This document shows positions 1-64,000 of a stretch of DNA of 64,000 nucleotides, in pieces. The stretch is from Verrucomicrobiaceae bacterium (GTDB lineage: Bacteria; Verrucomicrobiota; Verrucomicrobiia; Verrucomicrobiales; Verrucomicrobiaceae), in the NCBI GenBank assembly GCA_019694165.1, contig JAIBCL010000017.1:62001-126000 (forward strand), written 5' to 3'. Within the stretch, counting starts at the first letter, position 1, and the number at the start of each line of letters is the position of its first letter. The position numbers and the translations under genes are program-made. The notes beneath the pieces were generated by a model that was not told where the DNA came from, made no database searches, and saw only the letters and a program-made list of their open reading frames with translations.

Positions 1-196
1 CGGAGACGACATACGCACGCCGCCCCACGCATGCGAACTCCGCATCATGCGCGCCCTTCACGCGCGGCGCGGAGATGTTCACGAGCCGGCGCATCACGAC
101 GTCGCCCGCGAGCGCAGGGTCCCAGCGCGCAGGCAGGAGGCTCTGGGCACAGGCGGCGGTGGCGCAGGAGATACAGATCAGTGCGAGTCGGATCAT
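1..196 (-). CDS. Secreted protein, N-terminal fragment (runs off the left edge)
   Basis: An open frame starts with ATG at 196 on the minus strand and continues past the window edge, giving 65 codons. The first ~17 residues (MIRLALICISCATAACA, then QS) look like a signal peptide. The mature part reads on without a stop. Its wording (NISAPRVKGAHDAEF, then CVGRRAYVV) resembles the start of secreted BNR/sialidase-like propeller proteins of Verrucomicrobiota, but that is recollection and too short to prove. No clear ribosome binding site is visible. Confidence 0.5.
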   Translation of the reverse strand, partial: MIRLALICISCATAACAQSLLPARWDPALAGDVVMRRLVNISAPRVKGAHDAEFACVGRRAYVVS

Positions 197-339
197 GGTG
201 AGCTGGGGTCAGGAAGGGCACTGGACCAGGACAACGCGACTACGCAACCAGTCAGTCAACAGACACGCAATCCATCCGCCGATTTCCGTGTCACCAGTCA
301 GAGCCGGCCAAGGGATCTTGGTTCATTGCCGGCGGCACT

Positions 340-1410
340 CTACCGCTTTACCCGCCCCGAGGCATCGCCGCGCATGAGGGACTCGATCTCGTCGCGTGTG
401 ACGTAATTGAAGTCGCCTTCAATCGAGTGCGCAAGGCAGCCGGCGGCGGTGGCGAAGGAGACGGTGGCTTCCTGTTCGCCAAGTTCTGGAGTGGTGAGTG
501 CAAAGAGCAGCGCCGCTGTGAATGCGTCCCCGGCTCCGAGCCGGTCCACGATGTCGGTGATTCCATAGAACGACGGTGCGCCCGATTTCATCGGAGCGAA
601 ACACGCTGAATCCGCGGCTGCGTCGTAAAGCATGCCGCCGAAGTTGTTGTGCGTGGCGGAAATGCCTTCGCGGCGCGTCATGGCGACGCGCTGAATGCGC
701 GGGAACTGCGATGTGATCTGTCGTGCGGTGGTGACGAGAGCATCCGGCGACGCGCCGGCGTCGGGGATGCCGAGCATCTCGGCGGCATCCTCACGACCGC
801 CGATGAAGAGATCGACGAAGGGCATCAGCCCGCGCATGGTGCGGGTGGCGAGGTCGCGCGGCTGAATCGGCGGATCCCATTGCCAGAGTTTGCCGCGGTA
901 GTTCATGTCGCAGGCCACTTTCACGCCGCGTGCGGAGGCTTCTTTGACGGCGGTCAGCGAGACCTCGGCGGCGTTGCGCGAGATGGCGGGCGTGATGCCG
1001 GAGATGACGAACCATTCGGCACCCTCGAAGATCACCGGCCAGTCGTAGTCGCCGCCGGGCGTGACCGCGGCGGCGGAGCCTTCCCGATCATAGATCACGT
1101 TGCCGGGGCGTTGATTGGCGCCGGTCTCAAGGAAGTAGAGGCCGAGCCGTCCACGATCAGTGCGCACGATGTGCCGGGTATCGACGCCCAAGGATTTCAG
1201 GTCGGCGACACAGGCATCAGCGAGCGCGTGGTTTGGCAGAGCGGTGACGAAAGCCGCGCTGCCTCCAAGGTAAGCGATGGAGGCGGCAATGGATGCCTCC
1301 GCTCCGGCGAAGGTCACATCGAGCGAGCCGGGCATGGCCTGCTGAAAGCGCTTGAAACCCGGCGCCGCCAGCCGCGCCATGATCTCGCCGAAGGTGACGA
1401 TGCGGCTCAT
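340..1410 (-). CDS. kdgK: 2-keto-3-deoxygluconate kinase, PfkB family
   Basis: A 356-residue cytoplasmic sugar kinase expected to phosphorylate 2-keto-3-deoxygluconate to KDPG. The frame stays open upstream, but ATG at 1410 is chosen because the PfkB N-terminus (MSRIVTFGEIMARL) begins there. The C-terminal PfkB signature DRLGAGDAF carries the catalytic Asp at about residue 295. The start overlaps the stop of the upstream aldolase gene by four bases, indicating translational coupling. The pairing with eda supports KDG as substrate rather than fructose or ribose. Length fits the family. Confidence 0.88.
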   Translation of the reverse strand: MSRIVTFGEIMARLAAPGFKRFQQAMPGSLDVTFAGAEASIAASIAYLGGSAAFVTALPNHALADACVADLKSLGVDTRHIVRTDRGRLGLYFLETGANQRPGNVIYDREGSAAAVTPGGDYDWPVIFEGAEWFVISGITPAISRNAAEVSLTAVKEASARGVKVACDMNYRGKLWQWDPPIQPRDLATRTMRGLMPFVDLFIGGREDAAEMLGIPDAGASPDALVTTARQITSQFPRIQRVAMTRREGISATHNNFGGMLYDAAADSACFAPMKSGAPSFYGITDIVDRLGAGDAFTAALLFALTTPELGEQEATVSFATAAGCLAHSIEGDFNYVTRDEIESLMRGDASGRVKR

Positions 1411-2075
1411 GCGGCCCCTCCGCGCACGCGATTGACGATGGCCGTGGCCGCGGACGCGAGCCGGGTGATGGCGCTCCAGTCTTTCTGTTTGATCGCATCG
1501 CGCGGGCCGAGCCACGAACCTCCCAGCGCCAGCACATGCGGCTCCCGGAGATAATCCTCCGCATTGCCGGCGCCCACACCGCCGAGCGGAATGTACTTCA
1601 CGCCGAGATGAGCGAATGGCGCGGCGACGGCGCGCAGATACGCCAGCCCGCCGCTCGGCTCGGAGGGAAAAAACTTCAGCAGGCGACAGCCTTGCTCGAC
1701 GGCCAGTTCGATGTCCGTCGGTGTGCAAACGCCCGGTGAGAACGGCAGCCCGATGCGCGCCGCCTCGCTCACGACGCGCGGATTCATCCCGGGTGCCACG
1801 CCGAAGGCCGCACCGGCAGCCTTCACGTCGTTCACCTGCTTCGGAGTGAGGATGGTGCCGACGCCGGCCAGCATCTCCGGCAGTTCGCCGCGGATGCGCC
1901 GCAGAGACTCCATCGCAGCATCGGTGCGCAGGGTGAGTTCGATGCTATCGACGCCGCCGGCCTGCAGGGCGCGCGCCACGGGCACGGCGTCGGCTGCGTC
2001 ATCGATCACGAGCACGGCGATGACACCGGTGCGGTGGAGGCGGGCGTGGAGGGAATCTGGCGATGGTGTGTTCAT
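1407..2075 (-). CDS. eda: 2-dehydro-3-deoxyphosphogluconate (KDPG) aldolase
   Basis: 222 residues, a class I aldolase splitting KDPG into pyruvate and glyceraldehyde-3-phosphate. The Schiff-base lysine is K134 in LLKFFPSEPSGG and the general base Glu is E46 in DSIELTLRT, both at the positions usual for the family. GVGTIL and ALGGSWL are further conserved blocks. It is the first gene of a two-gene minus-strand operon with the KDG kinase, whose start overlaps its stop. Together they form the lower part of a uronate, pectin or Entner-Doudoroff type route. The 110-bp gap to the divergent AsmA gene should hold both promoters. Confidence 0.93.
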   Translation of the reverse strand: MNTPSPDSLHARLHRTGVIAVLVIDDAADAVPVARALQAGGVDSIELTLRTDAAMESLRRIRGELPEMLAGVGTILTPKQVNDVKAAGAAFGVAPGMNPRVVSEAARIGLPFSPGVCTPTDIELAVEQGCRLLKFFPSEPSGGLAYLRAVAAPFAHLGVKYIPLGGVGAGNAEDYLREPHVLALGGSWLGPRDAIKQKDWSAITRLASAATAIVNRVRGGAA

Positions 2076-2185
2076 GAGGTGCGGAGTGGTTCATCAGACC
2101 GCGCGCGCGTTCAAGTGCGGATCGGTGGGCCGGGGCACATCCCCTCTTGTGCCGCGACGGGGTGAATCTACACTGCGCGCGCTCC

Positions 2186-5035
2186 ATGCTGCGTCTGCTC
2201 AAACGCCTGCTCTGGCTGGCGATCCTGTGCGGGATCGTGTGGGCGGGCGTGTTCCTTTCCTCGGCTGCCTTCGGACGGCAATGGCGCACCTTCGTGATCG
2301 ATCGGATGGCGGAGCGCGGCGTGTACCTGCAGTTTGCGCGGCTGACGGTGGACCCTTTCCGCGGCCTGGTGGCACGGGATGTCGAAGTCTTCAATGACGA
2401 GCACCGGAAGCAGCTCGTGGCGGCCGTGGACCGCGTGATTCTGGACTTCGATCTCGGCAGACTGCTGCGCGGAGACGTGTCGGTGGAGGCGATGGACCTG
2501 GCCGAGACGAACCTGTCGCTGCCCGTGGATCCGGACCAGCCGGAGCTGACGGTGGTGAACGTGCGGGATGTGAGCGCACGCATCTATCTGATCGACAACC
2601 GGCTGGACATCCGCCGCGCCGAGGGTGACCTGGCAGGCATCCATGTGAGCGTCACGGGCGCGCTCGTCCTCTCGCCGCCGGTGGAGAGCGAGGACGAGCG
2701 GAAGATGGCGCGGGAGGAGAATGCGGCGAAGCGATTGAAATTCATCCGCGAAAACAGGCAGCAGATTCAGAAGGCGCTGCAGTGGCTGGAGCGCTTCGAG
2801 TTCGCGCAAAAGCCGCGGGTGCACTTCGAGGTGAACGGCGCGACGGAGAAAATCCACGAGATGGACGCGCGCGTGACGATCTCTGCGCGCGGCCTCGGCT
2901 ACAGCGGCTACGTGTGCCAGGAGATCGAGGCGCAGGCGGAGTACAATGCGGGCTTCTTTGATCTGACGCGCATTTTCATCCGCGACCGGCTGGGCACGCT
3001 GGACGCGAGCGGCGGCTGGCAGGCCGGCGGCAATGACGTGCGCTTCCGCCTGAGCACGAGCGCGGACCTGCACGGCCTCGCCTCGGCCTTCTTCGACAGT
3101 GATCTGCTCAAGGAGCTGGTCTTTTACGAGCCGCCGAATCTGTCGGTGGATGGCGTCTGGTTCGTCGGCGGGCCGAAGTCAAAGGCCGCGCGTCCGGTGA
3201 ACGTGCTCGGCCGGCTGCAGTGCGGACGCTTCAACAGCCGGGGCGAGATTTTCGAGGGCGTCGGCATGAATTTCGGCCTGGATGCAGCCGGCTTTTATCT
3301 GCGCGACGGCCTGCTGCGCCACAAGAGCGGCACGCTCGCCTTCCAGGCGATGCAGCACGATACAAAAGGGCTGAAGTACCGCGCCACGCTGAAGATGGAC
3401 CCGGGCGTGTTCCTGCCGTTCGTGAACAGCGAGAGCGCACGGGAGGTGGTGCGGCGCTTCGGCTTCAAGGAGGACTCCAGCATCTTCGTTCGGGTGGACG
3501 GGAGCGGAGACGGGCACGATGCCGCGTCCATCGTCACCACGGGTCATGCCGAGCTGCGCGGTTTCTCATACAAGGGTGTCGAGTTTGACGCAGCGGACGG
3601 CGACATCGAGGTGCGCGGTCCGGTGCAGGTTTTCCGGAACATCAACGCCCGCCGCCGGGGAGAGACTGTAGAGGCGCGTGAAGTCTTCGTGGACAACAAC
3701 GGGCACTGGGTGCGCCTCACGGGCGTGGCCGGCAGGCTCGATCCTGCCGTGATGACCGGCTGCTTCGCGCCCAAGGTGGCGGAGCACATCGCCCGCTACC
3801 GCCTCTCGAACGCCACGCGCGTGGCTATCGCGGGCACCGTCGGCTGGCGTGACAATGCGCACGATGACTTGAAGGCGAGCTTCGCCGATGACGACGGCAC
3901 CGGCGTCTATTCCCTCTGGGGGCGGGACTACAAAATCTCCAGGCCCGAGGGCGAGATCACCTGGAAGAAGGGGATGCTCACCTACGACGTCAGGGGCGGC
4001 CTGTTCGGCAAGCCCATGTCGGTGAAAGGCAAGGTCGATCTCGCACCGGGCGCGACGGACTACACCGTGAGCCTGAAGGCCGGCAGCCTGCCGTATCCCG
4101 TGGTCGGCAAGGACCTGCCCTTCGGCGACGTGACTGTGGGTGTGGCGGCGGAAAAGAACACGGTGGCCTTCGACATCGGCGCGAAGGTTTTCGGCGGCAG
4201 CCTCACCCTGGCGGGATCGATGGACACCGCGCGCAAACCCGCGCATTACCAGGGCGAGCTGAAGGTCGATGCGGCGAGCTTCCGCCAGTTTGCGCAGACC
4301 TACTCGCCTGGCTACGACACCGAGGGCGATCTCACCGGCTGGTTCAAATTCACCGGCGTGGAGAATGACTGGCGCAAGCTGAAGGGCAACGGCGTGGCCA
4401 TCATCGTGAACGGCAATCTCTACGCCATCCCCATCATCGGACCGCTCACCTCGCTGCTCACCGCCATCTTCCCCTCGCCGATCAAAGGGTACAACGTGGC
4501 GAAGGAAGCAAACTGCACCTACACCGTGGCCGACGGTTTCATTGTCACAGATAATTTTGAGGCTCTCACCTCGGCCTTCAAAATCGTGTCGAAGGGCGAC
4601 ATCGACTTCATCAAGGACGACATCAACTTCGAGGCCCAGGTACGCGTGCGCGGTCTCACCGGCATCGTCTTCCGCCCGGTGTCCGAGCTGCTCGAATACA
4701 AGGGCTCCGGCACCGTGGGCAAGCCGCAGTGGCGGCTCAATCCCTTTGGCATCGCTGGCGGCAGAAAAGAAGGCCAGCGCCACGCGCCCCAGGCCGAAGA
4801 CTCGAAAGAGAACGACCAGGAAATGGAGAACGACAAGACGAAGGATCCCGGCAAACCGGCCCTCGAAAGCGACAAGAGCCTGCCCTCTCGCCTGAAGCGG
4901 ATCCTGCCTTTTGGAATCGGCGGCAGGAGCGATGCAAAGCCTTCCACCAAACCCGATGCAAGACCCGATGCGAAACTGGATGCGAAGCCCGGTGCCAGGC
5001 CCGATGTGAAGCCCGAAGCGAAGCCGGGCCGGTAA
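2186..5035 (+). CDS. AsmA-like envelope protein with a Lys/Asp/Pro repeat tail
   Basis: 949 residues. The frame opens at 2147, but ATG 2186 puts the membrane anchor (LLKRLLWLAILCGIVWAGVF) directly at the N-terminus. A long beta-rich periplasmic region follows, and residues ~690-860 match the AsmA/TamB-like C-terminal domain (LTGWFKFTGVENDW, later IIGPLTSLLTAIFP and FEAQVRVRGLTGIVFRPVSE). Such proteins span the periplasm and are linked to lipid transport or outer-membrane assembly. After ~residue 870 the chain becomes charged and low-complexity, ending in DAKP-type repeats. It heads a plus-strand run with acyltransferases. Confidence 0.75.
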   Translation: MLRLLKRLLWLAILCGIVWAGVFLSSAAFGRQWRTFVIDRMAERGVYLQFARLTVDPFRGLVARDVEVFNDEHRKQLVAAVDRVILDFDLGRLLRGDVSVEAMDLAETNLSLPVDPDQPELTVVNVRDVSARIYLIDNRLDIRRAEGDLAGIHVSVTGALVLSPPVESEDERKMAREENAAKRLKFIRENRQQIQKALQWLERFEFAQKPRVHFEVNGATEKIHEMDARVTISARGLGYSGYVCQEIEAQAEYNAGFFDLTRIFIRDRLGTLDASGGWQAGGNDVRFRLSTSADLHGLASAFFDSDLLKELVFYEPPNLSVDGVWFVGGPKSKAARPVNVLGRLQCGRFNSRGEIFEGVGMNFGLDAAGFYLRDGLLRHKSGTLAFQAMQHDTKGLKYRATLKMDPGVFLPFVNSESAREVVRRFGFKEDSSIFVRVDGSGDGHDAASIVTTGHAELRGFSYKGVEFDAADGDIEVRGPVQVFRNINARRRGETVEAREVFVDNNGHWVRLTGVAGRLDPAVMTGCFAPKVAEHIARYRLSNATRVAIAGTVGWRDNAHDDLKASFADDDGTGVYSLWGRDYKISRPEGEITWKKGMLTYDVRGGLFGKPMSVKGKVDLAPGATDYTVSLKAGSLPYPVVGKDLPFGDVTVGVAAEKNTVAFDIGAKVFGGSLTLAGSMDTARKPAHYQGELKVDAASFRQFAQTYSPGYDTEGDLTGWFKFTGVENDWRKLKGNGVAIIVNGNLYAIPIIGPLTSLLTAIFPSPIKGYNVAKEANCTYTVADGFIVTDNFEALTSAFKIVSKGDIDFIKDDINFEAQVRVRGLTGIVFRPVSELLEYKGSGTVGKPQWRLNPFGIAGGRKEGQRHAPQAEDSKENDQEMENDKTKDPGKPALESDKSLPSRLKRILPFGIGGRSDAKPSTKPDARPDAKLDAKPGARPDVKPEAKPGR
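4930..5031 (+). repeat. Imperfect 12-bp tandem repeat coding for D-A-K/R-P units
   Basis: The 3' end of the AsmA-like gene is built of degenerate units coding for Asp-Ala-Lys-Pro variants (DAKPSTKPDARPDAKLDAKP, then GARPDVKPEAKP). Units are 12 or 24 bp, differ by a few bases, and end just before the stop codon. The result is a proline-rich, basic, probably disordered tail of the kind often found in periplasmic or peptidoglycan-associated segments. Confidence 0.7.
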
Positions 5036-5200
5036 GAATGGCCTGCCGCAGCCCGGGGATGGCAGCCATGGCTTTCACCCCGGCGAATTGTCAAATGTCT
5101 TGCCCGCCCATGCAGATGAAGGACAGTACCGGCGTTTTCTTTGTTGTTTCCGACATGCCGGCCCGCCCCACACCACCATCCGCGAGGAGCATCTTCTTCT

Positions 5201-5207
5201 GGAGGAA
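5201..5207 (+). promoter_or_regulatory. Ribosome binding site fixing the GNAT gene start
   Basis: GGAGGAA lies six bases before ATG 5214. Shine-Dalgarno sequences are scarce in this window, so this one is decisive for placing the start 42 codons downstream of the first ATG of the open frame (5088). Confidence 0.65.
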
Positions 5208-5213
5208 CTTCGC

Positions 5214-6422
5214 ATGAGCGGCATCGCCTCCATGTGGGAGCCTGCCTTCGCCGATGCGGTGGCACGCGCAGTCGAGGCGCGCACGTCCATCCCCTTGGAG
5301 ATGGAAGTGGTGCGCGATGAGGCGGGCATCGAGTCCCTGCGGCCATATTGGGACGGGCTGGTGGAGCGCAGCGCGACGGTGGCGCCCTTCATGCGCTTCG
5401 AGTGGATGCGCCTGTGGTCTCACGAGTTCCGCGCCGAATACTCTCCCTGTGTCGTCGTCTTGAAGGACGGGCTCGGCGAGCCGCAGGCCATCGCGCCGCT
5501 CATGCTGGGGCGCGGCACGCGCGGGCGCGAGCATCTGCGAGTGCTTGGCTTCCTCGGAGGACTCGGGCACGCCCAGGGCGAGAGGATGGACTTCATCGTG
5601 CCACGCGGGCGGGAGGCAGAGCTGGCGCCGCTGCTCTGCTCGGCCTTCCGCACGATGCGCTCCGAGTGGGATGCAGTGCACCTGGCCAAGGTGCCCGAGG
5701 AATCCCCAAACCTGCCGCACATCCTCTTCGCGCTTGGCAATTGCGCCGACGACGCCGGTGTCCTGAACCGTCACCCGTGCCGTTTCATGCACCTGCCCGC
5801 CTCGTGGGAGGAATACGAAATGGGCATGTCCGGCGCATGGCGCAGCAAATTCCGCCGCCGCTGGAAATCGATGGTAAACGAGCACCACGCCGTGGTCGGC
5901 CTCGCCGGCACGGACGTGCTTCCGACGGACGCCATGCACGGCCTGCACGATCTGCATGAGCTGAACTGGCCTTGCCACACCAGCCTTTTCACCCGGCCGG
6001 AGGCCTGGAGCTTCCATCAGCGTCTCGCGGAGCGCTGGGTGCCCGAGGGCCGCATGGTGCTCCTCACCGTGGCCATCGACGGCAGGGCCGCCGCAGTGGT
6101 GATGGGCTTCGTCGAGCGCGGCGAGTTCTTCCAGTTTCAGCACGGATGGGATCCGGCCTACTCACGGCTCTCCATCGGACGGCTTGCCATGCACGCATCC
6201 ATCCAGCACGCCATCGCACGCGGGCTGTGCGTTTACGACATGATGCCCGGCGAGTTCGACTACAAGACTCACCTTTGCAAGGACGTGCGCCATGTGCTCG
6301 ACATCGAGGCGTTCAATCCTCTCAGCCTGCGCGCGCGCATCTTCCGCTCACTGCGTGGTTTCAAGCGCCTCGTGCCCGATCACAAACAGGAGGAGCCGCA
6401 GACCGCCGCGGGCGTCCCCTGA
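5214..6422 (+). CDS. CelD/BcsL-type GNAT acyltransferase
   Basis: 402 residues, cytoplasmic, no signal peptide. It matches the double-GNAT 'acetyltransferase involved in cellulose biosynthesis' family: an N-terminal module (PFMRFEWMRLWSHEF) and a C-terminal acetyltransferase module with WRSKFRRRWKSM, FFQFQHGWDPAYSRLSIG and YDMMPGEFDYK. Family members act on polysaccharide or envelope precursors; the substrate here is unknown. It is followed 91 bp later by an integral-membrane acyltransferase on the same strand, consistent with a surface-glycan modification cluster. The strong GGAGGAA fixes the start. Confidence 0.72.
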   Translation: MSGIASMWEPAFADAVARAVEARTSIPLEMEVVRDEAGIESLRPYWDGLVERSATVAPFMRFEWMRLWSHEFRAEYSPCVVVLKDGLGEPQAIAPLMLGRGTRGREHLRVLGFLGGLGHAQGERMDFIVPRGREAELAPLLCSAFRTMRSEWDAVHLAKVPEESPNLPHILFALGNCADDAGVLNRHPCRFMHLPASWEEYEMGMSGAWRSKFRRRWKSMVNEHHAVVGLAGTDVLPTDAMHGLHDLHELNWPCHTSLFTRPEAWSFHQRLAERWVPEGRMVLLTVAIDGRAAAVVMGFVERGEFFQFQHGWDPAYSRLSIGRLAMHASIQHAIARGLCVYDMMPGEFDYKTHLCKDVRHVLDIEAFNPLSLRARIFRSLRGFKRLVPDHKQEEPQTAAGVP

Positions 6423-6513
6423 TCACGCCGTGGGCGCGCTCGTGCGGATCAAATGTGAACACGACTGCCCGCAGGAACAAGACACGAGCCTCAATCCCCG
6501 CAGCAGCGCCATC

Positions 6514-7737
6514 ATGCCCGTGCTTGATTCCATGCCCCCGGCCGCCGCCCGGACTCGAGTCCGCGAGAGCACACCACCGGCCGCAGCTGCAGCACCATCG
6601 ACGCTGGACAAGGACACCGAAGTTTTCATCGACGTCTTCCGTGGTCTGGCCGCACTGGGCGTGCTCGTCACCCACGCGTGCGATCTCGGCTTCCGCAGCG
6701 CGCTCGGATCTGATCTGACGGGTGCGCCCGCCGTGTGGCAATGGGCGGCCGCGACGCTCGGGCACGGCAGTTTTCTCGTCTGGGGATTCTTCCTCGTCTC
6801 GGGCCTGTGCATCCACTTGTCGATCTCGCGCAGCGCCACGGAGCCGCCGTTCCCCTGGCGCCGCTATCTGGCCGCGCGCATCACGCGCATTTATCCTCTT
6901 CTGCTTCTGGGCCTCGCGCTTGCCGTCGTCGTGTGGTGGTTCACCGATCACCTGCCGGGTGCGGCGCCGCTGCCGTGGAGGCAGCTCGTCGCCAGCCTCT
7001 TTTCGCTGCAAATACTCACCAACACCTTCCCAGCCTTCGACCCCTCGTGGAGCCTCAGCAACGAAGTCATTTACTACATTGTCTGGCCGCTCGTGTTGGT
7101 GTCCTTTCCCCGTCGTCTCGATGCGGCATTCCGCTTTGCACTCGTCGCATCGCTCGGGAGCGCCGCGGTCATCGGCGTGTGCTGGAAGGTGCTGCACCGC
7201 CTGGAGGCGAGCACGGTGATGAACGGCCTCTGGAGCGTGTCCATCCTCTTCCCCGTCTGGCTTTGCGGCGCATGGCTCGCCGGAAACTGGCGGCGCGCGG
7301 CGGCGTGCATCACGCCGCGGCGATGGATGTGGGCCGTGGTGCTCTGCCTCGTGTCGGAGATCATCCTCGCCATCGTCAAACACACGGAACCCCCGCAGTC
7401 GGCCATCGACCTCGTCGGACTGACCTCCATCCCGGGCCTCGTGCTGCTCATGGCCGGCGCGCGCCACGCAAGGCTGGCGGCGTATCCGCGGCTCAAGCCG
7501 CTCGCGCGCTGGCTCGGCCAGTTCAGCTATCCATGCTATGTGCTGCACATGCCGCTTCTCGCCGCGCTTCACCATTGGCTCATTCCGCGACTGCCGGCGC
7601 AGGGCACGGGCAGCCCGCTGCTGGTGTCACTCATGCTGCTGCTGCCGGTCGTCGCGGTGCTCGCCGTTGTCGGCCCGTGGCTGGAAAGGCGGGCGATGAA
7701 CTGGCGGGCCGCGTTTCTGGAACGGTTGCGCGCGTGA
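6514..7737 (+). CDS. OafA-type membrane acyltransferase (acyltransferase 3 family)
   Basis: 407 residues with about ten hydrophobic segments. The family hallmarks are FIDVFRGLAALGVLVTHA at the first helix, RRYLAARITRIYPLLLLGL, and PSWSLSNEVIYYIVWPL. Such enzymes move acetyl or other acyl groups from the cytoplasmic side onto exported sugars, lipopolysaccharide or exopolysaccharide. ATG 6514 is preferred; ATG 6532 is an alternative. The open frame extends upstream into the GNAT gene, where it is a shadow. The N-terminal ~35 residues are Ala/Pro-rich and cytoplasmic. Confidence 0.85.
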   Translation: MPVLDSMPPAAARTRVRESTPPAAAAAPSTLDKDTEVFIDVFRGLAALGVLVTHACDLGFRSALGSDLTGAPAVWQWAAATLGHGSFLVWGFFLVSGLCIHLSISRSATEPPFPWRRYLAARITRIYPLLLLGLALAVVVWWFTDHLPGAAPLPWRQLVASLFSLQILTNTFPAFDPSWSLSNEVIYYIVWPLVLVSFPRRLDAAFRFALVASLGSAAVIGVCWKVLHRLEASTVMNGLWSVSILFPVWLCGAWLAGNWRRAAACITPRRWMWAVVLCLVSEIILAIVKHTEPPQSAIDLVGLTSIPGLVLLMAGARHARLAAYPRLKPLARWLGQFSYPCYVLHMPLLAALHHWLIPRLPAQGTGSPLLVSLMLLLPVVAVLAVVGPWLERRAMNWRAAFLERLRA

Positions 7738-7797
7738 AAGAGCAGGCTCCGGAACGGCGTCCGGCACGAGACCTCACATGTTGAAACTTTCGCCGCC

Positions 7798-10425
7798 ATG
7801 AGTTTGCCTCGCTCCTCAGCCCTTGCCGTCGCCTGGAGTCTTGCTGCGCTCGCTCACGCATCGGCGAGCAGCTCTCCTCCGCAGGACATCAGCTTCACCG
7901 CCAGCATCGACGGCACGGAGCAGCGCTACGTCGAGCTTTTGCCGGAGCCGTTCGAGCCGATGCATGCGCATGATGTGGTGATCGCGCTGCATGGGCATGG
8001 ATCGGACCGCTGGCAGTTCATCAAGGACAACCGCGGCGAGTGCAAAGGCGTGCGCGACGCGGCGGCGAATCATGGGCTGATCGTCGTGTCGCCCGACTAC
8101 CGCGCGAAGACCTCGTGGATGGGTCCGAAGGCTGAGGCCGATGTGGCGCAGATCATCAGCGAGGTGAAAAAGCGGCATCATGTGAACCGCGTCTTCATCG
8201 CCGGCGGCTCGATGGGCGGCACCGGGGCGCTGACATTCGCAGCGCTGCACCCTGAACTGATCGCCGGTGTGTGCAGCCTCAACGGCACGGCGAATCTGGT
8301 CGAGTATGAAAAGTTCCAAGACGCGCGCACGGCCTCGTTTGGCGGCACGAAGGCGGAAGTGCCGGATGAATACAAGAAACGCAGCGCCGAATTCCGGCCG
8401 GAGAAGTTCACGATGCCGATCGCGCTGACGACTGGTGGCAAAGACACGACTATTCCTCCGCAGAGCGTGCTGCGTCTCGCTGACAAGCTGAAGCAAGCGA
8501 AGCACAAGGTGCTCAGCATTCATCGCGACGAGGGCGGACACTCGACCAACTACGAGGACACGATGGCGGCGATGGAGTTTGTGCTGAAAGAGGCAGGCGG
8601 CATCACCGCAGCGGAGCGCGGCTCATTCACGAAGGCGGCTGCTGCCAAGGCATCGTCTGACAACTCCGACCTCCGCGCCGATGTGGAAGTCTTTGGCAAA
8701 GGCATCACCTGGGCGCTGCGCTATGACACAGCGCTGCAAGCGAACGACCTCACGACGATCAAGCGTGCGCAAGACCGGCTGACGCAGCGTGCAAGTGCGC
8801 TGGCTTCAAATCTGAAACCCTGGACGACGAAGAAGGGCAAAATTGCGCGTGGTTTCATCTCGAAGGTGGATGGCACGGTGCAGCCGTATGGTGTCATCAT
8901 TCCCAAAAGCTACGACGACTCGAAGCCGATGCGGCTCGATGTCGTGCTGCATGGCAGCTCGAAGCCCGTGGGCATGAGCGAACTGAAGTTCATCAACCGT
9001 TTCGACGAAGGCGATGATGACAAAGGCAATGCGCCGGATGTGGACTACATCGAACTGCATCCGCTTGGTCGCGTGGAGAATTGCTACCGCTGGGCGGGCG
9101 AGACGGATGTGTTCGAGGCCATCGAAGCGGTTTGCCGGAACTACAAGATTGATCGCGACCGCATCGTGCTGCGCGGCATGAGCATGGGCGCGTCTGGCAC
9201 CTGGCATCTCGGTTTGAAGCATCCGGACCGCTTCGTCGCCATCGGGCCGTATTGCGGCTACGTCGATACACATCGCTTCTCCGAGACGCCGATTCCCGGC
9301 TTCATCAAGGTCGGTCCGCTGCCGCCGCACCAGGAGATCGGGCTGCACATGCTCGACTCCATCGACTACGCCGCAAACGCCGCCATGGTGCCCGAGATCG
9401 CGTGCATCGGCGACAAGGACACCTTCTTCCAGTCGCACGTCCACATGGGCGAGGTTTTTGCGAAGGAAGGCATTCCCTTCGTGAATCTCATATCGCCTGG
9501 CACCGGCCACGTCATCGATCCAAAGACGCACGCCGAGCAGATGCGACGCATCGGCGAATACGTGACCAAGGGTCTCGACCACGACCCGAAGCAGATGCGC
9601 TTCGTGACGTGGACGCTGAAATACAACCGCTGTCACTGGCTGGAACTGCTCGGTTTGGGCAAGCACTACGAGCGCGCGGAGTTTCGTGCGAGAGTGGGTG
9701 ATGGTGATGCGATGGACGTGAGCGAGGTGCGGAACATCACGCGCTTCGCGCTGCATCGGCCAGTTTCAAAACTGCGGATCGGCGGAACCGAAGTTGTGCT
9801 TCCAAAGCCGCCCGACGTCAAAGCCCTCGTGTTTTCCAAATACGGCGACATCTGGCGCTGCGATGGCTTGCGGGATGAAATCACGCTCACCGGCAGGCAA
9901 CCCGGCCTTCAAGGCCCCATCGACGATGCCTTTGCCACGCCATTCCTTTGCGTGCGTGGCACCGGCAGGCCGTGGAATGCCAAAGTGGACGCTTGGGCCC
10001 AGGAGAACCTCAAACGCGTCGAATACGAGTGGGCGCGCTACATGCGGGGCGATCTGCCGGTGAAGAACGACACCGATGTGACTGAGGCGGACGTGCGTGA
10101 CAAGCACCTCATCCTTTTCGGTGATCCCGGCAGCAACTCATGGATCACCAAAGCGCTGCCGAAGCTGCCGGTGAGTTGGACGCGCGAGGAACTTCGGCTC
10201 GGCAACCAGTTGCAATCGGCTGCTGATCACGCGCCTGCCTTCATCTGTGCAAGCCCGCTGGCTGCGAATCGCTACATCGTCATCAACAGCGGTCACACCT
10301 TTCACGAGGCCGAGTTCGCCGCCTTCAACTATCTCCTCTTCCCGCGGATGGGCGACTGGTCGGTGATGAACGTTGCGACCGGCGAGCCCCAGGCGGCCGG
10401 CTTTTTCGATGAGTCTTGGCGCTGA
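7798..10425 (+). CDS. Secreted protein with two alpha/beta-hydrolase domains
   Basis: 875 residues with a signal peptide (residues ~1-24, ending AHASAS). Domain 1 (about 40-270) has an esterase/dienelactone-hydrolase look: VVIALHGHGSD as oxyanion region, nucleophile elbow GGSMGG with S138, and a late GGHSTNYED. Domain 2 (about 340-600) repeats the fold with VVLHGSSKPVG and elbow GMSMGA with S462, then PGTGHVID. The last ~270 residues (620-875) form a further domain I cannot name, common after PHB-depolymerase-like or prolyl-oligopeptidase-like modules in these bacteria. The substrate is probably an exported ester or peptide; not determinable here. Confidence 0.72.
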   Translation: MSLPRSSALAVAWSLAALAHASASSSPPQDISFTASIDGTEQRYVELLPEPFEPMHAHDVVIALHGHGSDRWQFIKDNRGECKGVRDAAANHGLIVVSPDYRAKTSWMGPKAEADVAQIISEVKKRHHVNRVFIAGGSMGGTGALTFAALHPELIAGVCSLNGTANLVEYEKFQDARTASFGGTKAEVPDEYKKRSAEFRPEKFTMPIALTTGGKDTTIPPQSVLRLADKLKQAKHKVLSIHRDEGGHSTNYEDTMAAMEFVLKEAGGITAAERGSFTKAAAAKASSDNSDLRADVEVFGKGITWALRYDTALQANDLTTIKRAQDRLTQRASALASNLKPWTTKKGKIARGFISKVDGTVQPYGVIIPKSYDDSKPMRLDVVLHGSSKPVGMSELKFINRFDEGDDDKGNAPDVDYIELHPLGRVENCYRWAGETDVFEAIEAVCRNYKIDRDRIVLRGMSMGASGTWHLGLKHPDRFVAIGPYCGYVDTHRFSETPIPGFIKVGPLPPHQEIGLHMLDSIDYAANAAMVPEIACIGDKDTFFQSHVHMGEVFAKEGIPFVNLISPGTGHVIDPKTHAEQMRRIGEYVTKGLDHDPKQMRFVTWTLKYNRCHWLELLGLGKHYERAEFRARVGDGDAMDVSEVRNITRFALHRPVSKLRIGGTEVVLPKPPDVKALVFSKYGDIWRCDGLRDEITLTGRQPGLQGPIDDAFATPFLCVRGTGRPWNAKVDAWAQENLKRVEYEWARYMRGDLPVKNDTDVTEADVRDKHLILFGDPGSNSWITKALPKLPVSWTREELRLGNQLQSAADHAPAFICASPLAANRYIVINSGHTFHEAEFAAFNYLLFPRMGDWSVMNVATGEPQAAGFFDESWR

Positions 10426-10460
10426 GAGCCGGTCCGGTAATTCACTCGAACCACGAGAAC

Positions 10461-10654
10461 TCCACCCCCTCACCCCAGCCCTTTGCTGGACTTCTTTTGA
10501 AGCATCTTCTCCAGCCATCTCGCTGTCGCTCGGTTCCCCAGGGGAGCGGGAGACGAGGGCACCCCCACGCCACAACGAGAATCGTGTTTTGTCATTCGAG
10601 CGGCAGCCTGTTTTGCTCCCTCTCCCTGTGGGAGAGGGCTGGGGTGGGGGGAAG
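10461..10654. repeat. Intergenic inverted-repeat element in a gene-free stretch
   Basis: The 569-bp gap 10426-10994 has no convincing gene. In it, CACCCCAGCCCT (within 10466-10482) is the reverse complement of AGGGCTGGGGTG (10636-10647), so the two ends of a ~190-bp stretch can pair. Inside the right end lies a perfect hairpin, CCCTCTCCC-TGT-GGGAGAGGG at 10618-10638. CTCACCCCAGCC...GGGAGAGGGCTGGGGTG is a wording seen in dispersed intergenic palindromes of many GC-rich bacteria. The remaining ~340 bp before the kinase gene show only a ribosome binding site. Confidence 0.55.
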
Positions 10655-10981
10655 TTTCTGTTTGCTCCCACGCTTTCGTTTGCCTGGCTATGATGATTCA
10701 GCGCATTTGCCGGACAGGCTCTGAGGGACGGGATTGCGACCAGGGCACCATTCACGAACGGCGCGGCCTCGGCGTCCGTCACTCCTCCGCCCCTCGGCTG
10801 CGCAAAAGTGCGTCGTTACTGCGCGCATGACGGGTGAGTTCATCGGGGACGGGGACAAGCTTCTTGATTCACCGCATGGCTTGGCACATCATGAACGCCC
10901 TTCGTGCCGTCGCGAGTCTCCCGCACTGCGCCGGCACGACGGAGACTGAATCGACAGACACACATCAGGGAAAGCCGTTGC

Positions 10982-10986
10982 AGGAG
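10982..10986 (+). promoter_or_regulatory. Ribosome binding site of the kinase-homologue gene
   Basis: AGGAG, eight bases before ATG 10995. It supports that start, where the kinase glycine-rich loop begins at residue 15. Confidence 0.6.
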
Positions 10987-10994
10987 ATCATCGC

Positions 10995-13571
10995 ATGAGT
11001 TTGCCGGAAATCGCGGGACATGAATTGCAGGACTTGATCGGCAGCGGGAATTGCGGGGCCGTGTATCGCGCGGTGGCGACGGGAGGGCGGGCGTGTGCGG
11101 TGAAGGTATTCAGCGCGATGTCCATCAACCGCCGTGCGCTGGCCGCCACCGTGCGTCATCTGCAGCACATCCCGGCGCATCAGGGCGTGCAGCCAGTCCA
11201 CTCGTACAGCTTTGACCAGAGCCCCTATTTTGTGGTGACACCTCTGGTCGGAGTGATGACGAAGGACGAGCAAGGGCGCCGGCTGTGGCAGACGCCCACG
11301 CTGGAGCCGCTGTGCGGCCGCGTGCCGCAGGAGAAGGCCTGGAGCTACATCTACGAGATCGCCGACGCGCTCGCCTGGCTGCACAAGCACGGCATCCCTC
11401 ATGGAAACCTGCGGCCCGCGAACGTGCTCATCGAGGACGACCCTGGCTCGGCCACCCGCCTCACCGATGCCGGCCAGGGCTGGGTGGGCGGCATCCACCA
11501 CTTCCAGCTCGGCGACCACTGGATGCACCTGTGTCCGGACCACATCGAGGATCCCGACGGCGTGAACGGCGGCCAGGGCTGTTCATGGGATGTGTACAGC
11601 TTTGGCGTGCTGGCCTACCGCCTCCTGACGGGCAGGCTGCCGCGCGGCGAGCCGGTGTGGCTGGAGCAGCAGCAGATCGCGGCAAAGAAGGCCGCCTCCG
11701 GCCTGCCTTACGATCTGAACGGCGGCGCACTCCTGGCCGCCGTCCGGCACGACGTGCAGGTGGCCTGGCCCTCGCAGGCGGCCTCCAAGTGGGAGCAGCG
11801 CCGGCGCGACATCGTCCACCGCGCGCTCGATCTCGACCCCGCGGTGCGCTGGAAGGACATGCGCGAGGTGGTGCGTGAATTCGAACAGATGGAAGCGGAA
11901 TACCTGCTGGAGGATGCGCGCGCGCGCATCGAGCAGGAGAAAACGAAGCAGGCCGCCCGCGTGCGGAGGCTGCAGCTCGCGAGCGCAGGGCTGCTCGCCG
12001 GCCTCGGCGTGGCCGCGGCCCTGTTCGTCAGCACGCTCCTCCGGGCTAGAAAGGCGGAAGGGACCATCACTGCGAACTCGGCCGAGTACGCGAAGCAGAT
12101 CGATGCGCGCGAGCAGAAGATTTCCGGCCTCAGCACCGACCTCGCGCAAGCGCGAGACGCCAAGTCGCAGGCCGACGCGAATCTCCAGCACTCGCAGCGG
12201 GCGGTGGACGAGTTTTTGACACAACTGCTCGAAACACCCACCGGCAACGAGATGGAGGTCGAATTCTCCCGCAAGCAGCTCGAAGAGGCGCTGACCTTCG
12301 TCCAGCAGAGCCTGCCCGCGCTTGAAAAGTCTCCCCAGCTCGGGCCGGAGCGCGTGCGTGCCTATGGGAACATCGGCCGCATCCATTTGCACATGCACCA
12401 GACGGAGCAGGCGGCGAACTACCTGGAAAACGCGCGCAACCAGGCGGCGCAGTTGATCGAGCAAAACAGCGCCAGCCCTCACGCGGCGCTCTACCACCAG
12501 TGGCTGGGTCAGTACTGCCTCATGCTCTCCGACATCCGCTCGTCCCAGGGCAAGGGACCGGAATCCCTCGCGTTGCTCAAGGAGGCCACCTCGAATCTCG
12601 AAGCCGGTCTGGAGGCCGACAAAGGAAACCGCCTCGGCCGCTTCGAGTGCGCGCGCGCCTGGCTCGAGTTCGGCATCCGCTCCCGCGAGAATGGCGACAC
12701 GGCCGAGGCGCTCTCCGCTCTGGCGAAGGTGTCCGCCGTGCTCGACGTGAAGGTGGTCGGCTCAGAGCTGCTGGACGAGGAGCGCTTTCTCATCGCCCGC
12801 GCGAAATTCCAGCGCGGGCTGACCGAGCGGGACTCCAGCAAGTTTGAGGAGTCCGTGGCCACGATGCTCGATGCCGCGCAGGAGATGGGCGTGCTCGTCA
12901 CTGGCAGCGCCCCGCGCAATCAGGATCAGGCCCTGGCATTGGCCGCCGCCTATACGGAGGCGGCGGAAGTCATCGGAACGCACTTCGCCACCGCCGATGC
13001 CAAGGAAGCGCACCATCAGGCCGTGCCCATTCTGCTCGAGCTCAACCGCCTCCATCCTGAATGGGCCGAGGTGAAGTATCTCCTGGCGCGGAACTACGGC
13101 GCCATAGCCAGCCTCGAGCGCGACACGGGGAACGCCGCCGAGGCGCAGAAGAAGAAGCAGGACGCCATCGAGTTCATCAACGAAGTACTCGCCGACAACA
13201 AGGACAACCCCCGCTACATCTTCCTGCTGGCTCGGCTGCGCGGCGAGTATGCCGAGCTGATCGCCGACCTGGGCAAGGCCAAGGATGCCGTGCCCATCGT
13301 CAAGCAGGCGGTCGAGAGCCTGGAAAAGCTCCTCGCGGCCAGCCCTGAAGCGAAGCCGACACCGGAGCGCAAGACGTGGGAGATGCAGCTTGCCCAGCTC
13401 TACTGCGTGCTTGGTCACTCCAGCGAAAGCGCCAATCAGAAAGAACTCGCCCGCACGTCCTTCACCACCGCCGCCCGCCACTGGGAAAAACTCGCCGCAG
13501 CCAACGCCGGAGATGAAGCCATCCAGCAGGGCCTGAACTGGACAAAGAACCGGCTTCAGAAGCTGAAGTGA
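10995..13571 (+). CDS. Ser/Thr kinase-like membrane protein with TPR domain (probable pseudokinase)
   Basis: 858 residues. The Hanks-type kinase fold spans about 8-300: glycine loop IGSGNCGAVYRA, ATP lysine K37 in ACAVKVF, and WDVYSFGVLAYRLLTG. The catalytic loop reads HGNLRPAN, with Asn138 where active kinases have the catalytic Asp. The metal-binding motif is D158-A-G rather than DFG, with its Asp kept. A transmembrane helix (~327-349, LASAGLLAGLGVAAALFV) precedes a coiled coil and TPR-like helices to the C-terminus, probably periplasmic. PknB-type receptors with TPR ectodomains are abundant in this phylum. It may bind ATP and signal without phosphotransfer. Confidence 0.8.
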   Translation: MSLPEIAGHELQDLIGSGNCGAVYRAVATGGRACAVKVFSAMSINRRALAATVRHLQHIPAHQGVQPVHSYSFDQSPYFVVTPLVGVMTKDEQGRRLWQTPTLEPLCGRVPQEKAWSYIYEIADALAWLHKHGIPHGNLRPANVLIEDDPGSATRLTDAGQGWVGGIHHFQLGDHWMHLCPDHIEDPDGVNGGQGCSWDVYSFGVLAYRLLTGRLPRGEPVWLEQQQIAAKKAASGLPYDLNGGALLAAVRHDVQVAWPSQAASKWEQRRRDIVHRALDLDPAVRWKDMREVVREFEQMEAEYLLEDARARIEQEKTKQAARVRRLQLASAGLLAGLGVAAALFVSTLLRARKAEGTITANSAEYAKQIDAREQKISGLSTDLAQARDAKSQADANLQHSQRAVDEFLTQLLETPTGNEMEVEFSRKQLEEALTFVQQSLPALEKSPQLGPERVRAYGNIGRIHLHMHQTEQAANYLENARNQAAQLIEQNSASPHAALYHQWLGQYCLMLSDIRSSQGKGPESLALLKEATSNLEAGLEADKGNRLGRFECARAWLEFGIRSRENGDTAEALSALAKVSAVLDVKVVGSELLDEERFLIARAKFQRGLTERDSSKFEESVATMLDAAQEMGVLVTGSAPRNQDQALALAAAYTEAAEVIGTHFATADAKEAHHQAVPILLELNRLHPEWAEVKYLLARNYGAIASLERDTGNAAEAQKKKQDAIEFINEVLADNKDNPRYIFLLARLRGEYAELIADLGKAKDAVPIVKQAVESLEKLLAASPEAKPTPERKTWEMQLAQLYCVLGHSSESANQKELARTSFTTAARHWEKLAAANAGDEAIQQGLNWTKNRLQKLK

Positions 13572-13651
13572 GACGGGGAAGACATGCCATGGGTTGCGGA
13601 CTGCGGGCGATGCCCCCGCGACTCACCACCCCGGCCTCCTCATGCTCACCA

Positions 13652-14167
13652 TCACTCCTTGAGCACACGCTTGATGTCCTCCGCCTGCTGGTCGGTGGCG
13701 GCCTTGGCATCATGCCAGACGATGCGGCCGTTCTTGATGAGGAAGCACTGGCGCGTGGCGAGGCCGACGAGGGGCATGCGGTCCACTTTGAACGCCTCAA
13801 GCACCTTGCCGTCCGGGTCGGCGATCAGGTCGAAGGGCAGCTTGTGGTCCGTGATGAATTTCTTCTGCGCATCCGGCCTGTCCACGGATACGCCGAGCAC
13901 CTGCACGCCCTGTTTCGAGAGTTCGTCAAAGGCATCACGCAGACTGCATGCCTGCCGCGTGCAGCCTGGTGTGTTCGCCTTCGGATAAAAGAAAACCACC
14001 GTCGGCCCCTTCGCGTACACATCGGCGAAGCTGACGATCTTGCCGTCCTGGTTCGTGCCGCCGACTTGTGGCGCGGGCAGATCCACTTTCTCGCCCTGCC
14101 CTGCGTGTGCCGGTGATCCCAGCACACTGGCAAGCGTGAGGCCGACAAGTTTGACGAAACGCTTCAT
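13652..14167 (-). CDS. Exported peroxiredoxin, BCP/PrxQ type
   Basis: 171 residues from ATG 14167; an ATG at 14182 would add five residues. MKRFVKLVGLTLASVLGSPAHA is a good signal peptide, so the enzyme should act in the periplasm. The thioredoxin-like fold has peroxidatic C69 in NTPGCT and C74 five residues later (TPGCTRQAC), the atypical two-Cys arrangement of BCP/PrxQ enzymes that reduce hydroperoxides. FFYPKA and VSVDRPDAQKKF are further family blocks. It is convergent with the kinase gene (80 bp between stops) and appears monocistronic. Confidence 0.85.
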   Translation of the reverse strand: MKRFVKLVGLTLASVLGSPAHAGQGEKVDLPAPQVGGTNQDGKIVSFADVYAKGPTVVFFYPKANTPGCTRQACSLRDAFDELSKQGVQVLGVSVDRPDAQKKFITDHKLPFDLIADPDGKVLEAFKVDRMPLVGLATRQCFLIKNGRIVWHDAKAATDQQAEDIKRVLKE

Positions 14168-14339
14168 GATCGGGTGTGACATCGGTTTCTCTGCAAAACG
14201 TCACGCGTCCGCGCGGCGGTTGCAAAAATGACGGCGTAGCGTCACAAACGCGCGCGCTGCCGCTCCTGCCTCCGCCGGCTCAGTCCGCCGGAAATGCGCT
14301 TGCGGGAAGGCGCGGGAGTTTCATCATCCGCCCCTCACA

Positions 14340-15089
14340 ATGAAACGAACCGCCTTTTCCATCCTCGCCGTGGCCGTCACCGGCCTTGCCTCCAGCGCCT
14401 TCGCGGAAGCCCCGCCAAACTACGCCGTCATGCCCGTCTTGCATCCCGGCACGGAAAAGCGGCACGAGTCCTTCAATGAGATCTCGAAGAAGGGAGAGGC
14501 ACAGCTCGTCTTCCTCGGCGACTCGATCACGCACGGCTGGGAGTCCAAAGGCAGGGCGGTGTGGGAAAAGTACTGGGCTCCGCTCCAGGCGGCGAACTTC
14601 GGCATCGGCGGCGACCGGACGGAGCATGTGCTCTGGCGCCTGCAGCATGGCAATTACGACGGTCTCAAACCAAAGCTCACCGTCCTGATGATCGGCACGA
14701 ACAACACGGGCCACCAAGGCCGCGCACAGAAGGAACTCGACGGCGCGGTCTATCAATGCACGGCGGAGCAGACGGCCGCGGGCGTGAAGCAGATCGTCGG
14801 CACGCTGAAAGAGAAATGCCCCGGCATGAAGATTCTCATCCTCGGCATCTTTCCGCGCGGCCCCGACGCCGCCGACAAGCTGCGCCAGCAGAACGAAGCG
14901 ACGAATGCCCTCATCTCGAAGCTGGCCGACGGCAGCACGGTCCACTACCTGGACATCGGCAGAACCTTCCTCACGCCGGAAGGCGTGCTCTCAAAGGACA
15001 TCATGCCCGATCTCCTGCATCCGAACGAAAAGGGCTACGAACTGTGGGCCCAGGCCATCGAGAGCCGGGTGAAGGAGCTGCTCAAGTAG
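14340..15089 (+). CDS. Secreted SGNH/GDSL hydrolase (PAF-acetylhydrolase-like)
   Basis: 249 residues with a signal peptide (MKRTAFSILAVAVTGLASSAFA). All SGNH blocks are visible: VFLGDSITHG with nucleophile S62, the Gly block FGIGGDRT, VLMIGTNNTG with the Asn, and the C-terminal DLLHPNEKGY giving D224 and H227. The closest style is the platelet-activating-factor acetylhydrolase beta/gamma type used widely in Verrucomicrobiota and Planctomycetota as carbohydrate acetyl-esterases. A strong intrinsic terminator follows the stop, so it is probably a single-gene unit. Confidence 0.88.
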   Translation: MKRTAFSILAVAVTGLASSAFAEAPPNYAVMPVLHPGTEKRHESFNEISKKGEAQLVFLGDSITHGWESKGRAVWEKYWAPLQAANFGIGGDRTEHVLWRLQHGNYDGLKPKLTVLMIGTNNTGHQGRAQKELDGAVYQCTAEQTAAGVKQIVGTLKEKCPGMKILILGIFPRGPDAADKLRQQNEATNALISKLADGSTVHYLDIGRTFLTPEGVLSKDIMPDLLHPNEKGYELWAQAIESRVKELLK

Positions 15090-15109
15090 CGAACGGACGA
15101 CTCTTCCCG

Positions 15110-15141
15110 GGCCGGGCCGCGCGAGCGGTCCGGCCTTTTTT
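15110..15141 (+). terminator. Rho-independent terminator after the SGNH hydrolase gene
   Basis: A ten-pair stem (GCCGGGCCGC / GCGGTCCGGC, one G-U pair) with a GCGA loop at 15111-15134, then C and six T. It begins 21 bases after the stop at 15089. Confidence 0.85.
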
Positions 15142-15252
15142 GTCGGCTCGCTTGGTGGTGGATGGGGCGCAGGTCAAGGCGCTGCACGCCAAGATTGCCG
15201 TGGACTTGACGGCGGGCGCGCGTTGTTTCCCGCGCCACATTGCCCGGCGCCC

Positions 15253-15762
15253 ATGAACACATCGGTCCCTCCACCCCTGCCTCCGGTTCCTGAATCGCGC
15301 TCGCGTTTCGTCACTGTCCTGGCGTGGGTGGTGATGGTCGTCAGCGGACTCTCACTGCCGATTGCGGGCCTGTCATTCCTCATGGTGCTGGCCGGCAGTC
15401 CCGGCACCCGGCACTCCGATCCGCTCGGATTCCTCACCGTCGTGTGCGGTCCTCCGGCGTTTCTCATCACCGGCTTCGGCCTGCTGCGCCGTCACCGCTG
15501 GGCGTGGCTCGCCATGCTTGTGATGCTCGGCCTCATGATCGTATCGAACGTCGGAATGATGCTCCGCAGTTCATCGGATACCGAGGCTTTCACCTCACCG
15601 GACGGGGTGCGGACCACGGTGCTCTCGGCAGGCGGCATCTACTGGTTCTACGCGCTGGTGTTCGTCGCGATTTGCGCCGGCATGACGGCAAAACTTTTGT
15701 CACCCCATGTGCGCAGGGAGTTTCACGAGCAGGGTGCGGTATCGGCAAAATCAGACGAGTAG
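15253..15762 (+). CDS. Small integral membrane protein, unknown function
   Basis: 169 residues from ATG 15253; the open frame starts at 15223, but the Pro-rich cytosolic leader MNTSVPPPLPPVPESRS is a more usual start in this phylum. Four hydrophobic segments (about 20-45, 59-78, 86-105 and 130-150) predict an inner-membrane protein. No catalytic motif is seen. It is transcribed alone, between a terminator and an inverted-repeat element. Confidence 0.6.
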   Translation: MNTSVPPPLPPVPESRSRFVTVLAWVVMVVSGLSLPIAGLSFLMVLAGSPGTRHSDPLGFLTVVCGPPAFLITGFGLLRRHRWAWLAMLVMLGLMIVSNVGMMLRSSSDTEAFTSPDGVRTTVLSAGGIYWFYALVFVAICAGMTAKLLSPHVRREFHEQGAVSAKSDE

Positions 15763-15800
15763 CTTCCGGAAGCCGCCCGCGCGGCGGCCGTCCATACCGA

Positions 15801-16077
15801 TTCTCAAAATGAATGTCATTTTGCCCACCCACCACCGGGAGGTCTCGATTTGCGAGGGACTGTCTCTGACGCCCGCCTGCGCCCTCAGCCGATGTTCCGA
15901 AGGCCGACGGCCTTCTGTCTTCCAGCCCAAGGGTTCGCGCAGCAGAACCCTTGGGCCTAATGACACAAGCCCGCTGGGCATTGAAGAGGAATGCCGGTTC
16001 TCAAGCTGCATCGTTGTGTCACGCTGGCCTGATCCTGGTCCTTTTTGCGAACCCCAATCCGACAAACATTTTGAGAA
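15801..16077. mobile_element. 277-bp element with 17-bp terminal inverted repeats (MITE-like)
   Basis: TTCTCAAAATGAATGTC at 15801-15817 and GACAAACATTTTGAGAA at 16061-16077 are inverted copies with 15 of 17 matches. The left end also forms its own hairpin, CAAAATGA-ATG-TCATTTTG (15805-15823). The interior has a perfect 12-bp stem (15925-15936 with 15945-15956, 8-nt loop) and the short palindrome GAAGGCCGACGGCCTTC. No credible ORF lies inside and no target duplication is evident. It fills the gap between two convergent gene ends, with its right end six bases from a stop codon, so it could instead be a bidirectional terminator structure. Confidence 0.5.
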
Positions 16078-16082
16078 CATGT

Positions 16083-16646
16083 CTATTTCCCTGCCGGCCC
16101 CAGCTCGAACAGAAAACTCGTCTCGCCGGGAAAGAGGACGGAGAAGCGCGGTTGCTCCACGCCCTCGAGGTAGTTCCGGAAAATGACGGCAAACTTGGCC
16201 TCCTTCATCGCCTTCAACCGCCAGCCTGTCGCACCCGCGGGTGTCTTTGTCTTCCAGGTGCAAATGAGCATGACCGGATCCTCGTCGGTCTTGAGCGGTG
16301 CCTCGTTAATGCCCGAGAACTCGACGCCGAACTCCGGCTCCACCTTGCCACCCGGCTCGAAGACGAACTCGATGCTGGTCTTGATCAGGTCGCGGGCTAG
16401 CTTTCGCAATTCGTCCTTCCGTTCGGGCGTCATGGCTTCGAGCGCCCGCTTCACCGTGTAGGGCGTGGTGCCGGCCTCAGCCACGAAGCAGCGCGGATCC
16501 AGTTCGATCGTCACCGTGCAGGCGCCGTCCTTCATGAATTGCGTCCGCACAGGGATGTCCGGCTCGGGATGCGCACCGGCTGGAAACGCGGCAAGCGCCA
16601 GCACAACGTGCACGACGGCGGCAAGGAAGGGACGGGGCGGTTTCAT
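16083..16646 (-). CDS. Secreted protein of unknown function
   Basis: 187 residues; the signal peptide (~1-25) ends AAFPAGAHPEPD. The mature chain alternates beta-like and charged helical stretches (ALEAMTPERKDELRKLARDLIKT, here shown only in part as LEAMTPERKDELRKL) with one Cys in GACTVTIELD and others in DPRCF and MLICTW. I do not recognise a family. It stands alone on the minus strand, divergent from the small secreted protein at 16746 with a 99-bp gap for both promoters. Confidence 0.6.
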   Translation of the reverse strand: MKPPRPFLAAVVHVVLALAAFPAGAHPEPDIPVRTQFMKDGACTVTIELDPRCFVAEAGTTPYTVKRALEAMTPERKDELRKLARDLIKTSIEFVFEPGGKVEPEFGVEFSGINEAPLKTDEDPVMLICTWKTKTPAGATGWRLKAMKEAKFAVIFRNYLEGVEQPRFSVLFPGETSFLFELGPAGK

Positions 16647-16745
16647 GATTTTGTGTTTGTGTGCAACGACGCTTTATGAACAATCGTATCCCAGACGCGC
16701 AACGACAATCCTTGCGCATTTCAACCCAACCCAATCCACACACCC

Positions 16746-17015
16746 ATGAAGAACATCCTCTCACTCATCGCCATCGCATCCCTGGCCGCCGGCAGCGCCT
16801 TTGCCGGCTGCGGCAAGATCGACACCACGGAAGGCAAGCTCAAGTCCTACAACGCCGAGACCAAGGTGGCCGTCGTTGAGACCAAGGACAAGAAGACCGT
16901 GAACGTCACGCTGACCCCGACCTCGAAGGGCGGCGAAGGCGTTGACAAGCTCGTCGGCAAGAAGGTCAAGGTCCTCGCCAGCCACGGCAAGGTGACCGAG
17001 ATCGGCAAATCGTAG
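16746..17015 (+). CDS. Small secreted protein, unknown function
   Basis: 89 residues with a clear signal peptide (MKNILSLIAIASLAAGSAFA, then GCGK). The mature ~68 residues are Lys-rich, begin with two Cys (GCGKIDTTEGKLKSYN), and have repeated short beta strands (KVAVVETKDKKTVNVTL), suggesting a small OB- or SH3-like barrel. A strong terminator follows. No family name can be given. Confidence 0.7.
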   Translation: MKNILSLIAIASLAAGSAFAGCGKIDTTEGKLKSYNAETKVAVVETKDKKTVNVTLTPTSKGGEGVDKLVGKKVKVLASHGKVTEIGKS

Positions 17016-17046
17016 TCCCCGCCGCGCAATCCTTTGCGCGCGTTGA

Positions 17047-17080
17047 AGCCCGGTGGTCCGCCACCGGGCTTTTTGTTTTT
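17047..17080 (+). terminator. Rho-independent terminator after the small secreted protein
   Basis: A perfect ten-pair stem AGCCCGGTGG / CCACCGGGCT with a TCCG loop (17047-17070), followed by TTTTGTTTTT. It lies 31 bases after the stop. Confidence 0.92.
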
Positions 17081-17092
17081 CGATCCCGCGCC

Positions 17093-17245
17093 CAGGGCTT
17101 GCGCATGAACCGAAAGCGACAGCCTCAAATCTATGATTTGCCCCGCAAGATTCAGGATCCCACAGATGGGTTCAGAAGAAGTCCAATCCGTGGTCGTCCT
17201 GAATCCATGGGAATTCACTCGGAAGCAATTCGTGCGCAAGCCCTG
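17093..17245 (+). mobile_element. MITE-like element, copy A (153 bp)
   Basis: Ends are CAGGGCTTGCGCATGAA (17093-17109) and TTCGTGCGCAAGCCCTG (17229-17245), inverted repeats with 16 of 17 matches. A second nested pair, GATTCAGGA (17149-17157) and TCCTGAATC (17197-17205), lets the whole element fold on itself. Copy C (34501-34655) is about 90% identical over its full length in inverted orientation; copy B (24902-25055) is more diverged. No transposase is encoded, and short ORFs crossing the element (MNRKRQPQIYDLP...) are by-products of the repeat. Confidence 0.8.
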
Positions 17246-17298
17246 TCCCGTGCCTGGTTTTGTTTTGCGCGTGGCGACGCCCGGGGCAGACTCACTGC

Positions 17299-17568
17299 AT
17301 GAACCCCCCGACATCTGAAGCACCGAACCTCAATCACGGCACGCAGCCGCTGGACGCCATCATGGCCGGTCACCATCTCGGCAACCACGACCTCGTCGCC
17401 GTCAGCGACGAGCCGCTCACGCACAAGGCCGTGCAGCGCGCGCGCAAGGGGCGCGAGCTGACCTCGCACATGCGCAGGCGGGTGGCCGCCGCACTGAACA
17501 AGGCCCTCGCCCGCAAAGGTGCGGCGATGGAGCGCGAGCTGCAGGTGCGGGACCTGTTTTCGTACTGA
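17299..17568 (+). CDS. Small conserved-looking cytoplasmic protein, unknown function
   Basis: 89 residues from ATG 17299, which lies 53 bp beyond repeat copy A. The N-terminal third is Asn/Pro-rich; the rest is basic and helical (LTHKAVQRARKGRELTSHM, RRRVAAALNKALARKG), suggesting a small helix-turn-helix or nucleic-acid binding protein. I know no named family. It is convergent with the DUF1549 gene (32 bp between stops). Confidence 0.55.
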   Translation: MNPPTSEAPNLNHGTQPLDAIMAGHHLGNHDLVAVSDEPLTHKAVQRARKGRELTSHMRRRVAAALNKALARKGAAMERELQVRDLFSY

Positions 17569-17600
17569 CCCACGGCCGGCAGTGCAGCGCGCAGGTCAGC

Positions 17601-19886
17601 CTACTCGATGAAGAAGAACTGCCGCGTGTTCAGCACGGCCCAGAACGCGTCACCTTTGCCGGTGACGCCCTTGCCTTCGATGACCGGGCGCAGGAGCGCC
17701 TTCTCCTCGTCGGTGGCCTTGCGGCTCATGAGCGCGAGGTAGATGGCATCCGCAGTCTGCTCCGGCGTCTCGGCGCGGTGCAGCGCGCGGGAGATCATGG
17801 TGAAGGGGTTCATCAAGTTGCCGAAAATCTTGCCGTTCAGCAGCATGAGAGCCTGGCCCACCGTCGCTTCGCTGCTGGCATTTTCCACCAGCTCCCGGTC
17901 GCTCTGGCCGAACTCACGCAGGAAGTGACCGTTCGGCGCGGGCGAGCGCACGTCGGCGGCCCGGATCATGAAATTGTCACGGTAGTTTTCCCAGGCTTTG
18001 AGCGAGGCGCGCTCCTTGTCGTCATCGACCTTGAGCTGCTCGGCATCGCGCTTGAAGCGGGCCTTCTGCTGCTCGGTGATGCGCGCGTGCTGCTGGCGGG
18101 CCACGACGGCGAGCGCGTCGTCGATGTCGAGGTCGGCCCCGTTCTTGCCTTTGATCACGCTGGCGATCTCCTGGGCAAACTCCTGATCGTCCATCTGCTC
18201 CTTGAGCTTCCCGTCACGGGCCAGCTCGGCAAATTTCTTGAAGCCCATGGTGAAGACCACGTCCTCGACGGCTTCGTCGATGCGCTTGCGCTGGCCCGAC
18301 ACGATTTTTTTCGCGGCGCGGATGGCGTCTTCGTCGTGGTTCTTGTTCGCCTCGGTGAGCTTTTCCTGAGCCTTGCGCACATCGGCGGCCAGTTGCTTCT
18401 GCACCTGCGCCACCTTGATGGCGCCGGCCTTCAATTCATCAGGGCTCAGTTCGTTCAACGAGCGGTCGAGCCATTCGATCTTCCTGAGTGCGATGTCGGA
18501 ATCGACCCGTGTGTTCACACTGGGCTGGTCGGGACTCGGCTTGTAAAGCGTGACCATGCTGTCCCATATCTGCTCGGCGCTCATGCGGCGCACCAGGGGG
18601 CCGGGGAAATGGAACACGTCGCCCAGTTCCACGTCCTTCGTCCATGCAGCGCGCTGGTAGGCGGCGCTCTTGTAGAGCAGCCCGAGGTAGGCCTTCAAGT
18701 CGTAGTTCAGCTCCTTCATCGTGTTTTCGAGGAAGGTCAGAAGCGCGGGATTGCTCGGCACGGTGGAGTCCGTGATCTGATCCACGGGCTCGATGAGGCC
18801 CATGCCCATCACCTTCTTCCAAAGCCGGTTGGCGATCACGGTGGTGAAACGCGGATTGTCCTTCGAGGTCAGCCACTTCGCGTAGGCGTCGATCGGTTGC
18901 TGGCCGGCCTGCGTGATCTTGCCATCCTTCGCGAAGGCGGTGGGTATCGTCGGCTCGATGACCTGGTTCGGCTTTGCATCTTCGTATTTGTAGTCGTGCG
19001 GAAGCTTCAATGAGCGCTTCTTCGTCTCATCGAGCACCGTCGTGTAGCGCAGCGGGCGCAGGATCTCGCTCATGGCCTTGCCGATGTCCTTGCGCTCCAC
19101 ACCCTCGGGCAGCTCCATTTTCGAGACGGTGCCGCTGGATTTGGCCTTCTTGCTTTTCGGAGCGCCGCCGCCGTAGAGTGCCTGGGCGAGGAGCGGATTG
19201 GAGAGGCCGTTGGTGCCCGTCATGCCGTAGCTGTGCGCGGCCATCTGGTAGTAGTCGAGCTGCGTCCACTTGTCGAAGGGGTGGTTGTGGCACTGCGCGC
19301 ACACCATGCTGGTGCCGAGGAAGATCTGCGTCGTGACCGCCATGTTATCCAGCGGCATGTTGTAGTCGCGGATGTAGAAGCCGATCGCGCCGTTCTCATA
19401 CGCCTTGCCGTCGGCCGTGAGCAGCTCGCGCACCATCTGGTCGTAGGGCTTGTTCGCGGCGAGAGAGTCCTTCAGCCACTTGATGTAGGCGTGCCCGGCC
19501 GCGGAGCTGTTCCCGCCGCCCACGCTCTGGCTCTTGAGACGCAGGATGTCCGCCCAGTAATTGAAGGCGCTCTGCTCGTAGCCGTCGGAGTCCAGCAGGT
19601 GGTCGATGAGCTTCGCCCGTTTGTCGGCCGATTTGTCGGCGAGGAAATCCGTCGTCTCCTTGATCGACGGGATGCGCCCCGCGATGTCGAGGTAGATGCG
19701 GCGGACAAAAACTTCGTCGGAGATCGGCCCGGTGGGCTTGAGGTTTTGCTTCGCGAGATTCGCATCGACGAGCTTGTCGATCTGCGCGGTGACGGCCCTG
19801 GCATCCATGCCGGCGGCAGCCGGAGCATGGAACAGGGCCGCGAGGAACGTCGCGCACAAGATGCCGGAGAACAGGTGAGGCTTCAT
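17601..19886 (-). CDS. Secreted DUF1549/DUF1553 protein (no N-terminal cytochrome domain)
   Basis: 761 residues from ATG 19886; the open frame extends much further upstream but only this start gives a signal peptide (MKPHLFSGILCATFLAALFH, then APAAAG). DUF1549 follows at once (FVRRIYLDIAGRIPSIKETT, SAFNYWADILRLK) and contains VCAQCHNHPFDKW, a CxxCH motif. DUF1553 lies in the second half (VIANRLWKKVMGMGLIEPVD, near residue 350, and VGQALMLLNG near 685), separated by a long charged coiled-coil-like stretch. Unlike the other three such genes here it lacks the PSCyt1 haem domain. Function of the family is unproven; it is secreted and numerous in Planctomycetota and Verrucomicrobiota. Confidence 0.85.
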   Translation of the reverse strand: MKPHLFSGILCATFLAALFHAPAAAGMDARAVTAQIDKLVDANLAKQNLKPTGPISDEVFVRRIYLDIAGRIPSIKETTDFLADKSADKRAKLIDHLLDSDGYEQSAFNYWADILRLKSQSVGGGNSSAAGHAYIKWLKDSLAANKPYDQMVRELLTADGKAYENGAIGFYIRDYNMPLDNMAVTTQIFLGTSMVCAQCHNHPFDKWTQLDYYQMAAHSYGMTGTNGLSNPLLAQALYGGGAPKSKKAKSSGTVSKMELPEGVERKDIGKAMSEILRPLRYTTVLDETKKRSLKLPHDYKYEDAKPNQVIEPTIPTAFAKDGKITQAGQQPIDAYAKWLTSKDNPRFTTVIANRLWKKVMGMGLIEPVDQITDSTVPSNPALLTFLENTMKELNYDLKAYLGLLYKSAAYQRAAWTKDVELGDVFHFPGPLVRRMSAEQIWDSMVTLYKPSPDQPSVNTRVDSDIALRKIEWLDRSLNELSPDELKAGAIKVAQVQKQLAADVRKAQEKLTEANKNHDEDAIRAAKKIVSGQRKRIDEAVEDVVFTMGFKKFAELARDGKLKEQMDDQEFAQEIASVIKGKNGADLDIDDALAVVARQQHARITEQQKARFKRDAEQLKVDDDKERASLKAWENYRDNFMIRAADVRSPAPNGHFLREFGQSDRELVENASSEATVGQALMLLNGKIFGNLMNPFTMISRALHRAETPEQTADAIYLALMSRKATDEEKALLRPVIEGKGVTGKGDAFWAVLNTRQFFFIE

Positions 19887-19993
19887 GAGGATGAAAGGGG
19901 GCGGAAACTGGCTGCTTTGAACGACCTGCCGCCGGGCGTCTTTCACTGTTTTGTCCGCCCGTCGATCGCGATCCGGACGAAGTGGCAACGCGC

Positions 19994-20569
19994 TCACACC
20001 AGCGCCATGAACGCCTCGCGCACCTGCGCCTGCCACTTCGCGAGATAGGCCAGCTTTGCCTGGAGAATCTGCATGTCGCGCATCACGCCCGCATCGGCGG
20101 CGGCGCGGCGGGCGTCGATCTCGGGAAGCCGGCTTTCCAGTGTTTCGCGCAGGGCGGACAGCTCGGCGGCACGTTCCTCGGCGGTCTCGCGCAGTTTCAT
20201 TTCCTCGCCGGAGAGCAGCGCCTTCGCCAGCGCACTGGTGGCGGACTGCCTTTTCCGCGCGTGGTCGCCGATGCTGTGGACGAACGGAGCGATCTTGTCG
20301 AAGAGCGTCATCATCGCCTCGTCGAGCGGGATCGTCTTCCACGCGCGCGCCGCTTCGTCGGCTTCCAGCGCGATGAGATGCTTCAGCCGCTTTTCCGGCG
20401 CGGAGAGAGTTTCAAACGCGGCATTCAGCGCGGTCGATTGGTGCTCGTCGCCCGTCGCCTGATCGGGATGCGCGTCGCGCGTGCGGCTCGTGTAGGCCCG
20501 CTTGAGCGTCTCTTCATCGAGCGCCGCTGTGCGCGGCAGGCCGAGCGTGGCGAAGTGATCCGTCACCAT
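19994..20569 (-). CDS. hscB: HscB-like J-domain co-chaperone for Fe-S cluster transfer
   Basis: 191 residues. The N-terminal J-domain has the HPD motif at 34-36 (RDAHPDQA), and the C-terminal half is the three-helix HscB oligomerisation/IscU-binding region (LLSGEEMKLRETAEERAAEL). HscB stimulates HscA/Hsp70 to release clusters from the scaffold. It is six bases downstream of the A-type carrier gene on the same strand, confirming the pathway. No hscA, iscU or iscS is nearby, so it probably works with a general DnaK or a distant HscA. Confidence 0.82.
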   Translation of the reverse strand: MVTDHFATLGLPRTAALDEETLKRAYTSRTRDAHPDQATGDEHQSTALNAAFETLSAPEKRLKHLIALEADEAARAWKTIPLDEAMMTLFDKIAPFVHSIGDHARKRQSATSALAKALLSGEEMKLRETAEERAAELSALRETLESRLPEIDARRAAADAGVMRDMQILQAKLAYLAKWQAQVREAFMALV

Positions 20570-20575
20570 GATCGC

Positions 20576-20950
20576 TCAGGCCGCAAAGCTCTCGCCGCAC
20601 GAGCAGGTGACGACGGCGTTCGGGTTCTTCACCTTGAAGCCGCCGGACTGCAGGTCGTCACTGTAATCAAGCTCCGAGCCGGTCACGAAGAGGGCGCTCT
20701 TCGGGTCGATGACGACGCGCACGTCGCTGGAGACCACCATGATGTCGCGATTCGCGGGGCCATCGACGAGGTCCATTTTGTACTGCAGCCCCGAGCAGCC
20801 GCCGCCGACGACGGCAATGCGCAGCGCGCCGTTTTCCGCGCGCCCCTGCTTGCGCAGCAGGCCGAGCAGGCGGTCCGATGCGTTCGGCAGCAGCTTGATG
20901 AGCTTCTCGTTGCCCAGCTTGTACTGAGGTTCTGTGCGGAGGGCCTCCAT
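20576..20950 (-). CDS. iscA: A-type iron-sulfur cluster assembly/carrier protein
   Basis: 124 residues from ATG 20950. The three ligand cysteines of the IscA/ErpA/SufA family are present: C52 in GGGCSGLQY and C116/C118 in TCSCGESF. Such proteins carry 2Fe-2S or 4Fe-4S clusters to apo-targets. The frame is open further upstream, but the fold begins here. It is the first gene of an operon with hscB (6-bp gap). The exact subtype (IscA, ErpA or SufA) cannot be settled from this sequence. Confidence 0.9.
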   Translation of the reverse strand: MEALRTEPQYKLGNEKLIKLLPNASDRLLGLLRKQGRAENGALRIAVVGGGCSGLQYKMDLVDGPANRDIMVVSSDVRVVIDPKSALFVTGSELDYSDDLQSGGFKVKNPNAVVTCSCGESFAA

Positions 20951-21143
20951 GGCGGGCGGTGATGTTCGGGTGATGATCCTTTTTCGCAAGCACGACGTGC
21001 CTGGGACAGTACGATTTCTCTTGCTGACTGGATGTTGCCGCTCATCAACGTGCACCGCCAGGATGGGATGCCGGCCCGCGATTTGCTGACCGGCGCATTC
21101 CTTCGCGAACCGCCGCCGTCCGAACCGAACTTCCTTCCCCGCC

Positions 21144-21533
21144 ATGCCCATCTACGGAACTGCCCTCCTCGCCGCCTGCCACATGCTGGGCATCGTGCTA
21201 GGCGACCTGCTCGGACGCGCGCTCGGCATGACGACGAATGTCGGCGGCGTAGGCATCGCGATGATCCTGCTCATCACGTCGCGCTGCTGCCTGCACAAGA
21301 GCGGAAGACTCTGCGCGAACTCGGAGAGCGGCGTCCACTACTGGGGCGCGATCTACATCCCGGTCGTGGTCGCGATGGCGATGCAGCAAAACATGGTGGC
21401 AGCCTTGAGCGGCGGGCCGATGGCGCTGATCGCAGCCGCGGCCAGCGTGGTGGTGTGCGGGTGCTTCGTCGCCTTCATCAACCGCATGGAGCCTGAGCAG
21501 GCCGGGGCCGGCAGCCACGACGAACCCCGCTGA
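21144..21533 (+). CDS. madL: Malonate transporter subunit MadL
   Basis: 129 residues with four hydrophobic segments. The start MPIYGTALLAACHMLGIVLG is characteristic of MadL, the small subunit of the MadLM sodium-malonate symporter. It is followed after three bases by madM, forming a two-gene unit. No malonate decarboxylase genes are in this window. Confidence 0.9.
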   Translation: MPIYGTALLAACHMLGIVLGDLLGRALGMTTNVGGVGIAMILLITSRCCLHKSGRLCANSESGVHYWGAIYIPVVVAMAMQQNMVAALSGGPMALIAAAASVVVCGCFVAFINRMEPEQAGAGSHDEPR

Positions 21534-21536
21534 GCC

Positions 21537-22301
21537 ATGTGGGACATCCTTGAAAAGGCCGCGAAGGAGAACGGGCTCGTCACCGCCTTCGCCATCGTGG
21601 GACTGGTGATCGTGCTCTCGGGTTTCATCTCGCGGAGGCTGACGTTCGGCCGCGTGCAGGGCTCGGCCATCGCGATTCTCATCGGGCTTGCGCTGGCGTA
21701 TGCGGGCGGACGCTGCACGGGTGGCTCCAAAGGCCTGGCGGACATGGCCTTCTTCAGTGGCATCGGTTTGATGGGCGGCAACATGCTGCGCGACTTCGCC
21801 ATCGTGGCGACGGCGTTTGAGGTGCATCCCGAAGAAGCCAGGCGGGCGGGCTGGGTGGGCGCCGTCGCCTTGATGCTCGGCACGGTGCTGCCATTCGTCG
21901 TGGGTGTATCGGTCGCATGGGGCTTTGGCTATCGCGATGCCGTGAGCCTCACCACCCTGGGTGCGGGCGCCATCACTTACATCGTCGGACCGGTGACCGG
22001 CGCGGCCATCGAGGCGAAGTCAGACGTGATGGCACTGAGCATCGCCACCGGCGTGATCAAGGCCATCCTCGTCATGGTCGCCACGCCTGCCGCTGCGAAA
22101 TTCCTGCGCCTGAGGACGCCGCGCTCCGCGATGGTCTTCGGCGGTCTCGCCGGCACCGTCAGCGGTGTAAGCGCCGGCCTCGCCGCCACTGACCGCAGGC
22201 TCGTCCCCTATGGCGCGCTGGTGGCCACCTTCCACACCGGGATCGGCTGTTTGCTGGGGCCGTCGGTCTTGTTCTTTGCGGTGAAGGCGCTGGTGGGGTG
22301 A
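21537..22301 (+). CDS. madM: Malonate transporter subunit MadM
   Basis: 254 residues, about seven or eight membrane segments. NGLVTAFAIVGLVIVLSGFI, GIGLMGGNMLRDFAIVATAF and GAGAITYIVGPVTGAAIEAK are typical of MadM, the large subunit of the malonate:Na+ symporter. Three bases separate it from madL. Without decarboxylase genes nearby, the imported acid must be used by enzymes encoded elsewhere, or the substrate may differ. Confidence 0.9.
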   Translation: MWDILEKAAKENGLVTAFAIVGLVIVLSGFISRRLTFGRVQGSAIAILIGLALAYAGGRCTGGSKGLADMAFFSGIGLMGGNMLRDFAIVATAFEVHPEEARRAGWVGAVALMLGTVLPFVVGVSVAWGFGYRDAVSLTTLGAGAITYIVGPVTGAAIEAKSDVMALSIATGVIKAILVMVATPAAAKFLRLRTPRSAMVFGGLAGTVSGVSAGLAATDRRLVPYGALVATFHTGIGCLLGPSVLFFAVKALVG

Positions 22302-22397
22302 AGTTTCCGGTTCGCGAGCGCCAGGACGGACGCAGATTGTCCAGGATTCGCGGATGAATCGTGGTTTGTTTGGCACCGCCAAGCTCTGCCCGCCGGA

Positions 22398-23171
22398 ATG
22401 ACCGCCGCCATCGCCAACAACCCGCGCTTCACCGTGCTCGACGAGACGGCGGACTTCATCGTCGTGGACAAGCCCGCGCCCTTGCAAATTCATCCGAAGA
22501 AGCCGGGCGGGCCGCCCACGCTGTACGACGGGCTGCGCGAGCTGCTGGCTTTCGAGATGGCGAACGGCGGGCAGGTATCGATCATCAACCGGCTGGATCG
22601 CGAGACCAGTGGAGTGGTGCTCGTGGCGAAGAACGCGGCGACGGCGCGGCGTTTCGGGCTGGCGATGCAGGCGCGGTCATTTCAGAAGACCTATGCGGCG
22701 CTCGTCCACGGCTGGCCGGAGTGGGACGAATACACCTGTCGTGCCCCGATTCTGCGGAAAGGCGAGGTGGCACCCTCAGCCATCTGGGTGCAGCAGATGG
22801 TGCATCCCGCAGGTGCAGAGTGCTGCACGGAATTCCGGGTGACCGGACGGCACACTCGCAGCGGACGGCGGATCGCACTCCTGACGGCACGGCCCGTCAC
22901 GGGGCGCATGCACCAAATCCGCGTGCATCTGGCCCACCTCGGCCACGCCGTCCTGGGCGACAAGATTTACGGAGCCGACGAGCGCTGCTACCTCGACTTC
23001 ATCGAGACGGGCTGGACCCCGGACTTGGAATCGCGCCTGCTCATGCCCCGCCACGCGCTCCATTCACGGGAACTGGGTGTGCGCATCGACGCCAAGGCGT
23101 ATCGCTGGACCGCGCCATTCCCGGTGGACATGAGGACGTGGCTGGAGCCGCATCCGCCGCACGAACCATGA
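22398..23171 (+). CDS. RluA-family pseudouridine synthase
   Basis: 257 residues. The catalytic block IINRLDRETSGVVLVAKN contains the essential Asp (D67). Other family pieces are IVVDKPAPLQIHP near the start and RPVTGRMHQIRVHLAHLGH with GDKIYG in the C-terminal half. There is no S4 domain, so it belongs to the short RluA/TruC-like group; whether it acts on tRNA or 23S rRNA cannot be read off. Its TGA overlaps the ATG of sufE (ATGA). Confidence 0.88.
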   Translation: MTAAIANNPRFTVLDETADFIVVDKPAPLQIHPKKPGGPPTLYDGLRELLAFEMANGGQVSIINRLDRETSGVVLVAKNAATARRFGLAMQARSFQKTYAALVHGWPEWDEYTCRAPILRKGEVAPSAIWVQQMVHPAGAECCTEFRVTGRHTRSGRRIALLTARPVTGRMHQIRVHLAHLGHAVLGDKIYGADERCYLDFIETGWTPDLESRLLMPRHALHSRELGVRIDAKAYRWTAPFPVDMRTWLEPHPPHEP

Positions 23172-23620
23172 GCACCGGTCCTCCAGCACTGGGCGAATTG
23201 GTGGCCTTCTTCGAGTCGCTGACCGAGGCGGAGCGCCGGGAGAATCTGATCGATCTGGCGGCGGCAGCAAAGCGCCACGAGCCGGTGGATGGAGCGCCTT
23301 TCGACTTCGCCGAAGTGCGCAAGGACACGGACTGCGCCGACACCGTGGGGGTTTTCATCCGCGTCGATGGAGAAGGCCGCGTTCTCCTCGCCGTCTCGCT
23401 CGGCCCGAAGGTCCAGACGCTCACCCGCGCGATGGCGACGATCCTTTGCCGCGGGCTGGCCGGTGCCACACTCCAGGAGGTGATCGACGTGCCTCCGGAC
23501 TTCGTGCCCCGCATCATCGGCGAGCAACTCGTGCGGCTGCGCAGCCAGACGGTTTACTACGTGCTCGCCCGGATCAAAGAAGCGGCCAGGAAGCTGGCGG
23601 AAGCGGCTCAGCGCTTGTGA
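23168..23620 (+). CDS. sufE: SufE-like sulfur acceptor for Fe-S cluster biogenesis
   Basis: 150 residues from ATG 23168. SufE accepts persulfide sulfur from the SufS cysteine desulfurase through a single Cys, here C56 in KDTDCADTVGVFI. The following region (ALSLGPKV-type LAVSLGPKVQ, ILCRGLAGATLQEVIDVPPD, GEQLVRLRSQTVYY) fits the family fold. The start overlaps the stop of the pseudouridine synthase by four bases. SufS is not nearby. Its 3' end overlaps the convergent lipoprotein gene by 13 bp. Confidence 0.87.
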   Translation: MSTGPPALGELVAFFESLTEAERRENLIDLAAAAKRHEPVDGAPFDFAEVRKDTDCADTVGVFIRVDGEGRVLLAVSLGPKVQTLTRAMATILCRGLAGATLQEVIDVPPDFVPRIIGEQLVRLRSQTVYYVLARIKEAARKLAEAAQRL

Positions 23621-24108
23621 ATGCCTTTGTGATCGTTGTCGCGATCATCGTCATCCTTGTCCCTCGACTTGTGGCCGCCGTGGGAGTGCCGGCGGCCGTC
23701 GTCGTCATCCCGCCCGGCGGGAGGTCGACGCGGACCGTCGTCATGCATGGGCGGCAACGCCGGCCGGTGATCATCCCGGTCATGACGGGCTTTTGACTTG
23801 TCCTTGTGATCGTCGCGATCGCGCCCCAGATCGTAGCGGTGCCACGCGACACGCTCGTCGAAGCCGCGGTGCACCTCAGGCACGGGTGGCAGGCCGCGGA
23901 AAGTCTCGCGGTAGCCTGGATGCGGCGGGACGTATGCCGGTGCCGCATGGAAAGGCGCGGGTGGCGGCACGCCAAAACCACCCCCGGCTTCATAACAGCC
24001 GCCATCGTCCTCGCCGGACCCGTAGTATGGACCGCCGGCACAAGATACGACGAGCAGGCAGGCGCACGCGGCAGTGGAAAGACGTATCAGGGGCAGTTCG
24101 GTCGTCAT
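23608..24108 (-). CDS. Asp/His/Arg-rich lipoprotein, unknown function
   Basis: 166 residues. The N-terminus ends in a lipobox (LLVVSC at about 18-23), predicting a lipid-anchored envelope protein. A Pro/Gly-rich stretch follows, then from ~95 a repetitive, highly charged tail dense in Asp, Arg, Lys and His (RDRDDHKDKSKARHDRDDH). Such tails may bind divalent metals or nucleic acid; that is only inference. Its 3' end overlaps sufE by 13 bp on the opposite strand. Confidence 0.6.
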   Translation of the reverse strand: MTTELPLIRLSTAACACLLVVSCAGGPYYGSGEDDGGCYEAGGGFGVPPPAPFHAAPAYVPPHPGYRETFRGLPPVPEVHRGFDERVAWHRYDLGRDRDDHKDKSKARHDRDDHRPALPPMHDDGPRRPPAGRDDDDGRRHSHGGHKSRDKDDDDRDNDHKGIHKR

Positions 24109-24203
24109 GGTGGGATTTTCATAGACGCCCGCCGGGACAGTTCATTCAGAATTTGCCGCCGCCGGGTTGCTTTGTGAGCCGCGCCGGATTGAATCGCCCG
24201 CGC

Positions 24204-24866
24204 ATGGAAGAACCGACGACACCGAATTTTGAAACACTGTCCTTTGAGGAGGCGCGCGTGCTGGGCTGCCTCGTCGAAAAAGAGTCCACCACGCCGGACT
24301 ACTACCCGATGACGCTCAATGCGCTGACCACGGCATGCAACCAGACGACGAGCCGCGATCCGGTGGTATCGTTCGACGAGCGCACCGTACAGGTGGCCGT
24401 CGAGGGGCTGAAATCGAAGCAGTTGGTCTTCCAGGTTTCGCAGGCCGGAGCTCGTGCGGTGAAGTTCAAGCACAACGTGCCTGGCAGATTCCCCCATCTC
24501 GATGAAGCGATGACGGCGCTGCTCTGCACGCTCGTCCTGCGCGGGCCGCAGACGGTGGGCGAGCTGCGCCAGCGCAGCGAGCGGATGGTCCCCTTCCCCG
24601 ACATCCCCGCAGTCGAGGCGGAGCTGACCAAGCTGATGGAGTATCCCGGCGGCGCTCTGATCACTTGTTTCGCACCAGGTGGCGGACGCAAATCGGCGAC
24701 CTATGCCCATCTGCTCTGTGGCGAGGTGGCCGCACCGCACGCGGTACTCGCCGTGAGCAGCGGCGCGGAGGTGATCGACCCCGGATGGAAGGAGAAAATG
24801 GAGGCCGAGATCGCGGCCCTGAAAGAAGCGGTGGCGGCGCTCAAGGCGCAGCTAGGCGGCGCCTGA
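24204..24866 (+). CDS. YceH-family (DUF480) protein
   Basis: 220 residues from ATG 24204. The conserved opening LSFEEARVLGCLVEKESTTPD, here LSFEEARVLGCLVEKESTTP, and YYPMTLNALTTACNQTTSRD are diagnostic of the DUF480/YceH family, which folds as two winged-helix domains (second: VLRGPQTVGELRQRSERM). The C-terminus is a short coiled coil. The molecular role is not established. A hairpin overlaps its stop codon. Confidence 0.88.
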   Translation: MEEPTTPNFETLSFEEARVLGCLVEKESTTPDYYPMTLNALTTACNQTTSRDPVVSFDERTVQVAVEGLKSKQLVFQVSQAGARAVKFKHNVPGRFPHLDEAMTALLCTLVLRGPQTVGELRQRSERMVPFPDIPAVEAELTKLMEYPGGALITCFAPGGGRKSATYAHLLCGEVAAPHAVLAVSSGAEVIDPGWKEKMEAEIAALKEAVAALKAQLGGA

Positions 24867-24887
24867 CGGGCGCAACTGCCCGTCAGG
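24862..24887 (+). terminator. Hairpin across the stop codon of the YceH gene (possible terminator)
   Basis: CCTGACGGGC (24862-24871) pairs perfectly with GCCCGTCAGG (24878-24887) over a GCAACT loop; the gene's TGA lies inside the left arm. There is no T-tract, so it may be a 3'-end stabiliser rather than an intrinsic terminator. Confidence 0.45.
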
Positions 24888-24901
24888 AGGGCGCTGGATG
24901 G

Positions 24902-25055
24902 CAGGGGTTACGCATGAAATGCCTCTGTGAGTCTGATGCTTCTGAGTTGTCCCCCAAGATTCAGGGTTCCGCAGATGGAATGAAGCTGGAATTCAATCTG
25001 TGGAGTCCTGAATCTTGTGGGAATCCACTCCAAATGTCTTCATGCGTAAGCCCTG
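24902..25055 (+). mobile_element. MITE-like element, copy B (154 bp)
   Basis: Ends are CAGGGGTTACGCATGAA (24902-24918) and TTCATGCGTAAGCCCTG (25039-25055), 16 of 17 matching as inverted repeats. The interior keeps the family landmarks AAGATTCAGG, CCGCAGATGG and TCCTGAATCTTG but is much more diverged from copies A and C than those are from each other. The two inner landmarks CAAGATTCAGG and CCTGAATCTTG are themselves inverted. It sits alone in the gap between the YceH and LamG genes. Confidence 0.72.
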
Positions 25056-25166
25056 GGCAGATCCGGCGAGTGCTGATCTTCGGGTTTGCCACCTGCGGCC
25101 GCGTATCTACACTCGGGGTCCTGACCGCCGCCGGATTGATCCGCCGCGCCGGACACCTCGTCTGTC

Positions 25167-26018
25167 ATGAGCATCCTCACCCGCCGTCACTTCCTCGCCG
25201 CCGGCAGCGGTCTGCTGCTGCCCGTCTGCTCAACCGCCGCGGCGGCGTCTGCGTACGGAAGGCGCGTGCTGGAGAAGAAGCCGTGCGGCTACTGGCGGCT
25301 GGGCGAGATGGCAGGAACGACGGTCGTGGCGGATGCGTCGGGCAACGGCTTGAACGGCTCCGTCAGCGGCGAGGTGGCTCTCGGAGAAAAGGGCGTGCTC
25401 GACAAGGAGAAGGACGCGGCGGCAAAGTTCGACGGACGAGCAGGGGGCTGCATCGAGATTCCGGATCACCCTTCGCTAAGCCAGCCGACGAGCGGCCAGG
25501 GCTTCACCGTGGAGGCGTGGATGCGACCGGACGATCTGGAGTTCACCGGCGGCGAGGGGTCCGAGGGCTACATTCACTGGCTGGGCAAGGGCGAGACGGG
25601 CAGGCAGGAGTGGGCGCTGCGGTTTTATCCGAAGGACTCATCGCGGCCGAACCGCGTCTCAGCCTACATTTTCAATCCGGGACCGGGTCTGGGCAGCGGC
25701 GCCTATGTCGAGGAGCATCTGAAACCGGGCCGGTGGATCCACATCGTGGCGACCTTCGATCCCGGCGACGCAACGAGTCCAAAGGCCGGCGTATCGATCT
25801 ACAAGGACGGGAAGCTGGCGCTTGGCCCGGCGAAGTCGCCCGGAGCACTTTACAAAACCTACGGTGTGATGCCCGTGCACGGAAGTGCCCCGCTGCGCAT
25901 CGGCACGCGGGACAAGAAGAACTTCTTCACCGGCGCCATCGACGAGGTGGCCATCTACCCGCGCGTGCTGACGACGCGTGAGATCACTGAAAACTATCGG
26001 GCCGGGCAGGCGGGGTGA
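25167..26018 (+). CDS. Tat-exported LamG/concanavalin-like protein
   Basis: 283 residues. The N-terminus TRRHFLAAGSGLLLP is a twin-arginine signal. The mature protein is a single LamG/ConA-like jelly roll: YWRLGE at the start, AAAKFDGRAGGCIEIPDH, FTVEAWMRPDD, WIHIVATFD, GVSIYKDGKL and FTGAIDEVAIYPRVL near the end, all standard LamG_3 landmarks. Such domains bind glycans; no catalytic domain is attached. It follows repeat copy B by 111 bp. Confidence 0.82.
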   Translation: MSILTRRHFLAAGSGLLLPVCSTAAAASAYGRRVLEKKPCGYWRLGEMAGTTVVADASGNGLNGSVSGEVALGEKGVLDKEKDAAAKFDGRAGGCIEIPDHPSLSQPTSGQGFTVEAWMRPDDLEFTGGEGSEGYIHWLGKGETGRQEWALRFYPKDSSRPNRVSAYIFNPGPGLGSGAYVEEHLKPGRWIHIVATFDPGDATSPKAGVSIYKDGKLALGPAKSPGALYKTYGVMPVHGSAPLRIGTRDKKNFFTGAIDEVAIYPRVLTTREITENYRAGQAG

Positions 26019-26061
26019 AATGGAGTCCACCGGCGGATTTGGACGGTCCCGGAAAAAGAAG

Positions 26062-26135
26062 AACCCTGCCGGTCCAGACCTCAGGCAAAAAACCCCCAAA
26101 ACCTGAAACCCAATTTACCGGCAGGGTTGATTTTT
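26062..26135 (+). terminator. Long-range hairpin with T-rich tail between the LamG and YkuD genes
   Basis: AACCCTGCCGGT (26062-26073) and ACCGGCAGGGTT (26117-26128) form a perfect 12-bp stem over 43 bases, followed by GATTTTTCGATTT. It can terminate LamG transcription, but the large loop and its position just before ATG 26143 also allow a leader role for the downstream gene. Confidence 0.55.
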
Positions 26136-26142
26136 CGATTTA

Positions 26143-26949
26143 ATGAAAATGCGCCAGACAATGCAATACCAAAATCCTTCACCCCCAAAAAAATCTTCCA
26201 GCCTGCCCCGGCTGCCCCCGGTGGCAGCGATCGCGCTGGCCCTCGTGGCACAGGCATTTTCCATAGCGCACGCCCAGCTCGGGAGCGAGGTGCGGCAGGT
26301 GATCGTGGCACAGGCGGCGGGCTGGAATTCAAATACGGCCACGCTCCAATGCTTTCAGCGCGCCTCGGCCCGCGCGCCTTGGCAGCCGGTGTTTCCCCAG
26401 GGCATCCCGGTGCTGCTGGGCCGCAGCGGACTGGCATGGGGCCGCGGAGCTTTCACGCCGCCCCAGAACGGGATCCCGCCGAAGGTGGAAAAGGACTGGC
26501 GCGCCCCGGCGGGAGTTTTTCAGCTCGGCACGCTCTTCGGCTACGCCCAACGCCCGCCTGTCGGAGCGCGCTGGCCCTATCATCAGGTGGGACCATATGA
26601 CGCCTACATCGACGATCCGAAGCTGCCCCACTACAACCACCATGTCCGTGTCGATCCGCGGAACATCCCGCCGTGGTTTGAAAAGCAGAAAATGCGGCTC
26701 GGTGATGCTGCCTACAAATGGATGCTCGAAATCCGCCACAATCAAACCCCGGCGGCATCCGGCTTCGGCAGCGCGATCTTCTTCCATGTGCGCCGCGGCC
26801 CCACAAAACCGAGCGCCGGCTGCACGACGATGGCCGTGGAGAATCTGGAGGCGATGATACGCTGGCTCGATCCCGCGGCTTCGCCCTACTACGTGCTGCT
26901 GCCCCGTGCCGACTACGCCGCGCTGCGTGCCGCTTGGCGGCTTCCGTAG
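26143..26949 (+). CDS. Exported L,D-transpeptidase-like protein (YkuD fold)
   Basis: 268 residues; ATG 26161 is an alternative start. A signal segment (~25-44, ending FSIAHA) exports it. The C-terminal half has the YkuD active-site pattern FFHVRRGPTKPSAGCTTM, with H215, S224, G226 and nucleophile C227, and upstream PAGVFQLG, as in ErfK/YbiS-type enzymes that form 3-3 peptidoglycan cross-links or attach lipoproteins. The usual Arg after the Cys is replaced (GCTTM rather than GCxR), as in a divergent subgroup. Activity is likely but not certain. Confidence 0.75.
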   Translation: MKMRQTMQYQNPSPPKKSSSLPRLPPVAAIALALVAQAFSIAHAQLGSEVRQVIVAQAAGWNSNTATLQCFQRASARAPWQPVFPQGIPVLLGRSGLAWGRGAFTPPQNGIPPKVEKDWRAPAGVFQLGTLFGYAQRPPVGARWPYHQVGPYDAYIDDPKLPHYNHHVRVDPRNIPPWFEKQKMRLGDAAYKWMLEIRHNQTPAASGFGSAIFFHVRRGPTKPSAGCTTMAVENLEAMIRWLDPAASPYYVLLPRADYAALRAAWRLP

Positions 26950-27043
26950 GCGGGTCCGCCCGCATGTAGAATGGCGCACCAGAGGTGCGACGCGGAGGTC
27001 CGGCGGCTTTTCCAACTCCTTCCTTCATTGATCTAGAGTCAGA

Positions 27044-27118
27044 TGGTGCGCGCTGCAGGGTTCGAACCTGCGACCCCTGCCGTGTGAAGGCAGTGCTCTA
27101 CCGCTGAGCTAAGCGCGC
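27044..27118 (-). tRNA. tRNA-Val(CAC)
   Basis: Minus-strand cloverleaf of 75 nt including encoded CCA. Acceptor GCGCGCT pairs with AGCGCGC; the D-arm is GCTCAGCGGTAGAGC; the anticodon stem CTGCC/GGCAG encloses loop TTCACAC, giving anticodon CAC (valine GTG codons); the T-arm GCAGG-TTCGAAC-CCTGC is standard. CCA is at 27046-27044. Confidence 0.97.
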
Positions 27119-27199
27119 GGAAATCGGGGGCCGGACAGGTAGCCGCTTCGTCGCGCATTGCCAGTGATTTCTTGACGCCGGCGAGCCTTCTTCATACCA

Positions 27200-27231
27200 A
27201 AGAAGAAGCCAGCTCCGCACCCGGAGCTGGC
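27200..27231 (-). terminator. Rho-independent terminator of the Cys-rich peptide gene
   Basis: On the minus strand, GCCAGCTCCG and CGGAGCTGGC form a perfect ten-pair stem over GGTG (27231-27208), followed by TTCTTCTTT. It lies 34 bases after the stop. Confidence 0.85.
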
Positions 27232-27265
27232 CTCTGGTTCGACCGCTCGACGCGGGTCGGGCAGC

Positions 27266-27457
27266 TTACTTGTTGCACTTCGCGCACACCTTGCCGTCTT
27301 TCTCGGCGGTGACGCAGCACGGGTGTGTGCACTTCTCGCCTTTCTTGGCGGCCTTGTCACAGCAACTGCCGGCCTTGTATTGCTTGTCAGCGGCGAGAGC
27401 GCCGCCGGCAAGAGCCAGGGTGGTGAGAACGACGGTGAGGATGGATGTCAGCTTCAT
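27266..27457 (-). CDS. Small Cys-rich secreted peptide
   Basis: 63 residues from ATG 27457. The signal peptide is MKLTSILTVVLTTLALAGGALA. The ~40-residue mature part has seven cysteines, as CC, C, CC and CxxC (SCCDKAAKKGEKC, HPCCVTAEKDGKVCAKC), among many lysines. The spacing suggests metal binding or a disulfide-rich fold. A longer in-frame start at 27523 exists but would bury the signal. A good terminator follows. Function unknown. Confidence 0.7.
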   Translation of the reverse strand: MKLTSILTVVLTTLALAGGALAADKQYKAGSCCDKAAKKGEKCTHPCCVTAEKDGKVCAKCNK

Positions 27458-27661
27458 GGATTTGGTGGTTAGGTTTGTGGTGACGCGCCGCACACCGGTG
27501 ACCGGAGCGGGCGCAATCCCCATTACGACGAACAGACCAAATCCGTTATTCCATGTCGATGAAAAAAACCTCGCCCACGCAAATTCCCGCGGCCTGCGGG
27601 GCGGAAACGCTCCTTGCGTTCGGCGTGATCTTCACGACTTTGCGCGCCCATTTTCCTGACC

Positions 27662-29494
27662 ATGATCCCCAACGCCTACCGCACCGTACATTGCAACGAA
27701 GTCCGCAAGTCCCACATCGGGCAGACAGTGACGCTTTGCGGCTGGGTGAATTCGGCGCGCGACCACGGCGGGGTGATATTCCTCGACCTGCGCGACCGGG
27801 AGGGCCTGACGCAGGTGGTGTTTCGTCCGGAAGAAAACGCGGACCTCGCGGCGAAGAGTCATGATCTGCGCGACGAAGACGTGCTGCAGATCACCGGCAA
27901 GGTGGCTGCTCGTCTTGCGGGCACGGAGAATGACAAGCTTGGCACGGGCGACGTGGAGATCGTCGCCACGGAGATGAAAATCCTGAACAAGGCCGATGTG
28001 CTTCCGTTCCAGCTCGATCGCGAGCTTTCAAATGAAGACCTGCGGATGAAGTATCGCTACCTCGACCTGCGTCGCGAGCGACTGAACCGCAACATCCGCA
28101 CGCGTCACAAGATCACGAACGCCGCGCGCAACTACCTCGACGCCGCTGGCTTCGTGGAAGTGGAGACGCCGATTCTCTCGAACCCGACGCCCGAAGGCGC
28201 GCGCGACTTCCTCGTGCCGGCCCGACTGAGCCCCGGGAAGTTCTTTGCGCTGCCGCAGGCACCGCAGCAGTACAAGCAGCTCATGATGGTGGCCGGCCTG
28301 GAGCGCTACTTCCAGATCGCCCGCTGCTTCCGCGACGAAGACCTGCGTGCCGACCGCCAGCCGGAGTTCACGCAGATCGACATCGAGGCCAGCTTCATCC
28401 AGCGCGATGACATCGTCACGCTGGTCGAAGGATTGCTCGCGGCGATGTTCAAAGCCGGGCGCGGCATCGACGTTCCCCTGCCCTTCCCGCGCATGACCTA
28501 TCAGGAGGCAATGGACCGCTACGGCTCCGACAAACCGGACACACGCTTCGGCATCGAGATCAACGACATGGCCGATGTCTTCGCCAACTCGGGCTTCAAG
28601 ATCTTCAAGAGCACGCTCGACAACGGCGGCGTGGTCCGCGCGATCAATGCCAAGGGCTTTGCCGGCATCACCACCGGTCAGATGATCCGTCTGAACGAAC
28701 TCGCCATCGAAGCAGGCATGAAAGTGAAGCAACTCGCCTTCATCAAGGTGGAGCGCGACGCGAACGGTGTGCTCGAATACAAGAGCCCGCTGTGGAAGTT
28801 CTTCGGCGAAGAAGAAAAGGCCGCGCTCGTCCAGAAGCTGGGCGTCGAGGAAAATGACATCGTCTTCTTCTATGCCGGTGAATGGGAAGATGCGTGCAAC
28901 ATCCTCGGCCGCGTGCGCCTCGAGATCGCACACATGCAGCAGCTCACCAAGGACAGCACCGCGCTGAATTTCCTCTGGGTCGTGGACTTCCCGCTGCTCG
29001 CATTCGACGCCGAGTCCAACGGGTGGGTGGCCGTGCATCATCCGTTCACCCGTCCGAAAGCCGAAGACGAGCATCTGCTCGGCACCGATCAGAACGGCAA
29101 AGCGCGCGCCGAGGCCTATGACGTCGTGCTGAATGGCTACGAACTCGGCGGCGGGTCGATCCGAATCCACGAGGGCGATCTGCAATCCAAGATGTTCTCC
29201 GTGCTCGGCATCGGCCCCGAGGAACAGCGCCACAAATTCGGCCACATTCTCGACGCCTTCCGCTTCGGCGCTCCTCCGCACGGCGGCCTCGCGCTCGGTC
29301 TCGACCGCATCGCCATGCTGGTGAGCGGCGAGGACAGCATCCGCGAAGTCATCGCCTTCCCGAAGAACAACAAGGCCTGCGACCTGATGACCGACAGTCC
29401 GACCAACGTGGACTTCAAGCAGCTCCGCGAGCTTTACGTGCAGAGCACCTGGAAGCCGAAGGTGAAGGACGAGGCTGCCGACGCGAAGGCGTGA
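27662..29494 (+). CDS. aspS: Aspartyl-tRNA synthetase, probably non-discriminating (AspRS/AsxRS)
   Basis: 610 residues, full-length bacterial class II synthetase: N-terminal OB fold, catalytic core with motif 2 (FRDEDLRADRQPEFTQIDIE, quoted as RDEDLRADRQPEFTQ), bacterial GAD insertion and motif 3 (HGGLALGLDRIAMLV). His35 in ARDHGGVIF and Gly87 in RLAGTEN occupy the positions that are Leu and Lys in discriminating enzymes and His and Gly in non-discriminating ones such as Pseudomonas AspRS. It should therefore also charge tRNA-Asn, with GatCAB amidating the product. It is 151 bp before thrH. Confidence 0.97.
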   Translation: MIPNAYRTVHCNEVRKSHIGQTVTLCGWVNSARDHGGVIFLDLRDREGLTQVVFRPEENADLAAKSHDLRDEDVLQITGKVAARLAGTENDKLGTGDVEIVATEMKILNKADVLPFQLDRELSNEDLRMKYRYLDLRRERLNRNIRTRHKITNAARNYLDAAGFVEVETPILSNPTPEGARDFLVPARLSPGKFFALPQAPQQYKQLMMVAGLERYFQIARCFRDEDLRADRQPEFTQIDIEASFIQRDDIVTLVEGLLAAMFKAGRGIDVPLPFPRMTYQEAMDRYGSDKPDTRFGIEINDMADVFANSGFKIFKSTLDNGGVVRAINAKGFAGITTGQMIRLNELAIEAGMKVKQLAFIKVERDANGVLEYKSPLWKFFGEEEKAALVQKLGVEENDIVFFYAGEWEDACNILGRVRLEIAHMQQLTKDSTALNFLWVVDFPLLAFDAESNGWVAVHHPFTRPKAEDEHLLGTDQNGKARAEAYDVVLNGYELGGGSIRIHEGDLQSKMFSVLGIGPEEQRHKFGHILDAFRFGAPPHGGLALGLDRIAMLVSGEDSIREVIAFPKNNKACDLMTDSPTNVDFKQLRELYVQSTWKPKVKDEAADAKA

Positions 29495-29645
29495 TCGCGC
29501 TTTGGCGGATGTTCCGCAGAGGCTGTGCGACGGTGTTTGTCCACCCGATCTTCCGCTGGCCGAACCTTCGCAGGATCGCCCGCCGGCTGTTGTCATCCGC
29601 AGAAGCCGCTGCTTGAAAACCTCCGTTGCTGTGCCAGAAAGCGCG

Positions 29646-30254
29646 ATGCAGCAGACCATCGTCACCCTTGATCTCGAAGGCGTTCTCGTTCCTGAAATCT
29701 GGATCGCCTTTGCGGAGAAGACCGGCATCCCCGAACTGCGCCGCACCACGCGCGACGAGCCGGACTACGACGTGCTCATGCGCGGACGCCTGCGCATTCT
29801 CGACGAGCACGGCCTCCGGCTGCCGGACATCCAGGAGGTCATCGGCACGCTCGCGCCGCTGGAGGGCGCGCGGGATTTCCTCGACCGGCTCCGCGAGCGC
29901 ACGCAGGTCATCATCCTCTCGGACACCTTCGCCGAGTTCGCCCGGCCGCTGATGCGGCAGCTCGGCTGGCCCACGCTTTTCTGCCACCAGCTCGAGGTGG
30001 ATGCCACGGGCCGCATCGTGAACTACCAGCTGCGCCAGCCGAACCAAAAGCAGCACTCCGTGGCCGCGCTGAAGTCGCTTCATTACAAGCTGATCGCCGC
30101 CGGCGACTCCTTCAATGACACCACGATGCTCGGCGAGGCGCACGTCGGCTTCTTCTTCCACGCGCCGCCGAATGTCACCGCCCAATTCCCGCAGTTCCGT
30201 CCGTTCGAGACGTACGACGACCTGCTCGCGGCGATCACGGCGGAGCTTCAGTGA
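29646..30254 (+). CDS. thrH: ThrH-type HAD phosphatase: phosphoserine phosphatase/homoserine phosphotransferase
   Basis: 202 residues from ATG 29646; an upstream TTG frame exists, but the HAD motif must be near the N-terminus. Motif I is LDLEGVL (D9-x-E11), the D-x-E form typical of ThrH rather than SerB. Motif II is ILSDTF and motif III/IV is AAGDSFNDTTML. ThrH dephosphorylates phosphoserine and can transfer the phosphate to homoserine, linking serine and threonine synthesis. Length equals the family norm. Confidence 0.85.
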   Translation: MQQTIVTLDLEGVLVPEIWIAFAEKTGIPELRRTTRDEPDYDVLMRGRLRILDEHGLRLPDIQEVIGTLAPLEGARDFLDRLRERTQVIILSDTFAEFARPLMRQLGWPTLFCHQLEVDATGRIVNYQLRQPNQKQHSVAALKSLHYKLIAAGDSFNDTTMLGEAHVGFFFHAPPNVTAQFPQFRPFETYDDLLAAITAELQ

Positions 30255-30293
30255 AGCGGCGGGCGCCAGCTGCGCACCGCGCACTTCTCCGGG

Positions 30294-30827
30294 TCAGGCC
30301 CACTTCCCTCCGCCCTTGACGAAGGCGAGTATCCGCCGGTCATCGTCGCCGGCGGCCCACACGGCGCGGAGCAAGTCCGCGGGATGAATGTCATGGCGCT
30401 CGCAGAATGCGCGGTCGCCGCCGCAGCCGAACATGGTGTCGGGGTCCATCTCCCCGCGCAGCTTCGCGCGCGCCTTGACGATGATGCGCGGCAGCCAGGG
30501 GATGCCGTCCATTTCCGCGGACTTCGCCGGCAGGTCGGAGGGCGGGATCGTTTTGTCGCTCGTCTTGCCGTGCTGGACGGCGTTCAAATAGTCGCGTCGC
30601 GCGGCGGCGATGAGCAGCGCGGTTTCCACGCTCGGCTCCCCGCCACCGGCATTCGCATGGTCTTCCACAAAGTCGAAGAACTCGCGCTCGCGGCAGCCGA
30701 TGGACTTCAGGAAATCCCGGTCAGCGGTGCTGAACCAGGCGGCGGGATCGGTCTTGCCGGACTGGTATTGTTTCACGCAACGGTCGAAAAGGGCACGGAA
30801 GGTGGTCTGCCAGGTGTAGCTGCTCAT
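30294..30827 (-). CDS. DUF5069 domain protein
   Basis: 177 residues from ATG 30827; a longer in-frame start at 30893 would run into the helicase stop region. The C-terminal part (IPWLPRIIVKARAKLRGEMD, then MFGCGGDRAF) is the hallmark of DUF5069, frequent in Planctomycetota and Verrucomicrobiota. The N-terminal part (YTWQTTFRALFDRCVKQYQ) is helical. It is cytoplasmic, function unknown. It lies 62 bp downstream of the minus-strand SNF2 gene and may share its transcript. Confidence 0.8.
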   Translation of the reverse strand: MSSYTWQTTFRALFDRCVKQYQSGKTDPAAWFSTADRDFLKSIGCREREFFDFVEDHANAGGGEPSVETALLIAAARRDYLNAVQHGKTSDKTIPPSDLPAKSAEMDGIPWLPRIIVKARAKLRGEMDPDTMFGCGGDRAFCERHDIHPADLLRAVWAAGDDDRRILAFVKGGGKWA

Positions 30828-30889
30828 GGTCGTCTGGTGGATGGTGTGTGGATGAATACGCACGGAGAATGTGGCCGGGCGGGTGATCG

Positions 30890-33800
30890 TCAAGCGTGCA
30901 GATCGAAGAGGAAGTCAAAGTCCTCGCGCTCGAGCGTACGCGCGAAGCCTTCTTCACCGCCGAGCACGGTGGAGGCCATGAGGTTCTTTTTTTGCTGCAA
31001 GAGCATGATCTTCTCCTCGATGGTTCCCTTCGTGAGCATGCGGTAGGCCATCACGGGCTGGGTCTGGCCGATGCGGTGAGCACGGTCGATGGCCTGCGCC
31101 TCGACGGCGGGATTCCACCATGGATCGTAAAGGATGACGTAGCTGGCGGCGGTGAGGTTCAGGCCGCTGCCGCCGGCTTTGAGCGAGAGGAGGAAGACCG
31201 ACGGACGCTCGTCCTCCTGAAATGCGCGCACGATCTCCGCGCGGTTCGTGCTGGCACCGGTGAGCCAGTGGAAGGGCAGGCCCATGGCCTCGATCCTCGC
31301 GCGAATGATTTTGAGCATCGAGACGAACTGACTGAAGAGCAGCACCTTGTGCCCCTCGGCATGAAGCTCCTCGATGAGCTCCAGCGTGGCGGTGAGCTTC
31401 GCGCTCTCGGCGTCGGTCCCGCCGTGCTGCACCAGGCAGGGGTGGCAGCAAATCTGCCGCAGCCGTGTGAGCGCCTGGAGGATGGCAAATCGCTGGCGGC
31501 CCAGCGCATCGAAGCCGGAGGAGGTGAGCAGCATGTGCTGGGCGCGTGACAATTCCTCGCGATATACCTGCTCCTGCGCGCTGCCCATCTCGCAGAGCAT
31601 CGTCTCCTCGCTGCGCGCGGGCAGCTCGCGCGCCACCTGGCCCTTTGTGCGGCGGATCATGAAGGGACGCAGCCGGGCCGAGAGGCGCTCGGTGGCGCTC
31701 TCGTCCCTCCGCCGGTCAAAGTGCCGGTGGAAGTACGCACGGTCCCCGAGCGCGCCCGGCATGGCGAAGGTCATGAGGCTCCACAGGTCGAGCAGCCGGT
31801 TCTCCAACGGCGTGCCGGTGAGCACGAGCCGGTTCTCGGCACGGAGCTGGCGCGCAGCCTTGGCGGCCTTCGAATCGGGGTTCTTGATCTGCTGGCCCTC
31901 GTCGAGGATGACCGCCAGCCACTGGACGGTGTGCAGTTGATCGATGGCGCCGCGCAACTGCGCGTAGTTCAGCACCAGCACGTCGAGATCGCTGCGCACG
32001 CGCTCCACGTCGAGCTGGTCCTTCTCGTGGAGGACCAGCACCCTCAAAAGCGGCGCGCACTTCGAGAACTCGGTGGCCCAGACGTCGAGCACCGACTTCG
32101 GGCACACCACGAGCACGGGGCGCGGCGGCGCCGCCGAGGCCAGATCGTCCGCCGCGCGTGCGCGCAGCCAAAGAATCCAGGCGATGCTTTGCAGCGTCTT
32201 GCCCAAGCCCATGTCATCGGCCAGGATGCCGCCGATGTGATTGGCCGTGAGGTAGGAGAGGAAATGGAAACCCTCGACCTGATAAGGACGCAGCGTGGCC
32301 TGCAGCGCATCGGGCACGGGCGGCTTCGATTCCACATCCGCCTCCGCCAGACGGGCCGCGATGTGATCCCACGCCTTGGGATTGATGAATTCCGACGCCT
32401 TCTTCCCCGCGAGATGCCGCATGTGCACGCGGTGGGCTTCGTCACCGAGTTCGTCGAGGTCGATGCCGAGCTTCTCGATCATCTCGCGCTGCTCGTCGGT
32501 CAGCTCGATCTGCACGCGCCGCCAGGTGCCGTCCGCCAGACGCACGAAGCCGCCCTTCGCGGCCACGAGGCGGCGGATTTCCGCGGGCTTGAGATCCGAT
32601 CCTTCGATGTCAAAGACCAGCCGCAGGTCCAGCCAGTCGATGGATTCCGTCTGCGCTGCCTCCACCCGCACCCGCGCGATGAGCGGATCGGCCAGTATGG
32701 TGCCGAGCGTCTCGTCGGTGGTGAGCGTCACCTCCGGCGGCAGGCCGGCCGCCCAGTCATGGAAGAAGTCGGGGAACGTCTTCGTGATGCGCACACGGAA
32801 GGCATTCTGCTCGGGATCGAAGGCGGCCTTCAGCCTCTCCAGGGCCGTGGCCGCGACCGCCAGCGCCGACCGCTCGTGGCAGAGGATCACCCCTTCATCT
32901 TCCGGCCGTGACTCGCTGCGGCGCTCCCATCCGCGCCCGCGCAGGCTCTCGCGGCACACGCCTGCGGCATCGAGCGCCTCGACGTGCAGCGTGGCACAGT
33001 CCGACCCGGCCCCGGGCGAGCGGGCCAGGCAGTGCGCGCGGATTTGCACGGTCAGGCTCTCACGCCTGATTTTTTTTTTTATCGAGTCCGGCAGCGGCAC
33101 CGCCAGTGTCTCGAGAAAAGCCACGCCGTCCGCGGATGAGAGCGCTGCCGCCGGTATGTCCACAAAAGCCTCCACCCGCGTATCATCGCCGAACCAGCGC
33201 GGTCCGCGGTAAACGCAGTCCGCGCCCAGGTACAGAGTCTCCGCACCCGGCAGAACGCGCAAGGGCACCTCCGGCGTGGAGCCGTCCGCCGCGATCAGGC
33301 GCAGGCGGAAGACCGGCGCATCCGCCGCGTCCGCGCAGGACCAGTGCAGCGGCCCGGGAGGGAACTGGAACGGTGTCTCGTCGAGCGTCAGCAGGCGTGA
33401 ATGAAGCCCGGGCTGATGGAAGAGCGCGCCGAGCCAGCCGGCATTTTTTTCCACTTCGAGTCGGAAAGCGTCCGGCGCCTCCTCGGCGACCACGCAGAAA
33501 CACGCCAGCAGCAGCAGCTCCGCGCTCCCGTCCATGAGCAGCGCGCCGCGCTCGTGCTCCCGGCGCAGCGAGACGAGCCGGGCGGCCGATACCGTCTCAA
33601 ACACACCGCCATCCGCGTCGTCCGCGCTCCCCTGCTTCATCTGCAGGCGTGCCTCGTTCACTGTGATGAGCAGGCGGAAGTCGCAGCGCATCCGTTGTTC
33701 CCCCGCGGCTGTTTCCGCCAGCGCAGCAAAGCGCCGGATGCGCTCCTTCCATTGCGGCACGGTGCTCGCCTGCCGCCATGCGCGCAGCCGCTCGCGGATC

Positions 33801-34399
33801 TGTGCCAGGTCCGTCACACGGCGCAGGAAAAGCGGGATGCTCAGTCCTTTCTCGTCGAGCGCAAAAGCCACGTAGTCCCAAAACTCGCGGATCGTCTCCG
33901 GCTGCTCCGGCCACAACTCCAGAGGCTCGATGGACTCGATGCTCCACTTCGCATTCAGCCGCACCATGTCGTGGTCGAATATCTGGCCCGTGGATTGCAC
34001 GCGCTGGAAGCGTTTTTCGAGTTTCGTCAGGTACTGGTGTTCCTCGGGCGAGAGCTGGCGGCCGAGGCTCTTTTCGATGGTCACCAGGAAAGGCTCCACC
34101 GGCAGATCGGGCTGCGGGAAGCGCAGCGAGGAATTCTTGTGCAGTGCCACCAGCGTGGCACACAAGGCGAGATCGTGCAGGTCGTCATCGACATCGGTCC
34201 TGCCCTCCCAGCCGTCGGCACCCAGCGTCCAGCGCGCGTGCGCCGGCTTCTCATCCATCATCACGTCCGCATCCACCTGCCCTTCGACCTCGTCGAGGTT
34301 CACCACCGCGCCGTCCTCGACCAGCCGCTCGGCTTCAAAGCGGAGTTTTGGATCGAACGACGCGAGGAGCGCGGGTATGGCGGTCTTCAATTCAGGCAT
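30890..34399 (-). CDS. SNF2-family DEAD/DEAH-like helicase (HepA type)
   Basis: 1169 residues. The first ~680 are a bacterial SNF2 N-terminal extension without a SWIM motif. Helicase motifs: I at ~730 (DDMGLGKTLQS), Ia VLVVCPKS, II DEGQ at ~830, III LVLTGTPLENRL, then the RecA2 half with VLLFSQFVSML, LSLKAGGSGLNLT and RAHRIGQTQPV. DEGQ instead of DEAH is a known HepA-like variation. Such ATPases translocate on duplex DNA, some remodelling RNA polymerase. The coding strand contains an 11-A run (33070-33080, residues ~440-444). Confidence 0.92.
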   Translation of the reverse strand: MPELKTAIPALLASFDPKLRFEAERLVEDGAVVNLDEVEGQVDADVMMDEKPAHARWTLGADGWEGRTDVDDDLHDLALCATLVALHKNSSLRFPQPDLPVEPFLVTIEKSLGRQLSPEEHQYLTKLEKRFQRVQSTGQIFDHDMVRLNAKWSIESIEPLELWPEQPETIREFWDYVAFALDEKGLSIPLFLRRVTDLAQIRERLRAWRQASTVPQWKERIRRFAALAETAAGEQRMRCDFRLLITVNEARLQMKQGSADDADGGVFETVSAARLVSLRREHERGALLMDGSAELLLLACFCVVAEEAPDAFRLEVEKNAGWLGALFHQPGLHSRLLTLDETPFQFPPGPLHWSCADAADAPVFRLRLIAADGSTPEVPLRVLPGAETLYLGADCVYRGPRWFGDDTRVEAFVDIPAAALSSADGVAFLETLAVPLPDSIKKKIRRESLTVQIRAHCLARSPGAGSDCATLHVEALDAAGVCRESLRGRGWERRSESRPEDEGVILCHERSALAVAATALERLKAAFDPEQNAFRVRITKTFPDFFHDWAAGLPPEVTLTTDETLGTILADPLIARVRVEAAQTESIDWLDLRLVFDIEGSDLKPAEIRRLVAAKGGFVRLADGTWRRVQIELTDEQREMIEKLGIDLDELGDEAHRVHMRHLAGKKASEFINPKAWDHIAARLAEADVESKPPVPDALQATLRPYQVEGFHFLSYLTANHIGGILADDMGLGKTLQSIAWILWLRARAADDLASAAPPRPVLVVCPKSVLDVWATEFSKCAPLLRVLVLHEKDQLDVERVRSDLDVLVLNYAQLRGAIDQLHTVQWLAVILDEGQQIKNPDSKAAKAARQLRAENRLVLTGTPLENRLLDLWSLMTFAMPGALGDRAYFHRHFDRRRDESATERLSARLRPFMIRRTKGQVARELPARSEETMLCEMGSAQEQVYREELSRAQHMLLTSSGFDALGRQRFAILQALTRLRQICCHPCLVQHGGTDAESAKLTATLELIEELHAEGHKVLLFSQFVSMLKIIRARIEAMGLPFHWLTGASTNRAEIVRAFQEDERPSVFLLSLKAGGSGLNLTAASYVILYDPWWNPAVEAQAIDRAHRIGQTQPVMAYRMLTKGTIEEKIMLLQQKKNLMASTVLGGEEGFARTLEREDFDFLFDLHA
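33070..33080 (-). repeat. 11-base A homopolymer inside the SNF2 gene
   Basis: Eleven consecutive T on the plus strand, hence A on the coding strand, coding for Ile-Lys-Lys-Lys-Ile. It is the longest single-base run I noticed in this GC-rich window and lies before the helicase core, so a one-base slip would truncate the ATPase. Confidence 0.85.
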
Positions 34400-34500
34400 C
34401 TTGCACAGGTCTCACCCGCCCGCGCGAGCGGGGGAACGCCACCGCTAACACAGGTGCCCGTCGCGTGCCAATGATGTCTTTGGATTTGTCCACATCGACC

Positions 34501-34655
34501 CAGGGCTTGCCCATGAATTGCTTCTGAGTGAATTCCCACGGATTCAGGCTGACCACGGATTGGACTTCTTCTGAACCCATCTGTGGAACCCTGAATCTGC
34601 TGCGGGGCAAATCATAGATTTGAGGCTTTCGCTTTCGGTTCATCCGTAAGCCCTG
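34501..34655 (-). mobile_element. MITE-like element, copy C (155 bp, inverted)
   Basis: Ends are CAGGGCTTGCCCATGAA (34501-34517) and TTCATCCGTAAGCCCTG (34639-34655). Read on the minus strand it follows copy A almost base for base, with about eleven substitutions and one 2-bp insertion. It lies in the 331-bp gap upstream of the SNF2 gene; the rest of that gap holds no gene. Confidence 0.8.
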
Positions 34656-34730
34656 GCATCGACCACCGGCCCGGCGGACGTGGCGGCGGATCCCTGGGCC
34701 GGATCAATGGCCGGGCCGGTTGAAACCCGC

Positions 34731-35447
34731 TCACTTCCGCCCCTGCAGCCACAACGTCATCCCCGCCGTCTTCGCCAAGCCGCTCAAACCGCGGACACGG
34801 GTGAGGGGTTCGAGGATGTCGGTGAGTTCGATCTTGCGTGCGTCCGACCAGAGCGGCGCACGCTCGTTGAACTGGGCCAGCGCGGCCTGCTCCTCCCGCA
34901 GCAGCGGCGCCGGCGGCGGGACTGGCTCGGCGTTCACCCGGACTGGCGCGGTGATGCGCTTCCTGTCATCGGCATAGATCACGACCGTATCGGCCACGAG
35001 ATCGCCGAGCCGCTGGAACTTCTTCGTGAACAGGCAGCAGGTGAAGCCGAGCAGGTAGCCGAAGGGCATGAAGTCCACGACGCGCAGGAGATTCCGGATG
35101 ATGGACTGCGGCAGCCGCACTGGCGCGCCGCTCACGCTGGCGACCTTCAACCCCATGGTGCGCTGGCCGGGCGATGCGCCCTTCGCGCCCATCTCGAAGA
35201 AGACGTTGTAGAACCATGTGGAAAGAAACAGGAAGATCAGGTGCAGTCCCTGGCCGATCTCCGCACCCGTCCATGCCGAGACGAAGGCCATCAACATGCC
35301 TCCGCCGATCATGATGCCGATGAAGACGATCAGATCGATCAGCCACGCCGCGCTGCGCACCGCGGGACCAGCCACACGGAGATGGATCTCCACGCCGTCG
35401 GCGAGTTCCACCGCCTGCAAAGTGTCCGTGAGAGCCGTTGCCGTCAT
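34731..35447 (-). CDS. RDD-family membrane protein
   Basis: 238 residues. Hydrophobic helices (~33-60, 68-88 and ~122-140) carry the RDD features: AAWLIDLIVFIGIM with the conserved Asp, and ASPGQRTMGLKVASVSG after the second helix. The C-terminal ~90 residues are soluble. RDD proteins are inner-membrane proteins, some implicated in ion exchange; the role here is unknown. It is divergent from the DUF5362-like gene (124-bp gap). Confidence 0.85.
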   Translation of the reverse strand: MTATALTDTLQAVELADGVEIHLRVAGPAVRSAAWLIDLIVFIGIMIGGGMLMAFVSAWTGAEIGQGLHLIFLFLSTWFYNVFFEMGAKGASPGQRTMGLKVASVSGAPVRLPQSIIRNLLRVVDFMPFGYLLGFTCCLFTKKFQRLGDLVADTVVIYADDRKRITAPVRVNAEPVPPPAPLLREEQAALAQFNERAPLWSDARKIELTDILEPLTRVRGLSGLAKTAGMTLWLQGRK

Positions 35448-35571
35448 GTGAGTGGGAAAGCGCGGCCATTGAAGCCGGAGGAAATGGTTTTGACAACCGT
35501 GGACATCTTTTTCTAACCTTTGCCCGCGCTGGATTCAGTGCGCACAACACCCACCATCGGCCCTCACTCAC

Positions 35572-36093
35572 ATGGAAACCGGCAATCCCTACTCCAGCCC
35601 GCAGTCGAACTTGTTCGGCGGCAGCACCGCGATGAGCGGCGACACAGTCTCCCAGGGCGTGATGCTTCATCTGAAGAAGACAGGGCCGTGGGTGCGGTTC
35701 ATGTCCGTCATCATGTTCCTCGGCGCCGCCTTCATGCTGCTGGCGGCGCTGATGATGGGAGTGGTCGGCGGAGCGGGGATGATGCAACAAGGGCCGTCCG
35801 TCTTCGGCGGCAAGCTCTCCGGCACGGCGTTCAGCATGGCCGTGGCAGCGATCTACGGCCTGATGGCGGTCCTCTACATCTATCCGGCCTTGAAGCTCTG
35901 GAAGTATGCCGACCGCATCCGCGACCTGTGCAATTCGATGCAGGTCGTGGATTTGGAAAAGGCGCTCAACGAGCAGCGCGCGTTCTGGAAGTTCGTCGGC
36001 GTGATGGTCATCGCGCTGATCGTGCTGTATTTCGTGATCATCGTCGTCGCTGTCGGAGCCGGCATCGGCGCGGCGACGAAGATGGCGCATTGA
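35572..36093 (+). CDS. DUF5362-like membrane protein
   Basis: 173 residues. The N-terminus METGNPYSSPQSN is the soluble leader typical of small membrane proteins of this phylum. Three hydrophobic segments (about 44-66, 87-105 and 143-166) surround a soluble loop with LEKALNEQRAFWKFVGVMV, the region I associate with DUF5362. Inner-membrane, function unknown. It lies 90 bp ahead of the plus-strand SNF2 gene and could share its promoter. Confidence 0.65.
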   Translation: METGNPYSSPQSNLFGGSTAMSGDTVSQGVMLHLKKTGPWVRFMSVIMFLGAAFMLLAALMMGVVGGAGMMQQGPSVFGGKLSGTAFSMAVAAIYGLMAVLYIYPALKLWKYADRIRDLCNSMQVVDLEKALNEQRAFWKFVGVMVIALIVLYFVIIVVAVGAGIGAATKMAH

Positions 36094-36183
36094 AAGAGAG
36101 CGGGACGCAGGCTCCGCACACCAGGACGGCGGCACGATGCACACGGCTGTTGACGCGGCGCGCGCCGCGCACTAACCGCACTC

Positions 36184-39100
36184 ATGGACCTCACGGAAAG
36201 ATGGCTCGCCGACATCGGCGGCTGGCAGGTGCTCAAGGCCGCGCAGAGCATCCTCGAGCGCGGCCTCGTGAGCGATGCACGCCGTGACGACGGAAGCGTG
36301 CGCGGCGTGGTGACGGAGGGGCCGAAGCGCTACCAGTCCGGCCTGCTCATCCGCACGCGCACGGATGTCACCAATCTCTGCACCTGTCCGACTTCGCGCG
36401 GCCGCGGCCTGATCTGCGCGCACTCCATCGCCGTGGCGCTCTCGCTGATTCGCCGCTCGACCATCGCTCCGAGATCTTCCGCCATGCGCGCGGGCGAATC
36501 CGCACCGCCACCGTCCGATCAATCCGCGGCCCCGGCCTCGCCATCCATCTCCTGCCATCCACCAGCCACCGCTCCCTCCGGCCGCTTCACCTTCTTCCTT
36601 CCCGACAACTTGCTCGACGGCACCTTCAAAGGGCAGGCGGCGGTGTTCATGCGCCACGAGCCGGGCAATGGCACGGAATCCGATGGCCGAGTCACCGGAT
36701 GGTTGCGCACGCAGGGACTCAAGCCGGCCACGACGCCGCTGATGCTCACGCGCCAGGAACTGCCGAAACTCCTCGGCGCACTGGCAGGGCACCACAGCGT
36801 GTTCTCCGGCAAGCCGTCGTCGTCCGTGATGGAGGAACAGCGGCTGACGGTCGCGGAGGTGCCGGTGCGTCTGCCGGTGGTGGTGGAGGACGAGCGGGAC
36901 CAGATCGCCTTCGCGCCGGACAGCGACACGTTGCGCCGCATCGCCGGCGAATGGTGCTTCTGCTCCGCCACGCGCGCATTTTTCGCGCCGCCGTTTCTCA
37001 CCGCCGAGGCCCGTGCATTGATCGACGACATCTTCGGCAGCGTGGCAAACGACCGCGGTGCTGCTGCTACCGGCCGCCCCCACCCGGCTCCGGCAGCGCC
37101 GCCGTCGCGTCGCACGACACGCTCGCTCGCCTGGCTCGTCAGACACCGTGCGGCGCTCGATGAAGCTCTGCAGATGCGCCTGGTGGGCGTGCATCTTTCC
37201 GCCCTTCACCTCGTTCCGCTGCCGTGCGAGTTCGAATTGCAGCTCGATGGCTCCATGCAGGTGGTGGAGGCCAGATTGAACGTCGTCTTCCATCACCTGC
37301 GCTGGCCCGCCATGGACGGCACGGCCGACGAAGTGAACGACGTACGTTTTCCTCTTGAGGCCGCCGATCATGTGGGCCGCTTCTTCGCCCGCAACTTGGA
37401 ACGCGAACGCGCCGCCACCGGAAGGCTCTTCGACCTCGGATTCGAGCCCGTGAGCAGCACCACATGGCGGCTGCAGGGGCCGGACAAAGTTGCGCGCTTC
37501 TACGCCAGTGACCTGCCGCGCCTCCAACGCGTGTTCAAGATCGACGAATCACAACGCTGGCGCACCGCCACGCGCGGCGTGATGCGCATCACGCCGAGAG
37601 TCGCCGAGCCACAGGCCGATGAGCAGCGCGAAAGCCGCGACTGGCTCTCGCTCGACATCGCCTACGAGGCGCCGGACGGCTTCCGCATCACCCGCGGCGA
37701 GGTGATGCAACTCATCCGCACGGGCCGTCGCGGTCTGAAGGGCAAGGATGGAAAGCAGTACCTGCTCGATGCCGACGCGTGCGAGGAGTTCGAGGAGAGC
37801 CTTCGCGATCTCGACGGCGAACTCACGACGGGCGGGGTCCGCGTGCGCGCGGACAAGGCGCAGTTCCTCTTCGCCACCGACGACGAAACCTTCGCCGCCC
37901 GGCAGGCGGCGTCGTGGCAGAGCGAGGCGTGGCTCAAGGAGCAGCTCCCCGACCTCGCAGAGCTGTTGCGACCTTATCAGCTCGATGGCATCCGCTGGCT
38001 CGAAGCCTCCGCGCGCGGCGCGAGGGCCGGCCTTCTCGCCGACGACATGGGGCTGGGCAAGACGCTGCAAGCCATCGCGCTCATCCGTCTTCTCCGGCTG
38101 TCCACCAGCAACTCTCAACCATCAACTCCCGCACTCATCGTCTGCCCGAAATCGCTCATCGCAAACTGGGAGCGAGAGTTCGAGCGCTTCGCCCCGTCGC
38201 TGAAGGTGATGGCCATTCACGGATCGGACCGGCAGGAGAGCTTCGAGCGGCTCGCCGGACATGACGCGATCATCACCACCTATCAACTCGTCGTGCGCGA
38301 CCTCGCTCAGCACCGGAAGCGAACCTACGCCGCCATCGTGCTCGATGAAGCCTCCCACATCCGCAATCCCGACACCGAGGCGGCGAAGGCGCTGCGTGTG
38401 CTGAAGGCCGAAGCCCGCTTCGCGCTCACCGGCACGCCGGTGGAGAACGGCGTGCGCGATCTCTGGAGCATCTTCCATTTCATCCTGCCCGGCTATCTCG
38501 GCGGCCGCGACAGTTTCAAAGACCGCTTTGAGAAGACGCTCGCCAATGGCCTCACCACGCCCGAAGCGCGCAAGGTCTCCGAGCGCCTGAAAAAACTCGT
38601 GCGCCCGTATTTCCTCCGCCGCACGAAGAAGGACGTGCTCAAGGATCTGCCGGAAAAAATCGAGCAGGTGTTGTGGTGCGACCTTTCACGACCGCAATCG
38701 GAAGTGTATCGCCGCGTGCTCGAGGAAGGCCTCGCCGAAGTCCGTGATGCGCGCCGCCGCAGCGGCAAGCAGGGCGTAAAGATGACCATGTTCACCGTGC
38801 TGCTGCGGCTGCGACAAGTCTGCTGCGACCTGCGCATGACCGGCATGAACGCGGACGTGCTCGCACGTCTGGGCACGGAGGAACTCAGCGGCAAACTCGG
38901 CGTGTGGCGTGACCGGCTCGATGAAATCATCACCGGCGGCGGCAAGGTCATCGTGTTCAGCCAGTTCGTGAAGTTCCTCCACCTGCTCCGCGATGAATTG
39001 AGCGCCAACAAGACCGCCTTCTGCTACCTCGACGGCCAGAGCAACGACCGCGCCGGGCAGGTCGCCCGCTTTCAGTCTGACACCGACGTACGCGTCTTCC

Positions 39101-39411
39101 TCATCAGCCTCAAAGCCGGCGGCTACGGCCTTAACCTGACCGCTGCAGACCATGTGATGCTCATGGACCCCTGGTGGAATCCCGCCGTCGAATCTCAGGC
39201 CATCGACCGCGCGCACCGCCTCGGCCAGGAACGCGTTGTCACCGCACTGCGGCTCGTCACGCGCGGCACGGTCGAAGAAAAAATCCTCAAGTTACAGGCT
39301 CAGAAGCGCGGCCTCATCGAAGCCGCGCTCGATGACGAATCACCGCTGATGAGCGGCCTGACGGATGCTGATCTCGAAGGAGTGCTCGAAGCCGCAGCCC
39401 AGACACCGTAG
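36184..39411 (+). CDS. SNF2-family helicase with N-terminal SWIM zinc finger
   Basis: 1075 residues. A SWIM finger lies at ~65-86 (CTCP...CAHSIA, ligands C-x-C and C-x-H). An Ala/Pro/Ser-rich linker (~95-130) and a long extension follow. Helicase motifs: I GLGKTLQA at ~622, Ia IVCPKSLIANWE, II DEAS at ~720, III FALTGTPVENGV, then VIVFSQFVKFL, LISLKAGGYGLNLT and RAHRLGQERVV. It differs from the first SNF2 protein by the SWIM finger and DEAS. Such SWIM-SNF2 proteins are presumed DNA translocases; the finger should bind DNA or a protein partner. Confidence 0.92.
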   Translation: MDLTERWLADIGGWQVLKAAQSILERGLVSDARRDDGSVRGVVTEGPKRYQSGLLIRTRTDVTNLCTCPTSRGRGLICAHSIAVALSLIRRSTIAPRSSAMRAGESAPPPSDQSAAPASPSISCHPPATAPSGRFTFFLPDNLLDGTFKGQAAVFMRHEPGNGTESDGRVTGWLRTQGLKPATTPLMLTRQELPKLLGALAGHHSVFSGKPSSSVMEEQRLTVAEVPVRLPVVVEDERDQIAFAPDSDTLRRIAGEWCFCSATRAFFAPPFLTAEARALIDDIFGSVANDRGAAATGRPHPAPAAPPSRRTTRSLAWLVRHRAALDEALQMRLVGVHLSALHLVPLPCEFELQLDGSMQVVEARLNVVFHHLRWPAMDGTADEVNDVRFPLEAADHVGRFFARNLERERAATGRLFDLGFEPVSSTTWRLQGPDKVARFYASDLPRLQRVFKIDESQRWRTATRGVMRITPRVAEPQADEQRESRDWLSLDIAYEAPDGFRITRGEVMQLIRTGRRGLKGKDGKQYLLDADACEEFEESLRDLDGELTTGGVRVRADKAQFLFATDDETFAARQAASWQSEAWLKEQLPDLAELLRPYQLDGIRWLEASARGARAGLLADDMGLGKTLQAIALIRLLRLSTSNSQPSTPALIVCPKSLIANWEREFERFAPSLKVMAIHGSDRQESFERLAGHDAIITTYQLVVRDLAQHRKRTYAAIVLDEASHIRNPDTEAAKALRVLKAEARFALTGTPVENGVRDLWSIFHFILPGYLGGRDSFKDRFEKTLANGLTTPEARKVSERLKKLVRPYFLRRTKKDVLKDLPEKIEQVLWCDLSRPQSEVYRRVLEEGLAEVRDARRRSGKQGVKMTMFTVLLRLRQVCCDLRMTGMNADVLARLGTEELSGKLGVWRDRLDEIITGGGKVIVFSQFVKFLHLLRDELSANKTAFCYLDGQSNDRAGQVARFQSDTDVRVFLISLKAGGYGLNLTAADHVMLMDPWWNPAVESQAIDRAHRLGQERVVTALRLVTRGTVEEKILKLQAQKRGLIEAALDDESPLMSGLTDADLEGVLEAAAQTP

Positions 39412-39475
39412 GACGGGCATGTCCGGCGCGAGCAGCGCGCCTCGCGCCGCACCTCTTCCCGCCGGACTGCCCGTC
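39412..39475 (+). terminator. Large hairpin directly after the SWIM-SNF2 gene
   Basis: GACGGGCATGTCCGGCG (39412-39428) pairs with CGCCGGACTGCCCGTC (39460-39475), sixteen pairs with one bulged base, over a 31-nt GC-rich loop. It starts one base after the stop codon. There is no T-tract. The rest of the gap to 39731 shows no gene I can support. Confidence 0.5.
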
Positions 39476-39731
39476 TCCCGTCCGGACGTCTTGCGTGTGA
39501 TCTCGATCAAGCGCGGCAGCAGAGGCCGGAAGTTCCGCGAGCATGTCAAGATGAGGACAGGCACCTGTGACGCGGAACATTCCCGCCCCACAGGATGCGG
39601 GCGCGCGGCACAACCGCAGGGACGAGCATGGGATCGGGTTCAATCACAATTGCCCGGGCACATCGTGGCGTCGTGCGCAGCCGACGTTTGAACTTTGCAT
39701 CGCAGCGAGTATTCATTCGTCCCCCAAAAAA

Positions 39732-40994
39732 ATGAAATCTGCTGAACCTGTTGCGGCCACAGCGGGCCGTCGGTCATTCGTTGCTTCCAGGCGTGGTGTC
39801 TTGCTTTTCGCCGCCGGCACCGCAGCCGGATGGTTTGCCCGTCAGACGTGGCCAGTGGCACCGGTCCCGAAGGCGGCGGAGCCAACCGGCTTCGATCCAG
39901 GCACGCCCCTGCGAGAAGGTCCATGGGGTGAATTGTATGCCACCCCGTTTGCCTTGTCGGCACCCGATGAACTGCTGCCAGTTCGCCGACTGGAAGAAGG
40001 TGGGGTCCGGTGGGTTTTCCCTCGGATGAGACGCGGGGACATGGCCGGCTTCCTCGAGTCGATTCACCTGCCTGGAGCACTGCGCGAGTCGATGCTTTCC
40101 TCATCCCGGTTCAGCGAACTGGAAAACGGATGCGAGCTTCGCCCCTCTGCCGACGACTTTTTCGCCATACCATCCGCCGCACGTCCGGCGCTGTATCGCA
40201 AAGTGGCGGGGAACCGGGATAACGCCTCGCAGTTCACCTTCCTCCATCGAGACACCCTCGCCGAACGACTGGGCAACTCGTGCCTCAGCGAGAGTTCGTT
40301 CAATCTCGTAAGGCAGGTCTGCTGCGATCATGGAGACTACCTCGTCTTTGTGGGCCTGCCCGCCGTGCTGTCCCGGCTTCCGTCCTATGACGAGAAGCTG
40401 GCTCTCATGCGCGGCCTTACCCGCCAGCGAACGCTCACTCTCCGGCTCGTCCTCCGGCCCGATACAAACGTGGACGATGTCGCCGACTACTGGAGCAGGG
40501 GGATGTGGTCCACGGATGTGAAGACGATTCTCAACTCCGTGGCGTCCAGCCCGGCCGGTGGATCGCTCGACATCCTCAGCGTGCTGCCTCCATTGCCTTC
40601 ATCCGAGTTGTTCTTCTACCCCACTCCTGACAATCCCCTGAGCGGCCCCGTTCCCAACCGGGATTGCCACTGGACTGCTTTCAATTTTTTCAACGAGACG
40701 CCCGATCCCAAATTCGGCATCGGCTCTGAAGTGATGAGTGAGCTGCGCACAGCCTACCATCCCGTCAGCGGAGATCCTCGCTACGGAGACATTCTGATGC
40801 TCGGCAAGCCCGATGGCGACGTCGTCCACTCGGCCGTCTTTCTGGCGGACGATGTCGTCTTCACCAAGAATGGCGCCACGCCCATCTACCCGTGGATGCT
40901 CAGCACCATTCCTGACTTGCTCCGGCAGTACTCGTTTGAAGTCGAGACCGGCCAGAAGCTCACCACGAACTTCTTCCGCAAGAAGCTGACCTGA
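39732..40994 (+). CDS. Exported protein with a possible NlpC/P60-like (papain-fold) C-terminal domain
   Basis: 420 residues from ATG 39732. A basic leader (RRSFVASRRGVLLFAAGTAAGWFAR) gives an N-terminal membrane anchor or signal, with twin arginines. I recognise no named family in residues 45-300. The last ~110 residues resemble a cysteine peptidase fold: C312 in NRDCHWTAFNFF as nucleophile at a helix start, then YGDILMLGKPDGDVVHSAVF with H366, and an Asp/Asn-bearing strand (LADDVVFTKNG). This is pattern-based inference. It is a single plus-strand gene, convergent with the oxidoreductase gene (13 bp apart). Confidence 0.55.
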   Translation: MKSAEPVAATAGRRSFVASRRGVLLFAAGTAAGWFARQTWPVAPVPKAAEPTGFDPGTPLREGPWGELYATPFALSAPDELLPVRRLEEGGVRWVFPRMRRGDMAGFLESIHLPGALRESMLSSSRFSELENGCELRPSADDFFAIPSAARPALYRKVAGNRDNASQFTFLHRDTLAERLGNSCLSESSFNLVRQVCCDHGDYLVFVGLPAVLSRLPSYDEKLALMRGLTRQRTLTLRLVLRPDTNVDDVADYWSRGMWSTDVKTILNSVASSPAGGSLDILSVLPPLPSSELFFYPTPDNPLSGPVPNRDCHWTAFNFFNETPDPKFGIGSEVMSELRTAYHPVSGDPRYGDILMLGKPDGDVVHSAVFLADDVVFTKNGATPIYPWMLSTIPDLLRQYSFEVETGQKLTTNFFRKKLT

Positions 40995-41007
40995 ACCTCG
41001 CACCGGG

Positions 41008-42354
41008 CTACGCCATCACCCAGCCGCTGCGGTACTTGCGCTTCACCATCGCATTGGCCGCTTCGTTGTTTGGGATCTTCAAGCCCGGGGAGTCCCACGT
41101 CAGCGACTCGTTCGGAAACACACTTGCCAGACAGCCGAGCAGAACGGCCTCGGTCAGCGGCGCGGCATAGTCGAAGTTTGCGCTCGGCTTCTTGTCGCCC
41201 TTGAGGCAGCAGTCGATGAAATCGAACCAGTGATTCCGCGGCTCGAGCTTCGGATACTTGAAGCCCGTGAACTTCTCGCGCGGATACAGCATGGGCGTGC
41301 TCATGTGCGAGGCGTGGAGGATGCCTTCGGTGCCGACGTAGATGGTGCCCTGGTCGATGACCGGCGGCTTCACGCCCGCAGGCGGGACGAGCTGTGCGAT
41401 GATCTCGGCCGGCGGTTTGTTGTCGCCGTCATACCACGTCACCTTCACAGTGTCCTTCTCGCAGTACTTGGTGCCTTTGAATGTGTATTCGACCAGGCCG
41501 TTGACGGCCCAGTTTGTCTCGTTCGGCGGCACGAGGCCGCGAGACTGCACCGAGATGGGTGCGGCGAGATCGAGAGCGCGGAACCAGCCGCTGAACATGT
41601 GGCAGCCCATGTCACCGAGCGTGCCGGTGCCGAAGTCACGGCGCTTCCGCCACTGGCCGGGATGGTAGTAGCCGGCGATGAACGGGCGGTCCTCGGCAGG
41701 ACCGAGCCACGTCTGCCAATCGAAGCCCTGGGGCACCGGGTCGCTCTTCTGCGGCACGGGTTCCATGTCTCCCCATTTCTTGCTCGAGAAGGTGTGCGCC
41801 TCCTTCACCTTGCCGATCGCGCCCATCTGGATGAGCGCCACGGCGTGACGCTCGGTGAACTCGGAGGAAATCTGGATGCCCATCTGTGTCATCACGCCTT
41901 TCTCGCGGGCACGCAGCATGAGCTGGCGGCACTCGAAGAGATTCTGCGCGAGCGGCTTCTGCCCGTAAAGGTGCTTCCCTTTCGCCATCGCAGCGAGGCC
42001 GATGCTGCCATGCATGTGGTCGGGTACGGAGACGTTCACGCTGTCGATCTTGTCGCCCTCCTTTTCGAGCAGCTCGCGCCAGTCCTGGTAGCAGCGCACG
42101 TCCGGCCACTTTGCCTTCACCTTGTCAAAGTTCCGTGTGTCCACGTCGCACACGGCAGCCAGTTCCCACATCGGATGGTTCGACATCGCATTCATGTCCG
42201 CACCCGACATCCCCGATGCGCCGAAGGCCGCGTGCCGGAGCTTGCCATTCGGCGACGCGGCGCGAAGACCGGTGGTGACGAAAGGCGCGGCAAAGACGGC
42301 GCTCGCGGCACCTTGAATGAAACGACGACGGCTGTGGACGGAGGGTGTGTTCAT
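41008..42354 (-). CDS. Tat-exported Gfo/Idh/MocA-family oxidoreductase
   Basis: 448 residues from ATG 42354. SRRRFIQGAASAVFAAPFV is a twin-arginine signal, so the folded enzyme with its cofactor is exported. The NAD(P)-binding half has HAAFGASGMSGAD and the Lys of the EKP-like motif as GQKPLAQN; HPGQWRKRRDFGTGTLGDMG and CHMF follow in the C-terminal domain. Exported members are very common in Verrucomicrobiota and Planctomycetota and are usually linked to carbohydrate turnover. The substrate cannot be inferred from its neighbours. Confidence 0.9.
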   Translation of the reverse strand: MNTPSVHSRRRFIQGAASAVFAAPFVTTGLRAASPNGKLRHAAFGASGMSGADMNAMSNHPMWELAAVCDVDTRNFDKVKAKWPDVRCYQDWRELLEKEGDKIDSVNVSVPDHMHGSIGLAAMAKGKHLYGQKPLAQNLFECRQLMLRAREKGVMTQMGIQISSEFTERHAVALIQMGAIGKVKEAHTFSSKKWGDMEPVPQKSDPVPQGFDWQTWLGPAEDRPFIAGYYHPGQWRKRRDFGTGTLGDMGCHMFSGWFRALDLAAPISVQSRGLVPPNETNWAVNGLVEYTFKGTKYCEKDTVKVTWYDGDNKPPAEIIAQLVPPAGVKPPVIDQGTIYVGTEGILHASHMSTPMLYPREKFTGFKYPKLEPRNHWFDFIDCCLKGDKKPSANFDYAAPLTEAVLLGCLASVFPNESLTWDSPGLKIPNNEAANAMVKRKYRSGWVMA

Positions 42355-42447
42355 GCGGGGAACCAATACGGAGGCGAAGCCCCCTGGCTAACGCCAATTC
42401 AAGAGCGCCGCGGTGCAGCCGCCCCGATGCCGCGACGGGCGGTCTTC

Positions 42448-43542
42448 TCAACGGGCCAGTTCCAGCGCAAGCCGCGCGGCCTGCATCGCCGCATCAGGGA
42501 CGCTGAGCGGGATCATCTTTTCGCGGAACTCGCGGCCCAGCTTGCAGTCGTCGGCGAGCAGTGCCGCCACATGTGCCGCGGTTTCGGATGGCGAACGCGA
42601 GCGGAGGGCGCAGGAGTTCGAGAGCAGCAGGTCGGCGTTTCCTTCTTCCTGGCCGGGCACGACGTAGTCGATCACGACGGGACAGCGCGCGGCCAGCACT
42701 TCATGCAGGATCGCGCCACCAGCCTTCGAGATGAGCACATCGTGGGTTTGCAGCAGGCGCGGCATTTGATCCGTCCAGCCGATCACGTCAATGCTCGCGC
42801 CGGGCATGGAGTCGAGAAACCGCCGCAGTGTGTGATGGAGCCTCGGTGCGTGCTTGCCCACCGGGAGCGTGAGATGGACGCCGTCGCGCAGCAGCGGCCG
42901 GAGTGCTTCGAGCGTAAGGGCAACCCATCTGGTGGACGTGGATGGCAGATAGAGCAGGCGCTTATTGCCCGACGATATTTCAGCAGCGGGCGGCTCCATG
43001 AACGCGAGGCTAACCGGAAAACCCGTGACGCGAATTTTGTGCGCATCGACGCCGAGTCGCCCGACCACGGCTTTCGTCTCTTCGTCTGCGACGCAGTGGA
43101 GATCGCTCTGCACCGTGACCCAGAATGGATGGACCGAGATCGAGTCGGTGATCACGGTGACGAGCGGCGGCACAGCAGTGCGCGCACCGACGCGAGCCAC
43201 AAGCTCGGCGTAAAGCGGATACGTGCTTATGATGACGCGCGGCTTTTTCGTCTCGATCATTCCGGCCAGCGCGTTCAGCATCATCAACTGCCACGCAGGC
43301 GGCCCGGCGGAAGGTTTCATCTTTTCCAGCAGGCGATACACGGCGAGCCACGATGCGGGCCAGCTTGTGATGGCGAATTGATAAAGACGCTGCAGCACAT
43401 CCGAGAGCTGCGGGTGTGTCTCGCACACGATGTCATGCACCGCGACTTCCTCGCCAGGACTCAGACGGCGGGCTGCGTCGGCAATGCAGCGGGCCGCCGT
43501 GTTGTGCCCGTCGCCGAATGCCGCTGTGAGGATGAGGATCAA
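42448..43542 (-). CDS. MGDG-synthase/UgtP-like glycosyltransferase (GT28)
   Basis: About 364 residues. The N-terminal motif ILILTAAFGDGHNTAA is that of monogalactosyldiacylglycerol synthase and processive diacylglycerol glycosyltransferases; VITDSISVHPFWV and the C-terminal donor site ISKAGGAILHEVLAARCPVV with PGQEEGNA complete a GT-B fold. It should glycosylate diacylglycerol at the inner membrane. The start is unresolved: no in-frame ATG precedes the motif. TTG 43542 is chosen; a GTG at 43641 would add 33 unusual residues and collide with the divergent gene at 43634. Confidence 0.78.
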   Translation of the reverse strand: MILILTAAFGDGHNTAARCIADAARRLSPGEEVAVHDIVCETHPQLSDVLQRLYQFAITSWPASWLAVYRLLEKMKPSAGPPAWQLMMLNALAGMIETKKPRVIISTYPLYAELVARVGARTAVPPLVTVITDSISVHPFWVTVQSDLHCVADEETKAVVGRLGVDAHKIRVTGFPVSLAFMEPPAAEISSGNKRLLYLPSTSTRWVALTLEALRPLLRDGVHLTLPVGKHAPRLHHTLRRFLDSMPGASIDVIGWTDQMPRLLQTHDVLISKAGGAILHEVLAARCPVVIDYVVPGQEEGNADLLLSNSCALRSRSPSETAAHVAALLADDCKLGREFREKMIPLSVPDAAMQAARLALELAR

Positions 43543-43633
43543 GATTTGCGGAGGCTGAGTGGGAGAACCAAAGAAATTCAAGAAAACCAGATGACAGAAA
43601 ACCAGGGGAACTCCATTATTTAACAAAGCTGAA

Positions 43634-43981
43634 ATGACCACCCTTGCAATGATGAATCACAAGCGCCACAACCCAGCACTGATTTTAGGTGTGGTCTTCG
43701 TGGTTTGTTTCTTCATCGCGCTTTTCACCACACACTCAGAGGAGGCCGACAAAAGAAACAGCGCTGGTCGTTCGGGATTCTCTCTGGCCGCCGCGCCGCT
43801 GCTTTCGAGCAGCCGGATCGCCGATACGAAGTCGTTTCATCGCCGTTCGTTCTCCCGACCGCTTGCAGCGAGCAGCGAGCCGCAGTTTCGCTATCCAGCC
43901 AGCGCCAGCCCCGAAGCGTCGGACGTGCGGCTGGCGTCGTCGCCAGTGCGCCACTCAACCGCGGAACGCGGTGCGAGATGA
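43634..43981 (+). CDS. Possible small single-pass membrane protein
   Basis: 115 residues. MTTLAMMNHKRHNPALILGV starts a short basic leader, followed by one hydrophobic helix (ALILGVVFVVCFFIALFTTH) and an Arg/Ser/Ala-rich tail with little predicted structure. The head looks like a real gene; the tail could be read-through of non-coding sequence. No family recognised. Its start is divergent from the glycosyltransferase gene, and the AT-rich stretch 43555-43630 would be their shared promoter region. Confidence 0.4.
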   Translation: MTTLAMMNHKRHNPALILGVVFVVCFFIALFTTHSEEADKRNSAGRSGFSLAAAPLLSSSRIADTKSFHRRSFSRPLAASSEPQFRYPASASPEASDVRLASSPVRHSTAERGAR

Positions 43982-44001
43982 CGAGGCCGGGCGTGGCCCG
44001 G

Positions 44002-44838
44002 TCAGACAAAATCCAGCGCGAGATCCAGCGCGCGTGCAGAATGAGTGAGCGCCCCCACAGAGATCGCATCCACACCTGTCGCCGCCACAGTGCCGATGGT
44101 GGAGAGCGTCATGCCGCCGCTGGCTTCGAGAAAAACGCGGCCCGCGACGAGTTCCACGGCGGCGCGCAGCGTGTCGGCACTCATGTTGTCGAGCAGGATC
44201 ATCTCCACGCCGCGCAAGGCGAGGAATTTTTCCACCTGCTCCAGCCGGTCGGCCTCGATCTGCACCTTGATACCGGGACGCGCGGCTTTGACACGATCAA
44301 TGGCGGCCTGCAATGCCGCGAAGCCACCTGCGGCGACGAGGTGATTGTCCTTCACCATTACCTGATCGTAGAGGCCGATGCGATGATTGGTGCCGCCGCC
44401 GTCTTTGACCGCGGCCTTTTCCAGCAGCCGCCAGCCAGGCGTGGTCTTCCGCGTGTCGAGCACCTTCACCGGATGCGGCTTCACGGCGTCGACGTAGCGC
44501 CGCGTCATTGTCGCCACACCGCAGAGGCGCTGGAGGAAATTCAGCGCGGTGCGCTCCGCCGTGAGCACCGCACGAGTCGGACCGCTGATCTCCATCAGCG
44601 TGTCGCCTTTCTCGAATGCCGTGCCGTCGGCGACGAGCACCCGCACGTCGGTCGCCGCATCGATCTCGGAAAAAACCGTGCGTGCAACTTCGCTGCCGGA
44701 CATCACGCCGGCCTCGCGCGCGACGAGGTTCGCCTTCGAGCGCGACTCCGCCGGAATGAAAAACTCGGACGTGACATCGCCGCAGCCGACGTCTTCGGCG
44801 ATGGCGGCGCGGATGAGGGCGAGCGTAGAGGGATGCAT
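44002..44838 (-). CDS. nadC: Quinolinate phosphoribosyltransferase (nicotinate-nucleotide pyrophosphorylase, carboxylating)
   Basis: 278 residues from ATG 44838 (ATG 44856 is possible). It makes nicotinate mononucleotide from quinolinate and PRPP in NAD synthesis. Family blocks: IRAAIAEDVGCGDVTSEFF, ERTALNFLQRLCGVAT, LDTRKTTPGWRLLEKAAV with the substrate-binding Arg/Lys, GGGTNHRIGLYDQVMVKDNH, and EASGGMTL near the end. Length is standard. Upstream lies an inverted-repeat element separating it from the divergent PBP gene. Confidence 0.94.
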   Translation of the reverse strand: MHPSTLALIRAAIAEDVGCGDVTSEFFIPAESRSKANLVAREAGVMSGSEVARTVFSEIDAATDVRVLVADGTAFEKGDTLMEISGPTRAVLTAERTALNFLQRLCGVATMTRRYVDAVKPHPVKVLDTRKTTPGWRLLEKAAVKDGGGTNHRIGLYDQVMVKDNHLVAAGGFAALQAAIDRVKAARPGIKVQIEADRLEQVEKFLALRGVEMILLDNMSADTLRAAVELVAGRVFLEASGGMTLSTIGTVAATGVDAISVGALTHSARALDLALDFV

Positions 44839-44901
44839 GTGAGGGTGCGGCAGCATAGACAGCGCAGTTCGTGGTGTCAGCCGGAGAATCGCGAGCAGCG
44901 C

Positions 44902-45092
44902 CTTGGGCTGCGGCAGCCCTGCTGCCGCTTTCCGCAGGCAGCCCTGCTGCCGTCGAAGTCCCACGGACTCTGCCTTCGGGATGCAGTGCTGTTTTTTGAG
45001 CCAGACTGCGAGGCGTCCGACGCCAGCAGGGCTGGCTGGACAAAGCGGCAGCAGGCTGCCGCAGTCCCACGCGCTGCGTGCTCCCGTCTGAA
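44902..45092. repeat. Inverted-repeat intergenic element between nadC and the PBP gene
   Basis: CTGCGGCAGCCCTGCTGCCG (44908-44927, continuing CTTT to 44931) and its inverted copy ending CGGCAGCAGGCTGCCGCAG (45046-45064, with AAAG before it) match over 23 of 24 positions. The outer flanks GAGCAGCGCC-TTGGG and CCCACGCGCTGCGTGCTC extend the pairing loosely to about 40 bp. A third unit, GCAGGCAGCCCTGCTGCCG, follows at 44934. A frameshifted-looking ORF (MQCCFLSQTARRPTPAGLAG) crosses it; I regard that as a repeat by-product. Confidence 0.6.
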
Positions 45093-45135
45093 TGCCTGCT
45101 TCGCACTGGTGCCACAGCTTCACCGTCCGCATTGA

Positions 45136-47331
45136 ATGCCCGCGCCGAAAAAGAAAAGGAAGAAGGACGACACGGCTCCACACGACTACGAGAAGGAACC
45201 GGGCTGGTGGAAGCGCGTGCTGGTGCGCGTGGTGATCGGCGTGCCTGTGCTTTGCATCCTCGCCGGAGCTGTGGTGATCGCCGTTTACAGCCAGCTCGCG
45301 AAAGGATACCCGCTCGACAAGCTGGGCGAGATGCCGCAACGCACCTTCGTGTATGACGCGAAGGGCCAGGTGCTCGGCCAGATGCACGGGGAGAATCGCA
45401 TCGTCGTTCCGCTTGATCAGGTCTCGCCGTGGTTCGTCAAGGCGCTCCTCGTGCGTGAAGACGCGAGGTTTTATGAGCACGGCGGGATTGACTTCGTCGG
45501 CGTCGTGCGCGCGATGGTGCGGAACCTCAAGGACGGACGCATCGTCCAGGGCGCCAGCACGATCACCATGCAGCTCGCGCGCAACAGCTACCCTGACCTC
45601 GACGACCGCAGCTTCCACCGGAAGCTGCTCGAGATGATGCTCGCGCGACGCATCGAGAAGACGAGCACAAAAGAGCAAATCCTCGATCACTATGTGAACC
45701 GCATCTTCTTCGGCAACAGCCTCTACGGCATCCAGCGCGCGAGCCAGGTTTACTTCGGCAAGCACGCGTCGCAGCTCACGCTTGGCGAGAGCGCGCTGAT
45801 CGCGGGCATCATCAGGGGACCCACGAGGTTTTCTCCGTTCAAGAACTTCGAAAGCGCGCTGCACGAGCGCGACGTGGTGCTCTCGCGCATGGTGCAGATG
45901 AAGGTGATCACCGAAGAGGAGGCGCTCGCCGCGCGCTACGAGGACATCGCGCTCCATGCGCAGCCCGTTTTCACTCCGCAGGGCGGCTATGCGCTTGATC
46001 TGGTAAAGCGCGACCTCGATTTGATCCTGGAATCGCAGGAGATCGAGGACGGCGGGCTTCAAGTGTACACCACGCTCGATCTCGACCTGCAAAAGACCGC
46101 CGAGGAGGCCCTCGAAAAGCGCATCCGCGGCATCGAGAAGCTGCGCGGCTTCGCGCATCCCACGAAGGCTGCCATCGACGCGAAGTGGGACGGCCGCAGC
46201 GAGATGAAATCGACCGACTACCTGCAAGGCGCGGTCACCGTCATCAACAACGACACCGGCGGCATCGTCGCCATCGTTGGCGGACGCGACTACCGGCAGA
46301 GCAAATACAACCGCGCCGCGCAAGGCGAGCGGCAGATCGGCTCCACGGTGAAACCTTTTGTCTATGCGGCTGCCATCGGTCGCGGATTGCTGCCAGGCTC
46401 GCTCATCGAAGACGCGCCGCTGCGCCCCGGCGAAATCGAAGGCGCGGCGAGCGGTTGGAATCCCGGCAACTCAGACGGCAAGTTCATCGGCTGGCAACCC
46501 ATGGTCACCGGCCTCGTGCAAAGCCGGAACACGATGACCATCCGCATCGGCAACTACGCCGGACTCGACCGCGTGCTGCAATTGCTCGGCGACGCCGGCA
46601 TCGGCCAGGGTGCGAAGCGCACGCCACAGGTCTTCATCGGCAATCTCGGCGCGAACCTCAAGCAGCTCACCAGCGCATTTTCGATCTACCCGAATCAAGG
46701 CGTGCGCCGCCGCCCCTTCCTCATCGACCGCATCATCGACCGCTCAGGCCACATCATCTACACCACGCCCGTGCTCGAAACCGAGGCCGTTTCACCTGGC
46801 GTATCGCATCTCGTGCGTCGGATGCTCTCGGAGGTGATCGACAAAGGCACCGCCGCCACCCTGCGCTCCGAATTCAAATACAAGGAACCCGGTGGCGGCA
46901 AGACGGGCACCACCAATGACTACAAGGATGCATGGTTCTGCGGATACTCCGACAAACTGACGTGCGGCGTGTGGCTCGGACTCGACCAGCCGAAGACGAT
47001 CATCGAAGAAGGCTACGCAGGGAAACTCGCCGTACCCATCTGGGCCGATGTGATGAACGCCTCGCTCAAGCTCGGCTACAAACCGCAGTCCTCGCGCGCG
47101 AACGAGGTCCCGCTCACCAACGTCTCGCTCTGCCGCGTCAGCAGCCGCCTCGCCAACGAAGCGTGCCGCCAGCAGGAGACCGCGTATCAGGACGACATCC
47201 CGTATGAACTCGTGCCCGACGTCTTCTGCGAAGTGCATGGGAACGGCACCGCCGTCGCCCAAGGCACCTCATCGCCCCGGCCGCCGCAGAAGCGCACACT
47301 TCTGGATCGGATTCGCGGATGGTTTCGGTGA
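45136..47331 (+). CDS. Bifunctional class A penicillin-binding protein (PBP1-type)
   Basis: 731 residues: a Lys-rich cytoplasmic head, one membrane helix (~28-52), a GT51 glycosyltransferase domain and a transpeptidase domain. GT51: catalytic E108 in REDARFYEHGGID and GASTITMQLARN. Transpeptidase: S403-x-x-K406 in GSTVKPF, S463-R-N465, and K589-T-G in GGKTGTTND. It polymerises lipid II and cross-links peptidoglycan at the inner membrane, so this bacterium has conventional murein. A Pro-rich basic tail ends the protein. Confidence 0.95.
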   Translation: MPAPKKKRKKDDTAPHDYEKEPGWWKRVLVRVVIGVPVLCILAGAVVIAVYSQLAKGYPLDKLGEMPQRTFVYDAKGQVLGQMHGENRIVVPLDQVSPWFVKALLVREDARFYEHGGIDFVGVVRAMVRNLKDGRIVQGASTITMQLARNSYPDLDDRSFHRKLLEMMLARRIEKTSTKEQILDHYVNRIFFGNSLYGIQRASQVYFGKHASQLTLGESALIAGIIRGPTRFSPFKNFESALHERDVVLSRMVQMKVITEEEALAARYEDIALHAQPVFTPQGGYALDLVKRDLDLILESQEIEDGGLQVYTTLDLDLQKTAEEALEKRIRGIEKLRGFAHPTKAAIDAKWDGRSEMKSTDYLQGAVTVINNDTGGIVAIVGGRDYRQSKYNRAAQGERQIGSTVKPFVYAAAIGRGLLPGSLIEDAPLRPGEIEGAASGWNPGNSDGKFIGWQPMVTGLVQSRNTMTIRIGNYAGLDRVLQLLGDAGIGQGAKRTPQVFIGNLGANLKQLTSAFSIYPNQGVRRRPFLIDRIIDRSGHIIYTTPVLETEAVSPGVSHLVRRMLSEVIDKGTAATLRSEFKYKEPGGGKTGTTNDYKDAWFCGYSDKLTCGVWLGLDQPKTIIEEGYAGKLAVPIWADVMNASLKLGYKPQSSRANEVPLTNVSLCRVSSRLANEACRQQETAYQDDIPYELVPDVFCEVHGNGTAVAQGTSSPRPPQKRTLLDRIRGWFR

Positions 47332-47386
47332 AGAACCTTCACAATTATTCTGGACACTTGCACCTTTGCAGCCCCAAGCTTGCTCT

Positions 47387-47716
47387 ATGACGGGTTGCTC
47401 GAATTGGGTGTTTTCCTCTCTGGCTCTCATCGGTGCCGATGAACTCGGCATTCCGCGGAGCCTGATCCTGCTGCTCGTGCCCGTTTATCTAGCGACGCTG
47501 TTTTGGGTATTCGTTGATGCCGAAGTGCGGGGAAAGTCAGGTTTCATGGCGATTCTTTTTGCTTCAACCGCATGGCCCCTATCGTTGCTGTTCTGGCTTT
47601 GGCTTCGGCCTGAATCGAAGGCATCTTTCCGAACAGAACCGTCACTTGCCGACTCACCTGATCCGTCCAGTCCATGCCCGACAAACTCTTCGCCGTCGCC
47701 CAGCTCGATGAATTGA
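47387..47716 (+). CDS. Small membrane protein
   Basis: 109 residues from ATG 47387. Two hydrophobic helices (about 22-45 and 52-72; ILLLVPVYLATLFWVFVDAE, AILFASTAWPLSLLFWLW) precede a Ser/Pro-rich tail (SLADSPDPSSPCPTNSSPS). The tail overlaps the cupin gene by 43 bp in another frame, so the last residues may be constrained by that gene. The two-helix pattern with VDAE between resembles small DUF-type proteins of this phylum, not named further. Confidence 0.55.
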   Translation: MTGCSNWVFSSLALIGADELGIPRSLILLLVPVYLATLFWVFVDAEVRGKSGFMAILFASTAWPLSLLFWLWLRPESKASFRTEPSLADSPDPSSPCPTNSSPSPSSMN

Positions 47717-48021
47717 CGCCCGTGCCCTGTCCGTGCGGCGAGGCGCGTCGTGCGTTCCAGCAGCCGTGGAATACGCTCGCCTCCGTGCATCTCACCGACA
47801 TCTCTGCGGACAGCCGCGTGCATTACCACAAAAAGATGACGGAGATCTACATCGTGCTCGAAGGCGAAGGCTGGCTCGAAGCCGACGGCGAGCGCATCCC
47901 GCTCAAGCCGCTGACCGCAGTGATGATCCGCCCCGGTTGCAAGCACCGTGCCGTTGGCAACCTGCGCATCATCAACGTGCCCATGCCGCCGTTCGATCCG
48001 GCGGATGAGTTTGAAGACTAA
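47674..48021 (+). CDS. Single-domain cupin protein
   Basis: 115 residues, a small beta-barrel. Cupin motif 1 is seen as HYHKKMTEIYIVLEGEGWLE (two His and a Glu as metal ligands) and motif 2 as RPGCKHRAVGN (one His). The N-terminus has the CPC cluster PVPCPCGEARRAF. Substrate unknown; such proteins are isomerases, dioxygenases or sugar-binding modules. DUF2007 follows 18 bp later. Confidence 0.82.
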   Translation: MPDKLFAVAQLDELTPVPCPCGEARRAFQQPWNTLASVHLTDISADSRVHYHKKMTEIYIVLEGEGWLEADGERIPLKPLTAVMIRPGCKHRAVGNLRIINVPMPPFDPADEFED

Positions 48022-48039
48022 CCTCCACAGCCAAACGAC

Positions 48040-48348
48040 ATGCGAGTCATCTACTCCGATCCCGAATCGAGCAAGGTCGGCCTCTACAAGTCGATCCTCG
48101 AAGAAGCAGGCATCCTTTGCTTCATCCAGAATGACAACACCTCGCGTGGAGAAGTGGTTGTCCCCGCATTCTATCCGACGCTGTGCATCACGGATGACGG
48201 GCGCTACGAAGAAGCCCTGGCGCTGCTGAAGGACATCCATCTCGCGGAGCCTGTGGCCGGTGCAGACTGGATGTGTCCGAAGTGCAACGAATCCGTCCCG
48301 TCTTCGTTTGAGTCGTGCTGGAATTGCGAAACTCTGAAACCCGCTTGA
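48040..48348 (+). CDS. DUF2007-type protein with C-terminal zinc ribbon
   Basis: 102 residues. The first ~70 (VIYSDPESSKVGLYKSILEE, CITDDGRYEEALALL) match the DUF2007 'putative signal-transducing protein' fold, which resembles a PII-like ferredoxin fold. Residues 77-96 form a zinc ribbon, CPKC and CWNC. It is cytoplasmic; function unknown. The stop lies eight bases before the next ATG, suggesting an operon with the thioredoxin gene. Confidence 0.78.
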   Translation: MRVIYSDPESSKVGLYKSILEEAGILCFIQNDNTSRGEVVVPAFYPTLCITDDGRYEEALALLKDIHLAEPVAGADWMCPKCNESVPSSFESCWNCETLKPA

Positions 48349-48356
48349 TCGATCAC

Positions 48357-49535
48357 ATGAAAAAACTGTTCCCGCTCTTTCTCTCCGCCTCTCTCACCCT
48401 CGCCGCCGAGAGTGTGAAGCCCCTGCCGATCGGCACCGCCGCACCTGGCTTCAATCTGCCGGGCATCGACGGCATGCAACACACGCTGGCCGACTACTCG
48501 AAGGCCGATGTGCTCGTGGTCGCCTTCCTCAGCAATCATTGTCCCGACTCGCAGGCGTCTGAGGGGCGGGTGAAAAAGCTGGTCGAGGATATGAAGGGCA
48601 AAAGCTTCGCGCTCGTAGCCATCAATCCAAACAACCCGCTCGGCCTTCGCCCCGACGAACTCGGCTACTCGAAGTACAACGACAGCTTCGACGAGATGAA
48701 GCTCCACGCGAAGGAGCAGGGTTTCAATTTCCCGTATCTCTACGACGGCGAGACGCAGTCCACCGCCCACGCCTATGGCTGCCTCGCCACGCCTCATGTC
48801 TTCATTTTCGACAAAGAGCGGAAGCTTCGCTACCAAGGACGGTTCGACGAGTCACGTTTCGCCGATGACAGCAGCGTGAGGTCGCCCGACGCACGGAACG
48901 CCGTCGAGGCACTGCTCGCGGGCAAGGAAGTCGCCGTCACTGAAACGAAGGTCCATGGCTGCTCCACCAAATGGATCAGCAAACAGGACGCTGTGGCGAA
49001 GGACGATGAGAGGTGGGAGAAAGGTGCCGTCGAGGTCGAACTGATCGATGCCAAAGGTGTGGCCGCATTGCGGAAAAACGACACGGACAAGGTCCGCATG
49101 TTCAACGTGTGGGCCACGTGGTGCGGGCCGTGCGTGAAGGAATTCCCCGAGCTGGTGAAGACATCGCGCAAGTTCGGCCTGCGGAACTTTGAGTTCATCA
49201 GCATCAGCCTGGATGACCCGAAGACCATCGCCGAGGTGAAGGCATTTCTTGAGAAGAAGCACGCCATCGTGCCGGACAAGCTCAAGCCATCGCTCGCGAA
49301 GGAGGGGCGCAAGGGAAACGCCTACGTCTTCTCCGAGGCGAACAACGAGCCGCTCATCGCCGCGCTCGATCCCGGGTGGGAAGGTGCCATCCCGTTCACC
49401 CTCGTCGTCGCGCCAGGCGGCAAGGTCGTCTTCCATCACGCCGGTCAGGTCGATGGCGACGAGCTGCGCGCGAAGATTCTCGATCACATGGGCCGCTTCT
49501 ACACGCCGGAGACGGCACCGAAGGAGAAGAAGTGA
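48357..49535 (+). CDS. Exported protein with two thioredoxin-fold domains
   Basis: 392 residues from ATG 48357; signal peptide MKKLFPLFLSASLTLAAESV. Domain 1 (~25-190) is AhpC/TSA-like, with GTAAPGFNLPGIDG and a lone Cys in SNHCPDSQ, plus YGCLATPHVFIFD. Domain 2 (~225-380) is TlpA/ResA-like with the redox pair WATWCGPCVKE. Periplasmic thiol exchange, for example to cytochrome maturation or peroxide defence, is likely. Two such domains in one chain suggests internal electron relay. The longer frame from 48315 overlaps DUF2007 and is rejected. Confidence 0.82.
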   Translation: MKKLFPLFLSASLTLAAESVKPLPIGTAAPGFNLPGIDGMQHTLADYSKADVLVVAFLSNHCPDSQASEGRVKKLVEDMKGKSFALVAINPNNPLGLRPDELGYSKYNDSFDEMKLHAKEQGFNFPYLYDGETQSTAHAYGCLATPHVFIFDKERKLRYQGRFDESRFADDSSVRSPDARNAVEALLAGKEVAVTETKVHGCSTKWISKQDAVAKDDERWEKGAVEVELIDAKGVAALRKNDTDKVRMFNVWATWCGPCVKEFPELVKTSRKFGLRNFEFISISLDDPKTIAEVKAFLEKKHAIVPDKLKPSLAKEGRKGNAYVFSEANNEPLIAALDPGWEGAIPFTLVVAPGGKVVFHHAGQVDGDELRAKILDHMGRFYTPETAPKEKK

Positions 49536-49575
49536 GATACCGAGACGGGAAACGAATTCACACCGATCCACTCCC

Positions 49576-50250
49576 ATGCATCCCGGCACTGTCCATTCCT
49601 GTCCGCTCGCGTCCATCCGCAGCCTCTGCAGCGCCGCAGTCTTTGGTTGGCTGCTCGTCGGCTTCGCCGCAGCGCAAAACGAAAATGCCACCCCTCGCGA
49701 GCTGTTCCAGAGCGCCGTCGATCTCTACTTCGCGGCGAAGCCGAAGGAATCCGTGGCCGCCTTCGACCGCCTCATCAAACTCCAGCCCGACGCGAAGCCC
49801 GGCCTCTGGCAGCGCGGCCTCGCGCTCTATCACGCCGGCATGTTCAAGGAAGGTCGCGATCAATTCGAGGTGCATCAGACCGTGAACCCAAATGACGTGG
49901 AGAATGCCGCTTGGCATTTTATCTGCGTCGCGAGAGCCAGCGGCATCGAGGAAGCGAGGAAGCATCTCATTCCCATCAAAGGTGACACACGCGTGCCGAT
50001 GAAGGAAGTGCACGACCTCTTCGCCGGCAAAGGTACTGCCGATGATGTGATGAAAGCCGCCGGCTCAGGCGATGAATCCGCCCGCCGCAACCAGCTCTGC
50101 TACGCGCACCTGTATCTCGGTCTTTACTACGAAGCTCTGGGCGACACCGCGAAGGCAAAGGACCACATGGTCAAAGCCGCCGGCGACTACAAAATGGACC
50201 ACTACATGGGCAAGTGCGCCCAGGTGCATGTGAAGCTGCGCGGGTGGTGA
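49576..50250 (+). CDS. Secreted TPR protein
   Basis: 224 residues from ATG 49576; hydrophobic signal segment ~14-33 (SLCSAAVFGWLLVGFAAAQ). Two clear TPR units follow (ELFQSAVDLYFAAKPKESVA, WQRGLALYHAGMFKEGRDQF) and a last one near CYAHLYLGLYYEALGDTAKA, an arrangement like lipoprotein NlpI. TPRs mediate protein contacts in the periplasm. It follows the thioredoxin gene by 40 bp and may be co-transcribed. Confidence 0.78.
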   Translation: MHPGTVHSCPLASIRSLCSAAVFGWLLVGFAAAQNENATPRELFQSAVDLYFAAKPKESVAAFDRLIKLQPDAKPGLWQRGLALYHAGMFKEGRDQFEVHQTVNPNDVENAAWHFICVARASGIEEARKHLIPIKGDTRVPMKEVHDLFAGKGTADDVMKAAGSGDESARRNQLCYAHLYLGLYYEALGDTAKAKDHMVKAAGDYKMDHYMGKCAQVHVKLRGW

Positions 50251-50334
50251 AACAGGCTTTCCCGCATTGGAAGGGTTTGATGTCCTTTGCCAGTGCACCG
50301 TCGCTTCAGGCAAAATGCACCTCTCATGCCGGCA

Positions 50335-51201
50335 TCACGCTCCGATTGGATGCCAGGTCGTCTTGAACTCGATGAACTCGCGTATCTCGTAAAGCCCCTG
50401 CGCCGCTCCATCGCGCCAGTCGCGCGGCTCCTCTGACTTCAAAAGCCGGACGCGCTTTACGCTGTCCGCCGCCCCAAGCTTGACGGCCCTTCTCTCGTCA
50501 GCACCCGCCACGCCGTTGATCGCGCGCAGATGCGCGTGCGAGGCAAAGGAGGACACCAGTTCGCTGCGCCTGCCGGTGAGCAGATTCACCACGCCACCTG
50601 GCAGGTCGCTCGTGGCGAGCATCTCCCCCAGCAGAATCGCCGGATAGGGCTGTAATTCCGACGCCAGGGCGACGACCGTGTTTCCGCTCACGATTACGGA
50701 TGCCACCAATGAAACCAACGCGAGCAGCGGAGCCTCGTCCGGTGCCAGCACGCCAATGATGCCCATCGGCTCCGTCACTGTGAAATTGAAGTGCGGACTG
50801 GCCACCGGATTTACGTTGCCGAGCATCTGCTCGTACTTGTCCGCCCAGCCCGCGTAGTGAATGAGGCGGTCCGCAGTTGCCGCCACCTCTTGCGCCGCAG
50901 CCGCACTGTTCCCGCCGCCGAGCAGGATGGCGTCCGCCATTTCCGCCGCACGCGCCTCGAGCATCTCGCCGAGACGATAGAGGATCTGCCCGCGATTGTA
51001 TCCCGATCTCTTCGCCCACCCAGGCCCCGCCTTTGCCGCCGCCTCCACCGCGTTTCGCAAGTCCTTGCGCGTGCATTGGGGAATGTTCGCAAAGAACGCA
51101 CCGGACGCATCGTGCAGCGCCTGCACGCGCCCGGATTCCGAGCGGATGAATGCGCCGCCGACGTAGCACTTTGGGGTCTTGGTGATGGGAATGCGGTTCA
51201 T
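50335..51201 (-). CDS. Truncated aldehyde dehydrogenase homologue (NAD-binding part only)
   Basis: 288 residues against ~480-500 for the family. The chain starts like a complete ALDH (YVGGAFIRSESGRVQALHD) and continues through the coenzyme domain (TEPMGIIGVLAPDEAPLLAL, GNTVVALASELQPYPAILLG, LPGGVVNLLTG). It ends soon after the region where ELGGK and the catalytic Cys should come; neither the general-base Glu nor the nucleophilic Cys is present. No full-length ALDH gene is adjacent. It could be a decayed gene, a regulatory subunit, or a structural half like that of ALDH16 proteins. Confidence 0.75.
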   Translation of the reverse strand: MNRIPITKTPKCYVGGAFIRSESGRVQALHDASGAFFANIPQCTRKDLRNAVEAAAKAGPGWAKRSGYNRGQILYRLGEMLEARAAEMADAILLGGGNSAAAAQEVAATADRLIHYAGWADKYEQMLGNVNPVASPHFNFTVTEPMGIIGVLAPDEAPLLALVSLVASVIVSGNTVVALASELQPYPAILLGEMLATSDLPGGVVNLLTGRRSELVSSFASHAHLRAINGVAGADERRAVKLGAADSVKRVRLLKSEEPRDWRDGAAQGLYEIREFIEFKTTWHPIGA

Positions 51202-51364
51202 ACGAGCGTGGAACGGTTCTTAACCACAGGGATAGTGCGTCTGGCGCAAGCGTGATTTTCGCGAATTTCCAGGAGCGTGCGGCTGCCGGCCCACGCCTCG
51301 GACCTCATTCAAAGCCGTCCGTCACCCGCCCGAGGACGAGGGACGGCACAAAGGGGGCGAGGCG

Positions 51365-52135
51365 CTACAGGTCCTTCTTCCGGAACACACGCAGCGCCAG
51401 CGCAAGAGGCACGGCGATCCAGAGCAACAGCACGCCGACGGAGTAGCCGATGCCAAGCGCGGAGCCGAGAAACTCCTGCATGATGGCACCCGTCTGGCCC
51501 ATGAGGGCGGAGGCATCCATGCGCAACAGCACGATGATGCGCGCGAGGTCGATGGGATTCAGCGCGACCATGCCGATGGTGGCCTTTTCAAGCGGATAAT
51601 CCTGAAAGCGGAAGAGAACGTAGAGCACCAGGCAGTCGAAGATGATCGCAAAAAAGAACCAAAGCAGGAGGGCCACGCCCATGCCCCGCGCCTTGTCGCG
51701 CGTGCAGACGGCGCCGAGAAAAGCGATGGCTACGAAGACAAAGGTCAGCAACAACCCCACGCCGACGATGTGCAGCCCCGTGGCGCTGCGATCGTAAAGC
51801 ACAATAGGCAGCCCCACGCCGACGAGGAAGCCCATGCCGAGCGCCGCGGCCACACCGACGTACTCGCCGAGCAGGATCGTGGTGCGCCTCAGCGGCTGGG
51901 AGGAGAGCAGTTCGATGAACTCGTACGAATTGTAGAAATGGATGGTGGCGAAGACCAGGCTCATGAGCGGCACCAGCATGAGCACCACGCTGAGAATGCT
52001 GACCAACCCCTTGTTCACGTCACCTCCAATGTTGAACAACCCCGTCGCAGCCACGAAGAGAAAAAGCGTGTATCCGATGGCGATGCGGCTGCGCAAGATG
52101 TCATGAAGGACGTATTTGACGATGCGGGGGATCAC
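51365..52135 (-). CDS. nosY: NosY-like ABC transporter permease
   Basis: 256 residues, six hydrophobic segments. The sequence tracks the NosY permeases of Bacteroidota-type nos clusters: PLMSLVFATIHFYNSYEFIE, LLSSQPLRRTTILLGEYVGV, RDKARGMGVALLLWFFF and NPIDLARIIVLLRMDASALM. NosFY supports maturation or sulfur supply of the nitrous-oxide reductase copper centre together with NosD. It follows the ATPase gene by 88 bp on the same strand. nosZ and nosD are not in the window, so the assignment rests on sequence style. Confidence 0.72.
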   Translation of the reverse strand: MIPRIVKYVLHDILRSRIAIGYTLFLFVAATGLFNIGGDVNKGLVSILSVVLMLVPLMSLVFATIHFYNSYEFIELLSSQPLRRTTILLGEYVGVAAALGMGFLVGVGLPIVLYDRSATGLHIVGVGLLLTFVFVAIAFLGAVCTRDKARGMGVALLLWFFFAIIFDCLVLYVLFRFQDYPLEKATIGMVALNPIDLARIIVLLRMDASALMGQTGAIMQEFLGSALGIGYSVGVLLLWIAVPLALALRVFRKKDL

Positions 52136-52223
52136 GGAATGCGGATGGAGATGGTGGAGGGACGGTTGTGCGCGTTTCTCAGTGCTCAGTGCTCAGTCTG
52201 CAACTTGATCCGCCATCGTTCGG

Positions 52224-52952
52224 TCACGGACTGATCGCACCGGGATCACGCATCAGCCGCGCGACGAGTTTCCCGAGCTTGTCCTCGCCGCTCTCGGCAC
52301 GGAGTTCGTCGATGGGGCGGGAGAAGCGCAGCCTGCCTTCCATGATGAAGATCACGTCGGTGGTGATCTCGTCGAGGTCACTGAGGATGTGGGAGGTAAG
52401 GAGAATGAGCTTCCCCTTCCGCTGCTCGGCTTTGACTTTCTCCTTAAGTATCTCGACGGAGACGGGATCCAGACCCGCCGTCGGCTCGTCGAGCACGAGC
52501 ACATCGGGATCGAAGAGGAATGCCACGCACGCGCTCACGCGCTGGCGCGTGCCGCCGGAGAGAGTGCGCATGGGCTTGTGGGCGATCTTGCCGATCTCGA
52601 ACGCGTCCTTCAGCTCCTCGTCACGCCGCGCGCTGGTGCCGCGGCGGATTTCCTGGAGCATGTCGAAGAGCTGGCCCACGCGCATGTTGTCCGGGTAACG
52701 TCCGATCTGCGGCATGTAGCCGATGCGCGCGCGGAGGGCGGGATCACCAAGCAGGCTGCGACCGTCCAGGGTGAGCGTGCCGCTGTCTGGGATCACGGTG
52801 CCGAGCAGGCACTTGATGAGTGTCGTCTTGCCAGACCCGTTCGGCCCGATGAGCGAAAAGGACCTGCCGGCCGCCATCGACACACTGAATCCATCCAGCG
52901 CGCGGAGACGTCCGAAGGTCTTGGTGATGGCTGTGGCTTCGATCAAACTCAT
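52224..52952 (-). CDS. nosF: NosF-like ABC transporter ATPase
   Basis: 242 residues from ATG 52952. Walker A GPNGSGKTT with K42, signature LSGGTRQR, Walker B VLVLDEPTAGLDP and switch His in LLTSHILSDLDEI are all intact. GYMPQIGRYPDNMRVGQLFD is the wording typical of NosF. It energises the NosY-like permease encoded 88 bp downstream. The frame is open for 87 codons upstream, but no domain begins there. It might alternatively serve a general copper or efflux ABC system. Confidence 0.75.
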   Translation of the reverse strand: MSLIEATAITKTFGRLRALDGFSVSMAAGRSFSLIGPNGSGKTTLIKCLLGTVIPDSGTLTLDGRSLLGDPALRARIGYMPQIGRYPDNMRVGQLFDMLQEIRRGTSARRDEELKDAFEIGKIAHKPMRTLSGGTRQRVSACVAFLFDPDVLVLDEPTAGLDPVSVEILKEKVKAEQRKGKLILLTSHILSDLDEITTDVIFIMEGRLRFSRPIDELRAESGEDKLGKLVARLMRDPGAISP

Positions 52953-53406
52953 GAAGCGGCATGGTTGGTCGAGTATCCGCCGTTCGCAATCACGAAGAAG
53001 ACTCGCGTTCGCAATTCGGCCCCTCCATGCAGTGCGCTGGCGGTGCTCCGAACAGCCCGCCGCCCGAAGCACCAGCCGTCCCTCAACCACCGGATCAGCC
53101 GCATGATCGCGCGCCAGACCGCACCCATTCTCCCTGAATCGCCATCGCCGGTTCAGGGATGAAGCGGATATCCCCGCCGTGGCCGGATGCCGGACGAAGT
53201 GCACCAGATGCACGATTTCACCGGGGAACCGAAAGCGCGGATGTACCGCCGGCTGGCGGCAAAGTACCGCGGACCAGCAGCGGGAAGTGCTTCACCGTAG
53301 TGCCCACCTGCAATTGCAACGGAAACAAAGCACCATGCCTACAAAGGCTGGCCTGGAGTCTCTGACGAAGGCAAAGAGGAAAAAGCAGACGGACCACCAT
53401 CTCCCA
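52953..53406. other. 454-bp gap without a supported gene
   Basis: Between the nosF-like start and the DUF1553 stop, both minus strand. Several short ORFs cross it, for example one on the plus strand from ATG 53335 (MPTKAGLESLTKAKRKKQTD), but that one runs into the antisense of the DUF1553 gene and shows no domain. No terminator hairpin or repeat was found. The nosFY promoter should be in the proximal part. Confidence 0.4.
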
Positions 53407-56400
53407 TCACGACCTCGTGATCGTCTCATGCAGGTTCAGCAACACGCGCGCCACATGCGTCCACGCAGCGAGTTCGCTTGGGTTCAAATCCTTCGCCACC
53501 GGCGCAGCGCCGGTCTTCAGCAGCGACTCGGCAGCGGCAGCGTCCTTCGCGTAATCGGCGAGATGCTTCTGCACGAGTGACGAGATCGTCTTCAGCTCCT
53601 CGGCACTCGGATCGCGTTGCAGCGCCTGCTGCCAGGCCCAGGTGATGCGTTGCTTGGCGTCGCCTTTGCACTCGCTCAGGATGCGGGCAGCGAAGACACG
53701 CGCGGCTTCGACATACGTGGGGTCGTTGAGCAGCACGAGCGCCTGCTGGGGAATGTTCGAGCGGTTGCGTTCGGAGGTGCATTCTTCGCGGCTCGGGGCA
53801 TCGAAGGCGAGCATCGATGGATGCGTGAACGTGCGCTGCCACCAGGTGTAGAGGCCGCGACGATACAGGCCTTCGCCGCTGTCGTTCTGCCACTCGCGCG
53901 TGGGGAAGTTGAGGTTCTCCCAGTAGCGTTCGGGCTGATACGGCTTCACGCTCGGACCGCCGACCTTCGTCACGAGCAAGCCGGAGATCGCGAGCGCGTT
54001 GTCGCGCACGAGTTCGGCATCGAGACGGAACGGGCTCTGCCGCGCGCACTCGCGATTGTAGGGATCGGCGGCGACGAGTTCCTTCGTCGCGGTGGACACT
54101 TGCTTGTAGGTCGCGCTGGTGACGATGAGCTTCACCATGTGCTGATAATCCCAGCCGCTGTCCATGAACTCGCACGCCAGCCAGTCGAGCAACGGACCAT
54201 TCACCGGCGGCTCGCCTTGGGCACCGAGATCGCTCAATACCTTGCTGATGCCCGTGCCGAAGAGCTGCGCCCACAAGCGGTTCATCACCGTGCGTGCCGT
54301 CAGCGGGTTGTCTTTGGAGACAAGCCATTGCGCGAGATCGAGTCGCGTGAGATCGCGGCCTTCGATGTTCGGCTTCGGCAGATAGCCGGGCAGCGATGCC
54401 TTCACGACTTCGCCGCTCTCATCCATCCAGTTGCCGCGTGGCAAGATGCGCACCGTGCGCTTGTTGGTGTCGCTCACGCTGACGATGCACTTCGGTGCGT
54501 TGGCTTCGAAGTCGGCCTTCTCCTTCTCGGTCGTAGCGAGCTTCGTGCGCAGTTCGGCGAGCTGTGGCGCGATCTGCTTGTAAGCCGTCGCGAGTTTCTG
54601 CTTCTGCGGAGCCGTGCGCTTCTCGGGTGCGAGCTTCAAGATGTCGGCGATCTCCTTGTCCGGCAGCGACGTGCCCGGCGCACGAATCGGCTTCGGCGCA
54701 GTGGTGCTGTTAAGGCGCAGGTTTGCGATCTCGTGATTGTCGCCCCAGGCAAAGGTAAGCGTGAGGGTCACCATCGCATCCGCATCAGTGCTCGGTTCCG
54801 CGAGTTCGAGGTAAAGCGATTGATCCGCACCCGTGCCGCCGAGCACGCCCCAGCCGTTGTCTTTCTTGTCCGCGATGCCGTCGATCGCATTCGCGGCGGG
54901 GAAGTTGCCCTGCTGATAGGTCGCCGTCGCCGAGGCAATCTTGATCGGACCTTTGCGCTTCTTCGAGCCACTCGCGAGCGCCACCTCGCTGAGCACGAAG
55001 TTGCCATTCGATGCGAGTCCGACGCCTGGCAGCTTTTCCTTCAGCGCATCAAGTCGCAAACCCGTCGTGCCCTGCGGCAGCTTCGCGGTGATCACATAAC
55101 TATCCGTGCCGTCGTTCTGCTTCCGCTCGCTGCGCTTCTTGTCGATGGCACCACGCGCGATGCCGTCTTTGCCGAGTTTGAAGTCGATGTTCTTCTTCGA
55201 CGAAGCTGCAGTGATCGGCTTCACCATCTGCCACGCGCCATTCGACTCAATGGCTTCGAGCGACTTCTTCTCCCACTCCGCCTGCGCCGCTGCAAACTCA
55301 GGACGCGGCTTGGCAAACTCCGCCTGAAGGGCTGCGAGCCGCTTCGCGATGTCCGCCTGCTTTTTCTCGCCCTCGGCATCCAGCACCATCATGCCCGGCT
55401 CGCGACGACCGAGGATCGGCTCCTTGATGTCGGCAAAAAACGCGCCCATCGAGTAGAAGTCGCGTGTGGTCATCGGATCGAACTTGTGATCGTGGCACTG
55501 GCAGCAGCCCGTCGTCTGGCCCATCCACGCATTGCCCACCGCGCGCACGCGATCGGTCAACATGCGCTGCTCATAGTCCTTCGCCTGCGCGCCGCCTTCT
55601 TCGGTCGTGAGCAGCAAGCGATTGAAGGCGGAGCCCACGCGCGATTCTTGGTTCGCATCCGGCAGCAGATCGCCCGCGATTTGCTCCAGAGTGAAACGAT
55701 CGAAGCGCTTGTTCGTGTTGAACGACTTGATGACGTAATCGCGATACGGCCAGACGTTGTGCGGATTGTCGCTGTGGTAGCCGATCGTGTCTGCGAAGCG
55801 CACCTGATCGAGCCAGTTGATCGCCATGCGCTCGCCGTAGTGCGGGTTCTTGAAGAGGGATGTGACCAGTTCATCGTAGCGTTTGTCGGGCAGGTCGGAC
55901 CAGTCTGACACCTCTGATGGCGTTGGTGGCAGCCCAAGCAAATCAAAGTAGAGCCGCCGCACCAGCGTGCGCGCATCGGCCTGCGGCGACGGCTTGAGTC
56001 CGATCTCGCCGAGGCGCTTTTGCACGAGATGGTCGATCGGGTTTTTGCCCGCCGGAATCGCCGCCTTCACCGGCTTCTCGTAGGCCCAGTGAAGCTGGTA
56101 GTTCGCGCCCTGAGCGATCCACTTCTTGAGCACCTCCTTGTCGCGCGCCGACAGTTTCTTGTTCGAGTCCTTCGGCGGCATCAGATCCTCATCATCCGCC
56201 GCGAGCATCACTCTTTTAATCGTCTCACTCTCACCCGGCTTCCCCGGCACGAATGCTTCCTTCGCCAGCGCCTCCTTGCGGATGTCGAGTCGCAGCTTCG
56301 CCTTGCGATGATTCTTGTCCGGCCCGTGGCAGTAGAAGCAGTTGTCCGAGAGGATCGGTCGCACATCGCGGTTGAACTCGATCTTCGCGGGCACGGGTCG

Positions 56401-56457
56401 CTCCGCGGCGTTGACGGAGATCACGGCGAGTGAGGCAAAAAGGACGGCTCTGGTCAT
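53407..56457 (-). CDS. Secreted haem-DUF1549-DUF1553 protein (PSCyt1 type)
   Basis: 1016 residues; signal peptide ~1-18. PSCyt1 domain with c-type haem site NCFYCHGPDKNHRKAKLRLD and distal Met region DEDLMPPK. DUF1549 at ~140-350 (TLVRRLYFDLLGLPPTPSEV, INWLDQVRFADTIGYHSDNP) ends with CCQCHDHKFDPM. A 280-residue insert with coiled coil and a jelly-roll-like segment (NGNFVLSEVALASGSKK, AINAIDG-type NAIDGIADKKDNGW) precedes DUF1553 (TARTVMNRLWAQLFGTGISK, PQQALVLLNDPTY). Probably an outer-envelope oxidative protein; role unproven. Divergent from the next copy. Confidence 0.9.
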   Translation of the reverse strand: MTRAVLFASLAVISVNAAERPVPAKIEFNRDVRPILSDNCFYCHGPDKNHRKAKLRLDIRKEALAKEAFVPGKPGESETIKRVMLAADDEDLMPPKDSNKKLSARDKEVLKKWIAQGANYQLHWAYEKPVKAAIPAGKNPIDHLVQKRLGEIGLKPSPQADARTLVRRLYFDLLGLPPTPSEVSDWSDLPDKRYDELVTSLFKNPHYGERMAINWLDQVRFADTIGYHSDNPHNVWPYRDYVIKSFNTNKRFDRFTLEQIAGDLLPDANQESRVGSAFNRLLLTTEEGGAQAKDYEQRMLTDRVRAVGNAWMGQTTGCCQCHDHKFDPMTTRDFYSMGAFFADIKEPILGRREPGMMVLDAEGEKKQADIAKRLAALQAEFAKPRPEFAAAQAEWEKKSLEAIESNGAWQMVKPITAASSKKNIDFKLGKDGIARGAIDKKRSERKQNDGTDSYVITAKLPQGTTGLRLDALKEKLPGVGLASNGNFVLSEVALASGSKKRKGPIKIASATATYQQGNFPAANAIDGIADKKDNGWGVLGGTGADQSLYLELAEPSTDADAMVTLTLTFAWGDNHEIANLRLNSTTAPKPIRAPGTSLPDKEIADILKLAPEKRTAPQKQKLATAYKQIAPQLAELRTKLATTEKEKADFEANAPKCIVSVSDTNKRTVRILPRGNWMDESGEVVKASLPGYLPKPNIEGRDLTRLDLAQWLVSKDNPLTARTVMNRLWAQLFGTGISKVLSDLGAQGEPPVNGPLLDWLACEFMDSGWDYQHMVKLIVTSATYKQVSTATKELVAADPYNRECARQSPFRLDAELVRDNALAISGLLVTKVGGPSVKPYQPERYWENLNFPTREWQNDSGEGLYRRGLYTWWQRTFTHPSMLAFDAPSREECTSERNRSNIPQQALVLLNDPTYVEAARVFAARILSECKGDAKQRITWAWQQALQRDPSAEELKTISSLVQKHLADYAKDAAAAESLLKTGAAPVAKDLNPSELAAWTHVARVLLNLHETITRS

Positions 56458-56599
56458 GGCAAGGGGGCGATGGTGAGTACGCTACGCGCTGACAGGATAT
56501 TCCGTCGTCATTGCCGCCCGGCGCGCGCCTCCATCGAGCCGGCGCTGACAAATGCACGAGGTCCGGTGCGTACTATCGCGCTGCCACCCCCTGACCTCG

Positions 56600-59509
56600 A
56601 TGTTTCAACGCGCCTTTTGTCTCTGCGTGATCGCCTCCGCTCCGGCGTGGGCGCGTGCCGCCGCCTCACCGACGGACGGCATGGAGTTTTTCGAGAAAAA
56701 CGTGAGGCCGGTGCTCGTCACCCGTTGCTACGAGTGCCACTCGACGACGAAGAAGGTCAAAGGCGGACTCGCGCTGGACACCAAGGAGGCCACGCTCAAG
56801 GGCGGGGAGTCCGGCGCCGCCGTGGTGCCGGGTGATCCGGAGAAGAGCAGGCTTGTCGAAGCCGTCCGCTACTCGAACCGCGATCTTCAGATGCCTCCGA
56901 AGGGCCAGATGCCAGCCGCGGAGGTGAGGGTGCTCGAGCAATGGGTGAAGCTTGGCGCACCCGATCCGCGCACAGCCGCTGTCGCCGCCGTGGGTGCGTC
57001 CAAAGCGCCGCGCGTCATCGACATTGCCGAAGGGCGGAAATTTTGGTCGTTCCGGCCGGTGGAGTCCCCTGCTCTGCCAAAAACAAAAGACACCGCATGG
57101 ATCCGGACGCCGATTGATGCCTTCATCCTCGCGAAGCTGGAAGAAAAGGGTCTCAAACCCGCGCCTCCGGCGGACAAGCGCACGCTCATCCGCCGCGCGA
57201 CCTTCGACCTCACCGGACTGCCGCCGACGCCGGAAGACGTGGCGGCTTTTCTCGCCGACACGGACACGGATGCTTTTCAGCGCGTGGTGGAGCACCTGCT
57301 CGCCTCGCCCGCGTACGGCGAGCGCTGGGGCCGCCACTGGCTCGATGTCGCACGCTACGCCGACTCGAACGGAATGGATGAGAACGTCGCTCTCGGCCAC
57401 GCCTGGCGGTATCGCGATTACGTGGTGAAGGCATTCAACACGGACAAACCCTATGATCAGTTCCTCATCGAGCAGATCGCCGGCGACCTGCTGCCGATCG
57501 AAGCAGGCGTGGCGAAGCTCGATGCCGTCACCGCCACCGGCTTCCTGTCCCTGGGCGCCAAGGTGCTGGCCGAGCCCGATGTGCGGAAGCTGGAGATGGA
57601 CATCATCGACGAGCAGATCGACACGCTCGGCAAGGCATTCCTCGGCATGACCTTCGGCTGCGTGCGCTGCCACGATCACAAGTTTGACCCGGTGCGCATG
57701 GACGACTACTACGCCATGGCCGCCATCTTCCGCAGCACGCGAAGCCTAGCCGACGTGCGCACCGGCGCGATCAAGTACTGGTACGAACACTCGCTCGCCA
57801 CGCCGCAGGAACTCGAGGCGAAGAAAAAGCACGAAGCCATCGTCGCGAAGAAGCGTGCCGAAGTCACCGCATTTACCACCAAGGCGCGCACCGAGCTGAA
57901 GGCCGAATTGCAGTCCGGGGCGGCTGATTACCTCGCTGCCGCCGCATCGCTCGCCGTGGACACGCCCTTCGCCGAAGTCGAGAAACTCGCCGCGCAACGC
58001 GGCCTGCGCCCGCGCTACCTGCTCACCTGCCGCCACTATCTCGCGAAGAACGCCGAGCATCCCGTGTTTGCGAAGTGGCGCGAACTCGCCGCCGCAGGCC
58101 ATCCCGCCGCGGTGAAGCCGTACTACGCAAAACTTTTCGGCGACGCCGCAAAGGCGGCCGCCGACGCCAAGGCTGCCGCCGCCTCGCAGAAAACATCCGC
58201 GGCGAAGACCGCTGCGGCGACGAAGGCAGCGAAATCCGCCGTGGAAAAGCCCGCCGCGACACCATCGGCTGGATACACCATCTCCGATCCCGCGCTTGCC
58301 GCCGCCGACCAGGCGCTCAACGACATCGCCGGCTTCCTTGCCATTCCCGACAAGAACGAGCACGCCTTTGATTCCGCCACCTTCTCGCGGATCGAGGCCA
58401 TGAACGACGACCTCATGAAGCTCGAGGATCAAACGCCCGATCCCGCAGCGATCATGGGAGTGGCCGATGGCGATGTGAGCCGCACGCTGCCCATCCACAT
58501 CCGCGGCAGCTACCTCACGCTCGGCAAGGAAATCGAGCGTGGCTTTCCCGAGGTCATGCGAGTCTCGCTGACACGCCCCGTGCTCCCCGCAAAGCAGAGC
58601 GGCCGGCTGGAACTCGCACGCTGGCTCGCCAGTGGCGAGCACCCGCTCACCGCACGTGTCATGGTGAACCGCATCTGGCGCTGGCACTTCGGCAAAGGCA
58701 TCGTCGCCACCACCGACAACTTCGGCCTCCTCGGCGACAAACCTTCCCATCCCGCTCTGCTCGACTGGCTCGCGCATGACTTCGTCGAGCAAGGCTGGTC
58801 CGTGAAGGACCTCCACCGTCTCATCATGCGCTCCGCCGTTTATCAGCAGGCCAGCGGTACGGCACCGGAAGCGGGCGGCACCGCCGGTCCTTCCGCCGCC
58901 CCCTCCCCCCAGTCCGCCGGCGCCACGCTCATCGACCCGGAAAACCGTCTCCTCTCGCGCTTCAATATCCAGCGTCTCGAAGCCGAGGAGATTCGCGACG
59001 CCATGCTCGCCTCCGCCGGCACCCTCGATGCCGCCGTCGGCGGCAAAACCATCCCGCTGCGCAATCGCGAGTTCGTCTTCAATCACACCTCGAAGGATCA
59101 CACGACCTACGAAAGCCCGCGCCGCGGCCTCTATCTGCCCATCATTCGCAATCATCTCTACGACATGCTCGAGCAGTTCGACTATCCGGACCCCACCATG
59201 CCCACTGGCAGCCGGAACTCCACCGTAGTCGCCCCCCAGGCTCTCATCATGTTGAATTCTCCCGTCGCGATGGATGCCGGCACGGCGATGGCCAGACGCC
59301 TGCTCGCCGAAGGTCACCCTTCAGGCACCCAGCTCATCCGCCGCATTTACCAGCTCCTCTATGGCCGCGAGGCTTCCGATGCGGAAATCGCCCGAGCCGT
59401 GGCATTCCTGCAACGCATGACCACGCAGGAAAACAGGGATCGCGAGCGCCCCCTCGCCCTGCTTTGCCACACCTTGATGGCCGCAAACGAGTTCATCTAC
59501 CTCAGGTGA
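56600..59509 (+). CDS. Secreted haem-DUF1549-DUF1553 protein, second copy
   Basis: 969 residues from ATG 56600; signal peptide ~1-22. PSCyt1 with haem motif TRCYECHSTTKKVKGGLALD and RDLQMPPKG. DUF1549 (LIRRATFDLTGLPPTPEDVA, HWLDVARYADSNGMDENVAL) ends with CVRCHDHKFDPV. The linker to DUF1553 is Ala/Lys-rich (AKAAADAKAAAASQKTSAAK near 520-545) rather than a jelly roll. DUF1553 follows (TARVMVNRIWRWHFGKGIVA, APQALIMLNSPVAM). It is divergent from the 53407-56457 gene with a 142-bp shared upstream gap. An SGNH hydrolase gene follows at 86 bp. Confidence 0.9.
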   Translation: MFQRAFCLCVIASAPAWARAAASPTDGMEFFEKNVRPVLVTRCYECHSTTKKVKGGLALDTKEATLKGGESGAAVVPGDPEKSRLVEAVRYSNRDLQMPPKGQMPAAEVRVLEQWVKLGAPDPRTAAVAAVGASKAPRVIDIAEGRKFWSFRPVESPALPKTKDTAWIRTPIDAFILAKLEEKGLKPAPPADKRTLIRRATFDLTGLPPTPEDVAAFLADTDTDAFQRVVEHLLASPAYGERWGRHWLDVARYADSNGMDENVALGHAWRYRDYVVKAFNTDKPYDQFLIEQIAGDLLPIEAGVAKLDAVTATGFLSLGAKVLAEPDVRKLEMDIIDEQIDTLGKAFLGMTFGCVRCHDHKFDPVRMDDYYAMAAIFRSTRSLADVRTGAIKYWYEHSLATPQELEAKKKHEAIVAKKRAEVTAFTTKARTELKAELQSGAADYLAAAASLAVDTPFAEVEKLAAQRGLRPRYLLTCRHYLAKNAEHPVFAKWRELAAAGHPAAVKPYYAKLFGDAAKAAADAKAAAASQKTSAAKTAAATKAAKSAVEKPAATPSAGYTISDPALAAADQALNDIAGFLAIPDKNEHAFDSATFSRIEAMNDDLMKLEDQTPDPAAIMGVADGDVSRTLPIHIRGSYLTLGKEIERGFPEVMRVSLTRPVLPAKQSGRLELARWLASGEHPLTARVMVNRIWRWHFGKGIVATTDNFGLLGDKPSHPALLDWLAHDFVEQGWSVKDLHRLIMRSAVYQQASGTAPEAGGTAGPSAAPSPQSAGATLIDPENRLLSRFNIQRLEAEEIRDAMLASAGTLDAAVGGKTIPLRNREFVFNHTSKDHTTYESPRRGLYLPIIRNHLYDMLEQFDYPDPTMPTGSRNSTVVAPQALIMLNSPVAMDAGTAMARRLLAEGHPSGTQLIRRIYQLLYGREASDAEIARAVAFLQRMTTQENRDRERPLALLCHTLMAANEFIYLR

Positions 59510-59594
59510 CGCCCTTGCAGGCGTGGTTGCGCGATTCATGCACTGGCCGTGACAAGCCCCGTTGCACGGTGAATGACCCGTGACACACTTCGAC

Positions 59595-60281
59595 ATGTCC
59601 TTCTTCAGCCGCGCGGCCGCCATCGCCACCATCGTCATCGCCACTTCACTCCACGCCCAGCCGTCGAAGACCTATCCGAAAGTCCTCTTCCTGGGCAACA
59701 GCATTACCAAGCACGGACCGAAGGCCGACATTGACTGGCACGGCAATTGGGGCATGGCGGCGAGCGCGGAGGACAAGGACTACGCGCATGTGATGATGAA
59801 GGCGCTCGAAGCAACGACCGGCGCGAAGTCCGAGGTGATGATCAAGAACATCGCCGACTTCGAGCGCGCATACGCAGGCTATGACGTCGCGGGCAAGCAG
59901 AAAGAGCCGATCACCTTCGCCGCTGATCTCATTGTTCTCGCGATTGGCGAGAATGTGCCCGCGCTGAAGCCGGGTGACGACGCCACCAAGTTGCAAGCCA
60001 GCGTGGTCCAGCTTCTCAATGCCATGAAAGGCGATCGCAAGCCGACGATTCTCGTGCGCAGTTGCTTCTGGGCGAACGAAGCCAAAGACGCAGCCTTGAA
60101 GAAAGCCTGTGACGAAGTCGGCGGCATCTACGTGGACATCGGAACGATTGGCAAAGACAAGAGCCTTTACGGACGCGCCGAGCGTGAGTTCAAGAACGCC
60201 GGCGTCGCCAATCACCCGGGCGACAAGGGCATGGCGGCGATCGCTGAGGCGCTGATGAAGGCATTGATCGCCAATCACTGA
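59595..60281 (+). CDS. Secreted SGNH hydrolase, second type
   Basis: 228 residues from ATG 59595; signal peptide ~1-21 ending SLHAQ. The nucleophile block is VLFLGNSITKHGP (Ser36 in GNSIT rather than GDSIT), the Asn block is LIVLAIGENVP, and the C-terminal His is in NHPGDKGM. The protein is shorter and only distantly like the SGNH enzyme at 14.3 kb. Family members deacetylate glycans. It lies in a plus-strand run after the DUF1553 gene. Confidence 0.8.
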   Translation: MSFFSRAAAIATIVIATSLHAQPSKTYPKVLFLGNSITKHGPKADIDWHGNWGMAASAEDKDYAHVMMKALEATTGAKSEVMIKNIADFERAYAGYDVAGKQKEPITFAADLIVLAIGENVPALKPGDDATKLQASVVQLLNAMKGDRKPTILVRSCFWANEAKDAALKKACDEVGGIYVDIGTIGKDKSLYGRAEREFKNAGVANHPGDKGMAAIAEALMKALIANH

Positions 60282-60292
60282 GAAACCTTGTG

Positions 60293-60323
60293 CCGGGCCG
60301 GGTTCCCGGGCCCGGTGACTTTT
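60293..60323 (+). terminator. Possible terminator between the SGNH and MGMT-like genes
   Basis: CCGGGCCGGG and CCCGGGCCCGG (60293-60315) can form an imperfect GC-rich stem with a very short loop, followed by TGACTTTT. It sits 11 bases after the SGNH stop and just before the next start. Confidence 0.35.
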
Positions 60324-60328
60324 CAGCC

Positions 60329-60856
60329 ATGACCAGGAAGCCACGTTCACCATCCTCTGCATCACCCTTCCGATCGCCGCGCGGCAGGAAATCGTGGCGT
60401 GAGAAGCTCCTGGACGACAAGGATCTGCCCAAAACCGTGCTCCCTCGCAAAGGCGCATCGGTCGGGCTGCGGTCGATGCCGATGCTCGTGCCGGCACCGC
60501 GCGAGGTCGATGCACTCATGCGCCGTGTGCCCAGCGGCAAAGTCACCACGATCGACGAACTGCGCGCCGCGCTCGCCAAGATGCATGAGCTCGCCATCAC
60601 CTGCCCGATCACGACCGGCATCTTCGCATGGATCTCCGCACACGCCGCGGACGAAGCTGCGGCGGAAGGCAGGTCGCGAATCACGCCGTACTGGCGGACC
60701 TTGAAGGCGAAGGGCGAGAATAATCCGAAATATCCCGGCGGGATCGATGCCATTGCGGAGCGGCTCGAAGCCGAAGGTCATGAAGTGCGTCGCAAAGGAA
60801 AGCGCGCCTTCGTTGTGACGTATGAGAACGCGCTGGTGCGTCCTGCGTCGCCATGA
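60329..60856 (+). CDS. MGMT-family (alkyltransferase-like) protein
   Basis: 175 residues from ATG 60329. The core VDALMRRVPSGKVTTIDELR and CPITTGIFAWISAHA, followed by RITPYWRTLKAKGENNPKYP, matches proteins annotated as MGMT family in databases, which share the winged-helix DNA-binding part of O6-alkylguanine methyltransferases. The PCHR active-site Cys motif is absent, so DNA methyl transfer is not expected; alkyl-lesion recognition or an unrelated role is open. Basic N-terminus (~30 residues) looks unstructured. It overlaps the next gene by four bases. Confidence 0.68.
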   Translation: MTRKPRSPSSASPFRSPRGRKSWREKLLDDKDLPKTVLPRKGASVGLRSMPMLVPAPREVDALMRRVPSGKVTTIDELRAALAKMHELAITCPITTGIFAWISAHAADEAAAEGRSRITPYWRTLKAKGENNPKYPGGIDAIAERLEAEGHEVRRKGKRAFVVTYENALVRPASP

Positions 60857-62118
60857 AATTCGTCATCCTTCTTTGCCTCGCCTGTGGATGCCCGCTCGTG
60901 CGGGCCGATGACTGGCCGCAGTTTCGCGGCGTGCATCGCAGTGCGGTGTGGAATGAGACGGGCATCATGGAAACGTTTCCGAAAGACGGACTGCGCACGG
61001 CGTGGAAGGCGGAGGTCGGTGCTGGCTTATCGAGCGCTATCGTGGCAAATGGACGTGTGTTTGCCATTGGCTCGTCGTTGGAGAAACCGAAGGCGAGCGA
61101 GTGTGTGCGTTGTTTGGATGAAACAACGGGCAAGGAACTGTGGCGTCACGCTTATGACGCGGCATATCCCGACTGGGCCTTCGATCCAAAGCAGAACAGC
61201 GGTCCAAACGCGACGCCCATCGTGCAGGATGGAAAGCTGCACACGCTCGGCCAGATGGGCGACTTGTTTTGCCTCGATGCGATGACGGGCGCGGTGCTCT
61301 GGCATCGCAGTTTGATGAAGGACTATGGCACAAAGGAGTTCACCGGCGGGACGCCATCGCCGCTCATCGAGGGGAAGCTGCTCATCCAGCCCATCGGAGT
61401 CGAGAAAGGGCCGACGGTCGTCGCCTTCGACAAAGACACGGGCAAAGAAGTGTGGCGCGCGCTCGATGATCCGTGGACCTACAGCTCGCCTCTCGTCATC
61501 AGCGCTGGTGGCGTGCGACAGTTCATTGTGTGGACGCCGAAATCCGTGACCTCGCTCGATCCGGAGACGGGAAAGGTGTGGTGGCGCGAGCCGGTCGATA
61601 CCACGAACTACTACGGCTCCGCCACGCCCGTGCATGTGGGTGACAAGCTGGTGCTCAGCGGCATGATGTTTCAGCTCGATGCCGCGAAGCCAGCAGCGAA
61701 GTTCTTGTGGCCGGAGAGCAAGTCGCCGGTGAAGGTCGTGCTCGGCGCGTGTTCGATCCCGTGGTTCAACGATGGCTGCGTCTTCACCGGGAAGAACAAC
61801 GGACACCTCGTCTGTCTCGACGCGAACGATGGAAAGGTGCTGTGGGACAACGACCAGATCACCAGCAAGGCAGGCGGCCCGGCGATCCACATCACGCCGA
61901 ACGGAGACTCTGCGCTTCTCTTCACCGATCAAGGCAATCTCATCCGCGCGCGCCTCGATCGCGCTGGCTATCACGAGATGAGCCGAGTGCACGTCGTCGA
62001 TCCCGTGCATCCGTTCGCCGGTCGGAATCTCATCTGGCCGCCACCCTCGTATGCGAATGGTCACATCTTCGTTCACAATGGCACGGAATTGGTGCGCGTG
62101 TCTTTGAAAGTGGAGTGA
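60853..62118 (+). CDS. Secreted PQQ-type beta-propeller protein
   Basis: 421 residues; signal peptide MKFVILLCLACGCPLVRA. Repeated propeller blades with the PQQ-like signature: LDETTGKELWRHAY, LDAMTGAVLWHRSL, FDKDTGKEVWRALD, LDPETGKVWWRE and LDANDGKVLWDND. It opens with DDWPQFRGVHRSAVWNETG, typical of the WPQFRG outer-membrane/periplasmic propellers abundant in this phylum. No dehydrogenase active site is evident, so it is probably a binding or scaffold protein. Start overlaps the MGMT-like stop. Confidence 0.88.
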   Translation: MKFVILLCLACGCPLVRADDWPQFRGVHRSAVWNETGIMETFPKDGLRTAWKAEVGAGLSSAIVANGRVFAIGSSLEKPKASECVRCLDETTGKELWRHAYDAAYPDWAFDPKQNSGPNATPIVQDGKLHTLGQMGDLFCLDAMTGAVLWHRSLMKDYGTKEFTGGTPSPLIEGKLLIQPIGVEKGPTVVAFDKDTGKEVWRALDDPWTYSSPLVISAGGVRQFIVWTPKSVTSLDPETGKVWWREPVDTTNYYGSATPVHVGDKLVLSGMMFQLDAAKPAAKFLWPESKSPVKVVLGACSIPWFNDGCVFTGKNNGHLVCLDANDGKVLWDNDQITSKAGGPAIHITPNGDSALLFTDQGNLIRARLDRAGYHEMSRVHVVDPVHPFAGRNLIWPPPSYANGHIFVHNGTELVRVSLKVE

Positions 62119-62314
62119 TCAAATCATTGCAACGATGAATTCGTCTTCGACAGCAGAGACCTCTCGAAGGCCGCGACGCTCTCCATGGACGGCACGAGGT
62201 GACGGATGCGATTGAGCTGCTGCAGGCCGACTTGAAGCAGACGAAGCGATAGGATGCGACCCCGAGCGCAGGCATTGTTTTTGGCAAAACGCCGTTCTCT
62301 GCTCTCGTTCGAGC

Positions 62315-62542
62315 ATGAGCATCTTGAATGAGAATCAGAAACGGATTCAAAACCTCACGCCGTGGGAGATTTGGGGCTTCATCGCTGGACGTGTGTTCAT
62401 GAGCTTCGGGCTCGGAGTGCTGGTGATGCAGCATTTCCCACAAGTGGCTTCTTCCCTGGCCTTTCCGAGCGTGTTCCTTGGATTCATTTGTCTGGTGTTT
62501 GCGGCCAAGGGGCTGTGGCCAAAGGAAGCCCCCAAAGCGTAG
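62315..62542 (+). CDS. Small two-helix membrane protein
   Basis: 75 residues. A polar head (SILNENQKRIQNLTPWEIWG) leads into two hydrophobic helices (about 20-40 and 46-66; FIAGRVFMSFGLGVLVM, AFPSVFLGFICLVFAAKGLW). Lys/Pro tail. No family recognised; the compact, regular structure makes it a likely real gene. The preceding 196-bp gap holds a possible gene remnant. Confidence 0.62.
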   Translation: MSILNENQKRIQNLTPWEIWGFIAGRVFMSFGLGVLVMQHFPQVASSLAFPSVFLGFICLVFAAKGLWPKEAPKA

Positions 62543-62618
62543 CCGCTGCCGGCCTTTCGCCTCAAAATGACCAAAATCCTTGTCTAAAACAGGTCTCTTC
62601 GCGCCTTTATGGGTCGTG

Positions 62619-64000
62619 ATGACTTTTGTCCGCATTCCTTTCTCCTTGGTTTTGACCGCCTGCCTCGTGGCGGGCAGTGCGTTTGCTGCTGACGATGATG
62701 CCCAGCGTGCCGCGATGAAGTTCTTCGAGAACGACGTGCGTCCGATCTTTGTCAACAAATGCTACGACTGTCATAGCAAGACCAAGCAGAAGGGTGGGCT
62801 GCGCGTGGATCATATCGGTTACCTCAAAACGGGTGGCGATACGGGGCCTGCGATTGTGCCGGGTGATCCTGAGAAGTCGCCGCTGATCGAGGCGGTGCGC
62901 TACAAGAACGATGACTTCAAGATGCCGCCGAAGAACAATGGCGGGAAGATGACGGACGCAGAAATCGCGGCGCTGGAGAAGTGGGTGAAGATGGGCGCGC
63001 CGTGGCCGGAGGACTCTGCTTCAAAGGTGACGGAAGGCGGCTTCACGGAGGAGCAGCGGAAGTATTGGTTCTTCCAGCCGGTGCAAAAGGTGTCACCGCC
63101 GAAAGTGACGAGCGCGTGGGTGAAGAACGACATTGATCGTTTCATCGCGGCGAAGCACACGGAGATGAAGCTCGATCCGGCACCGGAGGCGGACCGCCAT
63201 GAGCTGGTGCGCCGCGTGTATTTTGATCTGCATGGTCTGCCGCCCACGAAGGATCAGATCGATGCCTTTGTGAACGACAAGGACCCGCGCGCTTATGAGA
63301 AGCTGGTGGATGAGTTGCTCGCATCGCCGCGCTACGGCGAGCGCTGGGCGCAGCATTGGCTCGACCTCGTGCGCTACGCGGAGAGCGATGGCTACAATGC
63401 GGATGCGTATCGTCCATCGGTGTGGCCGTATCGCGACTACGTCATCAAGTCGCTCAACGATGACAAGCCCTACGACCGCTTCGTGCGCGAGCAGCTCGCA
63501 GGCGACGAGATCACGCCGGACGATCCGAACGTGCTCATCGGCACTGCGTTCCTGCGTCATCCGGTTTATGAGTGGAACCAGCGCGATGTGCGCGGCCAGT
63601 GGGACATCATCCTCACCGACATGACGGACACGACGGGCGAGCTGTTCCTCGGCCTGAGTATGGGATGCGCGCACTGCCACAATCACAAGTTCGATCCTAT
63701 CTTGCAGAAGGACTACTACCGTCTGCGCGCCTTCCTCGCGCCCGTGCAGTGGCGCGATGATATGAAGCTGGCGACGCAGGAGGAGAAAAAAGCCTTCGCC
63801 GAACAACAAGCGAAGTGGGAGGCCACGACCGCCACCATTCGTGCGGAGATGGAGACGCTGGCGAAGCCGGTGATGGAAGGCAAGACACACTCCGCCGTGA
63901 AGAAGTTCGCCGACGACCTCCAGGACATCATCAACAAACCCAACGACAAGCGCGATCCGCTGGAGAAGCAGCTCATGGTGTTGTGCCAGCGTCAGATCAC
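62619..64000 (+). CDS. Secreted haem-DUF1549 protein, N-terminal part (runs off the right edge)
   Basis: At least 460 residues. Signal peptide MTFVRIPFSLVLTACLVAGS, then PSCyt1 with haem motif NKCYDCHSKTKQKGGLRVDH and DFKMPPKN. DUF1549 follows (LVRRVYFDLHGLPPTKDQID, HWLDLVRYAESDGYNADAYR) with CAHCHNHKFDPI at about residue 350, then a coiled-coil-like stretch. DUF1553 should lie beyond the window. ATG 62619 is chosen; ATG 62609 is in another frame. Confidence 0.9.
   Translation, partial: MTFVRIPFSLVLTACLVAGSAFAADDDAQRAAMKFFENDVRPIFVNKCYDCHSKTKQKGGLRVDHIGYLKTGGDTGPAIVPGDPEKSPLIEAVRYKNDDFKMPPKNNGGKMTDAEIAALEKWVKMGAPWPEDSASKVTEGGFTEEQRKYWFFQPVQKVSPPKVTSAWVKNDIDRFIAAKHTEMKLDPAPEADRHELVRRVYFDLHGLPPTKDQIDAFVNDKDPRAYEKLVDELLASPRYGERWAQHWLDLVRYAESDGYNADAYRPSVWPYRDYVIKSLNDDKPYDRFVREQLAGDEITPDDPNVLIGTAFLRHPVYEWNQRDVRGQWDIILTDMTDTTGELFLGLSMGCAHCHNHKFDPILQKDYYRLRAFLAPVQWRDDMKLATQEEKKAFAEQQAKWEATTATIRAEMETLAKPVMEGKTHSAVKKFADDLQDIINKPNDKRDPLEKQLMVLCQRQI

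Follow-up and report, generated by a model that had tools for sequence, protein, structure and literature searches.

Nezha of cyanobacteria is of the IS630 type. RUP of Streptococcus pneumoniae and the Correia elements of Neisseria are IS630-type MITEs, too. In the parts of the literature cited here they are described as gene-less, intergenic and multicopy, with short ends common to IS630-family ISs and with insertion at TA (PMC2229807, PMC2817692, PMC3733652). According to the cited part of its report, the inverted repeats of ISY100, a member of the IS630 family, are imperfect and 24 bp long, its insertions fall almost exclusively at TA, and the outer 30 bp on either side suffice for movement (PMC2170065). 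Movement of a passenger enclosed by ends of this kind is therefore plausible. A second class of small repeat, the REP, belongs with the RAYTs; according to the cited part of one source, a RAYT always lies between two inverted REPs (PMC2817692).

The element analyzed in this study lies in a window of 64,000 nucleotides (the whole stretch of DNA that was analysed) from a bacterium that probably belongs in or near Prosthecobacter, a genus of Verrucomicrobiota. Like RUP and the Correia elements, it has no gene of its own, has IS630-type ends and has spread between genes in multiple copies. It is unlike them, as far as the cited parts of those sources describe them, in its copy number (7 copies versus 108 for RUP), its imperfect TA flanks and the presence of a second-class repeat inside. 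It shares with ISY100 the 24-nt imperfect ends and, putatively, insertion at TA; ISY100 encodes its own transposase. The best explanation, to which we assign a probability of roughly 0.82, is that the element is a non-autonomous IS630-type (Tc1/mariner-like, DDE) MITE shell carrying a RAYT-type hairpin module, amplified as one unit. Its assignment to the MITE class is well supported. No published account of this element, of MITEs in this group, or of a MITE with a RAYT module was found in a search of titles and abstract openings that mostly covered papers outside subscription.

The element and its copies in the genome

An earlier note had described positions 15801-16077 as a 277-bp unit bounded by an inverted repeat, without a gene, with strong internal hairpins and placed between two convergent stop codons. 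The arms, 15801-15817 and 16061-16077, are 17 nt long and 243 nt apart, and they are indeed complementary at 15 of 17 positions. When the 480-bp region was shuffled 300 times with its dinucleotides preserved, a comparable pair (150-350 nt spacing) arose in one shuffle. The part of the window from 10001 to 22000 holds five such inverted-repeat matches at three sites, and at least one was present in 24 of 60 shuffles of the same 12 kb. The inverted repeat alone is therefore only moderately unlikely, and we judge the element to be real because it recurs at seven genomic places, not because of the inverted repeat itself. At 10466-10651 of the window there is a further pair of 17-nt inverted repeats, complementary at 16 positions and with arms about 150 nt apart.

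The internal hairpins proved as strong as had been claimed, with an MFE of -105.6 kcal/mol (z = -3.74) and none of 200 shuffles equally stable. Two long frames across the element gave no Pfam match and no transposase gene was found inside, in agreement with a gene-less stretch. The left frame ends at 15762 and the minus-strand right frame at 16083, which places the unit between convergent stops as described. The unit itself is a real repeat, but its extent had to be revised. Alignment of the copies showed that the full unit is 289 bp (15795-16083), reaching 6 nt past the previously noted ends on either side. The features of the locus are as follows.

15223..15762, plus strand: left neighbour frame of 179 aa, without a match in Pfam
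15793..15794, unstranded: left flanking dinucleotide CA, where TA is expected for a duplicated target
15795..15818, plus strand: left 24-nt MITE end, agreeing with the left end of the C16 IS at 20 of 24 positions and kept in 6 of 7 copies
15795..15898, plus strand: left arm of the MITE shell; the part beyond the end was not found outside its own genome among the matches listed
15899..15985, plus strand: remnant of the hairpin module (in the long copies the complete module measures about 240 bp)
about 15922-15956, plus strand: one intact hairpin within the module remnant, spanning the deletion
15986..16083, plus strand: right arm of the MITE shell, from the alignment of copies and the family-wide search
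15991..16011, plus strand: internal stretch 76% like the left end (direct repeat D1) by sequence comparison, possibly the remnant of another MITE end
16060..16083, minus strand: right 24-nt MITE end, agreeing with the right end of the C16 IS at 18 of 24 positions
16083..16646, minus strand: right neighbour frame of 187 aa, without a match in Pfam
16084..16085, unstranded: right flanking TA, also part of the stop codon of the right gene

The genome-wide search that had been proposed was carried out on the own genome (G000; 7,800,692 bases, 66 contigs). It revealed seven copies in all, at separate places: C10 (the window copy), C14, C64, C57, C47, C58 and C6. Neither the lack of a second copy nor the poorly conserved ends that had been named as the outcome against a repeat unit were found. 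The flanks of the seven copies are not alike and the copy edges are sharp. Pairwise identity ranges from 90.7 to 95.4% over all 21 pairs, and from 91.0 to 95.4% over the 15 pairs without C64, in which the left end is lost. The other six copies keep both ends. Four copies are long (C57 and C58, 436 bp; C6, 438 bp; C47, similar with a diverged right end) and three are short (C10, 289 bp; C14, 281 bp; and C64). In addition, C40 carries a solitary 38-bp right end, with the rest of the element absent. The element was not matched in G001, one other genome of the same genus.

Two further observations concern the surroundings of the copies. The left flank of C14 (L009) and the right flank of C47 (L012) are the 5' and 3' parts of one gene, of which a paralogue, C38 (L240), is uninterrupted. 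Recombination between MITE copies, or misassembly at the repeats, would fit this split gene. Since misassembly may be the cause, we do not claim recombination. Another dispersed repeat, about 155 bp long with inverted ends, lies at 17092-17245 (minus strand) of the window; with 40 of 90 candidates scored, it gave at least 41 matches in the genome. The C57 and C58 copies each adjoin a cut-off copy of this repeat.

Shared ends and a probable partner IS

A search of the own genome with the end sequence, allowing up to two mismatches, gave 24 matches, versus 4 for the reversed control. These matches include a 1,198-bp element (C16:131099-132296) and a fragment at C12. In an ungapped comparison over 24 nt, the left and right ends of the window element agree with those of the C16 IS at 20 and 18 positions, respectively. 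The C16 IS is flanked by TA at either end. Pfam DDE_3 matches its transposase frames, as does, below its cut-off, the NCBIfam model transpos_IS630 (NF033545). Frame changes and an insert have disrupted the IS, which is, together with the fragment, the sole IS with these ends found in the own genome. The DNA examined at the four other DDE_3 loci of this genome showed no such end. The insert, about 70 bp long (L081, about 1688-1760), is partly palindromic and is absent in the C12 fragment and in the ISs of relatives.

Sequence related to the C16 IS at E values up to 1e-10 was found in 13 of 239 genomes of the order. Related ISs with the same kind of ends and a long open transposase frame are present in G059 (346 codons), G031 (346 codons) and G062 (367 codons). 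An IS630-family transposase made elsewhere would be a candidate to bind the 24-nt ends, excise the element and paste it at TA.

With one mismatch allowed, the end pattern matched in 30 of 68 family genomes, and the reversed control pattern gave 1-3 matches in 19 of 68. Since the control reaches three matches, the clear signal is limited to the 17 genomes with more than three. Examples of the counts are 47 in G009, 44 in G023, 38 in G007, 34 in G059, 28 in G008 and 13 in the own genome. Several of the family genomes are rich in a MITE of about 165 bp whose ends are of the same type. In G023, its left and right ends each agree with those of the window element at 20 of 24 positions. It differs from the window element in that the interior is unlike beyond the ends, there is no module, and TA is found on both sides in most cases. 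Facing ends 163-165 bp apart had TA on both sides at 17 of the 20 places fetched, which were chosen among the matches listed from G007, G008, G009, G018 and G023 and are not all independent, since two of the species, G007 and G009, share some of the insertions.

Target site and neighbouring genes

The target site of the window element was analyzed on the basis of the flanks of all copies. The dinucleotide on the left is CA in 4 of 6 and TA in 2 of 6 copies. On the right it is TA in three, CA in two and TG in two of the seven, that of C47 being read from the alignment of copies since its end carries a deletion. The window copy has CA on the left and TA on the right, and no copy has TA on both sides. 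The flanks would have changed more than the 5-9% divergence of the copies suggests, and this is the main weakness of the MITE interpretation.

At three of the four sites compared, the uninterrupted counterpart reads TA. The paralogue C38, which spans the meeting point of the C14 left and C47 right flanks, reads TA. The G001 homologue of the right gene has a TAG stop at the place matching the window insertion, a comparison based on the stop codon, as the last few codons differ. The paralogue C22 reads TA at the start of the C6 copy, with sequence differences close by. The C64 site departs from this, the homologue in both G001 and G017 having GA there instead of TA. The seven copies, the ends common to an IS630-family IS and the TA in three of four uninterrupted counterparts support the suggestion of a second MITE family made in the earlier note.

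A search of the genome collection with the protein of the right neighbour found a single relative, from a Prosthecobacter debontii MAG, at 52% identity; the bacterium is probably a species of this genus or close to it. The stop codon of this gene, TAG at 16083-16085, is composed of the last base of the element and the flanking TA, and at C14 the stop codon of the neighbour is made up likewise. The window insertion would have hit the TA of the right gene's stop, with the element end rebuilding TAG, so that both neighbour frames are still closed by a stop. The site between two stop codons is taken as a tolerated insertion.

The hairpin module and its relation to a Y1 transposase

A family-wide search with the long form (438 bp) as the query gave matches in 41 of 68 genomes, including the own genome. 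Outside the own genome, the matches listed lie at query positions 90-354, most of them within 100-345, and the shell arms were not found among them. Alignment showed that the matched part is a module of about 240 bp with its own inverted hairpin ends, which occurs without the MITE ends in other family genomes. The module is placed identically within the shell in all seven copies. From this identical position we infer a single entry: the module would have entered the shell once and then multiplied as a passenger. Three copies, including that of the window, lack the module centre and would have lost it later. Inspection of the alignment by eye placed the deletions of C10 and C14 between short direct repeats of the module hairpins, with one hairpin left; the junction in C64 is less clear.

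A motif pattern retrieved no Y1 proteins, and L300 and L301 supplied the seeds instead. A Y1 frame of one clade was present at 5 of the 17 module loci of a first set, chosen without regard to a transposase (one of the frames partial), and at 6 of the 20 of a second set, two of these six having been chosen for it. In total, one Y1 (RAYT-type) clade was found at 11 of 37 module loci fetched, including the two so chosen. In the own genome, the frame at C50:103089-103556 matches Y1_Tnp at 2.2e-19 and is flanked by inverted module hairpins at 102947-102999 (minus strand) and 103623-103674 (plus strand). We considered and dropped a link of the module to Y1 transposases at large, since the family's 30 best Y1 loci are all without the module; the association concerns one clade only.

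The paired hairpins that flank a Y1 frame in inverted orientation liken the module to the RAYT-associated REP/BIME repeats. The module is unlike REP/BIME in its length of about 240 bp, its several hairpins and its location, in the own genome, mostly inside a MITE. No GTAG/GTGG head at the hairpin foot was seen by eye in nine aligned modules, and the module is therefore not filed as a GTAG REP.

Alternative interpretations

It is worth noting that there are other possible interpretations of the unit. Since other family genomes contain the module without the shell, and since it adjoins a Y1 clade, the whole unit might be for the most part a RAYT-type (REP/BIME-like) cluster of hairpins that owes its spread to a Y1 transposase, the outer inverted repeat being incidental. 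However, the copies have the outer arms in common, and their edges coincide with the IS630-like ends, not with the module. The confinement of the shell arms to the own genome among the matches listed argues in the same direction. This interpretation is already disfavoured and we regard it as very improbable. The earlier note had also considered an exapted bidirectional terminator, and the position between convergent stops and the long perfect hairpin would suit an element that now serves two convergent genes in this way. A scan for a G+C-rich hairpin with a T run, however, detected no terminator-like site in 15700-16180 on either strand. Only three of the seven copies (C10, C14 and C64) have convergent genes or gene fragments on their two sides, and those around the remaining four are co-oriented, as judged by eye with the homology of the frames checked in part. 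Several copies, moreover, adjoin broken or truncated genes. With the pattern scan negative, the terminator was rejected; such a role seems very improbable.

The stability of the long form, which folds beyond its shuffles (z = -6.39; 0 of 100), and pair-keeping double changes in 10 of 60 consensus pairs among nine module sequences could point to a gene for a structured RNA. The covariation term of 0.07, however, amounts to no support, and the upkeep of palindromes at the DNA level accounts for the pairing. The centre of the putative RNA is lost in three of the seven copies, and no Rfam 15 model matched over its gathering score at the element. The only Rfam 15 match in the window was a single tRNA elsewhere, and the long copy C58 with its flanks gave two chance-level matches to microRNA models, far below the gathering score. 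The RNA gene was rejected on these Rfam and covariation results, and we consider it extremely improbable.

Implications of the joined element

The IS630-type MITE shell with its RAYT-type module would bring two chemistries together in one unit. We tentatively propose, at somewhat less than even odds, that a hairpin repeat maintained by a HUH/Y1 transposase of the RAYT type, which acts on single strands, rides a cut-and-paste DDE IS630-type MITE and so gains copies without an enzyme of its own, and that the hairpins in turn shape their carrier through the deletions that give the short form. What we say of transposition, of the order of events and of any function is deduced from sequence comparison.

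The present analysis documents, in relatives of Prosthecobacter (Verrucomicrobiota), a family of IS630-type MITEs and identifies its probable mobilising IS. A further result is a gene that still ends in TAG although its stop codon received the insertion. The joining of a DDE-type shell and a RAYT-type module makes it testable whether the small repeats of one class spread by riding on another.
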